Shown: piece after piece, positions 1 through 49,546 of the stretch
How positions within the stretch are numbered: position 1 is the first letter of the stretch
How the letters are laid out: each line of letters begins with the position of its first letter
DNA from: Acidobacteriota bacterium
GTDB taxonomy: Bacteria; Acidobacteriota; Terriglobia; Acidiferrales; 2-02-FULL-67-57
Assembly: GCA_016210855.1 (NCBI GenBank)
Contig: JACQTJ010000125.1
Location: 1 to 49,546 of the forward strand
Length of the DNA stretch: 49,546 nt
Reading direction: 5' to 3'
The notes under the pieces: generated by a model
What the model was told of the DNA's origin: nothing
The model's input: only the letters and a program-made list of their open reading frames with translations
The model's database searches: none
Made by a program: the position numbers and the translations under genes

Positions 1-746
1 CGGGCCACATGCCAGAACCCCGGCCGGTACTCGGGAGACGATTTCTGCAGGCTGGCCAGACCCAGCTGGTAGTTGATCCAGGCGTCGTCGGGGGTGTGCC
101 CGAGCAAGATGGCGTACTCGCGGGCGGCGGTGTCGTAATCCTTCTTCCGCCAAGCCCCGAAGGCCAGCACCTTGTGGAAGGAAGCCTCCTGCTGTGCCTT
201 CTGTTCTTCGAACTGCTTGCGTTGCGCGGGGTCGGCGGGCGGCGGCACCTGGCTGTAGAGCTGCTGGTGCAGCTCCAGGGCTTGCTGGGCCCGCTCCGCG
301 GCCCGGGCGGCCAGGACATCCGCCTCCGGCGTCCCGTTGCGGAACGACTGCAGGAAGCTAAAGGTGTAGAGGACGAGCATCTGGTAGTACGAGCCGTCAA
401 TCTGGGTGTCGTTGTATTGGGACTGCTTGTAGAGGCTGGTCACCTGGGCCCGGTCCATGGCCAGGAAGCCGTCCACGGCTTCGATCACCTTGGCGTGCTG
501 CTGCAAGCGGAAGGCCGCCTGGGCCTGGCTCGGGTAGACGAAGGCCCGCAGCACCGACTGCGGATACTTCTTCAGGAAGGCCTCGATCGTTTGCAGCTGC
601 TCGCTGGGGTTCTGGGCGCGGGTCGTGTCCACGTAGGCGTTGTACTCTTCCACCCCGTAGGGCGATCGCTGCGCCTGCGCCGGTCCGGCGTTCCCCAACA
701 GCACGCTCAGTCCCAGCAACCCCAGTAAAATCCTGCGTCCGCTCAT
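1..746 (-). CDS. Secreted repeat-rich (TPR-like) protein, 3' end outside window
   Basis: Not in the ORF track because the frame runs off the left edge; I read it from the minus strand. It starts at ATG 746 with a clear signal peptide (MSGRRILLGLLGLSVLLGNA, cleavage probably after AQA near residue 26). The roughly 220 visible mature residues are helical and rich in Ala, Gln, Tyr and Leu, with TPR-like helix pairs (for example YDTAAREYAILLGHTPDDAW). The family suggests a periplasmic scaffold or complex-assembly protein; no catalytic motif is seen. It is divergent from the SDR gene and has its own candidate promoter with a perfect TATAAT. The 239-aa plus-strand ORF over it is a shadow. The family assignment beyond TPR-like is not possible from this fragment. 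Confidence 0.75.
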   Translation of the reverse strand, partial: MSGRRILLGLLGLSVLLGNAGPAQAQRSPYGVEEYNAYVDTTRAQNPSEQLQTIEAFLKKYPQSVLRAFVYPSQAQAAFRLQQHAKVIEAVDGFLAMDRAQVTSLYKQSQYNDTQIDGSYYQMLVLYTFSFLQSFRNGTPEADVLAARAAERAQQALELHQQLYSQVPPPADPAQRKQFEEQKAQQEASFHKVLAFGAWRKKDYDTAAREYAILLGHTPDDAWINYQLGLASLQKSSPEYRPGFWHVA

Positions 747-815
747 TCTCCGTCCTTGACCTCCTCGCCGCTCTGCTTTGATCGAGCCCGGAAGGGAGCC
801 TGGAATCAAACCCTG

Positions 816-845
816 ATTATAGGCAGCTTCGGACCCCCTCCGCAA
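816..845 (-). promoter_or_regulatory. Sigma-70-like promoter for the secreted TPR-like gene
   Basis: On the minus strand TTGCGG (845-840), an 18-nt spacer and a perfect TATAAT (821-816). Transcription would begin near 809, about 60 nt before the ATG at 746. The -35 box is weak (3 of 6). Confidence 0.5.
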
Positions 846-889
846 GCGCCTTTTTGCCGGCGAGCTCCTTTCCGCCCTCTCCGCCTGCC

Positions 890-898
890 TGCTATGAT
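890..898 (+). promoter_or_regulatory. Extended -10 promoter element for the SDR gene
   Basis: TGC-TATGAT is an extended -10 with no good -35. It would start transcription near 905, about 30 nt before the chosen ATG at 935, and so argues against the track start at 854. Confidence 0.4.
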
Positions 899-934
899 GA
901 CGGCGGGAAGAAAACCGTTATCCGGGAGTTCCGC

Positions 935-1648
935 ATGAACCCTGCCCCCGAAACCCGCCTGGCCATTGTGACCGGGGCCAGCCGCGGCATCGGCTACGCC
1001 GTCGCCACGGAGCTGGGCCGGCGGGGGTACCGTCTGGCCTTGCTGGCCCGCCGGAAGCCGCCCCTGGAGGAAGCTGCACAGCGGCTCGCTTCCTCGGGTG
1101 CGGTCGTGGACACCTACCCCTGCGACGTCCAGGACGCCGCCCAGGTCCGCGCCACCTTCAAACAAATCCTCGACCGGGCTGGTCGGGTGGATGTCCTCGT
1201 CAACAACGCCGGCGTCGGCACCTTCGCCCCCGTCCACCAGATCTCCGACGCCGACTGGGACTCGACCCTGAACACCAACCTGCGCGGGGTCTTCTATTGC
1301 TCGAAGGCCGTCATCCCCCGCATGATCGAGCAGCGCCTCGGCCACATCATCAACATCAGCTCGCTCGCCGGCAAGAACCCGCTCCCCGGCGGCAGCGCCT
1401 ACTGCGCCTCCAAGTGGGGCCTCATGGGCCTGACCTACTCGATGGCGGAAGACCTGCGCGAGTACGGCATCCGGGTCAGCGTCGTCTGCCCCGGCAGTGT
1501 CCAGACCGAATTCACCCCCCACCGGGGGAAGGACGCCGCCCGGATGCTGCAGCCCACCGACGTCGCTCGCGTCGTGGGCTGGCTGCTCGAGCAGGAGCCG
1601 CAGAGTTTCGTGAGCGAAGTCCTTCTGCGCCCCACCCAGAAACCTTAG
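935..1648 (+). CDS. SDR-family NAD(P)-dependent oxidoreductase
   Basis: Classical short-chain dehydrogenase/reductase of 237 aa, the usual length. The nucleotide-binding motif TGASRGIG lies near residue 14, NNAG follows at the end of strand 4, and the catalytic Ser (NISS) and YCASK (Tyr-x-x-x-Lys) are intact. It should be a soluble NAD(P)H-dependent ketone/alcohol oxidoreductase; the substrate cannot be told, but FabG-like and sepiapterin-reductase-like enzymes share this pattern. The track starts at 854, but those 27 extra residues do not look like SDR sequence and overlap a candidate -10. ATG 935, preceded by a CGGGAG Shine-Dalgarno-like sequence, fits the family start. Monocistronic, divergent from the TPR-like gene. 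Confidence 0.92.
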   Translation: MNPAPETRLAIVTGASRGIGYAVATELGRRGYRLALLARRKPPLEEAAQRLASSGAVVDTYPCDVQDAAQVRATFKQILDRAGRVDVLVNNAGVGTFAPVHQISDADWDSTLNTNLRGVFYCSKAVIPRMIEQRLGHIINISSLAGKNPLPGGSAYCASKWGLMGLTYSMAEDLREYGIRVSVVCPGSVQTEFTPHRGKDAARMLQPTDVARVVGWLLEQEPQSFVSEVLLRPTQKP

Positions 1649-1687
1649 CTCTGTCCACCTAGGTCAGAACGACCGACAAGCAGCTTC

Positions 1688-1728
1688 CTCGGAATGACAG
1701 GTAGGGGAGCGTTAATTGTCATTCCGAG
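1688..1728. repeat. Dispersed palindromic repeat (GTCATTCCGAG type)
   Basis: CTCGGAATGACA (1688-1699) and TGTCATTCCGAG (1717-1728) are perfect 12-nt inverted arms around 17 nt. The right arm continues CGGAGCGAGGAATCTGCT, and a shorter GGAAGCTGCT-like mirror lies left of the first arm. This resembles a dispersed extragenic palindrome I associate with Acidobacteriota and some other phyla, from memory only. It sits between two converging genes and runs into the 3' end of the minus-strand gene. No second copy was noticed in this window. Confidence 0.7.
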
Positions 1729-2525
1729 CGGAGCGAGGAATCTGCTTTGTCCCCGGGCCCCCGCTGGCGCCGCTCCGCCTCCGCCCTCACGTACTCCCGC
1801 AGCGTCGCCGTCATGCGGTGGTCGGTTGCCAAAAGCTGTAGGTCGGCGGTCCTGAGCTCCGCCAAGAACCCCAAGGCCAATCCGAGCGGGGTCAGCGGGT
1901 GCCGCACCAGTTGCACGCGGATGTCGTAGCACAGCGACCACTTGGGGTGGCGGGCAATCTGCTCCACCACCGACTCGTTCAGCTCGTCCCGCCGCAGAAC
2001 GCTGATGAGCGCCCCTTCGGTCAGGAAGGGGTTGTCGAGGGCCACCGGGATCACCGGCTCGTTGCCTTCCAGCAGCAGCCCCGCCACCACCCGTGCCGTG
2101 CCCCGCCGCCCCAGGGTGATTTGTTGGCCCAGGGGGAGTTGCTGCAACCGATTCAAGATCTGGTCTTCCGCCAGGCGCTTGATCTCTGCGGGCACTGCCG
2201 GCTGCAGGCTCACCGTCACCAGGTCGAACAGGTAGAGAAACTTGAGCAGCCTCATCGACACCAGCCGGGGGGTGTGTGGGTTGAGCACCAGGGCTTTCTT
2301 TACGCGCTGGCTGGAGACGAGCTGCTCGTTCTTGGCGATGGCCTCGAGCAACTCCGGCGGCAGGTCCTTGCGGGCCAGCAGTGTGAGCAGATGCTCTTCG
2401 CTCAGGAAGGGATTCTGGAGCAGAGCCTCGAGCACCTCCAAGGCCGGGTCGTGCACGAGCAGCGTGAGCTCGCCCGGCCCGGCCCGCCGGGCTCGACCCA
2501 CGCGCTCCTCGAGACTCTCCGTCAT
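1719..2525 (-). CDS. Helical-repeat (HEAT-like) protein of unknown function
   Basis: About 268 aa, soluble, leucine-rich, made of repeated helical units with the recurring pattern NPFLSEEHLLTLLARK / NPFLTEGALISVLRRD, reminiscent of HEAT or leucine-rich-variant repeats. No enzyme motif is seen, so a binding or scaffold role is the only fair guess. The start is ATG 2525: it overlaps the TGA of the upstream kinase gene as ATGA, so the two are translationally coupled and likely co-expressed. The longer track start at 2561 lies inside the kinase. The last residues (KADSSLRSE) are encoded by the dispersed palindrome, so the C-terminus was probably remodelled by repeat insertion. Confidence 0.7.
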   Translation of the reverse strand: MTESLEERVGRARRAGPGELTLLVHDPALEVLEALLQNPFLSEEHLLTLLARKDLPPELLEAIAKNEQLVSSQRVKKALVLNPHTPRLVSMRLLKFLYLFDLVTVSLQPAVPAEIKRLAEDQILNRLQQLPLGQQITLGRRGTARVVAGLLLEGNEPVIPVALDNPFLTEGALISVLRRDELNESVVEQIARHPKWSLCYDIRVQLVRHPLTPLGLALGFLAELRTADLQLLATDHRMTATLREYVRAEAERRQRGPGDKADSSLRSE

Positions 2526-3466
2526 GGCTGCGCCGCCCGGCCCGGCTGCTCCTCGAGCCACAGCCGCTGCGCCAGCCGCACCGCCCCTTCGGCCGGGCTG
2601 GCCTCGAGCGGCTCCACCCGCGCTCGCGGCGCCGCCGCCCGGACTTGCTTCTGCACCTCAAGCCGTATCTCTTCAGCCTCGGCGAAGACACCTCCCGTGG
2701 TCGCCACCCGCACGTCCGTGTCCAGCAGGCCGAGCTGCCGCAGCACGTCCACCGCCAGCCCGGCCAGAGCCCCACCCGCTTCTTCCAGAATTCCCCGCGC
2801 CACGGCGTCGCCCGCCCGCGCCGCCGCCACCACCCCGGGCACCAGGGCCGCTAGCTCCGCGGCCGATTCCGCGCCGACTTTGGCCTCTAGATCCTCGACC
2901 CGGCTCGCCTCGAGCCCGGTGAACAGGCTCTCGCACAGGCGGGTGGCCGGTCCCCGGCCGTCTTGCGCTCGCCGCACCGCCTCCACCGCTCGCCGGCCGA
3001 TGTCGAACCCGCTCCCCGCGTCTCCCCGGGCCGGCCCCTCACCGCCGGCGCGCGCCTGCTGGCCCAGGTTATTCCGCCCGTAGGCGATCGAGCCCGTGCC
3101 CGCCACCAGCACCACGCCCCGCCCGGCACCCCCCGCCGCTTCCAGCGCCGCCTCCATGTCGCCCACCACGGTGAGCCGGCGGGGCTTCAGGAGCTCGGCG
3201 AGCACCTCATGGGCTATTGCCCGGGCCCGGGCGTCGCCCGCGCCGGCAAAACCCGCTCCCACGCCCTCCAGGGGCAGTGCCCGCAGCCCTGCGGCGTGCC
3301 GTAGCTGCTCACAGCAATCGGTGATGGTGGCCCGCAGTTCCGCCGGGCTTACGCGACGCAAGTTGGTTCCGCCGCCCGCCGCCCGGGCCAGTACCGCCCC
3401 GGCTTCGTCGGCCAGCACGCACTCGGTCTTGCTGCCGCCCCCGTCAATGCCCAGGAAAAAGCTCAT
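2522..3466 (-). CDS. BadF/BadG/BcrA/BcrD-family amino-sugar kinase (MurK/NagK-like)
   Basis: 314 aa, the usual length for N-acetylglucosamine kinases of the ASKHA fold. It opens with the phosphate-binding loop GIDGGGSKTECVLAD, then GGGTN, GAGFAGAGD, a GTGSIAYGRN motif and TTGGVF near the C-terminus. The family phosphorylates GlcNAc; Clostridium MurK of this family also phosphorylates MurNAc. In this locus uptake appears to use symporters rather than a PTS, so a cytosolic kinase is needed to make MurNAc-6-P for MurQ, and this gene is the obvious candidate. An extended -10 (TGC-TATGCT at 3489-3481) lies very close to the ATG, so the leader would be short. Substrate (MurNAc, GlcNAc or both) is inferred. 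Confidence 0.88.
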   Translation of the reverse strand: MSFFLGIDGGGSKTECVLADEAGAVLARAAGGGTNLRRVSPAELRATITDCCEQLRHAAGLRALPLEGVGAGFAGAGDARARAIAHEVLAELLKPRRLTVVGDMEAALEAAGGAGRGVVLVAGTGSIAYGRNNLGQQARAGGEGPARGDAGSGFDIGRRAVEAVRRAQDGRGPATRLCESLFTGLEASRVEDLEAKVGAESAAELAALVPGVVAAARAGDAVARGILEEAGGALAGLAVDVLRQLGLLDTDVRVATTGGVFAEAEEIRLEVQKQVRAAAPRARVEPLEASPAEGAVRLAQRLWLEEQPGRAAQP

Positions 3467-3557
3467 CTGCTTTGTTTTTTAGCATAGCACAGCGGATTCA
3501 AGCGGCCTCGTGCTTGCCCGCTGCCAACGCTTCGGCTAGACTGCGCCCGCATCCGGG

Positions 3558-3576
3558 CCTGCCTGCCGCAGGCAGG
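3558..3576 (+). promoter_or_regulatory. Perfect hairpin overlapping the symporter ribosome binding site
   Basis: CCTGCCTGC-C-GCAGGCAGG is a perfect inverted repeat. Its right arm ends inside the Shine-Dalgarno AGGAGA (3574-3579) that serves the GTG start at 3584. It could mask the ribosome binding site, or it may be a short dispersed GC-rich palindrome. Confidence 0.45.
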
Positions 3577-3583
3577 AGACGCA

Positions 3584-5050
3584 GTGGGTTTCGGGCACCT
3601 CGACCTCGCCATCGTCCTCGCCTACCTGATCGGGGTGACGCTCCTGGGGGCGTACTTCCGCCGCCAGCGGACTGTCCACGACTACTTCCTCGGCGGCAGC
3701 ACTACCCCGTGGTGGGCCATTGCCCTTTCCATCGTCGCCACCGAAACCTCGACCCTCACCATCATCGGCACCCCGGCGCTCGCCTACGGCGGCAACCTCG
3801 CTTTCCTCCAGCTCGTCCTCGGCTACATCCTCGCCCGCTTCATCATCAGCTTCCTGCTGCTGCCCCCCTACTTCGCCGGCGAGCTCTTCACCGCCTACCA
3901 GTACATCGAGCAGCGCTTCGGCCGGCTGACACGTCGCCTAGCGGCCGGCCTGTTCCTCGTCACCCGGGCCCTAGCCGACGCCGTGCGCGTGTGGGCCATC
4001 GCCCTGGTCGTGCAACTCGTCCTGCCCCGCGTTTTCCAGCTTCTCACCGGCGAAACCCTGCGCGTCGCGGAGCTCACTGCCGTCCTGGTGGTGATGGGGC
4101 TGACGCTCATCTACACCTTCCTCGGCGGAATGAAAGCCGTCATCTGGACCGACGTGGTTCAGTTCGGCATCTACCTTGGCGGCGGCCTGCTCGTCTTCTG
4201 GAGCCTGCTCCATCAAATCCCCGGCGGCTGGGCCACCGTCATGAGCGACGCTGGGCACAAGTTCGCCGCCTTCGACTTCTCCTTCGACTGGACGCGCAGC
4301 TACACTTTCTGGGCCGGCCTCTTCGGCGGCACCTTCCTGACGCTCGCCAGCCACGGCACCGACCAGCTAATGGTCCAGCGCCTGCTCGCCGCCCGCCGCT
4401 TGGGCGACAGCCAGTGGGCCCTCATCGTGAGCGGCTTCATCGTCTTCGCCCAGTTCCTGCTTTTCTTGGTGATCGGGGTCGCGCTCTCCGTGTTCTACTC
4501 CCGCGTCTCTCCGGCCGGGAGGTTCGAGAACCCGGACAAGATTTTCCCTGCCTTCATGGTGGCTGACCTCCCCTCCGGCCTGAGCGGCCTGATGGTGGCG
4601 GGTGTCTTGGCCGCGGCCATGTCCACCTCCAGCGCTACCCTGAACTCGCTTGCCGCCTCCACGGTTATTGATTTCTACCGGCCGCTCCTCGGCCGCAGTG
4701 AGCCGTCGGACGACCTGCTCCGCCGCTCCCGCTGGGTCACGGTCGTCTGGGGCGGCATTATCATCGGCCTGGCCATGCTCGCCCGCACCTGGGGCCCTGT
4801 GCTGGAAGCCGGCCTCACCATCGCCTCGATTACCTACGGCGCCTTGCTCGGGCTGTTCCTGCTCGGCCGGCTGGCGCCGAGCGCGACTCCCGGCGGCGCG
4901 GCCGTGGGGATGCTGGCCGGGCTGGTGACGATGCTGTGGGTCAAGTTCTTCACCCCACTCGCCTGGACCTGGTACGTGCTGGTGGGAACCCTCGTCACGT
5001 TCGCCGTCGGCCTGGCCGCCAGCCGCATCTCAGGGAAGAGACCGGAATGA
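3584..5050 (+). CDS. Sodium:solute symporter (SSS family)
   Basis: 488-aa integral membrane protein with about 13 predicted helices. Family hallmarks are the N-terminal YLIGVTLLGAYFRR, the DYFLGGST loop, SIVATETSTLT in helix 2-3 and the AAAMSTSSATLNSLAAST region. SSS proteins co-transport sugars, amino acids or other organic solutes with Na+. Start is GTG 3584 with AGGAGA 5 nt upstream. Its stop overlaps the ATG of the next permease (ATGA), so the two form an operon. Placement between the amino-sugar kinase and the murein hydrolases suggests uptake of a peptidoglycan-derived sugar, but that is contextual inference. Confidence 0.9.
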   Translation: MGFGHLDLAIVLAYLIGVTLLGAYFRRQRTVHDYFLGGSTTPWWAIALSIVATETSTLTIIGTPALAYGGNLAFLQLVLGYILARFIISFLLLPPYFAGELFTAYQYIEQRFGRLTRRLAAGLFLVTRALADAVRVWAIALVVQLVLPRVFQLLTGETLRVAELTAVLVVMGLTLIYTFLGGMKAVIWTDVVQFGIYLGGGLLVFWSLLHQIPGGWATVMSDAGHKFAAFDFSFDWTRSYTFWAGLFGGTFLTLASHGTDQLMVQRLLAARRLGDSQWALIVSGFIVFAQFLLFLVIGVALSVFYSRVSPAGRFENPDKIFPAFMVADLPSGLSGLMVAGVLAAAMSTSSATLNSLAASTVIDFYRPLLGRSEPSDDLLRRSRWVTVVWGGIIIGLAMLARTWGPVLEAGLTIASITYGALLGLFLLGRLAPSATPGGAAVGMLAGLVTMLWVKFFTPLAWTWYVLVGTLVTFAVGLAASRISGKRPE

Positions 5051-6438
5051 AAACGCAACCCGAGCTCATTCGCGGCCTGGGCCTCATCGGCGCGAGCTCC
5101 GTCGTCGCCGGGACCATCATCGGCACCGGCATCTTCCTCGTCCCCTCCACGATGGCCCAGGCAGTGGACTCGGTGGGTCTGGTCTTCCTCGTCTGGGTGG
5201 TCGGCGGGCTGCTCTCGCTCGCCGGGGCGCTGAGCTACGCCGAGCTCGGCGCTGCTCTGCCCGAGGCCGGCGGCGAATACATCTACCTCCGCCGTGCCTA
5301 CGGGCCGCTCTGGGGCTTCCTCTACGGCTGGGAGCAATTCGTCATCGGCAAGACCGGCTCCATCGCCACCATCGCCACCGGCTTTGCGGTCTTCCTGGGC
5401 TACTTCTTCGGAGGGCTCAACCAGAAGATGCTTCTCGTGCCCCTCGGCGGCGCCTCCTGGTCGCTCACCGGTGCCCAGATCGTGTCTCTCGCTGCCATCA
5501 TCGGGTTGACCATCATCAACTACCTCGGCATCCTCGTCGGCGGCGCTGTCCAGGTCATCTTCACCTTCCTGAAACTGGCCGCTATTCTCGGCCTGGTGGT
5601 GCTCGGGTTCGCTGTGGGACAGGGCGACTGGTCAAACTTCTCGCCCTTCTTCGCCGCTCCCAAGGGCGCTGGGACGCTCAGCGCCTTCGGCGTCGCCCTG
5701 GTGGCAGCCCTATGGGCCTACGATGGCTGGAACAACCTGAGCATGGTGGGCGGCGAAGTCCGGGACCCGGAGCGCAACATTCCCCGGGCGCTCATCTTCG
5801 GCGTGCTTCTCGTGGGCGGCGTCTACATGCTGGCGAACGCGGTCTACTTCTACGTGCTCCCGCTCGCCGCCGTGAAAGTCTCCCAGCGGGTGGCCCAGGA
5901 CGCGGCCCGCAGCTTCCTCGGCGCCTGGGGCGGCGCCGCCATCACCATCGGGGCGCTGATCTCCTCCTTCGCCACTCTGAACGCCTCCATCCTCTCCGGC
6001 GCCCGCGTGCCCTACGCCATGGCCCGCGACCGCCTCTTCTTCCGCCACATGGCCGACGTCCACCCCGTCCACCGCTCCCCGGCCAAGGCGCTCCTCCTCC
6101 AGTGCGTCTTCTCCTGCGGGCTCATCCTCATCTTCGGCCAGTCGCCGGACGCCTTCTCGCGGCTCTTCACCTACACCATCTTCGGCCTGTGGATCTTTTA
6201 CGGGATGACCACCACGGCGGTGTTCGTCCTGCGTCGCAAGGAGCCCGACCTGCCGCGCCCCTACCGCACTCTCGGCTACCCCTGGGTGCCGGGCATCTTC
6301 GTCGTGGTGGCAGCCATGTTCTGCGTGAACACCGCCATCAGCAAGCCGGAGGACACGGGCCTGGGACTGCTGTTCCTGCTGCTGGGACTGCCGTTTTACT
6401 GGGTGTGGAGCCGGAAGGGCGGGCCGGCTCAATCATAG
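5047..6438 (+). CDS. APC-superfamily amino acid permease
   Basis: 463 aa and about 12 membrane helices. The N-terminal helix carries the APC substrate motif TIIGTGIFLVPS, and the protein continues with YAELGAALPEAGGEYIYL, typical of amino acid/polyamine/organocation permeases. Chosen start ATG 5047 overlaps the TGA of the symporter (ATGA); the track start at 4936 lies inside that gene. Co-transcription with the symporter in a peptidoglycan-salvage block suggests import of amino acids such as those released from stem peptides; specificity is not visible. Its last 10 nt overlap the convergent namZ gene. Confidence 0.9.
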   Translation: MKTQPELIRGLGLIGASSVVAGTIIGTGIFLVPSTMAQAVDSVGLVFLVWVVGGLLSLAGALSYAELGAALPEAGGEYIYLRRAYGPLWGFLYGWEQFVIGKTGSIATIATGFAVFLGYFFGGLNQKMLLVPLGGASWSLTGAQIVSLAAIIGLTIINYLGILVGGAVQVIFTFLKLAAILGLVVLGFAVGQGDWSNFSPFFAAPKGAGTLSAFGVALVAALWAYDGWNNLSMVGGEVRDPERNIPRALIFGVLLVGGVYMLANAVYFYVLPLAAVKVSQRVAQDAARSFLGAWGGAAITIGALISSFATLNASILSGARVPYAMARDRLFFRHMADVHPVHRSPAKALLLQCVFSCGLILIFGQSPDAFSRLFTYTIFGLWIFYGMTTTAVFVLRRKEPDLPRPYRTLGYPWVPGIFVVVAAMFCVNTAISKPEDTGLGLLFLLLGLPFYWVWSRKGGPAQS

Positions 6439-7667
6439 AGCAGGTAGCGGGCGCGCAACTTCCGGAAGGCTTCGAGTTCTTCACGCCAGCCCGCCACGAT
6501 CTCGCGCGGGTCGTCCCCGGCCTGGATGCGCTCGAGCGTTTTCCTCGACCCCACCAGTCGGAGGGTTTTTTCGACCTTGAACTGCTGCGGATAGAGCTTC
6601 CAGAGAGCGCTTATCAGCTCCGCCCCCAGCCGGCCGAGGTCGAGCGCGTCGCGGTCCGTGACCGTCAGCCGCACCCCCTGGCAGGGGCGCCCGGCGTGGA
6701 TGTCTTCGCCCGGTGTGAATTCCACCGGACTGAACCGCACCCCGGGAATCTTGCGCGTTTCCAGCAGCTTGGCCAACTCGTCCGCTTTGATCCAAGGAGC
6801 GCCCAGCACTTCGAACGGCGTCTCGGTCCCGCGCCCCACCGAGACCTCGCCCGCGCGCAACAACTCCACCGCCGGATAGACGCTGTTGCCGGCGAGGCTC
6901 CGCAGGCTCGGCGAAGGATCAACCCACCCGAGGCCGGTCTCGTCGAACCACATCGGGCGCCGCCAGTTCTTCATGGGTACCACGGTCAAGTGCACCCCGA
7001 TACGGTTTTGGCCGTTGAACAGCCGCGCCAGTTCCCCATACGTCATGGCGTGGCGGAGTGGGAAGGGAAAGTAGCCCTCGAAGCTCAACCGGTCGGGGTC
7101 GAGCAGCGGCCCGTTGACCGCCACCCCGTTCAGGGGATTGGGCCGGTCGAGCACCACAAACTCCAGCCCGTGCTGGGCCGCCTCTTCCATCGCATAGGCC
7201 ATGGTGGTGGCATAGGTGTAGTAGCGGACGCCAGCGTCCTGGATGTCGAACACCAGCACGTCCAGGCCGGCGAGCATCTCCGTCGTCGGCCGCCGCGTCT
7301 TTCCGTACAGGCTGAAGACCCTGAGCCCGGTGCGCGCATCCACGGCGTCGCCGATTTCCCTTTCGTCTCCCACGTGCCCGGTCAGGCCATGCTCGGGTGA
7401 AAACAGCGCCGCCAGGGTGACGCCGGGAGCGGCCGCCAACACGTCAATCGTGCGGCGGCCGTCGCGCGTGCGCCCGGTCTGGTTGGTGATGAATCCGATG
7501 CGCTTGCCGCGCAGCCGGGCAAAGCCCTCTTCCGCCAGCACGTCGGCGCCGGTCAAGACCCGTACGGGCGGCGGCTCAGGCCCCTGTCGTCCGTTCCCGG
7601 CCAGCACCACGGCCAGCACCCCGGCGGCTGCCCGCGATAGCCAGATTTTTCGCCAGCGCAAAAGCAT
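6429..7667 (-). CDS. namZ: NamZ-like exo-beta-N-acetylmuramidase (DUF1343)
   Basis: 412 aa with an N-terminal signal peptide or lipoprotein-like segment (AAAGVLAVVLAGNG), so it is exported. The body is DUF1343: RIGFITNQTGRT, then LFSPEHGLTG near residue 90 (the SPEHG Glu matches the proposed catalytic acid of Bacillus NamZ), DIQDAGVRYYTYATTM, and DRPNPLNG. Family members remove terminal MurNAc from the non-reducing end of glycan fragments. It faces the NagZ-AmiE gene across a roughly 70-nt bidirectional promoter. Paired with NagZ (GlcNAc removal) it would allow alternating stripping of glycan ends. The assignment is strong by family; in vivo substrate is inferred. Confidence 0.9.
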   Translation of the reverse strand: MLLRWRKIWLSRAAAGVLAVVLAGNGRQGPEPPPVRVLTGADVLAEEGFARLRGKRIGFITNQTGRTRDGRRTIDVLAAAPGVTLAALFSPEHGLTGHVGDEREIGDAVDARTGLRVFSLYGKTRRPTTEMLAGLDVLVFDIQDAGVRYYTYATTMAYAMEEAAQHGLEFVVLDRPNPLNGVAVNGPLLDPDRLSFEGYFPFPLRHAMTYGELARLFNGQNRIGVHLTVVPMKNWRRPMWFDETGLGWVDPSPSLRSLAGNSVYPAVELLRAGEVSVGRGTETPFEVLGAPWIKADELAKLLETRKIPGVRFSPVEFTPGEDIHAGRPCQGVRLTVTDRDALDLGRLGAELISALWKLYPQQFKVEKTLRLVGSRKTLERIQAGDDPREIVAGWREELEAFRKLRARYLLYD

Positions 7668-7696
7668 TGTGAGGAAAAATCCTCGTGTGCTATATA
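7667..7696 (+). promoter_or_regulatory. Promoter of the nagZ-amiE gene (extended -10)
   Basis: TTGTGA (7667-7672), 18 nt, then TGC-TATATA (7688-7696). Transcription would start near 7703, giving a leader of about 35-55 nt that contains GGGAAGGAG. The -10 is the same self-complementary TATATA used by the opposing promoter. Confidence 0.55.
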
Positions 7697-7719
7697 CAGG
7701 TCGTATCCTGTCGGGTCAA
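7691..7719 (-). promoter_or_regulatory. Promoter of namZ, sharing the -10 box
   Basis: On the minus strand TTGACC (7719-7714), exactly 17 nt, TATATA (7696-7691). Transcription would start near 7684, about 17 nt before the namZ ATG. Five of six -35 positions match consensus. Confidence 0.65.
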
Positions 7720-7738
7720 CGCCCGTCGGTGGGAAGGA

Positions 7739-10687
7739 GTGGCTGTTCGCGTCCGCGTGAAGCCTCGCCCGCCTCGGTTTTCTGCCCTCTTTGTTTCTTT
7801 TCTTCTCCTCGGATTGTGGCTGATCCCGGTGCGCGTGGCCACTGGGCCCGAGCCTGACCTCTCTCGCAGCGAGCGCCGCTGGGTGAAGCGCCAGCTCGAG
7901 CGCATGACCCGGGAAGAAAAGATCGGGCAGCTGCTGATGGTCCCCTACTTCGGCAGCTTCTCCAACACGGAAGGCGAGGAGTTCCAGCGCCTAGTCCGGC
8001 GCATTACCCAGTTGCACGTCGGCGGGCTCATCGTCGCCACCCGCCCGCGGCGTCCCACCGGCTTTGACCGCAGCGAGGTCTATGCCCTGGCCCACCTTAC
8101 GAACCGCCTGCAGCGACTGGCACGTGTCCCGCTGCTGGTTGCGGCCGACTTCGAGCGCGGCGCCGGCTTCCGCATCCGCGAAACCACCAGCTTTCCCCAC
8201 AACATGACCCTGGGGGCTGCGGGCGACACCGACGCCGCCTCCCAGATGGGCCGCATCGCCGCCCAAGAAGCCCGCGGCCTGGGCGTGCACTGGCTGCTCG
8301 CCCCGGTGGCCGACGTCAACAACAACCCCCTCAACCCCATCATCAACATCCGCTCCTTCGGCGAAGACCCGGCCGAGGTCAGCCAACTCGTGGCCGCTTT
8401 CATCCGCGGCTGCCAGGAAGTCGGCGCCCTATGCACGGCCAAGCACTTCCCCGGCGCGGGCGACATCGCCATGGACCCACACCTCGAGCTCGCCACCGTC
8501 AGCGCCGACCGGGCCCGCCTCGAGCAGGTCGAGCTCAAGCCTTTCCGGACCGCGCTTGAGGCCGGCGTGGGTGCCATCATGACCGAGCACATCGCCGTCC
8601 CGGCGCTCGAGCCTAGGCCGGGCCTGCCGGCTACCTTCTCCCACGCCATTACCACCGATCTCTTGCGGCACCAGCTCGGATTTGATGGGCTCATCATCAC
8701 CGACGCCTTGAACATGGACGCCATCACCAACCAGACCTGGCCGGGCGAAGCCGCCGTCCGCGCCTTCGAGGCTGGCGCCGACGTCCTGCTAATGTCCCCC
8801 GAACCTGAAGTGGCCTTTGCTGCCTTGCGCCGGGCGGTCGAGTCGGGCCGCATCAGCGAAGAGCGGCTCAACGAATCGGTCGAGCGCATTCTCCGCGCCA
8901 AGACCCGGCTGGGCCTCCACCGCCACGCCGAGGTGGAGATCGAGGGCGTGGACGCCCTGATCTCGAATCCCGCCTTCCAAGACCAGGCCCAGCAGATGGC
9001 CGACCGCGGCGTCGCCCTGCTGCGCGACGAAGCGAGTCTGGTTCCCTTGGATTCCACTCGCCCCCAGCGCGGCTTCCTCCTCGTGGTCTCGGCCGACGCC
9101 GACCCCTTCCCGGGCGCCGAGCTCGAGCGGGAGCTCGCCCCGCGAGTGGATTCGCTCCTCACGGTCCGCACCGATCGGCTTTTCTTCAAGCCCGAACCCG
9201 TTGCTCTGCCCGATCCTGGGCTCTACGACTGGAGCCTGATCGCCGTCTTCGTGCGGGTGGCCGACCGCAAGGGCAACGTCGGCCTGCCGCAGAACCTGGC
9301 TGCCCTCGTCGAGCGCGCCCTGGTCGCGGACAAGCCCTCGGCGCTCGTCATCATGGGCAGCCCCTACCTGGCCGAGCGCTTCCCCCAAGCCAAGACCCTG
9401 CTTTGCACCTTCAGCACCGCAGAAATCTCCGAGCGCGCCGCCATCCGGGCGCTCTTCGGCCAGACCAAAATCGCCGGCCGCTTCCCCGTGACGGTTCCTG
9501 GCGTCGCCGAGCGTGGCGCTGGCCTCACCCGACCGGCGGTGCCCATGGAGCTCGCCGGGCCCGCGCCTTCCGATCTAGCCTCCTTCCAGCCTGTCTTCGA
9601 GCTCCTCAACGCCGCCGTCACCGACGGCGTGACACCGGGCGGGGTTCTCGCCGTCGGCCACCAGGGGCGCCTGGTGGCTTTGCATCCGTTCGGCCGCCTC
9701 CGCTACGGCGAGGACGCGCCCTGGGTCGAGCCCGACACCCTCTACGATCTGGCTTCGCTCACCAAGGTGGTCGCCACCACCACCGCCGCCATGAGGCTCT
9801 ACGAGCGTGGGCTCCTCCCGCTCGACGCTCCAGTAGTTGACTACCTGCCTGAGCTCAAGCGCGCCCCCGACGCCGAGGCCAAGGCCCGCATCACCATTCG
9901 CCACCTCCTCACCCACTCGAGCGGCTTCACCGGCTACCTCCGCCTCTTCCAGGAAGCCCAAAACCGCCAACAGCTCCTGGAGCGCATCTATTCGCTGCCC
10001 CTCGAGTATCCCACTGGCTCCCGCGCCGTCTACAGCGACCTCGGGATCATCCTGCTCGGCGAAGTCCTTGAGCGCGCGAGTGGCCAGCCGCTCGACCTCT
10101 TCCTCGCGGAAAACCTTTTCCAGCCGCTCGCCCTCAGCCACACCCTCTACAATCCACCCCCCACCTGGCGACCCCGCATCGCTCCCACCGAAGACGACGC
10201 TGAGTTCCGCCACCGCCTCCTCCAGGGCGAAGTCCATGACGAGAACGCTTGGGTGATGGGCGGCCGGGCCCCGCATGCCGGACTGTTCTCAACCGCCCAC
10301 GACCTGGCTGTCTTCTGCCAGATGATTTTGAACGGCGGCATCTACGCTCACCGCCGCTATCTTGAGCGCAGCACCATCGAGCTTTTCACCTCCCGCCAGG
10401 GCCCGCCTGACTCCACCCGCGCCCTCGGTTGGGATACGTCCTCCGAGGTCTCTTCCGGCGGCCACTACCTCTCTGCCCGCGCCTTCGGCCACACCGGCTT
10501 CACCGGCACCTCCATCTGGATCGACCCCGAGAAGCGGCTCTTCGTCATCCTCCTCACCAACCGCGTCCACCCCACCCGCTCGAACGAAAAAATCCGCGCT
10601 CTGCGCCCCCAGCTCCACGACGCCGTGGTCGCCGCTCTGGGGCTGGCCCCGACCCCGGCCGCCACACTGGCCGGGGACCGCGAGTAG
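7739..10687 (+). CDS. NagZ-AmiE fusion: GH3 beta-N-acetylglucosaminidase + beta-lactamase-fold amidase
   Basis: About 980 aa in two modules behind a hydrophobic export segment (FSALFVSFLLLGLWLIP). Module 1 (about 55-600) is glycoside hydrolase family 3 of NagZ type: KHFPGAGD...DPH near residues 234-246 carries the Asp-x-His dyad, and IITDALNM near 320 holds the nucleophile Asp. Module 2 (about 620-970) is a serine beta-lactamase/AmiE fold with SLTK (near 673), YSD (near 764) and HTG (near 917). In Bacillus the separate NagZ and AmiE enzymes remove GlcNAc and then the stem peptide from MurNAc. Start is uncertain: the track GTG at 7685 lies upstream of the predicted transcription start, while GTG 7739 and 7757 both precede the signal segment. 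Next gene begins 3 nt after the stop. Confidence 0.9.
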   Translation: MAVRVRVKPRPPRFSALFVSFLLLGLWLIPVRVATGPEPDLSRSERRWVKRQLERMTREEKIGQLLMVPYFGSFSNTEGEEFQRLVRRITQLHVGGLIVATRPRRPTGFDRSEVYALAHLTNRLQRLARVPLLVAADFERGAGFRIRETTSFPHNMTLGAAGDTDAASQMGRIAAQEARGLGVHWLLAPVADVNNNPLNPIINIRSFGEDPAEVSQLVAAFIRGCQEVGALCTAKHFPGAGDIAMDPHLELATVSADRARLEQVELKPFRTALEAGVGAIMTEHIAVPALEPRPGLPATFSHAITTDLLRHQLGFDGLIITDALNMDAITNQTWPGEAAVRAFEAGADVLLMSPEPEVAFAALRRAVESGRISEERLNESVERILRAKTRLGLHRHAEVEIEGVDALISNPAFQDQAQQMADRGVALLRDEASLVPLDSTRPQRGFLLVVSADADPFPGAELERELAPRVDSLLTVRTDRLFFKPEPVALPDPGLYDWSLIAVFVRVADRKGNVGLPQNLAALVERALVADKPSALVIMGSPYLAERFPQAKTLLCTFSTAEISERAAIRALFGQTKIAGRFPVTVPGVAERGAGLTRPAVPMELAGPAPSDLASFQPVFELLNAAVTDGVTPGGVLAVGHQGRLVALHPFGRLRYGEDAPWVEPDTLYDLASLTKVVATTTAAMRLYERGLLPLDAPVVDYLPELKRAPDAEAKARITIRHLLTHSSGFTGYLRLFQEAQNRQQLLERIYSLPLEYPTGSRAVYSDLGIILLGEVLERASGQPLDLFLAENLFQPLALSHTLYNPPPTWRPRIAPTEDDAEFRHRLLQGEVHDENAWVMGGRAPHAGLFSTAHDLAVFCQMILNGGIYAHRRYLERSTIELFTSRQGPPDSTRALGWDTSSEVSSGGHYLSARAFGHTGFTGTSIWIDPEKRLFVILLTNRVHPTRSNEKIRALRPQLHDAVVAALGLAPTPAATLAGDRE

Positions 10688-10690
10688 ACG

Positions 10691-12448
10691 GTGGTTCTCT
10701 CTACCGTCGACTGGATCATTTTGGCCGCCTACTTCGCCCTCACCTTCGGCGTGGCCTGGATGCTGCGCGGACGTGCCCAGCGCAGCCTTACCGACTTCTT
10801 CGTCTCCGGCCGCGGCGTCCCTTGGTGGATCGCCGGCACCTCCATGGTGGCCACCACCTTCGCGGCCGATACGCCATTGACGGTCACAGGGCTGACCGCG
10901 CAGTTCGGGATTGCGGGCAACTGGCTGTGGTGGTCGCTGCTGCTGAGCGGGATGCTGACGGTGTTTTTCTTCGCCCGGCTCTGGCGCCGCGCCGGGGTGC
11001 TCACCGATGTCGAGCTCATCGAGCTCCGCTACGCCGGCCGCCCCGCCGCCTTCCTCCGCGGTTTCCGCGCCCTCTATCTCGGCCTTCTGGTGAACGGCCT
11101 CATCATGGGCTGGGTGAACCTGGGCATGGTGAAGGTCTTCACCATCACCCTCCACCTCGACAAGAAAGAAGCCGTCTTTGCCTGCCTCTTGATTATCGCG
11201 CTCTACACCACCCTCTCCGGCCTCTGGGGGGTGCTCATCACCGACCTGTTGCAGTTCATTCTCATGATTGCCATGGCCATCACTCTGGCCTGGTTTGCTG
11301 TGTCGGCCGCCGGAGGCCTGGGGGCGCTGCGGACCAAGCTGTTGGCCCTGGACGAGGCCCAGACCGGCAGCGGCTCGCTGCTGGCCTTCTTCCCGGAATT
11401 GCACTCCGCCTGGATGCCCCTGACGGCCTTCTTGGTTTTCGTCGGCGTCATCTGGTGGGCCAGTTGGTATCCCGGGGCGGAGCCGGGCGGCGGCGGTTAC
11501 GTGGCCCAGCGCATCTTTTGCGCCAAGGACGAAAAGCATTCGCTCTGGGCCACGCTCTGGTTCAACATCGCCCACTACGCCCTCCGGCCCTGGCCGTGGA
11601 TTCTCGTGGGGCTGGCTTCCGTCGTCCTCTACCCAAACCTCAAGGACAAAGAAGCTGGTTACGTGCAGGTGATGGTGGATCATCTGCCCGCGAGCCTCCG
11701 CGGGCTGATGCTGGCTTCTTTCCTAGCTGCTTACATGTCCACCCTCAGCACCCACCTGAACTGGGGTGCCTCCTATATGGTGAACGACTTCTATCGCCGC
11801 TTCCTGCGTCCGCACGCAAGCGAACCGCACCTCCTCCGCACCGCCCAAGTGGCCACCCTGCTGCTCATGCTGCTCGGGGCTGGTGTCACCTATCTGCTCG
11901 AAACCATCCGCGGAGGCTGGGAACTTCTGTTGCTTGTCAGCGCCGGCACCGGCGCCGTCTATATCCTGCGCTGGTACTGGTGGCGCATAAGCGCCTGGAG
12001 CGAAATTTCCGCCATGACCGCCGCCTTCCTGGGCGCGATGGCGCTCACTTGGCAGAAACCCTTCACCGGGGGCGAGCAAATCGTTTTCGCGAAGAACATG
12101 CTCCTCAATACGGTTCTCTGCACTGTGGTTTGGCTGGCGGTGACCTATCTGACCCGACCGGAACCCCTCGCCCACCTGGAAAGCTTCTATCGGCGGGTGC
12201 GACCCGCCGCCTGGGGCTGGAGAGCTGTCGCGGCCACGGCACCGGATGTGCCCGCGGTTTCCTCCGGTTGGTATAATCTGCGCGCCTGGGCGCTCGGCTG
12301 CGCGCTGGTTTATCTGGTCCTGTTCTCCACCGGAAAGCTTCTCCTCGGCTTCTGGAGCAGCGGCCTTTTGCTGGCTGCGGGCGCGGTGGCGGCCGCCGTC
12401 CTGCTCTATCTCGACTTCGCCCGCCGCGGTTGGGAGAGCTTCGGATGA
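10691..12448 (+). CDS. Sodium:solute symporter (SSS family), second copy
   Basis: 585 aa, longer than the first copy because of extra C-terminal helices (GCALVYLVLFSTGKLLLGFW). SSS hallmarks include DFFVSGRGVPWWIAGTSMVA and LAAYMSTLSTHLNWGASYMV. It is distant from the 3.6-5.0 kb symporter, so the two probably carry different solutes. GTG start 10691 is only 3 nt after the nagZ-amiE stop, and its TGA overlaps the murQ ATG, so it is the middle gene of a tightly coupled nagZ-amiE/symporter/murQ operon. The position makes MurNAc or a muropeptide sugar the likely cargo; this replaces the PTS permease MurP of Bacillus and E. coli. Cargo is inference. Confidence 0.9.
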   Translation: MVLSTVDWIILAAYFALTFGVAWMLRGRAQRSLTDFFVSGRGVPWWIAGTSMVATTFAADTPLTVTGLTAQFGIAGNWLWWSLLLSGMLTVFFFARLWRRAGVLTDVELIELRYAGRPAAFLRGFRALYLGLLVNGLIMGWVNLGMVKVFTITLHLDKKEAVFACLLIIALYTTLSGLWGVLITDLLQFILMIAMAITLAWFAVSAAGGLGALRTKLLALDEAQTGSGSLLAFFPELHSAWMPLTAFLVFVGVIWWASWYPGAEPGGGGYVAQRIFCAKDEKHSLWATLWFNIAHYALRPWPWILVGLASVVLYPNLKDKEAGYVQVMVDHLPASLRGLMLASFLAAYMSTLSTHLNWGASYMVNDFYRRFLRPHASEPHLLRTAQVATLLLMLLGAGVTYLLETIRGGWELLLLVSAGTGAVYILRWYWWRISAWSEISAMTAAFLGAMALTWQKPFTGGEQIVFAKNMLLNTVLCTVVWLAVTYLTRPEPLAHLESFYRRVRPAAWGWRAVAATAPDVPAVSSGWYNLRAWALGCALVYLVLFSTGKLLLGFWSSGLLLAAGAVAAAVLLYLDFARRGWESFG

Positions 12449-13344
12449 AACCCTCAACGCCTCCTCCCACCGAACAGCCAAACCCGCGCACCGCCCGCCT
12501 CGACCGGGGCTCCACCCGGCGCATCCTCGAGCTTATGAATCGCGAAGACGCCCGCGTGCCCGCCGCCGTGCGCCGTGTGCTGCCGCAAATCGCCCGCGCC
12601 GTGGACGCCATTGTTGCCGCTCTCGGTCGCGGCGGCCGCCTCTTTTACGTCGGCGCCGGCGCGAGCGGCCGCCTGGGTGCTCTCGACGCCGCCGAGTGCC
12701 CGCCCACCTTTCAGGTGTCTCCCAGCCTGGTGCAAGCGGTGCTTGCCGGCGGCCGCCGGGCGATGGTCCGCTCCGCCGAAGCTGCCGAAGATTCAGCCGC
12801 CGCCGGGGCTCGCGATCTCACCCGCAAAGGCGTGCGGCGCGGCGACGTGGTTGTCGTGCTCTCTGCCAGCGGCTCGACGCCCTACGCTCTGGGTGCGCTC
12901 GATTTTGCCCGCCGCCGCGGGGCTTTCACGGTGGCTGTCGCCTCGAACCCCCGTTCCCCGGCCGCCCACCGGGCCCGCGTCGCCATCTGCCCGGACACCG
13001 GCCCGGAAGTCATCGCCGGCTCCACCCGCCTCAAGGCCGGCACCGCCCAAAAGCTGGTGCTGAACATGCTGAGCACCGCCACCATGGTCCGCCTAGGTCA
13101 CGTCTACCGGAATCTCATGGTCAACGTGCACAGGGGCAACCGCAAGCTCCGCCGGCGCGGCGAGCGGGTCCTCGAGCTGGCTCTCGGCTGCTCGCCGCGG
13201 GAAGCGCGCCGCTTGATCCAACGCTCGGGAGGCAATCTGAAGGCCGCCCTGGTGATGGGCCGGCTCGGGTGCAGCCGGGCGGAGGCTGAGGGGCGACTCA
13301 AGCGCGTTGCCGGCCACCTCCACCGGGCACTGGGAGAAAGGTAG
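12445..13344 (+). CDS. murQ: N-acetylmuramic acid 6-phosphate etherase
   Basis: 299 aa, full length. It cleaves the lactyl ether of MurNAc-6-P to give GlcNAc-6-P and D-lactate in the cytosol. The SIS domain shows FYVGAGASGRLG, the catalytic-region DAAECPPTF, VRSAEAAEDS, VVVLSASGSTPYALGA and the lysine-containing STRLKAGTAQK loop, followed by the C-terminal helical MurQ domain (NVHRGNRKLRRR). ATG 12445 overlaps the symporter stop as ATGA; the earlier track start 12430 lies in that gene. Needs phosphorylated MurNAc, so it depends on the kinase at 2.5-3.5 kb if uptake is by the symporters. Confidence 0.96.
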   Translation: MKPSTPPPTEQPNPRTARLDRGSTRRILELMNREDARVPAAVRRVLPQIARAVDAIVAALGRGGRLFYVGAGASGRLGALDAAECPPTFQVSPSLVQAVLAGGRRAMVRSAEAAEDSAAAGARDLTRKGVRRGDVVVVLSASGSTPYALGALDFARRRGAFTVAVASNPRSPAAHRARVAICPDTGPEVIAGSTRLKAGTAQKLVLNMLSTATMVRLGHVYRNLMVNVHRGNRKLRRRGERVLELALGCSPREARRLIQRSGGNLKAALVMGRLGCSRAEAEGRLKRVAGHLHRALGER

Positions 13345-13377
13345 CCCCGACAATCCTTTGGTGTATCTTAGCTTCCG

Positions 13378-14646
<1,269 letters not shown>

Positions 14647-14647
14647 C

Positions 14648-15001
14648 CTATCGCCGCTGCACCAAGAAAACACTCACCAGAATCAACCCTAGCGCCGCGA
14701 ACGAAACCAGCGCGTACCCCAGCTCACCCTTGAGCAAGGAGGACAGAGCCCCGACTCCAAGCCGGACCACAGGCGTCACCAGCAACACCACCAGCCCTAC
14801 CTGTATTACGGCGTAGGGATTAAACTCCGCCAGTTGCCCGGCGAGGGCCGCCCACGGCATCGGCGGGCCCACCTGGAGCGGCACGCTCGAATCAGCCAGC
14901 ATCCCGACCATCCCCGCCAACAGGAATAGCGCCGAAAGGTAAGAACTCCAGCGGAGCGTACGACCCATCCACCGACCGCGTTTGCCGGGTGTAGCGTTCA
15001 T
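14648..15001 (-). CDS. DUF1634 membrane protein
   Basis: 117-aa protein with three predicted membrane helices (YLSALFLLAGMVGML; AVIQVGLVVLLVTPVVRLGV; LVSFAALGLILVSVFLVQ). DUF1634 proteins typically sit directly downstream of TSUP-family anion exporters, as here. Start ATG 15001 overlaps the TSUP stop as ATGA. The track ORF 14648-15877 fuses this frame with meaningless upstream sequence that is really the TSUP gene in another frame. Function unknown; a small partner subunit of the exporter is the natural guess. The stop lies directly beside the murA stop (convergent). Confidence 0.8.
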   Translation of the reverse strand: MNATPGKRGRWMGRTLRWSSYLSALFLLAGMVGMLADSSVPLQVGPPMPWAALAGQLAEFNPYAVIQVGLVVLLVTPVVRLGVGALSSLLKGELGYALVSFAALGLILVSVFLVQRR

Positions 15002-15798
15002 CGCGCTCCCCGCCACGGCGCCGTGTAGCCGGCGGCCTCCCCCAGCATCAACACCCCCAGTCCCAGCAGAATCACCAACAGAAGAAGCTGGATGACGCGA
15101 CTTTGCACACGCCGGGCAAGGCGCGAGCCGAGTTGCGCCCCCAGGAACACGCCGAGTACAAGAGGGCCCGTCAGGGCCACGATCACCTCTCCCCGCCCGT
15201 AGTAGAGCAGCGCCCCGGCCGCTGCTGTGACCCCCATGATGAAGTTGCTGGTCGCGGCTGCGATCTTGAGCGGGACGTCCATGGCCAGATACATCAGCGG
15301 AACTTGGATGGGGCCGCCGCCAATCCCCAGCAACCCTGAGACCCCGCCCGCCGCCGTGGAGACGCCCAGGCCCAGCGGATAGTTTCTGGCGTGGTACTCG
15401 GGCACGGTGTCGCCCACCTCTTCGGCCTCGCTCGGAGGCCGCCGCCACATCAACACCGCCGCGCCCAGCAGGAAGACGCCGAACAGGGCTTTCAGCCAGG
15501 CTTCCGGCAACAATGTGGCCACCACCGCTCCGGCCACCGCCCCGGCCACCGTGCCCAACTCCAGCAACATCCCCAGTCGCACGTCCACCCAGCCGCGACG
15601 CACGTAGACACCCGCGGCCGCTGAGGAAGAAGCGATCACGCATAGTAGCCCTGCGCCAATGGCGCTGCGGACGGGAAAGATCCCCATCAGAGTGAGCACC
15701 GGAACCAGAATGATGCTGCCGCCCAGCCCTACCAGGGCGCCGAAGGTCCCGGCAAGCAACCCGAGAGCGATGAGAACAATCACCAGGGGAGCCAGCAT
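14998..15798 (-). CDS. TSUP-family (TauE/SafE-like) anion exporter
   Basis: 266 aa with about eight helices in two homologous halves. The signature repeats GTFGALVGLGGSIILVPVL and GVSGLLGIGGGPIQVPLMYL mark the 4-toluene sulfonate uptake/sulfite exporter superfamily. It probably moves sulfite or sulfur organic anions across the inner membrane; substrate not determinable. ATG 15798 overlaps the TGA of the upstream EamA gene (TGATG) and its own TGA overlaps the DUF1634 ATG, giving a three-gene coupled operon EamA-TSUP-DUF1634. The track start at 16140 is inside the EamA gene. Confidence 0.88.
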   Translation of the reverse strand: MLAPLVIVLIALGLLAGTFGALVGLGGSIILVPVLTLMGIFPVRSAIGAGLLCVIASSSAAAGVYVRRGWVDVRLGMLLELGTVAGAVAGAVVATLLPEAWLKALFGVFLLGAAVLMWRRPPSEAEEVGDTVPEYHARNYPLGLGVSTAAGGVSGLLGIGGGPIQVPLMYLAMDVPLKIAAATSNFIMGVTAAAGALLYYGRGEVIVALTGPLVLGVFLGAQLGSRLARRVQSRVIQLLLLVILLGLGVLMLGEAAGYTAPWRGAR

Positions 15799-16697
15799 CA
15801 ATCCCCCGCCGGGAGCGGCTCCGGCTCCCGCCAGTGCAGGAGGGCGACCCCGAGCACAACCGCGGCGGCACCGGCAAGCGTGTAAGGGCCCAAGGTTTCC
15901 CCGAGCACCAGCCAACCCGCTCCGGTGGCGATGACCGGGATGACGAACGAAAGGGTGGACATCTGCACCGGTGTCATGTGCTTCAGCAGGTCGTAGTAGA
16001 GCACGAAAGTCACACAAGAACCAAACACCACGAGATAGAGCAGCGCCACAAACGCCACCAGTGAGTAGCCGCTGAGCGCCGGCCGCTCCAGTCCCCAGCC
16101 GGCCGCGAGCAGCCAGACGGAAGCTAGGGCCATCTGCCATGTGGTCCCCGCCAGCGGGCGAATGTAGTGCCCGCCGTGCTTGGCGAGCACGGTGGCCAGG
16201 GCGCTCGAAGCCGCCGCCCCCACCAGCGCCACCACCCCTTTGAGCTCCGCCGAGGGAGCCGCCAGCCGTGGCCAGAAGATGACCACGATCCCGGCGAAGG
16301 CCAGCAGCAACCCGGCCAGCCGTGCCCCGGTCAGCAGGTTCCGCCGCGCTCGGAGCGAATCGAACAGGAGCACGAACGCGGAATGCGAGGAAAAGAGGAC
16401 GGAGGCCAAGGCGGAGGAAACCGTCAGTTCCCCGTAGAAGACCAACCCGTACGGGAGGGCAATCATCAGCACCGAAAGCGCCAGCACCAGGCGCCGCTCA
16501 GCAGGTTGCCACTGCCGCCAGCAGAGCGGCTGCCCCCGCCAGCGGGCAAACCCGGCAAGCAGGAGCGCCGCCAGGACAAAGCGCATCCCGGCGGCGCTCA
16601 CCGGCGGCATCTCGCGCACCACAAACTTGATGGTCAGCCAGGTGGTGCCCCAGATGCCGGCCAGGGCGAGGAAAGCGGCGAGATGGCGGGCGCGCAT
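15798..16697 (-). CDS. EamA-family (DMT superfamily) transporter
   Basis: 299 aa, ten helices as two EamA domains; N-terminal LALAGIWGTTWLTIKFVVRE and the second-half VLFSSHSAFVLLFDSLRARR / WLVLGETLGPYTLAGAAAVV are typical drug/metabolite transporter signatures. Usually exports amino acids or metabolites. ATG 16697; first gene of the EamA-TSUP-DUF1634 operon, lying just after the pnp terminator. Substrate cannot be read from sequence. Confidence 0.9.
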   Translation of the reverse strand: MRARHLAAFLALAGIWGTTWLTIKFVVREMPPVSAAGMRFVLAALLLAGFARWRGQPLCWRQWQPAERRLVLALSVLMIALPYGLVFYGELTVSSALASVLFSSHSAFVLLFDSLRARRNLLTGARLAGLLLAFAGIVVIFWPRLAAPSAELKGVVALVGAAASSALATVLAKHGGHYIRPLAGTTWQMALASVWLLAAGWGLERPALSGYSLVAFVALLYLVVFGSCVTFVLYYDLLKHMTPVQMSTLSFVIPVIATGAGWLVLGETLGPYTLAGAAAVVLGVALLHWREPEPLPAGD

Positions 16698-16719
16698 AAA
16701 GGCCGGATTCTAACAAAAG

Positions 16720-16746
16720 GGCCGACGGGGCTCCGCCCCGTCGGCC
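16720..16746 (-). terminator. Rho-independent terminator of pnp
   Basis: Perfect 12-bp stem GGCCGACGGGGC / GCCCCGTCGGCC with a 3-nt loop, followed on the minus strand by CTTTTGTTAG. Lies 24 nt past the pnp stop and just before the EamA gene. Confidence 0.88.
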
Positions 16747-16769
16747 GGCAAGTTCGGAAGGAGGCTCAG

Positions 16770-18887
<2,118 letters not shown>

Positions 18888-18987
18888 GGTTCCTCACACC
18901 AGTAAGATGGAGAGGCGAAAAAGAAGGGAGAGCCGGGAATGGACCCGGGAGAGATCCTGCGCTCACGTCCATGGGGCGAAAAATCAA

Positions 18988-19014
18988 GAAGCGACCCGGT
19001 ACACTCGTCGCTTC
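18988..19014 (-). promoter_or_regulatory. Stem-loop in the rpsO-pnp spacer
   Basis: GAAGCGAC / GTCGCTTC, 8-bp perfect stem with an 11-nt loop, about 100 nt before the pnp ATG. In E. coli the equivalent leader forms a double-stranded RNase III target used for PNPase autoregulation; the same role here is only by analogy. Confidence 0.4.
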
Positions 19015-19083
19015 AGGTCGCTACCTTCGCCCGCTGCGGGGCTGAACCCAACTGTTGCTGGAGCAGAGGCCCCTGGGGGCCGC

Positions 19084-19353
19084 TTACTTCCGCAAACCGA
19101 GCCTATCGACAATTTCCTTGTACCGCTCGGAGTCGTTGTTCTTCAGGTAGTCCAGAAGACGCCGACGCTTGCTCACCAGCATGATCAAGCCGCGCCGGGA
19201 CGCATGGTCCTTGCGGTGGGTCTTGAAGTGTTCGGTCAGACTGCTGATGCGCTCGCTCAACAGCGCAATCTGCACCTCGGGCGAACCTGTGTCGCCGGTG
19301 TGCAGGCGATGCTGGACGATCAGCGCTGACTTGCTTTCCCGAGTCAGACCCAT
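19084..19353 (-). CDS. rpsO: 30S ribosomal protein S15
   Basis: 89 aa, exactly the family length. [20 protein letters not shown], the RNA-binding [15 protein letters not shown] and [19 protein letters not shown] segments, and the [12 protein letters not shown]-terminal half are diagnostic. Binds 16S rRNA helix 22 early in 30S assembly. Upstream of pnp on the minus strand. A good Shine-Dalgarno (GAAGGAGA) lies in the CT/AG-rich leader before ATG 19353. Confidence 0.98.
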
Positions 19354-19405
19354 CGCAGAGCCGAGCCGTTCTCCTTCTCTCTCTTCTCGTTCCTCTCAGG
19401 CTACC

Positions 19406-19434
19406 AGACTACCACAGCCGGGCCGGGACGGCAA
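19406..19434 (-). promoter_or_regulatory. Candidate rpsO-pnp promoter
   Basis: TTGCCG (19434-19429), 17 nt, TAGTCT (19411-19406) preceded by TGG as an extended -10. Sits in the 95-nt gap after folE. Confidence 0.4.
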
Positions 19435-19448
19435 CCGCCAACTACGCC

Positions 19449-20057
19449 CTAGGGCTTGCGCTCCGGCTGCACCAGGGCAAGGAATTCCTGCCTGGTCTCG
19501 GGGTCGTCGCGGAAGCAGCCCAGCATGGCGCTCGTCACCGCCACCGAATGCTGCTTCTCCACTCCCCGCATCACCATGCACAGGTGGCGCGCCTCCACGA
19601 TCACTCCCACTCCCTGCGGCTCGAGCTTCTCCCAGAGCGTCCGGGCGATCTGGTTCGTGAGCCGCTCCTGGATTTGCAGCCGGCGCGCGTACAGGTTCAC
19701 CAGCCGCGGCAGCTTGCTCAGCCCCACCACTTTCTGGTTCGGGATGTAGGCAATGTGGCACTTCCCGAAGAATGGCAGCAGGTGGTGCTCGCACAGGCTG
19801 AACACCTCAATGTCCTTGACGATCACCATCTCGTCGTACGGCACCGCGTAGTAGGCGGCGTTGATCACCTTCTCGGGGTCCTGCTGGTAGCCCGCAGTCA
19901 GGAAGCGCAACGCCCGCTCCATCCGCTGGGGTGTGCGCCGCAAGCCTTCGCGCCCGGGGTCTTCCCCGAGCAGCACCAGCAGGCGCCGGATGAGATCGGC
20001 CATGCTCTCTTCCTCCCGACGCACCGGGAGTTCCAATTCGCTGCGACGGCTCTTCAT
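19449..20057 (-). CDS. folE: GTP cyclohydrolase I (type IA)
   Basis: 202 aa. Converts GTP to 7,8-dihydroneopterin triphosphate, first step of tetrahydrofolate (and pterin) synthesis; toroid decamer in the cytosol. Zn2+-binding and catalytic residues are visible: [21 protein letters not shown] (Cys, His) and [17 protein letters not shown] (second Cys, catalytic His). Start ATG 20057 has AAGGAGA 5 nt upstream. Follows the GT2 gene by 25 nt on the same strand and is followed by rpsO. Confidence 0.97.
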
Positions 20058-20082
20058 CGCCTTTCTCCTTGCCCCTTCCTCC

Positions 20083-21126
20083 TCATTTCAACGGCACGGG
20101 GTATTCCCGCCCCTTCCATCGCACCGGCTCGCCCCGCAAGTACTTGCTGGCCGAGTTCACCATCAGCGCCGCGAACAGAACGCTCCCCAGCGTGTAATAG
20201 GGAAAGCAAGCCAGCGGGTAGCGGTTCCGGCGCAGCGCCTGCCCGTAACGGAAGTGTCGCCAGCCGATGATGGCCAGCAGGAAAACCACCATGAATCGGC
20301 TCACCGGCCAGCCCGCCCATGACCCGTAGAGCGCCACCAGCAGGAACAGCCACACCAAGGTGTCGAGCGCCGCCCCCGTCACCGCCCCCGCCACCGTGCC
20401 CTTCCTCCGGCCGAAGAGCGGAAAGAGGTTTTTCGACCAACCCTGCCACATTTCTTCCAGGCCCCGGTACATCCGGCTGCGGGCCAGCCCTACCCCGCGG
20501 GCGAAGTACAGCCGGCACCCCGAACGCTTCAGCAGCCGCGCCAGGGCCACGTCCTCGAGCATCTCCTCTTTCACTGCCGCATGCCCGCCCACGGCGTTGT
20601 AGGCGGTGCGCGACACCAGCAGCCATTCCCCATTCGCCGCCGCCAGTGGGTCCTCCGGGTCGCTCACCCGCTCGTAGGGGTACTCGTCGCTCAGGCGGCA
20701 ATAGACAAAGGGAATCGTCGCCCGCTCCCACCAAGTGGGCAGCTCCTGGTCGGGCGAATAGGAAACCATCGCTGCCCCGGTCTGCCGCGCCGCCGCCAAG
20801 CCAGCTTCGACCCCGTTGAGGGCATGGCGGACGTCGGCGTCGGTCAGGAGCAGCCAAGGGGCCTGTGATTGCTCCACCCCACAGGCCGCCGCGTAGTTCT
20901 TCCCGGTCCAGCCCGGTGGGGGATCGGGGGCTTCCAAGACGCGCAGTTGGGGCAGGCGCTGGCGGAGCTCTTCGAGGATGGCCCCGGTGCGGTCGGTCGA
21001 GCCGTCGTTCACGACGATGATTTCCACCGGCACCGTCTGCTCGGCCAGTGACTCCACCGCCCCCGCAATGTTGGCTTCCTCATTGCGCGCAGGTACAATG
21101 GCGCTGACCTGGAGTCCCTGCATCAT
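20083..21126 (-). CDS. Membrane-bound family 2 glycosyltransferase (HpnB/CrtQ-like)
   Basis: 347 aa. GT-A fold catalytic domain at residues 5-230: [21 protein letters not shown], the metal-binding LLTDADV (DxD) and [17 protein letters not shown] (EDV acceptor motif). Three hydrophobic helices follow ([17 protein letters not shown] onwards), and the tail [19 protein letters not shown] carries the WKGREY signature common in hopanoid-associated HpnB and carotenoid CrtQ enzymes. It probably transfers a sugar to a membrane lipid on the cytosolic face. No hopanoid or carotenoid genes are in view, so the acceptor is open. Start could be 21126 or the next ATG at 21123. Confidence 0.85.
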
Positions 21127-21198
21127 GCGAGTGAGCGGGTCTCAGACGCGGAGCCCAGCGGCTGAGTAAACCTTCATTATACCGGAGCGCACACGGAC

Positions 21199-21723
21199 GT
21201 GAAAGACAGAGTGACCCCGGTCGTGCTGGGGCTGGTGGCCTTCGCCCTGCTGGCCGCGCTCTGGGCACCTGGACCGCACCTCGACTCGCCCCAGCCTTCC
21301 CAGGAAGTTCCCAACTTCGACTTCGAGCTCGCTGGCCGCTCCATGGAGCTCACCGATCTGCGCGGCCAGGTAGTGCTGCTGAATTTCTGGGCCAGCTGGT
21401 GCCCCCCCTGCGTCGCTGAAATGCCGTCGCTCGAGCGCCTGCACCAACGACTGCACCCCCGCGGCCTCGTCGTGCTCGGCGTCAGCGTGGACGCCGACGC
21501 CGCCGCTTACGACGAGTTCCTGCGGGCCAACAAAATTACCTTCCCGAACGTCCGCGACCCCGAGCGTCGCATCTCCACCCTTTACGGCACCTTCATGTAC
21601 CCGGAAACCTACATCATCGACCGCCAGGGACGCCTGGTGCGGAAAATCATCGGCCCCCTGGAGTGGGACGACCCCCAAGTGATCGAGTTCCTCACTCGCC
21701 TGCTGGAAAGCTCACCGAGCTGA
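21199..21723 (+). CDS. TlpA/ResA-family thiol-disulfide oxidoreductase
   Basis: 174 aa with an N-terminal signal anchor (VVLGLVAFALLAALWAPG), so it sits in the periplasm tethered to the inner membrane. Thioredoxin fold with the redox motif FWASWCPPCVAEMP and the cis-Pro loop YPETYIID. Family members reduce cytochrome c apoproteins or copper chaperones. GTG 21199 is the start used. Monocistronic and convergent with the copper ATPase 29 nt away. A link to copper or to the VKOR-like protein at 46 kb is possible but not shown. Confidence 0.92.
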   Translation: MKDRVTPVVLGLVAFALLAALWAPGPHLDSPQPSQEVPNFDFELAGRSMELTDLRGQVVLLNFWASWCPPCVAEMPSLERLHQRLHPRGLVVLGVSVDADAAAYDEFLRANKITFPNVRDPERRISTLYGTFMYPETYIIDRQGRLVRKIIGPLEWDDPQVIEFLTRLLESSPS

Positions 21724-21751
21724 TCGAGCTGGCCCGCTGGGGTGCGCCGGT

Positions 21752-24109
21752 CTAGAGAGGGACCTGCCGCAGGCGCAGAGCGTTGGTGATCACGGAGACG
21801 GAGCTGAAGGTCATGGCCGCCGCCGCAATCATCGGGCTGAGCAACAAACCAAATACCGGGTAGAGCACGCCTGCGGCGACGGGCACGCCCAAGGAATTGT
21901 AGACGAAGGCGAAGAAAAGGTTCTGCCGGATGTTGCGCATCGTTGCCCGGCTCAGCCGTCGGGCCCGGGCGATGCCCCGCAGGTCGCCCTTCAACAGCGT
22001 CACCCCGGCGCTCTCCATAGCTACGTCCGTGCCGGTCCCCATGGCGATGCCCACTTCGGCCTGCGCCAGCGCCGGGGCGTCGTTGATGCCGTCGCCCGCC
22101 ATCGCTACCTTCCGGCCGCCGGCTTGTAGCCTCTTGATGACTTCAGTTTTCTGCTGGGGCAGCACCTCGGCCACAACTTCGTCAATTCCGAGCTTGCGCG
22201 CCACCGCCTCGGCGGTGGCGCGACTGTCGCCGGTGACCATCACGATTCGGACTCCGTCCTCGTGCAGCATCTGGATGGCCTCGGGCGTGGACTTCTTGAT
22301 AGGGTCGGCTACTCCCAGCAGACCGGCCAGCTTTCCCTCCACGGCGACGAACATTGCTGTCTGTCCGTCCCGGCGCAGGGCCTCCGCCTGCCCGGCCAGG
22401 GATTGAACGTCAACCCCCAACTCCTTCAAGTAGGCGCGCGTGCCCAGGGCAACCATCCGACTCTCCACTGTCGCTTGCACGCCTTTCCCGGTCACCGACT
22501 GGAAACTCTCGGCTCGAGCCAGCGATGCTCCTCTTTCCTCCGCCCCGGCCACGATGGCCGCCGCCAGAGGATGCTCACTCGCCCGCTCCAGGCTCGCCGC
22601 CAGGCGCACCAGCTCCGACTCGTTACCCCCGGGGGCCACCACCACCGACACCAGCCGGGGCTTGCCTTCCGTTAGCGTCCCGGTCTTGTCCACGACCAAG
22701 GTTTCCACCTTCTCCAAGATTTCCAAGGCTTCGGCGTTCTTGATGAGCACCCCAGCCGTGGCTCCGCGCCCGGTGCCCACCATGATGGACATCGGCGTGG
22801 CCAGGCCCAGCGCGCACGGACAGGCGATGATCAGCACCGCCACCGCATTGACCACGGCGTAGGCCAGCCGCGGCTCCGGCCCGAGCCACGCCCAAACGAT
22901 GAAGGTTGCCACCGCGACCAGCACCACGGCCGGGACGAAGTATCCCGAGACCACGACCGCCAGCCGCTGGATGGGCGCCCGGGTGCGCTGGGCTTCGCTC
23001 ACCAGGCGTACAATCTGCGCCAGCAGCGTGTCGCTCCCCACCCGCCCGGCCCGGATCACAAGACTCCCCGTGCCGTTCACCGTGCCTCCGATCACCTGGC
23101 TGCCGGCGGCCTTCTCTGCCGGAATCGGCTCCCCGGTCACCATGGACTCGTCGACCGAGCTCGTTCCCTCGAGCACTACGCCGTCCACCGGCACCTTCTC
23201 CCCGGGGCGCACCCGGAGCCGGTCCCTCACCTGGACGCGTTCTAGCGGCACGTCCTCTTCGCCGCCGTCGGCGCGCAGACGCCGCGCCGTCTTGGGGGCC
23301 AAGCCAAGAAGTGCCTTGATGGCGCTCGAAGTCCGGCTCCGGGCTCGCAGCTCCAGCACCTGGCCGAGCAGCACCAGCGAAGTGATGGTGGCGGCTACCT
23401 CAAAGTAAACCCCCACTTCGCCGCCGTGGCGGAAGGAGTGCGGAAAAATCCCTGGCACCAGCAGGGCCAGCAAGCTGTAGAGATAGGCTGTCCCGGTCCC
23501 AACCGCGATCAGGGTGAACATGTTCAGGCTGCGGTGGACGATGGAGGCCCAACCCCGGGCGAAGAACGGCCAACCGCCCCAGAGCACCACCGGCGTCGCC
23601 AGCACGAACTGCACCCGACGCAGCAGCGACACGGAAAACCACTCCGGCAAGGAAGGGACCATCTCCGACATCGCCAGCAGGAGAACCGGCAAGGTCAGCG
23701 CCAGGCTCATCCAGAAGCGCCGGCGCATGCCCACGAGCTCCGGGCTTTCTTCTTCTTCCCCTTTCCCTGACACTATCCGCGGCTCAAGCGCCATCCCGCA
23801 GATCGGGCAAGTGCCCGGCCCGGCCCGCACCACTTCGGGGTGCATCGGGCAGGTGTAGTCAGCCCCCACAGAGGTTTTGCTCAAAATCACAGGCGGCTTG
23901 GCGAAGCCGATTTGAACCCCACCCGATTCCAAGTATTTAGCCGGAGCGGCGCGGAACTTCTCCCGGCAGGGCACGGAGCAAAAGTAGTAGGTCTTTCCGC
24001 CATGCTCATGGGTCGCAGCCGCCGTTTCCAGGCTGACCGTCATCCCACAGACGGGGTCCTGGAACGATTTCGGCTTCGCCCCTGATGGCGTGCTCCGCAT
24101 CAAGGTCAT
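21752..24109 (-). CDS. copA: Copper-translocating P1B-type ATPase with YHS and heavy-metal-binding domains
   Basis: 785 aa. In place of the usual HMA domains, the N-terminus has a YHS/TRASH-like module (DPVCGMTV ... [12 protein letters not shown], residues 20-60) and a heavy-metal-binding module ([22 protein letters not shown], about 85-112). Then come the eight-helix P-type core with TGEPIP, the copper-site [12 protein letters not shown], the phosphorylated Asp in [20 protein letters not shown] and [13 protein letters not shown]. It should export Cu(I)/Ag(I) with ATP. A perfect TATAAT (24113-24108) overlaps the track ATG at 24109, so translation may really begin at the in-frame ATG 24100 on a nearly leaderless mRNA. 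No CopZ or regulator is adjacent. Confidence 0.93.
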
Positions 24110-24323
24110 TATAGCCGTGCCTCAGTGTTGACTGCTCCTCCCCGGGTCCGGGAGTGAACCTTTCTTGTCTTGCTGACTTTCGGGCCCCCCGTGCGTCTAA
24201 GAACTCCAGGAGCGTAAGGCCGGCTGTGGAAGACGCGGGGCCCCTCAAAACTGAACATTCTCCAAGCCTGTCTCGTACTAGGACATAGCAAGCAGTTCAG
24301 CGTCCTGAGAGTGGAGCACGAGC

Positions 24324-25535
24324 ATGAACGGCAACCACAAAGCGAACCGCAAACGGCGGCGGCTGATTATCTTTGGGGGTCTCGGGGCCGGGCTGGTGGC
24401 TCTGATCCTGGGCGTGGCCGTGGCGCTGCGCCCCAACCACGAGATTGACCCCTCGAAGCTCGCCAAGGTTGAGCGCGGCGACATCGCGCGGTCGGTGGTG
24501 GCGACGGGGAAGATCGAGCCGCTGGCGAAGGTCGAGGTGAAGTCGAAGGCGAGCGGCATCGTCAAAGAAATCTTTGTGGACTATGGCGACCGGGTGCGCA
24601 AGGGCCAGGTGCTCGTCGAGCTCGACAAAGAGGAGCTGAGCGCCCGCGTCCGCGAGACTCGCGCCAGCCTCCAGGCCGCTCAGGCCGCCCACCAGGCCGC
24701 CCAAGCCGCCCACGAGCGCAACCAAATAGAAGCCGAAGGCCCTGACCTGACCTTCCTCAAGTCCAGCATGGAGCGCGCCCGCCAGCTGCACAGCGAAGGC
24801 CTGATCGCCAAGGCCCTGCTTGAGGACGCCGAGAAGGCCTACCAGCTGGCGCTCAACAAGCAGATGGCCGCGCTGCGCAACGTAGCTGTCACCCGCGCCG
24901 AAATGGCCCGCGCCGAAGCCCAAGTGGCGCAGGCGCAGGCGGTACTCGAGCGCGCCGAAGAAGACCTGCGCAACTCCACCATCGTCAGCCCCATGGAGGG
25001 GGTCGTGCTCTCGCGCGACGTCGAAGTCGGCGACGCCGTGAGTTCCATTCTGGTGCTTGGCTCCCAGGCCACGCTGGTCACGACTCTAGGGGACGTCAGC
25101 GAGGTCTATGTGCTCGGCAAAGTGGACGAAGCTGACATCGGCAAGGTCTACTTGGACCAGCCCGCCCGCATCACCGTCGAGTCCTTCCCCGACAAGAAGT
25201 TCGAAGGCCAGGTGACCAAGATTTCTCCCATGGGCGTCGAGAAAGACAACGTCACCACTTTCGAAGTGCGGGTCTCCATCCACAACCCTACGGGCGAGCT
25301 CAAGGCCAATATGACCGCCAATGCCGAGATCATCTTGGAGGAGAAGAAGGGGGTCCTGCTGATCCCCGAGACCGCCGTCATCTACGACAAGGACCGCAAC
25401 ACCTCGATCGAACTTCCCGACCCCAAGGCCGAGAACGGCCGCCGCAAGGTGGCCGCCAAGATGGGCATCTCCAACGGCGTCAAGACCGAAGTGCTGGAAG
25501 GCCTCCAGGAGGGCCAGCAGGTCGTCCTGCAGTAG
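24324..25535 (+). CDS. HlyD/MacA-type periplasmic adaptor (membrane fusion protein)
   Basis: 403 aa. One N-terminal membrane anchor (LIIFGGLGAGLVALILGVAVAL), then a biotinyl-lipoyl half (VVATGKIEPLAKVEVKSKASG), an alanine- and glutamine-rich coiled-coil hairpin (about residues 100-200), the second lipoyl half (STIVSPMEGVVLSRDVEVGD) and a beta-barrel (VYVLGKVDEADIGKVYLDQPA). It bridges an inner-membrane transporter to an outer-membrane channel. Two MacB-like permeases follow after 19 nt, so it is the adaptor of a tripartite ABC exporter. ATG 24324. The 214-nt upstream gap separates it from the divergent copper ATPase; no convincing promoter was found there. Confidence 0.92.
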   Translation: MNGNHKANRKRRRLIIFGGLGAGLVALILGVAVALRPNHEIDPSKLAKVERGDIARSVVATGKIEPLAKVEVKSKASGIVKEIFVDYGDRVRKGQVLVELDKEELSARVRETRASLQAAQAAHQAAQAAHERNQIEAEGPDLTFLKSSMERARQLHSEGLIAKALLEDAEKAYQLALNKQMAALRNVAVTRAEMARAEAQVAQAQAVLERAEEDLRNSTIVSPMEGVVLSRDVEVGDAVSSILVLGSQATLVTTLGDVSEVYVLGKVDEADIGKVYLDQPARITVESFPDKKFEGQVTKISPMGVEKDNVTTFEVRVSIHNPTGELKANMTANAEIILEEKKGVLLIPETAVIYDKDRNTSIELPDPKAENGRRKVAAKMGISNGVKTEVLEGLQEGQQVVLQ

Positions 25536-25554
25536 GGCGCCGAGAGCGGGAGCC

Positions 25555-26829
25555 ATGTCTTTCCGCGAACTGCTGTTTGACACCCTGCGCACCCTGCGCG
25601 CGCACAAGCTCCGCACCTTCCTCACCATGTTCGGCATTGCCTGGGGGATCATCTCCATCACTCTGATGGTGGCTGCCGGCGAGGGCTTCCGGGTCGGCCA
25701 GCAGCGCGCGGCCGAGACCTTCGGCAAGGACATCATGATCGTCTTCGCCGGCCGCACCAGCCTGCAAGCCGGCGGGCTGCGCGCCGGCCGCCGCGTGCAG
25801 TGGCTCGACACCGACCACCTGGTCATCCAGCAGGAGGCCTCTTCCTGCAAGTACGTCATGCCCGAGCTCGGCCAGGGAGGCATCCGGGTCACGAGCCGGC
25901 ACAACAACGCCTCGCTGCGCGTCACCGGCTCTCATCCCGAGTTCGCTGAAATCCGCAGCATCCCTGTGGCTGAGGGCCGCTACCCGAATTGGGACGACGA
26001 GGCCCACGCCCGCCGCGTGGCTTTTCTGGGCAGCGACGCCAAGCAACAACTCTTTGGCAGCCGCAACGCGATCGAGGAAACCATCCGCGTGGGCGACTTT
26101 CCCTACGTCATTGTCGGCGTGATGCGCGAGAAAGAGCAGGATTCAAGCTACGACGGCCAAGATGTCCAGAAAATTTTCATCCCCTTTAGCCGGGCCCGGC
26201 TCGACTTCCCCAACCCGCCTCCCTGGGACTCCCACAGCGTGGACCGGCTGCTCGTGGTCCCGGGATCCTACGAGGAGGACGAAGCCTGCAAGCAGCAGGT
26301 CCGCCGCACCTTGGGCCGGCTCCACAACTTCGACCCCAACGACAAGGAAGCCGCCAGTATCTGGGACACCATCGAAGACACCAAGGCCTTCCGACAGATG
26401 ACCGACGGGATGAAGTACTTCATGGGGGCGGTGGGGGTGACCACGCTTTTCCTGGGCGGCATTGGGGTGATGAACATCATGCTGGTGGCCGTGAAGGAGC
26501 GCACCCGCGAAATCGGGGTGCGCAAAGCCGTGGGGGCCAGCTCCCGCGTCATTCTCCGGCAGTTTTTCATCGAGACCCTGATCGTGGTGTTCGTCAGCGG
26601 CGGCCTGGGCCTGAGCTTCGCCTACGGCTTCTGCGCCCTGGTCAACAAAGTGGCGTTCAGCAAGCTCTCCCCCACCTCCTATTTCGCGGGCTTCCTGCCC
26701 ACATTAGAGTCCGGCCTGGTGGCCTTCGGCCTGCTCGGCACGGTGGCCGTGCTCGCGGCGCTCTATCCGGCCAGCCGCGCCGCCGGCGTACAGCCCATCG
26801 AAGCCCTGCGCTACGAGCCGGGAGGCTAA
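25555..26829 (+). CDS. MacB-like ABC transporter permease (FtsX fold), first copy
   Basis: 424 aa. N-terminal helix after RTLRAHKLRTFLTMFGIAWGI, a large periplasmic MacB_PCD domain (about 45-280), and three C-terminal helices with GGIGVMNIMLVAVKERTREIGVRKAVGA, the FtsX/MacB mechanotransmission signature. No nucleotide-binding domain, so it is a permease-only half. Starts 19 nt after the adaptor and is followed directly by a paralogue with no gap (stop at 26829, ATG at 26830). Export substrate unknown (macrolide-, peptide- or lipid-type cargo are all known for the family). Confidence 0.92.
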   Translation: MSFRELLFDTLRTLRAHKLRTFLTMFGIAWGIISITLMVAAGEGFRVGQQRAAETFGKDIMIVFAGRTSLQAGGLRAGRRVQWLDTDHLVIQQEASSCKYVMPELGQGGIRVTSRHNNASLRVTGSHPEFAEIRSIPVAEGRYPNWDDEAHARRVAFLGSDAKQQLFGSRNAIEETIRVGDFPYVIVGVMREKEQDSSYDGQDVQKIFIPFSRARLDFPNPPPWDSHSVDRLLVVPGSYEEDEACKQQVRRTLGRLHNFDPNDKEAASIWDTIEDTKAFRQMTDGMKYFMGAVGVTTLFLGGIGVMNIMLVAVKERTREIGVRKAVGASSRVILRQFFIETLIVVFVSGGLGLSFAYGFCALVNKVAFSKLSPTSYFAGFLPTLESGLVAFGLLGTVAVLAALYPASRAAGVQPIEALRYEPGG

Positions 26830-28083
26830 ATGTTCCGCGAAATCCTTCTCCAGGCCTGGGACGCGCTGCGCCGGCACCGCTTGCGCAGCTTCCTTACCAT
26901 GCTCGGCATCGTCTGGGGCATTGTGGCCGTGAGCCTGCTGATCGCCTACGGGAGCAGCTTCCGCGCCGTCATCTGGGACGGCTTCCAAGCCTTCGGCCGC
27001 AGCGCCGTCATCTGCTGGCCGGGGCAAACCAGCCAGCAGGCCGGGGGAGAGCGCGCTGGCAAGACGGTGCGCTTTGAGAAGGAAGACCTCGAAAACGTTC
27101 TCACCGAGACCACCCTGGTCCGTGCCGCTAGCCTCGAAACCGTGCGCTGGCTCCCCATCACTTATGGCGACCGCCTCGCTAACACCGCCATCCGCGGTGT
27201 CTATCCCGTCTACGGCGAAATCCGCAACGAAGTCCCCAGCCAGGGCCGCTGGCTCAGCATGGAAGACTTTGTCGAGCGCCGCCGAGTGGTCTTCCTTGGC
27301 GAACGCCTGCGCCGGCAGCTTTTCGGGGGCCGCCCGCCCGTGGGGGAAACGGTGCGCATTCAAGGAGTGCGCTTCACGGTCATCGGGGTCATGGACCGCA
27401 AGATGCAGTTCTCGAACTACTTCACCAGCGACGACGAGTGCGCCTTCATCCCCTACACCGCCGCCGGCGACCTCTGGAATACGCGCTACGCCAGCGTGCT
27501 GGTCTTCGCCTCCGTGGCCCCGCGCTTCGAAAAGCAGGCCATGGACCAGGTGCGGGCCATCATCGCCAAGCGCCAGCGCTTCTCCCCCACCGACCAGCGC
27601 GCCATTCACATGTTCGGCCGGGAAGAGTTCCGCCCCATCATTGATGGCATCAGCATCGGTCTACAGATCCTGCTGCTCTTCATCGGGGCCCTGACCCTGG
27701 GCATCGGCGGTGTGGGGGTAATGAACATCATGCTCGTGTCGGTAAACGAGCGCATTCGCGAGATTGGCCTGCGCCGGGCCCTGGGTGCCCGCCGCCGCCA
27801 CATCCAGGCTCAGTATCTCGCGGAGGCCCTGTTGCTGACGCTGCTCGGCGGCTTGATCGGCCTGGCACTGTCCTACCTGATCGCCACTGCCGTCGGCACT
27901 CTGCCCCTGCTCGGGCCTGCATTCGAGGACACCTCGGGCAAGCGCGACATCCACCTCCAGATCTCCCTGGGCACAGTGGTGCTCTCGACGGCAGTGCTGG
28001 TGCTCGTCGGGGTTTTGAGCGGGCTGCTGCCCGCCCTGCGTGCCTCCCGTCTCGACCCGGTGGAGGCGCTCCGCTATGAGTAA
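26830..28083 (+). CDS. MacB-like ABC transporter permease (FtsX fold), second copy
   Basis: 417 aa, paralogous to the gene just upstream: RRHRLRSFLTMLGIVWGIVAV at the N-terminus, a periplasmic MacB_PCD domain, and GIGGVGVMNIMLVSVNERIREIGLRRALGA before the last helices. Two different permeases in tandem suggest a heterodimer that shares one ATPase, yet no ATP-binding gene lies in the operon. The DUF4097 gene begins 16 nt later with a strong GGGAGG Shine-Dalgarno and is probably co-transcribed. Confidence 0.92.
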   Translation: MFREILLQAWDALRRHRLRSFLTMLGIVWGIVAVSLLIAYGSSFRAVIWDGFQAFGRSAVICWPGQTSQQAGGERAGKTVRFEKEDLENVLTETTLVRAASLETVRWLPITYGDRLANTAIRGVYPVYGEIRNEVPSQGRWLSMEDFVERRRVVFLGERLRRQLFGGRPPVGETVRIQGVRFTVIGVMDRKMQFSNYFTSDDECAFIPYTAAGDLWNTRYASVLVFASVAPRFEKQAMDQVRAIIAKRQRFSPTDQRAIHMFGREEFRPIIDGISIGLQILLLFIGALTLGIGGVGVMNIMLVSVNERIREIGLRRALGARRRHIQAQYLAEALLLTLLGGLIGLALSYLIATAVGTLPLLGPAFEDTSGKRDIHLQISLGTVVLSTAVLVLVGVLSGLLPALRASRLDPVEALRYE

Positions 28084-28099
28084 CCTACGGGAGGATGCC

Positions 28100-29089
28100 A
28101 TGAAGGCTCTGCGCCGGACCTCAATCGTTCTGCTGGCGGCCACGCTCACTGCCGCCGGGGCTCTATCGGCTTTCGCCGAAACGGCCCGCGGCTCATTCGA
28201 GCGCACCTTGAAGGTCACGGGGGCGGTCGATCTGGAAGTGAATACAGGCTCGGGTAGCATCACGGTCCGCACCGGCGGCGCCTCGAGCGTTTACGTCAAA
28301 GGCACCATCCGGGCCAGTTCAGGGCTCTTCGGCGGCCTGGGCGACGCCCAGGAGAAGGTTCGCCAGCTGGAGGCCAACCCGCCCATTCAGCAGACCGGCA
28401 ACAGCATCCGCATCGGCGGCGTCGAAGACCGGTGGCTGCGCCAGAATGTCTCCATCAGCTACGAGCTGGTCGTCCCCGCCGACACCCGCTTGCGGGCCGA
28501 CACCGGCTCGGGCGGCGTGGACGTCGAGGGGCTCGGCGGCCCGGTGAGTGCCGACACCGGCTCGGGGAGCATCCGCATCTCCAACATTCGCGGTGAAGTG
28601 CGGGCCGATACCGGCTCCGGCGACATCGAGCTCGACTCCATTGAGGGCGACGTCTCTGTCGACACCGGCAGCGGCTTGATCCGCGCCACCGGCATCGCTG
28701 GCGGCTTTGTGGCCGACACCGGCAGCGGCAGCGTCCGCCTAGAGCAGATCGCCCCCGGCCGGGTCCAGATCGACACTGGCTCGGGGAGCGTGACAGCCAT
28801 GGGTGTACGGGGCTCGCTCACCGTGGACACTGGCAGTGGCGATATCACAGTCCAAGGAGAACCCGCCGGCGAGTGGCGGCTGGAAGCCAGCTCGGGAAGC
28901 GTCACCGTCCGTCTCCCGGCGCAGGCGGGCTTCGACCTCGATGCCCACACCGGCTCGGGCCGCATTTACACAGAGCACCCGATCACTGTCCGGGGCGCCC
29001 TGGGGCGGAATACCCTGCAGGGGAAAGTGCGGGGCGGCGGCTTCCTGCTCTTTGTGAAAACAAGCTCCGGCAATATTTACATCGAATAG
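28100..29089 (+). CDS. Exported DUF4097-type beta-repeat protein with DTGSG repeats
   Basis: 329 aa. Signal peptide (TSIVLLAATLTAAGALSAFA). The mature part is a regular array of roughly 19-20-residue beta units with the core D-T-G-S-G-x-I/V: nine TGSG cores plus two SSG variants, predicting a right-handed beta-solenoid as in DUF4097/adhesin-like folds. No catalytic residues are seen. The chosen ATG 28100 has GGGAGG 5 nt upstream; the track start at 28040 lies inside the permease gene. Location after an adaptor and two permeases suggests an envelope role (stress sensing or cargo binding), which is inference. Confidence 0.85.
   Translation: MKALRRTSIVLLAATLTAAGALSAFAETARGSFERTLKVTGAVDLEVNTGSGSITVRTGGASSVYVKGTIRASSGLFGGLGDAQEKVRQLEANPPIQQTGNSIRIGGVEDRWLRQNVSISYELVVPADTRLRADTGSGGVDVEGLGGPVSADTGSGSIRISNIRGEVRADTGSGDIELDSIEGDVSVDTGSGLIRATGIAGGFVADTGSGSVRLEQIAPGRVQIDTGSGSVTAMGVRGSLTVDTGSGDITVQGEPAGEWRLEASSGSVTVRLPAQAGFDLDAHTGSGRIYTEHPITVRGALGRNTLQGKVRGGGFLLFVKTSSGNIYIE
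28240..28965 (+). repeat. Coding tandem repeats specifying DTGSG units
   Basis: GACACCGGCTCGGG-like cores recur about every 57-63 nt inside the DUF4097 gene. They are protein repeats rather than a CRISPR: spacing stays in frame and the intervening sequence is coding. Confidence 0.75.
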
Positions 29090-29144
29090 CCCAGCAGCCA
29101 TTCTTTCTTCCTCAACTCCGCGTCCCGGCGGAAGACTGCTACAG

Positions 29145-29150
29145 TATAAT
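29145..29150 (+). promoter_or_regulatory. Perfect TATAAT -10 box upstream of glgB
   Basis: TATAAT 54 nt before the glgB ATG, with no recognisable -35 at 16-18 nt. Suggests a glgB promoter that needs an activator or an alternative -35 contact. Confidence 0.45.
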
Positions 29151-29203
29151 CATCCGGTTCCCCGGTTGCAGAGTTCGAGGATTCTCCCGGTAGAGAGAGC
29201 GGG

Positions 29204-31192
29204 ATGACCGACAGGCAAAAAAAAGTTCAGCCGGCGCACGTCTCCGAGCAGCGTGACCCCGTCCGCTACGACGTCACCCTGCTCAGCGAGGACGACCTCT
29301 ACCTCTTCAATGAAGGCAGCCATTATCGGCTTTATCAAAAGCTGGGGGCCCACCCCCTGGCCACCCCGCAAGAAACGGGCACCTACTTTGCCGTCTGGGC
29401 GCCGGATGCCGAGCGCGTCTTCGTGATGGGCGACTTCAACGGCTGGAACCGCGCGAGCCATCCCCTCCGGTCGCGGGGTGCGTCCGGAATCTGGGAGGGA
29501 TTCGTCCCCGGGGTCGGCAAAGGCGCGACTTACAAGTACTACATCGAATCCCGCTACCACGGCTACCGGGTGGAGAAGGCCGACCCTTTCGCTTTCTTCG
29601 GCGAAGTCTCGCCGCGCACGGCTTCGGTGGTCTGGGCCCTGGACTACTCCTGGGGCGACGAGGCCTGGATGCGCAGCCGGCACCGGAACAATTCGCTCGA
29701 CAGCCCTATCGCCATCTACGAAGTGCATCTGGGTTCCTGGATGCGCATGCCGGAAGACCACAATCGTCCCCTCACCTACCGCGAACTGGCTCCTAAGCTC
29801 ACCGAGTACCTGCTGCGGATGGGCTTCACCCACGTCGAGTTTCTTCCGGTGATGGAGCACCCCTTCTACGGCTCCTGGGGCTACCAGGCCACTGGCTACT
29901 TCGCCCCCACCAGCCGCTATGGCACCCCGCAGGATTTCATGTACCTGATCGATTACCTGCATCAGCGCGGCCTCGGCGTCATTCTCGACTGGGTGCCTTC
30001 GCACTTCCCCGGCGACCAGCACGGTCTGGCTTACTTCGACGGCACCCAACTCTACGAGCACGCCGACCCCCGCAAGGGTCTCCACCCCGACTGGAACAGC
30101 CGCATCTTCAACTACGGCCGCAACGAAGTCCGCAGTTTCTTGATGAGTAGCGCCCTGTTCTGGCTCGGCACTTATCACGCCGACGGGCTACGGGTGGATG
30201 CCGTGGCCTCCATGCTCTACCTCGACTATTCCCGCAAGCCGGGCGAGTGGATCCCCAACCCCTACGGCGGCCGGGAAAACCTCGAGGCCATCGGCTTCCT
30301 CCAGCGCTTCAACCACGATGTCTACAAGGAGCATCCCAACATCCAGACCGCCGCGGAGGAATCCACCGCCTGTCCGATGGTCTCCCGCCCCACCCACCTA
30401 GGCGGCCTGGGCTTCGGCCTGAAGTGGGACATGGGCTGGATGCACGACACCCTCATCTACATGGCCTACGACCCCGTCTACCGCAAGTACCGCCACAACA
30501 ATCTCACTTTCCGCATGCTCTACGCCTTCACCGAAAACTTCGTGGTGCCTCTCTCCCACGACGAAGTGGTCCACGGCAAGGGCTCCCTGCTCGGCAGGAT
30601 GTCGGGAGATGACTGGCAGAAGTTCGCCAACCTGCGGCTGCTCTATGGCTACATGTACGGCCAGCCGGCCAAGAAGCTGCTCTTCATGGGCGGAGAATTC
30701 GGTCAATGGCGGGAGTGGAACCACGAAGAGAGCCTCGACTGGCACCTCCTCGAGTACCCGCCCCATGCCGGCGTCCAGCAGTGGGTGGCCGACCTGAACC
30801 GCCTCTACCACGCCGAGCCCGCCTTGCACGAGCTCGACTTCGAGCCCCACGGCTTCGAGTGGATTGACGCCAACGACGCCGACCAGAGCGTCCTGAGCTT
30901 CCTCCGCCGGGGACGAATGACCGACGACATCATCGCCGTGGTGTGCAACTTCACCCCCGTGCCCCGCTGTGACTACCGCGTGGGTGTCCCCCGCGGTGGC
31001 TTCTGGAAGGAGGTCTTGAATAGCGACGCCACACTCTACGGGGGCGGCGGCTGGGGAAACTGGGGCGGCCTGGAAGCGGATCCCATTCCTTCTCACGGCC
31101 GGCCCTACTCCCTGAACTTGACCCTGCCGGCGCTTTCCACCATCTTCCTCAAGAGCAGCAGTGTGCCCCGCGTTGACATACCCGTGGGTTGA
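29204..31192 (+). CDS. glgB: 1,4-alpha-glucan branching enzyme (GH13)
   Basis: 662 aa. Makes alpha-1,6 branches in glycogen. One N-terminal CBM48 module ([21 protein letters not shown]), a TIM barrel with the nucleophile Asp in [11 protein letters not shown], the acid/base Glu in QTAAEEST, and the transition-state Asp in [12 protein letters not shown], then the C-terminal all-beta domain. Length fits the short GlgB type with one CBM48. ATG 29204 follows a weak GAGAG/GCGGG Shine-Dalgarno. No glgA, glgC or glgP is in the window, so it stands alone, convergent with korB. Confidence 0.96.
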
Positions 31193-31275
31193 GCCTAGGG
31201 AGAGTCTAGCCCTATGCCCGCCCCAGCGGAGGGTCCCAGGGGGGAGAAGGAAGACGAGCCGTCGACGCCTCTGCC

Positions 31276-32157
31276 CTACACCAGCTCTTCTACCAGGCTT
31301 TGGAAAAGGGCTTCGTCGACGCCGAGTTTGTGGCGGACGAGGGGTCCGAGCCGGAAGGCAGGTTCGGAGTCTTCATAGGTAGGCTGCTCATCCTTGTAGA
31401 ACAGTCCCAGGGGAATGCGGTCGCCCCACTCGAAGGACTTTTCCAGGGCCGCCTGCACATCACTGGGCCGGTAGTCGGGCTCGTCTTCCAGCTTGTAGAC
31501 GCGCTGCTTGAACCAGGGATAGGTGTTGAGCTTGTTGTAGGTGACGCAGGGGCTGAAGACGTCAATGAGCGCAAAGCCTTTGTGCTGGATGCCGCCGGCA
31601 ATTAGCTCAGCCATGTGGTTCGGTTCACCGGAGAAGGCGCGGGCGACATAGGTAGCCCCAGAGACCAGCGCCAGCGCGATGGGGTTGATGGGCAGCTCGA
31701 CGTTGCCTCGGGGCGTCGATTTGGTCCGCATCTCCTTCATAGTAGTAGGCGAAGCCTGTCCGGTGGTGAGCCCGTAGACTTGGTTGTTCATCACCACATA
31801 AGTGAGGTCGAGGTTGCGGCGCATGGCGTGGATGAAGTGACCGATGCCGATGCCGTAACCGTCGCCATCGCCGCCCGTGATGACCACCGTGAGGTCGGTG
31901 TTGGCCAGCTTGATGCCGCTGGCCACCGCCACCGCCCGGCCGTGCAGCGAGTGCACGCCGTAGGCGTGGATAAACCCGGGAAGGTTCGAGGAGCAGCCAA
32001 TGCCGGAGACAATCACCAAGTCTTTGGGCGCCACCCCGACTTTGCCCGCGGCCATCTTGACGGCTTTCAAGACCCCAAAGTCGCCGCAGCCTGGACACCA
32101 GTCGGGCTCGACCGGACCCGCGTAGGTTTCGAGCGGCAGTTCAACGATAGTCGCCAT
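31276..32157 (-). CDS. korB: 2-oxoacid:ferredoxin oxidoreductase, beta subunit
   Basis: 293 aa. Binds thiamine diphosphate and one [4Fe-4S] cluster: WCPGCGDFGV, SGIGCSSNLP and a later Cys (FSPCVTYNKLN) supply cluster ligands, and GGDGDGYGIGIGHFIHA plus VVMNNQVYGLTTGQASPT form the ThDP/Mg site. With KorA it decarboxylates 2-oxoglutarate (or a related 2-oxoacid) to acyl-CoA with reduced ferredoxin, or runs in reverse. It follows korA by 9 nt with an AGGGGGA Shine-Dalgarno. No delta ferredoxin subunit is present, matching the two-subunit KorAB type. Confidence 0.93.
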   Translation of the reverse strand: MATIVELPLETYAGPVEPDWCPGCGDFGVLKAVKMAAGKVGVAPKDLVIVSGIGCSSNLPGFIHAYGVHSLHGRAVAVASGIKLANTDLTVVITGGDGDGYGIGIGHFIHAMRRNLDLTYVVMNNQVYGLTTGQASPTTMKEMRTKSTPRGNVELPINPIALALVSGATYVARAFSGEPNHMAELIAGGIQHKGFALIDVFSPCVTYNKLNTYPWFKQRVYKLEDEPDYRPSDVQAALEKSFEWGDRIPLGLFYKDEQPTYEDSEPAFRLGPLVRHKLGVDEALFQSLVEELV

Positions 32158-32166
32158 GAAGTCCCC

Positions 32167-34146
32167 CTAGGAGGCGCCGGCTGCCGGGATGTGGGTGGCG
32201 CCGGTATTGATCCCCACGCATAACTCGCCCTGCTTCTTGCCTGAATCGCGGTGGATAATCTCGATCCGCCACACGGATTCTCCGCCGCCATCACTGTCGG
32301 CTTTTTCGATACGTCCGGGGCGCAGCTCTTCGTTCAGGTGGGTGCGGATGTAATGGTAGGCAATCTCCCGGGCTTCGGCCGGAGTGACCTCGAGCGAGCG
32401 CAGGTGGCCTTCCAGGATGGCCAGAACCTGCTCCTTGATGTAGTGGGGCTCAAAGGGCTCGCCGTCGTACTTCAAGATGCGGTCGTGCACGCCAAAGCCG
32501 GTCTCCGCCCGCAAGTGGCGGGCAAACTGGCCGGTGGCGTTGGCTTCGATGCAGATGGTGCGCTTCGAGCGGCCCAAAAGCTCGCTGACCTCGCGGGCGT
32601 GGAAAGGGAAAAGATATTTCACTTGGAGGTGGTTGGCGCGAATGCCGGCAGCGGCCAGCTGGCCGCCGGCCTCCCGGATGACCCCCTGAGTGGAGCCCCA
32701 ACCGATCAAGGTGACGTCGGCGTCGAGGGGGCCAGCCAGCTGCGGGGCGGGGAGGTCGCCCAGGGCGTGGTCCAGCTTCCTCATCCGCTTTTCCGCGATT
32801 TTGCGGCGGACCGCCGGATTGGTGAAGACGTCACTAATCACAATGCCTTCTTCGTCATGCTCGTCGGTGGCGGCGACATAGAGGGTATTGGCGGTGCCGG
32901 GCAGGGCGCGGGGGGAGACGCCCGAGGGAGTAAAGGCATAGCGCTTGTACCTGCCGTTCTCTGCGCTCCATTCGGTGACCAGCTCTCCCCTCTCGATCGG
33001 AACGGTGGCAGTTAGGGTTTCGGGCTCAATGGTCTCGGGGTGCTCGGATAGCAGCAGGTCGGAAATGATGATCACGGGAAGCTGGTATGTTTCCGCCAGA
33101 TTGAGGGCTTCCACGGCGGTGTGGAAGCAGTCCGCGGCGTTGGTAGGGGCGATGATGATTCGGGGAAAGTCGCCCTGAGAGGCGCCGAAGACCTGGTTGA
33201 GGTCAGCCTGCTCGGTCTTGGTGGGGATGCCGGTGGAAGGCCCGCCGCGCTGGACTTCGATAATGACCACCGGGGCTTCGATCATTCCCGCCTGGCCGAT
33301 GGCTTCGGTCATGAGGGCGAAGCCGCCCCCCGAGGTGCCGCACAGGGCGCGCACGCCAGCCAGCCCGGCCCCGATGGCCATGTTGACCACGGCCAACTCA
33401 TCTTCGCATTGCTTGACCACCACTCCGCAGCGCTCTGCGTGTGCCGCCATCCAATGCAGGATAGAGGAGGCAGGGGTCATCGGATAGGCCGAATAGAACT
33501 TGCACCCGCCGGCCACGGCCCCCAGCGAGAAGGCTTCATTTCCGGTGATGAAGGGGCGACGCTTCCGAGAGAAGCTCCACTGGCAGCCGAGAGGCACAAA
33601 GCGGTCGCGGGCGTAGTCGTAGCCAGCGCGGGCCAGGCCGACGTTTTGCTCCACGACAGGTTTGCCCTTGTAGGCGAAAGTGTCCGTGAGAACGCCGGCG
33701 GCGATTTCGAAATCGAGTCCCAGCAAAAAGAGCAAGGCCCCCAGGGCCACGGTGTTCTGCATCACTGGCTGGATGCGCCCGAAGCTTCGGGTCAACTCGG
33801 TGATGGGCAGGGGAACGGTAATGACCCTGTCGCGCAGAGGAATGTTTGCCCGCAGCTTGTCAGCGTTGAAGAGGACGACGCCGCCGGGTTCCACCTCCGG
33901 GGCGTGACGCTCGATAGAGTCTTGATTCAGGGCGATGAGGGCGCTTAGGTGGTCGCCGTGTGACTCCACCTTCTCCTGGCCCAGGCGGATTCGCAGCCAA
34001 ATGTGGCCCCCCCGGATGACTGACTGATAGCTGTTGTACGCATACACATACAACCCTAGCCGGGCCGCAGTTCTGGCCAGGGTGTCGCCGGTCTTGTCCA
34101 GCCCATCACCGGCAGCGCCCCCGATTCCAATGGTAATGTCAGTCAC
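32167..34146 (-). CDS. korA: 2-oxoacid:ferredoxin oxidoreductase, fused gamma-alpha subunit
   Basis: 659 aa, a fusion typical of aerobic KorAB enzymes. The N-terminal gamma domain (residues 1-190) has TIGIGGAAGDGLDKTGDTLAR and SYQSVIRGGHIWLRIRLG for CoA-side binding. The alpha domain follows with GNEAFSLGAVAGGCKFYSAYPMTPAS and GGPSTGIPTKTEQADL. A C-terminal extension of about 50 residues after the canonical end (EIAYHYIRTHLNEEL) is of unclear role. ATG 34146, preceded by a near-consensus promoter about 120 nt upstream. Substrate preference between 2-oxoglutarate and other 2-oxoacids cannot be settled by eye. Confidence 0.93.
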   Translation of the reverse strand: MTDITIGIGGAAGDGLDKTGDTLARTAARLGLYVYAYNSYQSVIRGGHIWLRIRLGQEKVESHGDHLSALIALNQDSIERHAPEVEPGGVVLFNADKLRANIPLRDRVITVPLPITELTRSFGRIQPVMQNTVALGALLFLLGLDFEIAAGVLTDTFAYKGKPVVEQNVGLARAGYDYARDRFVPLGCQWSFSRKRRPFITGNEAFSLGAVAGGCKFYSAYPMTPASSILHWMAAHAERCGVVVKQCEDELAVVNMAIGAGLAGVRALCGTSGGGFALMTEAIGQAGMIEAPVVIIEVQRGGPSTGIPTKTEQADLNQVFGASQGDFPRIIIAPTNAADCFHTAVEALNLAETYQLPVIIISDLLLSEHPETIEPETLTATVPIERGELVTEWSAENGRYKRYAFTPSGVSPRALPGTANTLYVAATDEHDEEGIVISDVFTNPAVRRKIAEKRMRKLDHALGDLPAPQLAGPLDADVTLIGWGSTQGVIREAGGQLAAAGIRANHLQVKYLFPFHAREVSELLGRSKRTICIEANATGQFARHLRAETGFGVHDRILKYDGEPFEPHYIKEQVLAILEGHLRSLEVTPAEAREIAYHYIRTHLNEELRPGRIEKADSDGGGESVWRIEIIHRDSGKKQGELCVGINTGATHIPAAGAS

Positions 34147-34269
34147 AGCGACATCCCCAGAGCCGGGTTAAAATTGGCAAGAGCCCGGGCGCAAATCGCC
34201 TTTGGCTCTCCCTGTGGAGACTAAGAACACTGGCCCTCCCCTGGTCGGACCGGCAACGCCCAAGCCAGC

Positions 34270-34298
34270 ATTAAACTCCGCTGCAGCGCCAGTGTCAA
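34270..34298 (-). promoter_or_regulatory. Near-consensus sigma-70 promoter of korAB
   Basis: TTGACA (34298-34293), exactly 17 nt, TTTAAT (34275-34270): 11 of 12 consensus positions. Leader of about 115 nt before korA. Confidence 0.8.
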
Positions 34299-34319
34299 GC
34301 AACCGTTCTGCGTTGCCGC

Positions 34320-34649
34320 TCAGGAGGCCAGGACCTCTTTTTTGGTCAACTCCACAATGAGTTCATCCAGTCGTTTGCGATTCGCATCGGTGATCGAGGT
34401 GAATTCGATGCCCACGCCGCCCTGGGATTCGCAGAAGCGAACCACGCCCTCCGCTTCAAAAGGGTGAGCGGCCGCGATCTTGATGTGAACCGGTGTATTC
34501 ACCAACAGGTCTGCGGCGTTGACAAACAGGCCACCGGCGCTGAGGTTACCTATGGGCTCCCGGATGCGAATGGTCTTGTTCTGCCCGCGGAGTTCCACGG
34601 GGTTGCCGAGCGCTATGCGGGGAAAACTGCGAATGCTTGGCCCCTCCAT
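34320..34649 (-). CDS. PilZ-domain c-di-GMP-binding protein
   Basis: 109 aa, a stand-alone PilZ domain. The c-di-GMP signature is complete: RSFPR (RxxxR) at the N-terminus and NLSAGG ([D/N]xSxxG) about 30 residues on, then GVGIEFTSI on a later strand. It would sense c-di-GMP and act on an unknown partner. Start ATG 34649 is fixed by AAAGGAG 8-9 nt upstream; the 25 extra residues in the track start (34724) are not conserved-looking. Isolated between korAB and tRNA-Arg. Confidence 0.87.
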   Translation of the reverse strand: MEGPSIRSFPRIALGNPVELRGQNKTIRIREPIGNLSAGGLFVNAADLLVNTPVHIKIAAAHPFEAEGVVRFCESQGGVGIEFTSITDANRKRLDELIVELTKKEVLAS

Positions 34650-34859
34650 CGAATGCTCTCCTTTCTGGCTGCAACCCTCGCTGGGGGGCAAAAGCCACCC
34701 ACCGACGCTGCGAGGCCTGGCCACGTGAGCCCGGGCTGGAGATGGTGGAGGCTGGCTGAATCTTACTACAAGAGAGCCCGCTGGCCAGCAGGAGTTTTGG
34801 TATCAAAAGGAGACAAGAAGCCCTTCGACCCAGTTTTTCAGGCAGCCAAAACAGGGGAG

Positions 34860-34936
34860 TGGCGCGCCCGGAGGGACTCGAACCCCCGACCTTCTGGTTC
34901 GTAGCCAGACGCTCTATCCAACTGAGCTACGGGCGC
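34860..34936 (-). tRNA. tRNA-Arg (anticodon ACG), CCA encoded
   Basis: Full cloverleaf on the minus strand: acceptor GCGCCCG/CGGGCGC, D-arm GCTCAGTTGGATAGAGC, anticodon arm TCTGG-CTACGAA-CCAGA (anticodon ACG), T-arm GGGGG-TTCGAGT-CCCTC, discriminator G and encoded CCA. A34 would be edited to inosine to read CGU/CGC/CGA. Confidence 0.97.
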
Positions 34937-35008
34937 GACGGGTGAAATTCATTGTAGAGGGGCCTCCCCGGAGTGTCAATGCAGCGGCCCGGGGACAAAG
35001 CCCAGAAG

Positions 35009-36025
35009 CTAGAGCGGGCGTGTGCGGCAGGTGGCACCCTTGCCTTTCAGGCAATAGTCGTAGCAGTTCTTGTGCGCGATGTGCACACGCCGAAAGGACT
35101 CCTCAAGCGTCGTGCCCAGCTCGAATCGCGCATCGTCGTAAATCACCGGGCAGGGGTAGTAGCGCAGCACGCCCTCGCTCTTCTGCACGCACCGGCTGAA
35201 ATGGCACATCAGCGACTCGGGGGCTCTGTTCAAGCTGGAGAAACAGTTGGTGGTAACGAAGACTTCAGGCTTCGGCTCCTGACCCCGCTGGCCCAACTGC
35301 ACGAGTTGATTCCCCATCTCCAGCACGTTTTCAATCAAATTTACTTCGACCGGCCCCCGGAATAGCCCCTGGAAGTGGGCCCGAATCTCTTCGTCGGTTT
35401 GCTCGGAAAGGAAGGGCCGCTCCGCGGTGAGCACAGGCACGAAACCCATCTCCATCAGCTGCTTGATGGTCTCGACCGTCTGCGCAAAGGTTCCTTTGCC
35501 GCGAATGCCATCGTGTTCGGCTGCCCGCGGACTTTCCAAGGTGATGCGGACCCGCAAGCGGTCGCCGTGGCGCTCCCGCAGCTGCCGCAGGACGTCAAAA
35601 TGGTGGCGGATGTAACGCCGTCCGTTGGTGAGGATCTCGACCGGGGCGATTTCCAGCGCATACTCCAGGCTTCGGACGAACTCCTCGTTCCTCTTCGCCC
35701 GGCCGCGCAACACCGCCTCGTTCACGAAGACTTCACCGCCGGTGAAGCAGATTTTCTGGACTCCGAAGCGGGCGGCGGTGTCCAGGTGCGGGCGGAGCTC
35801 CGTGAAGGCGATTTGCTCCAGGCGGTTGTTGGAAGGTGAGGAAGCCGTATAGCAGTGCGTGCACTTCAAGTCGCAAAGCGATCCTTGCATCACCCAGAGA
35901 TCTTCGAGCACGAAGCGTCCGCCCAGCCGCTTCGGATCAACGAAGGCGCGCTGCTCGCCCTTGGCGTTCGTGAGGGCGAGGCCGTCGGGGTGCCGCCCGA
36001 GGAGCGTGGGGATGGCCGTGCCCAT
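35009..36025 (-). CDS. Radical SAM enzyme paired with the ArsM-like methyltransferase
   Basis: 338 aa. Radical SAM cluster motif CDLKCTHC (Cys 51, 55, 58), then the FTGGEV SAM-binding GGE motif and EILTNGR. A C-terminal Cys-rich part (LMCHFSRC, YYPCPVIYDD, NCYDYCLKGKGATC) could hold an auxiliary [4Fe-4S] cluster as in SPASM/Twitch enzymes. The first ATG that fits is 36025, overlapping the methyltransferase stop as TGATG, so the pair is translationally coupled. Product unknown. Radical SAM enzymes next to ArsM are known for arsenosugar (ArsS) and arsinothricin (ArsL) routes, but the sequence does not match what I recall of ArsS, and I do not name it. Confidence 0.85.
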   Translation of the reverse strand: MGTAIPTLLGRHPDGLALTNAKGEQRAFVDPKRLGGRFVLEDLWVMQGSLCDLKCTHCYTASSPSNNRLEQIAFTELRPHLDTAARFGVQKICFTGGEVFVNEAVLRGRAKRNEEFVRSLEYALEIAPVEILTNGRRYIRHHFDVLRQLRERHGDRLRVRITLESPRAAEHDGIRGKGTFAQTVETIKQLMEMGFVPVLTAERPFLSEQTDEEIRAHFQGLFRGPVEVNLIENVLEMGNQLVQLGQRGQEPKPEVFVTTNCFSSLNRAPESLMCHFSRCVQKSEGVLRYYPCPVIYDDARFELGTTLEESFRRVHIAHKNCYDYCLKGKGATCRTRPL

Positions 36026-37194
36026 CAGCAGCAGTCTCCCGGCCCACAAACGCTGGCTGCGGGGGCGAGGGTCTTGCGGTAGCGCTTTCCCTTGGTCTCG
36101 CGCGGGTCCCGCACCTCCGCCCCGCTGCAAACGAATCCACGGGCTCTCTTGAGCGGCACCTCGCGCCGGGGCGGCAGAGGAATGATGTCGTCAGCGTACG
36201 GAGCCTGGGTGAGAATCTTGTAAGTCTTGTCGCAGACCGCCATGCGCTGGCCGCGGCGCAAAACGTGTCCGTCGTCGTCCCGCACTTCCTTCCAGGGGCC
36301 CTTGTAGACGACCGCCTGGTAGCGCTCCAAGCACGGGCCTTCCTTGCCTTTGCGAGCGGTCACGGTGATGGAGCGGAATTCGATTCCGCGGACCGTCTGC
36401 CAGGGCTTCTGGTCATACTTTTCGATTTGAATGCCGTAGAAGCCGGCCCGCTCGAACGACTCCAGGAACTTGTCCTCACGGAAGGCGCCGGCGATACACC
36501 CACTCCAGAGCTTGGGGTCGCGTTTCATAGCGGCAGGCACGTCTTCGTCGGACACGATGTCACTGATGGCCACCCGCCCGCCGCGCTTCAGCACCCGGTA
36601 CATCTCCGCGAAAAGCTTTTCCTTGTCGGCGTCCTTTACCAGGTTGAGGACACAGTTCGAAATGATGACGTCCACCGACTCGCCGGCAATCAGCGGCGCT
36701 GCCGTGCGCAGCCGTTCGGTGAAGGCCTCGAAATCAGCCAGATCGGCGGCGGTGCGAACCGGCCGGCCCTTCAGGTAAGCCTCCAGCTCATCAAGCGGCA
36801 GGGCCAGATCTTGGATGCGGGCGCGGTGGAAGACGACGTTGTCATACCCCAGGCGCTCGGCGACCGTGGGCTGATGCTTGCGGGCCAGAGCCAGCATCTC
36901 TTCGTTCATGTCCACCCCGATGACCTTTCCCGTGGGCCCGACGATTTGAGCCGCGCTGTAGCAGACCTTGCCCGCGCCCGAACCCAGGTCGAGCACCGTA
37001 TCGCCGGTGCGCAAGTACGGCGTGGGGTCGCCGCACCCGTAGTCGCGCTCCACAATCTCGGCCGGGATCAGTTCCAGGGCGCGAGGGTCGTAGGTCACCG
37101 GACAACAAAGAGCCGGCTCCTTCTTTCGGGCCGCCTCGCTGTAGCGCGCCCGAACCGCCTGTTCACTGTCCATCAATGGCTGCCGACGTGGCAT
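36025..37194 (-). CDS. ArsM-like SAM methyltransferase with Cys-rich C-terminal extension
   Basis: 389 aa, about 100 longer than simple ArsM. SAM site VLDLGSGAGKVCYSAAQIVG and VIGVDMNEEMLALAR. The three As(III)-binding Cys of ArsM all have counterparts: DYGCGDP (Cys 54), ISNCVLNL and WSGCIAGAF. An additional vicinal pair ALCCPVTYD (Cys 30-31) precedes them. A C-terminal region of about 110 residues ends in VCGPGDCC, which could bind a soft metal or metalloid. Start ATG 37194 has AAGGAG 9 nt upstream. As(III) methylation is suggested by family; another thiophilic substrate is possible. First gene of the coupled pair. Confidence 0.85.
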   Translation of the reverse strand: MPRRQPLMDSEQAVRARYSEAARKKEPALCCPVTYDPRALELIPAEIVERDYGCGDPTPYLRTGDTVLDLGSGAGKVCYSAAQIVGPTGKVIGVDMNEEMLALARKHQPTVAERLGYDNVVFHRARIQDLALPLDELEAYLKGRPVRTAADLADFEAFTERLRTAAPLIAGESVDVIISNCVLNLVKDADKEKLFAEMYRVLKRGGRVAISDIVSDEDVPAAMKRDPKLWSGCIAGAFREDKFLESFERAGFYGIQIEKYDQKPWQTVRGIEFRSITVTARKGKEGPCLERYQAVVYKGPWKEVRDDDGHVLRRGQRMAVCDKTYKILTQAPYADDIIPLPPRREVPLKRARGFVCSGAEVRDPRETKGKRYRKTLAPAASVCGPGDCC

Positions 37195-37245
37195 GGTCGC
37201 TTCTCCTTGTCCGAGGCTTCGGCCCATTGGGCCCGAACGCTCGCT

Positions 37246-37274
37246 AGGCTACTTGAGATTGGACGGACGTTCAA
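37246..37274 (-). promoter_or_regulatory. Candidate promoter of the ArsM-like/radical SAM operon
   Basis: TTGAAC (37274-37269), 17 nt, TAGCCT (37251-37246). Between it and the Shine-Dalgarno lies an imperfect palindrome TTCGGCCCA-T-TGGGCCCGAA (37219-37238) that could be an operator or leader hairpin. Confidence 0.45.
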
Positions 37275-37881
37275 GGCGCGGGGATTCAGTCGGAATCAGC
37301 CTTTGCCCAGCATGGAGTGTCGTCGCCTGCAGACGTTGGACAGTGAGGCCATCCGCCGCCGTGCCCAACGCTTCGGGCGGGAAATCCAGGCCGCTTTACC
37401 GAAATAGCAAGCGGCGGCCAGCCGCTCGGCTGTCCGGTGGCCTCGTGGCCGGCCACCCCTGGGAGGTGCCAGGCTACCGCGAACCCGCCACAAATTTCCC
37501 GAAGGGAGGCTGGGGTTCCCGTCTTGGGAGAGGAGCCACCCACTGGCTGCACAGCACACCCTCTAAGTGCTTTTCTTTTCGTGAGCTGCGGCTCAGGGGT
37601 TTGGCGAGTGTCGTGCTTAGCCACTGCGCGGAAGAGTGGCGGCTCGCGCTCTGCGGAACCAGCAGCCTGGCAGTCGGCGTGGCGGGCGCAACCCCCGTAC
37701 CCGACTCCGGGCTGTTGGTTTGTTTCTCTCCCTGGGTCGGTTCAGGCCAGGAGGAAACTGCATCGCCAACCCCAATCCGGGTCGGCTCCCCAAGCTGGCT
37801 CGGACCCCCATCGAAGCGGGGGTCGCCACCTTCCCTGACACTCCGGGCTTGATCCCCTGCCGCGAAGTATCCGGAGGGACC
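37275..37881. other. Gene-free, hairpin-rich intergenic stretch
   Basis: About 600 nt with no ORF that looks coding on either strand. It holds stacked inverted repeats: CAGCCG-CT-CGGCTG (37419-37432), GGTGGCC...GGCCACC (37436-37457, including the perfect palindrome GTGGCCGGCCAC), CCTGG...CCAGG (37458-37473), AGCCACT...AGTGGCGGCT near 37618-37642 and GACCCCC...GGGGGTC (37803-37824). A 31-codon ORF at 37312-37407 (MECRRLQTLDSEAIRRRAQ...) lacks a Shine-Dalgarno. I could not match RNase P RNA, tmRNA, SRP RNA or a common riboswitch core here. Confidence 0.5.
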
Positions 37882-38121
37882 TCAGGCCGGGCTTCTGCTG
37901 ACCTCAACTTTTTCTGTGAGGGGAATCGCTGCCCGGCGGACCCAATGCACCACCTCGGTCTCCTTGAGTCGGGAGGCGTCGAACTGGATCGAAGCCACGC
38001 GGTTGGCCTCGTCCACCCGGATGCGCAGGATGCCGTAGTGGCTAGCGAGCTCCCCCAGGGCCTTCACTTGGGCGGGGCTGAGCGGCCCGGCGTAGCGGTA
38101 GCTGACCTCTAGGTAGGTCAT
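37882..38121 (-). CDS. Small conserved-looking protein of unknown function
   Basis: 79 aa with an alpha/beta pattern (TYLEVSYRYAGPLSPAQVKALGELASHYGILRIRVDEANRVASIQFDASRL, then KETEVVHWVRRAAIPL), resembling a ferredoxin-like, HMA-type fold but without metal-binding Cys. Chosen start ATG 38121; the track start at 38151 adds ten poorly placed residues. It lies 59 nt downstream of the AsmA gene on the same strand. Function not recognised. Confidence 0.65.
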   Translation of the reverse strand: MTYLEVSYRYAGPLSPAQVKALGELASHYGILRIRVDEANRVASIQFDASRLKETEVVHWVRRAAIPLTEKVEVSRSPA

Positions 38122-38180
38122 AGGGCCTCCGAAACGCCGGCGATTATACACGCCCGAGCGTTGCCGTCCGGGTCTGGCCG

Positions 38181-41100
38181 CTACTTGGGCGGCTGCTTGC
38201 GCTTGCGCAGCCGGTCGAGGATGTCGCCCAGCGTCCCGGCGGGCTTGTCGCGCCCGCGGCCGAGCTTCATTTCCATGAGCCGTCCCAGGTCGAGCTCCAG
38301 CTTGGGGGCGGCGAAGGTGCCGCGAATCAGGAAAGGAATCATGACCCGTCCCTGCTCGTCGGTGAAGAAGCCGCCCACCACTGCTCCCAAGCCGCCGCGG
38401 CTGCTCAAGCGCTGGCTGGCTTCGGGGGTGAAGGTGGCGGTGGACGCAAACGCCAACTCATCCTCCAGGCTGAAGCCGCCCAACGCAGTCATGGTCAGAT
38501 CGGGCGTGCGCAGGGTGAGATCGTCGGTGCGCACCCAGCCGTCGGCGATCTGGAATTGGGTGGTCATGTCTTCGATGGGTGTGTCGCGCTGCTCGGTGCT
38601 CAATCCCGCCAACTGCCCCAGCGCCACCAGTTCCCGGCTGAGGTTGAGTTGCGCGAACCGCCCGTTCACCAGCGACAGTGCACCCTGGCCTACGGCCGAA
38701 CGAAGGATGGCGGGCCGCTCGCTCCCGGCGAAGCGCACCGTCACTGCGCCCCCCAGACGCCCGTGCAGACGGTTCTTCGACTCGGAATTCTCCGAGAGCA
38801 GTTTGTTCGCGTCCACGTTGCGCAGCAGCCCGTTGAACTCGGCCAGCGGCTCCGCACCCTGCAGGTTCACCACCAGCCGGCCGCGGCCGCCGCCGTCGTA
38901 GAGTCCGAACTCGATGGGCTCGCAGGTCACCACGCGGTTGGAGATGCTCAGCGGAGAGACAAACGGCGCCAGGGTCAGCGTGCCGTGGGTCACCCGGTCG
39001 AACTCCAGCCGCCCGCGCCCACTCAAGCGGGCGAACCAGTCGCCGCCCTTTTCCTGGGCGTGCACCACGGGGAGAAAAAGCTGCGATAGCCGCCGGCGCT
39101 TGGGAGGCGCGGCGGGGGCGGCCGGCTGGGCGCCGACTAGGGCCTGGAGGCCCATCACGTCCAGGCGGTCGCCGCGCAGGTCGAAGTTGACCCGGGGGGC
39201 GTCGAAGTTATCTACCCGCAGCGAGCCCTCGAGCTTCGTCCCGGCCGCCGCCAGACGCAGGTTCGTCACCTGGAGCCGGTTGGAAGCAAACTCGACCTCC
39301 GCCTGCTCGATGCCCAGCGGCTGCGTCAGCGCCGCCAGCGTGACCGACGCTCCCGCCAGTTGGACCCGCCCGCTCAGGTCGAGCGGCGAGGCCTTCTCGC
39401 CCAGCAGGCCGCGCAGATCCACGGCGGCCGTCACCCGCCCGCTGGCCCGACCGCCGGGCAGAGGATCGCTGCCCAGGACGCGCGCCAGCCCCACGAGCAC
39501 CTCCAGGTCGGCGCCGTCGGTCTCGACGTGAGCCTCCAGGGCAGGCCGAGTCCGATAGTTGTCCAGACGGAAATTGGCGCGGGCCCGCAGCTCCTCTCCG
39601 AGCGTGGCAGCAAAGGGCGCCGCTGCGAGCCGGGTGGGGCTGAGGGCCAGCTCCAGGGCCGGCACGCGCAGGGGCTGGGGGAGCTGTGGGGTAGTGAGAG
39701 AAAAGTCGCGGAAGGCGAGCGTGCCTTCGTAGGCGATCTTCGCCGGCTCGGCCAGCGGCCCGCTCAGGTCAATCGCCGGGCGCACCCGCCCGCTCAGCTT
39801 CTGCCCTTCGCCGAGCGGGTTGGCGCCGAAGGCCGAGGCCAGCGCCAGGAGCGGCCCGACCGGAACGTCCTCACCCGTCACCCGCGCTTTCAGGCGCGCC
39901 TGGCCGCGATAGTCGTCCACCGTGGCTGCCAGCGTCAGGTTCACGCCCGGCTCGGGCGAGATCGTAAAGGGCGCGGCGATGAGGCGCTCGCGGTCGAACT
40001 CGACGACCACGGCCGGCACCTCAACCGGCTTCGCCAGCTCGGCGAACTTCAGGGAAAGCGCCCGGAACTTGAGGGTGCCGCCGTAGCTCATCCGGGCGGG
40101 CTCGGCCAGCGGCCCGGCGAGCTTCAGGGCCGGCTGGACGAATCCGGTCACCTGCTGCCCTTCGCTCAGCGTCTTCACTCCGAAGCGCGCCCCCAGCGCC
40201 AGCAGTGGTGCCAGAGGCACTTCCCCGCCGCCGACACGGGCCTCGACGACCGGCCGGCTGCGAAAGCCCGAGACGGAACCGGCAAGTATCAGGCTCACGC
40301 CCGGCTCCGGGGAGACGCTGAAGGGGGCCGCCGTGATGCGGTCCGGCTCGAGGGTGAGGTCGAGGGCCGCCACCCGCAGGGGCTGGGCAAAGCCTTCCAG
40401 CTTCACCCCGAGGTCGCGTATCTTTGCCGTGCCGGTGAGTTGCCAAGCGTCCGACGCCCCGCTGGCCTTGAGCTCAGCCGTCAGCTTGCCCGTCGCCGGC
40501 GGAAGTCCTGGGGGCAGCGGGTATCCGAGCCGGGATGGAATTCGCGCCAACGCTCCCAAGTCGGCCTCGGCGGTGGTGAGCTTCAGGTCGAACCGAATCG
40601 GAGCCCCCAGCCTCAGGCTGCCCTGGCCCGCCACCCGCGCGCCGGCGTACTTGACCACCGTGTCGCCGAGCTCGACTCGGCTCCAGTCGGCAGGCAGCCG
40701 GGCCGAAAGCTCCAGGGCGAGGTTGTCCGCCGCCTGAGCCCCAAGGAGAGTCACCGTGCCGCTCAAGCTGATTGCGTCCGGGGTGGAGCTGAGTTTCAGC
40801 GCCCCGGCCAGCGCCCCCAGCCGCGCGAGCTCCGCCGGCACGCTGACCAGCGAGGCCAGGGCGGCCGGTCGGAAGTTTTCCAAGGTCAGCTCTGCCTGAA
40901 AGGGAGTCCGGGCCGGGGCCGCCAAGTCCAGCGGGCCCAGCCGTCCGCTGGCGCTCACCCGGCTGTCGGAATCAAAGCCGACCGCCAGGCGAAAAGGAAA
41001 AGCCTCGGTGGCGCTCAGGTCTGTGGCCGCAAGTTCCACGCCGCTCAGTCGGAGCGGCGTCCGCCCGGCCCGCTCGATGACCACCGTGCCCTCACGCAGC

Positions 41101-41558
41101 CGCCAGTTGCGCACCGGAGCGGCCGCTGGCCCCGGGCTGGAAGCCGGCTTCTCTGCCGGCTCTTCCGCCGCCAGCGTGGCCAGGTTCCACTCCCCCGCGG
41201 CGTTCTGGCGGAGCCAGACCTCGGGGCGAACCAACTCGAGCGCCTGCACCCGGGTCTCGCCGCGCAGGAGTGCCCCCAGGCTGAAGTCGAACTGCACCGC
41301 CTCGGCGCGGATGAACTCCTCTCCGGCAAAGCCCGGGGCCTCGGGGATACGCACCCGGTTCAAGCGTAGGCGCAGCGGCAGCAGCCGCAATTCCAACTCG
41401 GCCGCCTCTACCGGACGGTTCACCGAGCGGCCGAGTTGCTCCAGGATGAGCCCCCGGTAGCGATTGACATCGAAGGTGTAGACGAAGACGGCCGCGGCCA
41501 CCGCCAGCAGCCCGAGCAGGCCCGCCAGGGCAACCAAGGATTTCTTCAGCGCGCTCAT
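38181..41558 (-). CDS. Large AsmA-family protein
   Basis: 1125 aa. Single N-terminal membrane anchor (SLVALAGLLGLLAVAAAVFVYTFDVNRY), followed by the AsmA opening (LGRSVNRPVEAAELELRLLPLRLRLNRVRIPEAPGF) and a long beta-rich periplasmic region. It ends in the classic AsmA C-terminal block (LHGRLGGAVTVRFAGSERPA ... FAQLNLSRELVALGQLAGL). AsmA-like proteins are thought to bridge the periplasm and move phospholipids to the outer membrane. The central part has three tandem copies of a unit of about 117 residues containing AAPFTISPEPGV. The 669-aa plus-strand ORF is a shadow. Preceded by the PBP gene on the same strand after about 70 nt. Confidence 0.9.
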   Translation of the reverse strand: MSALKKSLVALAGLLGLLAVAAAVFVYTFDVNRYRGLILEQLGRSVNRPVEAAELELRLLPLRLRLNRVRIPEAPGFAGEEFIRAEAVQFDFSLGALLRGETRVQALELVRPEVWLRQNAAGEWNLATLAAEEPAEKPASSPGPAAAPVRNWRLREGTVVIERAGRTPLRLSGVELAATDLSATEAFPFRLAVGFDSDSRVSASGRLGPLDLAAPARTPFQAELTLENFRPAALASLVSVPAELARLGALAGALKLSSTPDAISLSGTVTLLGAQAADNLALELSARLPADWSRVELGDTVVKYAGARVAGQGSLRLGAPIRFDLKLTTAEADLGALARIPSRLGYPLPPGLPPATGKLTAELKASGASDAWQLTGTAKIRDLGVKLEGFAQPLRVAALDLTLEPDRITAAPFSVSPEPGVSLILAGSVSGFRSRPVVEARVGGGEVPLAPLLALGARFGVKTLSEGQQVTGFVQPALKLAGPLAEPARMSYGGTLKFRALSLKFAELAKPVEVPAVVVEFDRERLIAAPFTISPEPGVNLTLAATVDDYRGQARLKARVTGEDVPVGPLLALASAFGANPLGEGQKLSGRVRPAIDLSGPLAEPAKIAYEGTLAFRDFSLTTPQLPQPLRVPALELALSPTRLAAAPFAATLGEELRARANFRLDNYRTRPALEAHVETDGADLEVLVGLARVLGSDPLPGGRASGRVTAAVDLRGLLGEKASPLDLSGRVQLAGASVTLAALTQPLGIEQAEVEFASNRLQVTNLRLAAAGTKLEGSLRVDNFDAPRVNFDLRGDRLDVMGLQALVGAQPAAPAAPPKRRRLSQLFLPVVHAQEKGGDWFARLSGRGRLEFDRVTHGTLTLAPFVSPLSISNRVVTCEPIEFGLYDGGGRGRLVVNLQGAEPLAEFNGLLRNVDANKLLSENSESKNRLHGRLGGAVTVRFAGSERPAILRSAVGQGALSLVNGRFAQLNLSRELVALGQLAGLSTEQRDTPIEDMTTQFQIADGWVRTDDLTLRTPDLTMTALGGFSLEDELAFASTATFTPEASQRLSSRGGLGAVVGGFFTDEQGRVMIPFLIRGTFAAPKLELDLGRLMEMKLGRGRDKPAGTLGDILDRLRKRKQPPK
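39550..40400 (-). repeat. Tandem internal repeats in the AsmA protein
   Basis: Units starting ITAAPFSVSPEPGV, LIAAPFTISPEPGV and LAAAPFAATLGEE each lead into a VxAxVxGxxVPLxPLLALxxxFG-like block and an LAEPAxxxYxGTLxFR block, spaced about 117 codons. Most similar between the first two units. Confidence 0.7.
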
Positions 41559-41628
41559 CGGCTCCCTCTCTCTTCTAAGAGGTACACAACCCCGCCGGGG
41601 TTGGCAAGGTGTTTGCGGGAGACCGGCG

Positions 41629-42714
41629 CTAGTTGCCGGTGGCTGGCGGGGGCGGAGGCACGTCTTCGGGGCGGTTCGCCAGCAGGTAGGTCTGGCTCAA
41701 GCCGCGGTACACTTGGCCGGCTACTTCGGCCGCCTTGGAGCCGCTCAGCGGGCGGCCGCCGCGTAGCAACACAATCACCGCGACGCGTTGTCCCCTGGGC
41801 AGCTCACCGTAAGAGGCAAACCAACCCAGCTTGGCGCGGTCTTCGCCGCAAGTGCCGGTCTTGCCGAGGAGGTGCTCTTCGGCTTCGGCGCTCACCCGGG
41901 CGGTGCCATAGAGCACAGCGGCTTCCATCCCGGCCCGCAGCTCGGGCAGCCAGCGCTGGATGGGCAGGTGGCGCTTGACGCGCGGCTTGAACCCGGCCCG
42001 CTCCTTCTCCGTCCGCGGGTATTGCAGGTAGTGAAGCGTGCCCCCGTTGGCGAAGGCCGCCATGAGCGCGGCCAGCTGCAGGGGAGTCACCTTGACGCCT
42101 TCACCAAAGCTCGAGAGCCGCCCCACGCCGCCGTAGGCGGGCGGCCGAGTCGGGAAAGAGCCGGGGTGTTCGTCCTCGACCAGGTAGCCGGCCAGTTCGC
42201 CGAAGCCGAGCAGGCGCGCATACGACGACACCTTCTCGAAGCCGAGCCGCTTGCCCAAGATCTCGAAGAAAGGGTTATTCGAGTAGGCCAGCGCCTCGGT
42301 CAAGTTGATCGACTGGCGTCGGGAAACACGCAGCAGCGTGTCGCCGGTGATCAAACCCTCTTCAAGGGCCGCCAACGAGACGGCCAGCTTGATCGTGGAG
42401 CAGGGCTTAAAGCCCGAAGAAAGCGCCAGCTTTTGGTTGACCAGGGTCAGGATCCGCCCCGAGTCTGCCTCCACCACCATCACGCTGCCGTTCAGATTCC
42501 CCAAGGCCCGAACGGCTACCTCCCGCACCGGGATCTCCTCCCCTTCCAAGAGGTCGTTCACCGTGGGGTCGGCGTAGCTCGGGACCGTGTAGCGCACCCG
42601 GCGGTGGGAGGACTTTTTCTTCTGCGCTGCCTGCACCCAGACCTCTCCGGCAGGCAGGAACACCAGCAGGGCAGCCAGGAAAAAGCTCCACCACCGCAAC
42701 CGTGACCGATGCAT
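41629..42714 (-). CDS. Stand-alone penicillin-binding transpeptidase domain protein
   Basis: 361 aa with an N-terminal signal peptide or anchor (WWSFFLAALLVFLPAG). Serine acyl-enzyme motifs are complete: STIK (Ser 106), SNN (145-147) and KTG (285-287). Surrounding sequence (GSVMVVEADSGRILTLVN, YSNNPFFEILGKRLG, VTPLQLAALMAAFANGG) is that of class A/B PBP transpeptidase domains rather than carboxypeptidases. It lacks the N-terminal dimerisation/pedestal domain of class B PBPs and any glycosyltransferase. Either a minimal D,D-transpeptidase or a PBP-like/class D-type protein of periplasmic location. Start ATG 42714; the track extension to 42783 is not signal-like. A candidate promoter lies upstream. 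Confidence 0.88.
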   Translation of the reverse strand: MHRSRLRWWSFFLAALLVFLPAGEVWVQAAQKKKSSHRRVRYTVPSYADPTVNDLLEGEEIPVREVAVRALGNLNGSVMVVEADSGRILTLVNQKLALSSGFKPCSTIKLAVSLAALEEGLITGDTLLRVSRRQSINLTEALAYSNNPFFEILGKRLGFEKVSSYARLLGFGELAGYLVEDEHPGSFPTRPPAYGGVGRLSSFGEGVKVTPLQLAALMAAFANGGTLHYLQYPRTEKERAGFKPRVKRHLPIQRWLPELRAGMEAAVLYGTARVSAEAEEHLLGKTGTCGEDRAKLGWFASYGELPRGQRVAVIVLLRGGRPLSGSKAAEVAGQVYRGLSQTYLLANRPEDVPPPPPATGN

Positions 42715-42786
42715 CGGGTCGCTCCGGACTTGCCTGCGCTCGGCAGGCGGGACTTTTTTAGTGGTGGCGCTGCAGGATCGCACCCG

Positions 42787-42815
42787 ATCCTAGGCCGGAA
42801 GACGTTTCGATGCAA
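42787..42815 (-). promoter_or_regulatory. Candidate promoter of the PBP-type gene
   Basis: TTGCAT (42815-42810), 17 nt, TAGGAT (42792-42787), about 75 nt before ATG 42714. The leader contains a GCCTGC...GCAGGC hairpin near 42731-42747. Confidence 0.45.
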
Positions 42816-42856
42816 CATCTTTCTTCGAGAAACTCGGGCTTTGGCCCCCTCGGGGG

Positions 42857-42870
42857 GTGACCGCGGTCAC
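42857..42870. promoter_or_regulatory. CRP/FNR-type operator upstream of the hemerythrin operon
   Basis: GTGACCGCGGTCAC is a perfect 14-nt palindrome; with flanking bases it reads GGTGA-CCGCGG-TCACA, one mismatch from the CRP consensus TGTGA-N6-TCACA. It lies 71 nt before the hemerythrin ATG, next to two GC hairpins (GGCCCCCTCGGGGGG and GCGGGC-GGA-GCCCGC). Confidence 0.6.
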
Positions 42871-42941
42871 AGCGGGCGGAGCCCGCCACGGCTAGGCTGA
42901 GTTGGGTATGCAAGAAGAGAAGGATTGAGGAGCTGAATCTC

Positions 42942-43502
42942 ATGACTACAGCCACCGCCGTCCTGCGCAGCGAGCACGATGCCATCCTGCGGATGCTGGA
43001 GGCAACCGAAGAGGCGGTGCGGCTCCTCTACCGCGGGGAAGGGGTGGACCCGGAGACTCTGGCCGGCCTGCTCGAGTTCTTCCGCTTGTTCGCCGACCGC
43101 TGCCACCACGGCAAAGAAGAAGACCTGCTGTTTCCGGCTCTGGAGAAGAAAGGCCTGCCGCGAGCGGGCGGACCCATCGGGGTCATGCTGGACGAGCACG
43201 AGCAAGGACGCTCGCTCCTCCGGGAACTGGGAGAGGCCGGCCAGGCCTACGCCCAGGGCGCCTCCGAGGCGGGGCGTCGCTGGGCCGAAGCCGCCCGCGC
43301 CTATGTCACCTTGCTGCGTCAGCACATCCACAAAGAGAACAACGTGCTGTTCCTGGTGGCGGAGAATCTGCTCTCGGACGCCGAGCAGCAGCAGCTGGCC
43401 CGCGCCTTCGAGAAGGTGGAAGAAGAAAGAATGGGGGCCGGCACCCATGAGCGGCTCCACGCCTTGATGGACAGGCTTGCCACTCAACTCTTGACTCCAT
43501 GA
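42942..43502 (+). CDS. Hemerythrin HHE-domain protein
   Basis: 186 aa four-helix bundle. Candidate di-iron ligands are in the family pattern: EHD (His 12), CHHGKEEDLLFP (His 55/56, Glu 59), DEHEQ (His 86) and RQHIHKENNVLF (His 128-130, Glu). Soluble, cytoplasmic. Such proteins bind O2 or NO or buffer iron. First gene of a three-gene operon with a cytochrome c and a second hemerythrin, behind a CRP/FNR-type operator. ATG 42942 with GAGGAG upstream. Confidence 0.9.
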   Translation: MTTATAVLRSEHDAILRMLEATEEAVRLLYRGEGVDPETLAGLLEFFRLFADRCHHGKEEDLLFPALEKKGLPRAGGPIGVMLDEHEQGRSLLRELGEAGQAYAQGASEAGRRWAEAARAYVTLLRQHIHKENNVLFLVAENLLSDAEQQQLARAFEKVEEERMGAGTHERLHALMDRLATQLLTP

Positions 43503-43577
43503 ATCTTGCGGATAGAAGATGGCGCCAGGCTAGCCGCGAGCCCATGACTGCCGCCCACATCACCTAAGGAGGAATGA

Positions 43578-43913
43578 ATGAAGCACTGGCTGAAACCTGG
43601 CTTGATCCTGCTGATTGCGATGACCACTCCTCTGCTGCTCCTGGGCGGGGGCGATGCGGCAGCGGGCAAACCCGTCTACGACAAGAAGTGCGCCATGTGC
43701 CACGGCGCGGCCGGAGAAGGCAAAGAAGCCATGGCCAAGATGCTCAAGGTGGAATTCCGCCACCTGGGCTGCAAAGAGGTGCAGGCCAAGTCCGACCCCG
43801 AGCTGAGCAAGATCATCACCGAAGGCACGGGGAAGATGAAGGCCGTGACCGGGCTGAGCGTGACGGATGTGGCCAACGTGGTGGCCTACGTTCGCACGCT
43901 GGCCAAAAAGTAG
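43578..43913 (+). CDS. Exported class I cytochrome c (monohaem)
   Basis: 111 aa. Signal peptide (PGLILLIAMTTPLLLLGGG), then KPVYDKKCAMCHGAAGEGKEA: haem-attachment CxxCH at 38-42. The distal ligand is probably Met 87 in GTGKMKAVTGLS. Small periplasmic electron carrier. A consensus TAAGGAGG lies 5 nt before ATG 43578, the strongest Shine-Dalgarno in this region; an out-of-frame ATG at 43574 gives only a shadow ORF. Sits between the two hemerythrin genes, 75 nt after the first. Confidence 0.93.
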   Translation: MKHWLKPGLILLIAMTTPLLLLGGGDAAAGKPVYDKKCAMCHGAAGEGKEAMAKMLKVEFRHLGCKEVQAKSDPELSKIITEGTGKMKAVTGLSVTDVANVVAYVRTLAKK

Positions 43914-43926
43914 CCTGACGGGCGCC

Positions 43927-44406
43927 TTGAAGCGGCACCGGAGCCTGCACCCCCTCAGCGAGCATCATCACCACGTCCTGGTCCAGGCTCTCCAGGTGCG
44001 CCGCGCCGGCACGATCCCGCCCAGCCGACACGCCGCCGCTCTTGAGCGGGTCGCCAGGAGTCTAGTTCGCTTTTGGAAGAAAACCGGGCAGAAGCACTTT
44101 CGTGAAGAAGAAGAGGTGCTGCTCCCTGCCTACGCCCGCCACGTGCCCCTCAACCAGGATGAGGCCGTCATGCGGATGCTTGCCGACCACGCGTCCATTC
44201 GCGCGGCCTTCCACGAGTTGCAGGCGGCGCTGGCGGAACGCCGCCTGGTGGAGGAGGGAGTCGCCATCCTGGGGCGGATGCTGCACGACCACGTGCGGCT
44301 GGAAGAAGAGCAGGTATTCCCGCGGATCGAGGCCACGCTGAGCGAAGCAGAACTCCTCGCCCTCGCTCCGCGCCTCACCCGCCTTTACCGGACCAAGAAA
44401 GGCTAG
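43927..44406 (+). CDS. Second hemerythrin-like HHE-domain protein
   Basis: About 159 aa, distinct from the first copy. Ligand pattern: [10 protein letters not shown] near residues 11-19, [13 protein letters not shown] (His 57, Glu 60-62), LADHAS (His 88) and [14 protein letters not shown] (His 120-122, Glu). The start is uncertain: the track ATG 43867 lies 47 nt inside the cytochrome gene and gives Trp-rich non-family residues; TTG 43927 just after the cytochrome stop fits the fold better but has a poor Shine-Dalgarno. Its stop overlaps the convergent recA stop by 4 nt. Confidence 0.85.
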
Positions 44407-45452
44407 CGGGGCTTGCTTCGGGTTCCCCGATCGGCGCCCGAAGCTTCTGCCGGTGGAGTCCCGCCAAGCCCCAGCTTCTCCCGGAGGCCCCGTTCCAGCT
44501 TTTCGCAGATGTCGGCATTCTCCCGCAGGAACTGCCGGGTGTTTTCCCGCCCTTGTCCGATGCGTTCCCCATTCAGAGCAAACCAGGCCCCGCTCTTCTC
44601 GATGATGCCCTGGGCCACCCCCAGGTCGAGCAGGTCGGTTTCCCGGCAAATGCCTTCGCCGTAGATGAGGTCGAATTCGGCCTCCCGGAACGGAGCCGCC
44701 AACTTGTTCTTCACCACCTTGGCGCGGGTATGATTGCCGATGGCGCGCTCACCCTCTTTGATGGTAGCGATGCGGCGAACGTCGATGCGCACGTCGGAAT
44801 AGAACTTGAGCGCCCGGCCGCCGGGGGTGGTTTCCGGATTGCCGAACATCACCCCGATTTTTTCCCGCAGCTGGTTGATGAAGATCAGGCAGGTCTTCGA
44901 CTTGTTCACGATGGCCTTGAGCTTCCGGAGCGCCTGCGACATCAGCCGGGCTTGCAGCCCCATCTGCGGGTCACCCATTTCTCCTTCGAGCTCGGCCTTC
45001 GGCACCAGCGCCGCCACCGAGTCCACCACCACCACGTCCAGGGCCCCGGAGCGAATCAAGGTCTCGGCGATCTCCAGGGCCTGCTCGCCGCTGTCCGGCT
45101 GCGACACGAGCAGGTTGTCCACGTCCACGCCGAGCTTCTTCGCATAGGGGGCGTCCAGCGCGTGCTCGGCGTCGATGAAGGCCGCCATGCCGCCGCGCTT
45201 CTGGGCCTCGGCGATGACATGCAGCGCCAGCGTGGTCTTGCCGCCCGCTTCCGGCCCGAAGATCTCGACCACGCGGCCGCGCGGCATGCCCCCGACGCCC
45301 AGGGCGGCGTCGAGCGAGAGCGCTCCGGTGGGAATCACCGCCACCGGCACCATCACGTCCTTATCGCCCAGGCGCATGATGGAGCCCTTGCCGTATTCCT
45401 TCTCGATCTGGGTGATCGCCACATCCAGTTGACGCTTGCGTTCGTCCGCCAT
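44403..45452 (-). CDS. recA: Recombinase RecA
   Basis: 349 aa. ATP-dependent strand exchange and SOS co-protease. Walker A reads GPEAGGKTT (residues 66-74) where most RecA proteins have GPESSGKTT; it still satisfies Gxxxx[23 protein letters not shown], the L1-L2 region ([55 protein letters not shown]) and the C-terminal domain are normal. Start: GTG 45455 and ATG 45452 are adjacent; ATG overlaps the DUF2007 stop (TGATG). It is the last gene of a thiolase-VKOR-DUF2007-recA operon, and no SOS-box-like palindrome was noticed directly before it. Confidence 0.97.
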
Positions 45453-45721
45453 CACTGCCTCTCCTTCTCTTCCCGGGAAAGTTCGCCGTCCCGGTCCTCA
45501 CTCATCCCTTGTTCGAGTTCTTCGAGCAGCACCCGCGCGCGCTGCTCATCTTCCTTGCTCACCCACAGCCCGATGTCACCAAACTCACCGGTGGGAATCA
45601 CGCCCGGGTCCAGGTTCCCCAAGCATTCGATGCCGCTCTCGAGCAACATCTGCCTCATCATCTGCGCCTGCACCAGGTCCCGGCCAACCCAAACCCGCAC
45701 GGTTTCGGTTTCCCGTTTCAT
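45452..45721 (-). CDS. DUF2007 small protein
   Basis: 89 aa. [28 protein letters not shown] ... [20 protein letters not shown] is the DUF2007 (putative signal-transducing, GlnB-like/ferredoxin-fold) pattern, followed by a charged tail. Function unknown. ATG 45721 lies 7 nt after the TAG that would end the readthrough form of the VKOR gene, and its stop overlaps the recA start, so it is embedded in that operon. Confidence 0.82.
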
Positions 45722-45728
45722 CCCGGGC

Positions 45729-46148
45729 CTATCGTCCGCCCCACAACAACAGCAGAATGGCCACGTTCACGACGTGGCTGAGCAGTCACAGCCGACACCA
45801 AGTTCCGAGCCGCGCCACCAGCGCCCAGATGAGATAGGGGGCCGCCAGAACCGCGGCGACCGCCAGGGCCAAGTTCGCACTCCACAACCAGCCCGGCAGC
45901 ACGCCGGCCAGGGCCAGGCCCGCCACCGCGCCCGTCAGCGCATAGAAGCCCAGGCCCAGCAGGGCGTTCGGCACCCCCAGCAGCCGGGCGTACGGCGTTT
46001 CGAGGACGGTCATGCAGGTGCGTTCCTCGCGACGACAGAGGGCGGCGGGAACTTCGCGGGCTTCGAAGCGCCCGTAATAAACGATCGTGAAATAGAAAGA
46101 GATCGCGGTTCCCAGAACCGCCAACCCCAACAACCACCACGCGCTCAA
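45729..46148 (-). CDS. VKOR-like thiol oxidoreductase, probable selenoprotein (in-frame TGA read as Sec)
   Basis: Read to the TAG at 45731-45729 this is 139 aa. Helix 1 (WLLGLAVLGTAISFYFTIVYYG) precedes the loop cysteines Cys 38 and Cys 45 in ALCRREERTCMTVLETPYARLLGVPNALLGLGFY, the VKOR family pattern; two more helices follow. The active site reads W-C118-R-L-[TGA 121]-LLSHVVNVAILLLLW, so TGA sits exactly where the second Cys of CxxC belongs. The 18 codons after it encode the expected last helix. A 7-bp stem-loop follows the TGA. The ORF track stops at the TGA (120 aa). VKOR proteins oxidise DsbA-type partners and pass electrons to quinone in the inner membrane. TTG 46148 start with AGCAGG upstream. 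An inactivating Cys-to-stop mutation is the main alternative. Confidence 0.68.
45760..45788 (-). promoter_or_regulatory. Candidate bacterial SECIS: TGA plus stem-loop
   Basis: TGA (45788-45786), 7 nt, GCCACGT-CGTGA-ACGTGGC: perfect 7-bp stem, 5-nt apical loop with G as second base. The loop begins 14 nt after the TGA, slightly closer than in E. coli fdhF. The helix is inside coding sequence, as bacterial SECIS elements are. Confidence 0.6.
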
Positions 46149-46180
46149 ATCAACCTGCTCGCTTGCGCCCCGACAAATCT

Positions 46181-47359
46181 CTAGCGCTCAACCGCCAGGG
46201 CCACCGCGTTGCCTCCCCCCAGGCAGAGCGCGGCGATGCCGCGTTTCGCCTGGCGAGCCGCCATTTCGTAGAGCAATGTGACGAGGATGCGGGCCCCGCT
46301 GGCCCCGATGGGATGCCCCAGGGCCACCGCCCCGCCATTGACATTGACCCGGGCGGGGTCGAGCTTCAGTTCGCGGATGACGGCCAGGGCCTGCACGGCA
46401 AAGGCTTCGTTCAACTCGATTAAGTCAACTTCCTCGCGCTTCCAGCCCACTTTCTGAAGCAACAGGTTGACCGCATCCACCGGGGCCATCATCACCCACT
46501 TGGGCTCGACCCCGCTCACCGCCTGGCCTACGATGCGGGCCAGCGGCGTTTTGCCATTTTTCGCCGCCCAGTCTTCGGGCGCGACGACCAGTGCTGCCGC
46601 TCCGTCATTGGTCCCCGGGGCGTTCCCGGCAGTCACCGTGCCGTCCTTCTTGAAGACCGGCCGCAGCTTGGCGAGCTTCTCAAGGCTGCTGTCCTCCCGG
46701 GGGCTCTCGTCTTTCTTGAAGACAACGGTTTCGCCCTTCTTGCTCGAAATCTCCACCGGCACAATCTGCGACTCGAACCGGCACTCCTTGATGGCCTTGA
46801 CCGCCTTCTGGTGGCTTTGGAAAGCGAAGCGATCCTGTTCTTCGCGGCCGAGCTTGTACTTCTCGGCCACGAGTTCCGCCGTCATGCCCATGTGGAAGTC
46901 TTCATAGGCGTCCCAGAGGCCGTCCGTAATCATGGAGTCGAGCACTTGTCCGTGGCCGAGGCGATAGCCTTCGCGGGCCTTGGTAAGCAAGTAGGGGGAG
47001 TTGGTCATCGATTCCATTCCCCCGGCCACCACCACCGTGGCATTGTCGGTGGCGATGGCCTGAGCAGCCAGGCCTACCGCTTTCAGCCCGGACCCGCACA
47101 CCTTGTTGACGGTCATCGCCGCTACCTGCGGGCGCAAGCCGCCGCGCAGGCCCGCCTGCCGGGCCGGATTCTGTCCGAGGCCAGCCGACACCACGTTGCC
47201 CATGATGATCTCGTCCACCTGCTCCGGCTCGATCCCAGCGCGCTGGACGGCTTCGGCGACCACTTTGGCGCCAAGCTCGGTGGCCGAGAGCGGCGCCAGC
47301 GACCCCTGGAACTTGCCGATGGCGGTGCGAACCGCGCTGACGATGACGGCTTGCTTCAT
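46181..47359 (-). CDS. Acetyl-CoA C-acetyltransferase (thiolase)
   Basis: 392 aa, the usual thiolase II length. Catalytic Cys in [12 protein letters not shown], His in [16 protein letters not shown], second Cys in [12 protein letters not shown], and NEAFA before them: all four thiolase motifs are present. Condenses two acetyl-CoA or cleaves 3-ketoacyl-CoA; AtoB/PhaA-type by similarity. ATG 47359 with AAAGGAG 6 nt upstream; the track start at 47545 extends through the promoter and is wrong. First gene of the operon that continues with VKOR, DUF2007 and recA. Confidence 0.95.
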
Positions 47360-47384
47360 GGCGTGCTCCTTTGCTCCCTTGGCG

Positions 47385-47413
47385 ATTATAGGTTTCGCCC
47401 TCTGCCCGGTCAA
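47385..47413 (-). promoter_or_regulatory. Near-consensus sigma-70 promoter of the thiolase-VKOR-DUF2007-recA operon
   Basis: TTGACC (47413-47408), exactly 17 nt, TATAAT (47390-47385): 11 of 12 positions. Transcription would begin near 47378, about 20 nt before the ATG. Confidence 0.85.
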
Positions 47414-47529
47414 GGAATCTGCGGAGTCGAGGCTCGCTTGACGCCAGTGCAACGCGCGGGCCTGCTCGCCACCGGAAGGTTCCCCTTGTCCAGGCGGCGG
47501 GTGCCCACTAAGATGAGGGAAGCCCGGGT

Positions 47530-49546
47530 ATGACGCCTTCCACACCCCCCGAGACCCAGCAGCCGGCTCGAGTGGAATTGAACCCCGCCCAGCGGGCTGC
47601 GGTCGAGCACCTCCACGGGCCCCTGCTGGTGGTGGCCGGGGCCGGCACCGGCAAGACCCGCGTTATCACCGAGCGCGTCCGCTCCCTCCTCGAAGTGCTC
47701 CCCGATCTCCGGGGAGAAAACATCCTGGCCATCACCTACACGGACAAGGCGGCGGCCGAAATGCAGCAGCGCATCCGACGCAGTGCCGGCAAGCGCGGCG
47801 AAGGCGTGCGCATCTGCACCTTTCACGCCTTTTGCTACGAGCTGCTCCGCCGTCACGACCAGGCCCTGCGGATCCTCGAGCCGGTTGACCACTGGATCTT
47901 CCTCCGCCGGCGGCTCCACCACCTCGACCTGGATATCTTCAAGAGACTGTCCGAGCCCGGCCGCTTCCTCAACGATTTCCGCGATTTTTTCTACCGCTGC
48001 CAGGACGAGCTGGTGAGTCCGGAGGACTACCACCGCTACGTGGCCGACCTGGTGGCCGCTTTTGAGCGCGAGAAGAAACTTTTGAATGCCGAGGAGCGAG
48101 CCGAGCGCAAAGAAGAGATCCGCCGACAACAGGAGATCGCTCGTGCCTATGCGGCGGCCGAGCGGCTGCTGCGCGAGGCCCGGCGGACCACGTTCGGGGG
48201 CTCGCTGCTGGCGGGGGTCGAGCTCCTCGAGTCCAATCGCGAGCTGCGTGAGCACCTTCAGGAGCGGTTGCGCTACATTCTGGTCGATGAATTCCAGGAC
48301 GCCAACATCGCCCAGATTCGCTTGCTCGAGCTCCTGGCCGGCCGGCACCGCAACCTGATGGCGGTCGGCGACGACGACCAAGCCATCTACCGCTTCCGGG
48401 GGGCCTCCTATGCCAGCTTCCGCAAATTCGAGGAAATGTTTCCGGACTGCAAAAAGATCACCCTCACCCGGAACTACCGCTCCACGGCGCGGCTGCTGCG
48501 CGTGGCCACCCAGCTCATCGCCCAGAACGGCACGGCTCGCTTCGACCCGCACAAAAAACTCCAGGCCGTTGAAGCCGGGGGCGAGAAAGCCCGCCTAGTG
48601 GAGTTGGACGATGTCGGCGCTGAAGCCGCCTACGTGTGCAGCGAGATCCAGCGCCTGCGGGAGGAGAGGGGAGGCTACCCCGGCGTCGCTGTCCTCTACC
48701 GCGCCCACGCCCACCGCAATGCCTTGGTCGAGGCCCTGACCCGGGCGGGCATTCCCTTCGTCATCCGCAATCTGTCCATTCTCTCCAGCACGCTGATCCG
48801 CGACCTGATCGCCTACCTGCGCGCCATCCACTCCTCCGCCGACAACATCAGCTTGGCGCGCCTGCTGGCTATTCCGGCCTGGGGACTGACTGTAGAGATG
48901 CTTCTCGAGCTGCTGGAAAGCGCCCGGCGCGAGAAGAGCACACTGGCGGCTGCCATCGAGGGTCTACACCCGCGGGTACGCGACGAGCAAACTCGCCTGG
49001 GGGAGCTGCTGGGGCTGCTCGCCGACCTCCGGGGGCGCGCCCCCCAGCGCACCGTGACGCAGCTCTTCGACGACTTGCGGGAACGGTTGCAACTTTCCCT
49101 GCTCCCCGCCGACCCCGACGCCCGCCCGCTGGCCACGTTTGCCGGCTTCCTCCGGCAGTGGGAAGAAGAAAAGAGCGAGACCAAGCGATTGCCCGAGTTG
49201 GTCGAGTATCTCGCCTATTTTGAGGAAGCCGGCGGCGCCGTCAATCTGCCCGAAGACACCGACAACCGGAATGCCGTGCAGCTGATGACCGTGCATACGG
49301 CCAAAGGGCTGGAGTTCGACTCCGTCTTCGTGCTCCGCCTCAACCGCAACGACTTCCCGACCACGCGACGCCGGCCTCTCTTTGTCTTTCCCGAGGCGCT
49401 GATGAAGGAAGTCTTGCCGCCGGGGGATTTCCACATCCAAGAAGAGCGGCGCCTGTGCTACGTGGCCCTGACCCGAGCCCGGCAGCGGTTAACCCTCACC
49501 AGCCTGACTGGAACGCGGCGAGCCCCCTCCGTGTTTCTCGAAGACA
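47530..49546 (+). CDS. UvrD/Rep/PcrA-family ATP-dependent DNA helicase, 3' end outside window
   Basis: Not in the ORF track because the frame is open at the window end; 672 codons are visible. Superfamily 1A motifs in order: Q-like LNPAQRAAV, Walker A GAGTGKT, Ia [12 protein letters not shown] (YILVDEFQD), III ([14 protein letters not shown]), IV (TLTRNYRS), V ([17 protein letters not shown]) and VI ([13 protein letters not shown]). 3'-5' helicase acting in repair or replication restart. Possible C-terminal nuclease or binding domains would lie beyond the edge. ATG 47530 is divergent from the thiolase operon. Confidence 0.94.

What the first reader, a model, noticed from the sequence alone, without database searches (positions are those of the whole stretch)
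35009..37194. Coupled radical SAM enzyme and ArsM-like methyltransferase with a Cys-rich tail: possible organometalloid pathway
The methyltransferase keeps all three ArsM As-binding Cys, adds a CC pair at 30-31 and ends in VCGPGDCC after a 110-residue extension. The radical SAM partner has CDLKCTHC plus a Cys-rich C-terminus, and its start overlaps the methyltransferase stop. ArsM beside a radical SAM enzyme recalls arsenosugar and arsinothricin synthesis, but there is no arsR, arsB or acr3, and the enzyme does not fit my recollection of ArsS. The pair may make an undescribed metabolite or handle another thiophile.
Basis: partly seen in the sequence, partly recalled or inferred. Interest (0 to 1): 0.68.

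Follow-up and report, generated by a model that had tools for sequence, protein, structure and literature searches.

The report
ArsM with ArsS-replacing radical SAM partner
Two overlapping bacterial genes encode an arsenic-methylating enzyme and an unnamed radical SAM enzyme that, judging by its relatives, takes the place of the known arsenosugar enzyme ArsS, so that many bacteria may make complex organic arsenic compounds without ArsS.

Summary
A 389-aa methyltransferase (36025-37194, minus strand) and a 338-aa radical SAM enzyme (35009-36025) overlap as TGATG. The methyltransferase is ArsM-type. Its Cys 30, 54, 181 and 233 sit at the positions published for Burkholderia gladioli arsinothricin ArsM, and 49-62% identical relatives lie in complete arsenosugar clusters or in arsR-permease operons. 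The CC pair and the Cys-rich tail are family features, not oddities.

The radical SAM enzyme is not ArsS (35 bits, cut-off 300) or ArsL, and NCBIfam has no model for its family. Relatives sit 20-90 bp from an arsM in several phyla. In Nitrosomonas they occupy the place of ArsS in an otherwise arsenosugar-type operon.

In the sampled phylum, of 19 genomes with this arsM clade, 11 carry this radical SAM family, 7 carry ArsS, none carries both and one carries neither (P = 1.6e-4). The window's genome has no ArsS.

Best reading: arsM makes methylated As(III), and the radical SAM enzyme attaches a SAM-derived group to it, most likely 5'-deoxyadenosyl as ArsS does. The chemistry is inferred. The window's copy is divergent (at most 39% identity to any relative).

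The parts
36025..37194 (-). ArsM-type SAM-dependent methyltransferase, 389 aa, ATG at 37194 with AAGGAG at 37203-37208
   Evidence: NF040538 arsinothricin ArsM, 355 bits, cut-off 500, E 3.5e-106; best PDB matches are arsenite methyltransferases 8xt7, 4kw7, 4fr0
35009..36025 (-). Radical SAM enzyme, 338 aa, family without an NCBIfam model, ATG overlapping the arsM stop
   Evidence: (PF04055 60 bits; Rv1681 family 71 bits of 380; ArsS 35 bits of 300); model pLDDT 84.8
36023..36027 (-). TGATG: stop of arsM overlapping start of the radical SAM gene (translational coupling)
   Evidence: sequence
35852..35875 (-). CxxxCxxC (CDLKCTHC, residues 51-58), ligands of the SAM-binding 4Fe-4S cluster
   Evidence: invariant in 43 sequences
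35027..35206 (-). C-terminal Cys set C274, C292, C321, C325, C333 of the radical SAM enzyme, likely auxiliary Fe-S site; similar order in ArsS
   Evidence: all five invariant; fold search puts SPASM/twitch-type enzymes first
37102..37107 (-). Cys30-Cys31 pair of the methyltransferase (Cys30 = first ArsM Cys)
   Evidence: BgArsM Cys30 in PMC8552651
37033..37035 (-). Cys54 (YGCG), ArsM catalytic Cys
   Evidence: 40 of 42 aligned
36652..36654 (-). Cys181 (SNCVLNLV), arsenic-binding Cys
   Evidence: 42 of 42
36496..36498 (-). Cys233 (WSGCI), arsenic-binding Cys
   Evidence: 41 of 42
36028..36048 (-). Cys-rich tail CGPGDCC of the methyltransferase, a family feature
   Evidence: last two Cys in 38 of 42

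Best explanation
The pair is the core of an organoarsenical (arsenosugar-type) pathway in which an unnamed radical SAM family stands in for ArsS. Step 1 (strongly inferred from family and context): the methyltransferase binds As(III) through its conserved Cys and methylates it, probably to dimethylarsenite. Step 2 (inferred): the radical SAM enzyme reductively cleaves a second SAM at its CxxxCxxC cluster, and the resulting SAM-derived radical adds to the trivalent methylated arsenic. The most likely radical is 5'-deoxyadenosyl, as reported for ArsS, giving a dimethylarsinoyl nucleoside. Overlapping genes, and one-protein fusions of a radical SAM domain and ArsM in other genomes, suggest handover of a toxic intermediate. 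Later steps (base removal, glycosyl transfer) would use genes elsewhere. The genome carries one TIGR04283-type glycosyltransferase beside metK and ahcY, and phosphate-type permeases. Shown here: gene structure, family assignment of the methyltransferase, conserved pairing, and mutual exclusion with ArsS. Not shown: any reaction.
For: Methyltransferase: 355 bits to arsinothricin ArsM, full set of ArsM Cys, 49% identical to the ArsM of a complete Cupriavidus arsenosugar cluster with PHO4, ArsS, FAD/VTT, both glycosyltransferases and MtnP, and 53% identical to the methyltransferase of a Staphylococcus arsR-permease operon. Radical SAM: 10 of 80 named relatives lie by an arsM, 8 of them on the same strand with a 20-90 bp gap. 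In three Nitrosomonas loci the family sits between ArsM and VTT/FAD in a TIGR04282-TIGR04283-ArsM-rSAM-VTT/FAD operon without ArsS, where Acinetobacter has ArsS next to VTT/FAD. Partners switch repeatedly on the methyltransferase tree (ArsS label: starred branches force 5 changes). Genomes: this arsM clade and the radical SAM family co-occur (Fisher 2e-8). Among 19 genomes with this arsM clade, 11 carry the family, 7 ArsS, 0 both, 1 neither. Window genome: no ArsS over cut-off. Fusions of radical SAM and ArsM domains occur in about ten genomes. Profile comparison with ArsS: probability 99.2 over 273 columns.
Against: The window's radical SAM sequence is a long branch, at most 39% identical to any relative found, and its place in the family is unresolved. 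Similarity to ArsS is mostly the generic radical SAM core: the C-terminal regions alone align only weakly (hhalign 23.9%, P 8e-4, against 0.037 or worse for nulls), and a second branch of the family does not align there at all. Many relatives, including most alphaproteobacterial ones and many of the metallophosphoesterase-linked ones, have no arsM nearby, so some members may do something else. Two sampled genomes hold both ArsS and a family member (G026, G266), although neither has this arsM clade. Nothing else of an arsenic pathway lies near the pair in the window's contig. The genome is 87% complete, so an ArsS may be missing from the assembly.
Confidence: 0.66

Rival explanations
1. Same two-gene logic but different chemistry: the radical SAM enzyme transfers another SAM fragment (for example 3-amino-3-carboxypropyl, as ArsL does) or builds another C-As bond, giving a new organoarsenical rather than an arsenosugar precursor.
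For: The family is not orthologous to ArsS by curated model (35 bits of 300) and is associated in other branches with a metallophosphoesterase, another FAD enzyme or a phosphonate-type ABC transporter, which classical arsenosugar clusters lack. The methyltransferase falls nearest the arsinothricin ArsM model.
Against: No ArsL-like N-terminal region: ArsL is 425 aa with a long N-terminal domain and aligns poorly. Exact replacement of ArsS in the Nitrosomonas operons and mutual exclusion with ArsS favour the same product class.
Confidence: 0.2
2. The methyltransferase detoxifies arsenic alone, and the radical SAM enzyme acts on something unrelated (a nucleotide, peptide or sugar) and is only co-transcribed.
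For: Staphylococcal relatives of the methyltransferase work without any radical SAM partner. Many radical SAM relatives have no arsM near them. Fold search puts RiPP maturases and a sugar decarboxylase first.
Against: Recurrent pairing in several phyla within 90 bp, fusion proteins, co-occurrence beyond chance and exclusion with ArsS.
Confidence: 0.11
3. The pair handles a different thiophilic element such as selenium, tellurium or antimony.
For: Thiophilic Cys sites are not strictly selective, and ArsM-type enzymes can accept Sb(III) (own knowledge).
Against: All informative neighbours of relatives are arsenic genes (ArsR, ArsS, arsenosugar glycosyltransferases). No selenium genes were seen, and the in-frame TGA seen at the C-terminus of some relatives is their natural stop.
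Confidence: 0.03

Closest known systems
Arsenosugar pathway ArsM + ArsS (TIGR04167)
   Same: ArsM methyltransferase coupled to a CxxxCxxC radical SAM enzyme of about 330 aa with a conserved set of C-terminal Cys ending GxSC or GATC; same methyltransferase clade; same operon companions in relatives
   Different: The radical SAM enzyme fails the ArsS model (35 of 300 bits), lacks the clear DUF3641 match and the CNQxCxHCHVxAGP signature, and belongs to a separate family; no glycosyltransferase cluster beside the pair
Arsinothricin cluster arsQML (Burkholderia gladioli, Pseudomonas amygdali)
   Same: ArsM with the same four Cys positions; two-gene ArsM plus radical SAM logic
   Different: ArsL is 425-428 aa with CxxxCxxC near residue 194 and poor similarity; no ArsQ permease; methyltransferase only 39% identical to P. 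amygdali ArsM and under the model cut-off (355 of 500)
Rv1681 family radical SAM proteins (NF049973)
   Same: Best curated match of the radical SAM core for the window protein (71 bits) and for its relatives (98-118 bits)
   Different: Far below the 380-bit cut-off; matches only the core; function of Rv1681 not known to me
SPASM/twitch radical SAM enzymes (SkfB, BlsE, EpeE, anSME)
   Same: Predicted fold and a Cys-rich C-terminal domain likely to bind an auxiliary Fe-S cluster
   Different: No peptide substrate gene, 12-18% sequence identity, different gene context

Membership tests
ArsM arsenite methyltransferase | Class I methyltransferase fold with YGCG, SNCVxNL and WxxC arsenic-site motifs and four conserved Cys | tested here: met
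   Cys30, 54, 181, 233 conserved; top PDB matches are ArsM enzymes
ArsM arsenite methyltransferase | Association with arsenic genes | tested here: met
   Met for relatives at 49-62% identity (ArsS, PHO4, arsR); the window itself has only the radical SAM partner
ArsM arsenite methyltransferase | Methylates As(III) in vitro | not testable with these tools
   needs a bench assay
Arsinothricin ArsM (NF040538) | Score over the curated cut-off of 500 bits | tested here: not met
   355 bits
ArsS (TIGR04167) | Score over the curated cut-off of 300 bits | tested here: not met
   35.4 bits; genome scan 34.9 bits
ArsS (TIGR04167) | C-terminal DUF3641 domain | tested here: not met
   Only PF04055 matched; weak C-terminal profile similarity
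ArsS (TIGR04167) | Position in arsenosugar operons beside ArsM | tested here: inconclusive
   Met for family relatives in Nitrosomonas; in the window only the ArsM neighbour is present, no arsenosugar operon
ArsL (arsinothricin) | About 190-residue N-terminal domain before CxxxCxxC and ArsL-like sequence | tested here: not met
   CxxxCxxC at residue 51; poor alignment to P. amygdali ArsL
Radical SAM superfamily | CxxxCxxC, GGE motif and PF04055 over cut-off | tested here: met
   60 bits of 29.5; C51, C55, C58 and T95-E98 invariant

The most novel reading that the evidence does not exclude
The radical SAM family forms a C-As bond different from those of ArsS and ArsL, so that this pair makes an undescribed class of organoarsenical, possibly feeding arsenic compounds whose bacterial origin is still unexplained.
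Probability: 0.22. Interest if true: 0.85.

Novelty: new variant of a known kind. Interest (0 to 1): 0.6.

Why it matters
Only two radical SAM families, ArsS and ArsL, are described in the papers I could read as making C-As bonds. A third, unnamed family that replaces ArsS in several phyla would mean that surveys using ArsS as the marker miss many arsenosugar makers: here 11 of 19 sampled genomes with this arsM clade have the unnamed family and no ArsS. It also offers a simple two-gene system for testing who makes arsenosugars in soil and water.

Tried and rejected
Selenocysteine in the radical SAM C-terminus, suggested by TGA read-through hits, was rejected: the TGA is the natural stop. Membership in ArsS and in ArsL was rejected by model score, length and alignment. 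The Cys-rich tail as a special metal site was rejected as a distinctive feature because most relatives have it. A firm phylogenetic place for the window radical SAM protein was not reached: it groups with the metallophosphoesterase-linked branch (97/90) on a long branch, but joining it to the other branches is not rejected (AU p 0.33 and 0.19). A search for further arsenic genes in the same genome gave no ArsS, an ArsR in a mercury-type context, an Acr3-like hit under cut-off and a lone TIGR04283 glycosyltransferase. Paper searches found no description of an ArsS-replacing radical SAM family; that library lacks most subscription journals.

Full report
WHAT IS THERE. On the minus strand, a 389-aa methyltransferase (36025-37194) and a 338-aa radical SAM enzyme (35009-36025) overlap as TGATG, and the methyltransferase has an AAGGAG ribosome-binding site. 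Their GC and third-position GC match the neighbouring genes. Around them lie a tRNA-Arg (34860-34936), a PilZ protein, a 2-oxoacid:ferredoxin oxidoreductase pair and an AsmA-type protein. None of these is related to arsenic.

THE METHYLTRANSFERASE. NCBIfam puts it nearest to the arsinothricin ArsM (NF040538, 355 bits, cut-off 500), and the best PDB sequences are arsenite methyltransferases. Its Cys 30, 54, 181 and 233 coincide with the four Cys listed for B. gladioli ArsM (PMC8552651). They are conserved in 36, 40, 42 and 41 of 42 aligned relatives. The CC pair and the CC tail are equally general: the last two tail Cys are conserved in 38 of 42. In the same phylum, 19 of 296 other genomes carry the clade at roughly 49-62% identity.

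ITS PARTNERS ELSEWHERE. Relatives of the methyltransferase lie (a) next to genuine ArsS (437 bits) with PHO4, VTT/FAD and glycosyltransferases (L037, L038, L044, L045, L048), and in a complete Cupriavidus arsenosugar cluster (L117); (b) next to the radical SAM family of the window (L032, L034, L040-L043, L049, L050); (c) as the C-terminal half of radical SAM-ArsM fusion proteins of about 840-1240 codons (L052-L061); (d) in arsR-permease-methyltransferase operons on staphylococcal plasmids (L115, L116). On the methyltransferase tree the ArsS label needs at least 5 changes on well-supported branches, so partners have been exchanged repeatedly.

THE RADICAL SAM FAMILY. The protein passes PF04055 and no narrower model: Rv1681 family 71 of 380 bits, ArsS 35 of 300. 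In 43 aligned relatives, C51/C55/C58 and C261, C274, C292, C321, C325, C333 are invariant. The AlphaFold2 model (mean pLDDT 84.8) matches SkfB, BlsE, SuiB, EpeE and anSME, most of which I know as SPASM/twitch-type radical SAM enzymes. This suggests an auxiliary Fe-S site built from the C-terminal Cys. ArsS shows a similar order of Cys. Whole-length profiles of the two families align at 99.2% probability over 273 columns, but most of that is the shared core. The C-terminal parts alone align only weakly, though better than reversed or shuffled controls. I therefore call the family ArsS-like in working, not a member of ArsS.

CONTEXT OF THE FAMILY. A scan of 84,980 species genomes gave at least 554 relatives; the best 80 reach at most 36% identity to the window protein. 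Ten of these 80 have an arsM, eight of them on the same strand within 20-90 bp; the ten include Elusimicrobia, Balneolota, and Alpha-, Beta- and Gammaproteobacteria. In Nitrosomonas marina, N. mobilis and another Nitrosomonas the order is TIGR04283 GT - ArsM - this radical SAM - VTT/FAD oxidoreductase, with no ArsS. In N. marina a TIGR04282-type GT precedes it (100 of 134 bits) and the TIGR04283 GT passes its cut-off (194 of 182 bits). Acinetobacter has ArsS followed by VTT/FAD, the glycosyltransferases and ArsM. Other branches keep company with a metallophosphoesterase and an FAD enzyme, or with a TIGR04282 glycosyltransferase, DUF547 and a phosphonate-type ABC transporter. Many alphaproteobacterial copies stand alone.

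GENOME-LEVEL TEST. In 296 phylum genomes the family (27 genomes) and the arsM clade (19) share 11 genomes (Fisher P = 2e-8). ArsS occurs in 45. Among the 19 genomes with the clade, 7 have ArsS, 11 have this family, none has both and one (85% complete) has neither; P of no overlap = 1.6e-4. Relatedness among these genomes is not corrected for, but they span many families. Outside the clade two genomes hold both. The window genome has the pair and no ArsS.

MECHANISM. As(III) is methylated by ArsM, probably to dimethylarsenite, which passes to the radical SAM enzyme. A SAM-derived radical then adds to trivalent arsenic. By analogy with ArsS (adenosylation of arsenic; review PMC12159101) the group is most likely 5'-deoxyadenosyl. 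An ArsL-like aminocarboxypropyl transfer is less likely because the enzyme lacks ArsL's architecture and its family replaces ArsS rather than ArsL. The TIGR04283 glycosyltransferase elsewhere in the genome, beside metK and ahcY, could serve a later step, but that is only suggestive.

LIMITS. No reaction has been measured. The window's radical SAM copy is a long branch whose exact sister group is unresolved, so conclusions about the family carry over to it by its coupling to the arsM clade, its complete set of invariant Cys and the absence of ArsS in an 87%-complete genome. The mutual-exclusion test covers one phylum.

VERDICT. A real, conserved association. The methyltransferase is an ordinary ArsM. 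The radical SAM partner belongs to an unnamed family that most likely replaces ArsS. New variant of a known kind.

Noticed in passing
L052-L061: Single proteins of about 840-1240 codons that fuse a radical SAM domain (not ArsS) to ArsM; several lie beside PHO4, TIGR04283, DUF547 or FAD genes. Only one of the seven fusion-bearing genomes tested also has ArsS. This looks like another ArsS replacement.
   Followed up: partly
L059:285-3530, L060, L061: Three fusions carry further C-terminal sequence; in L059 it is DUF5714, resembling the metal-binding selenoprotein MbdU. The combined function is unknown.
   Followed up: no
L100-L114, L032, L034, L040-L042: A branch of the radical SAM family is nearly always followed by a metallophosphoesterase (over 50% identical) and often has an FAD enzyme, with or without arsM; an unnamed conserved module.
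   Followed up: partly
L119 and L138, L140, L143, L150, L162: In Roseomonas and relatives the radical SAM gene sits with a TIGR04282 glycosyltransferase, DUF547, a phosphonate-type ABC transporter, a metallophosphoesterase, VTT and FAD genes; possible arsenic or phosphonate uptake and conversion cluster.
   Followed up: no
L115:5726-8071, L116:5915-8284: Staphylococcal plasmids carry arsR, a permease and a methyltransferase 53% identical to the window's, with no radical SAM partner; annotated only as methyltransferase domain-containing protein.
   Followed up: partly
L223:7300-8199 (G000 contig 67): The window's genome has a stand-alone TIGR04283 arsenosugar-type glycosyltransferase over the curated cut-off, directly before metK and ahcY.
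   Followed up: partly
window 35690-35722: The window's radical SAM protein carries an extra stretch of about 11 residues (NEAVLRGRAKR, after GGEVFV) absent from all aligned relatives; it may mark a changed active-site loop or a drifting gene.
   Followed up: no
L132-L211, alphaproteobacterial copies: Many stand-alone copies of the radical SAM gene lie beside housekeeping genes (for example a glucose-6-phosphate dehydrogenase-like gene in Rhodobacteraceae) with no arsM near; their role is unexplained.
   Followed up: no
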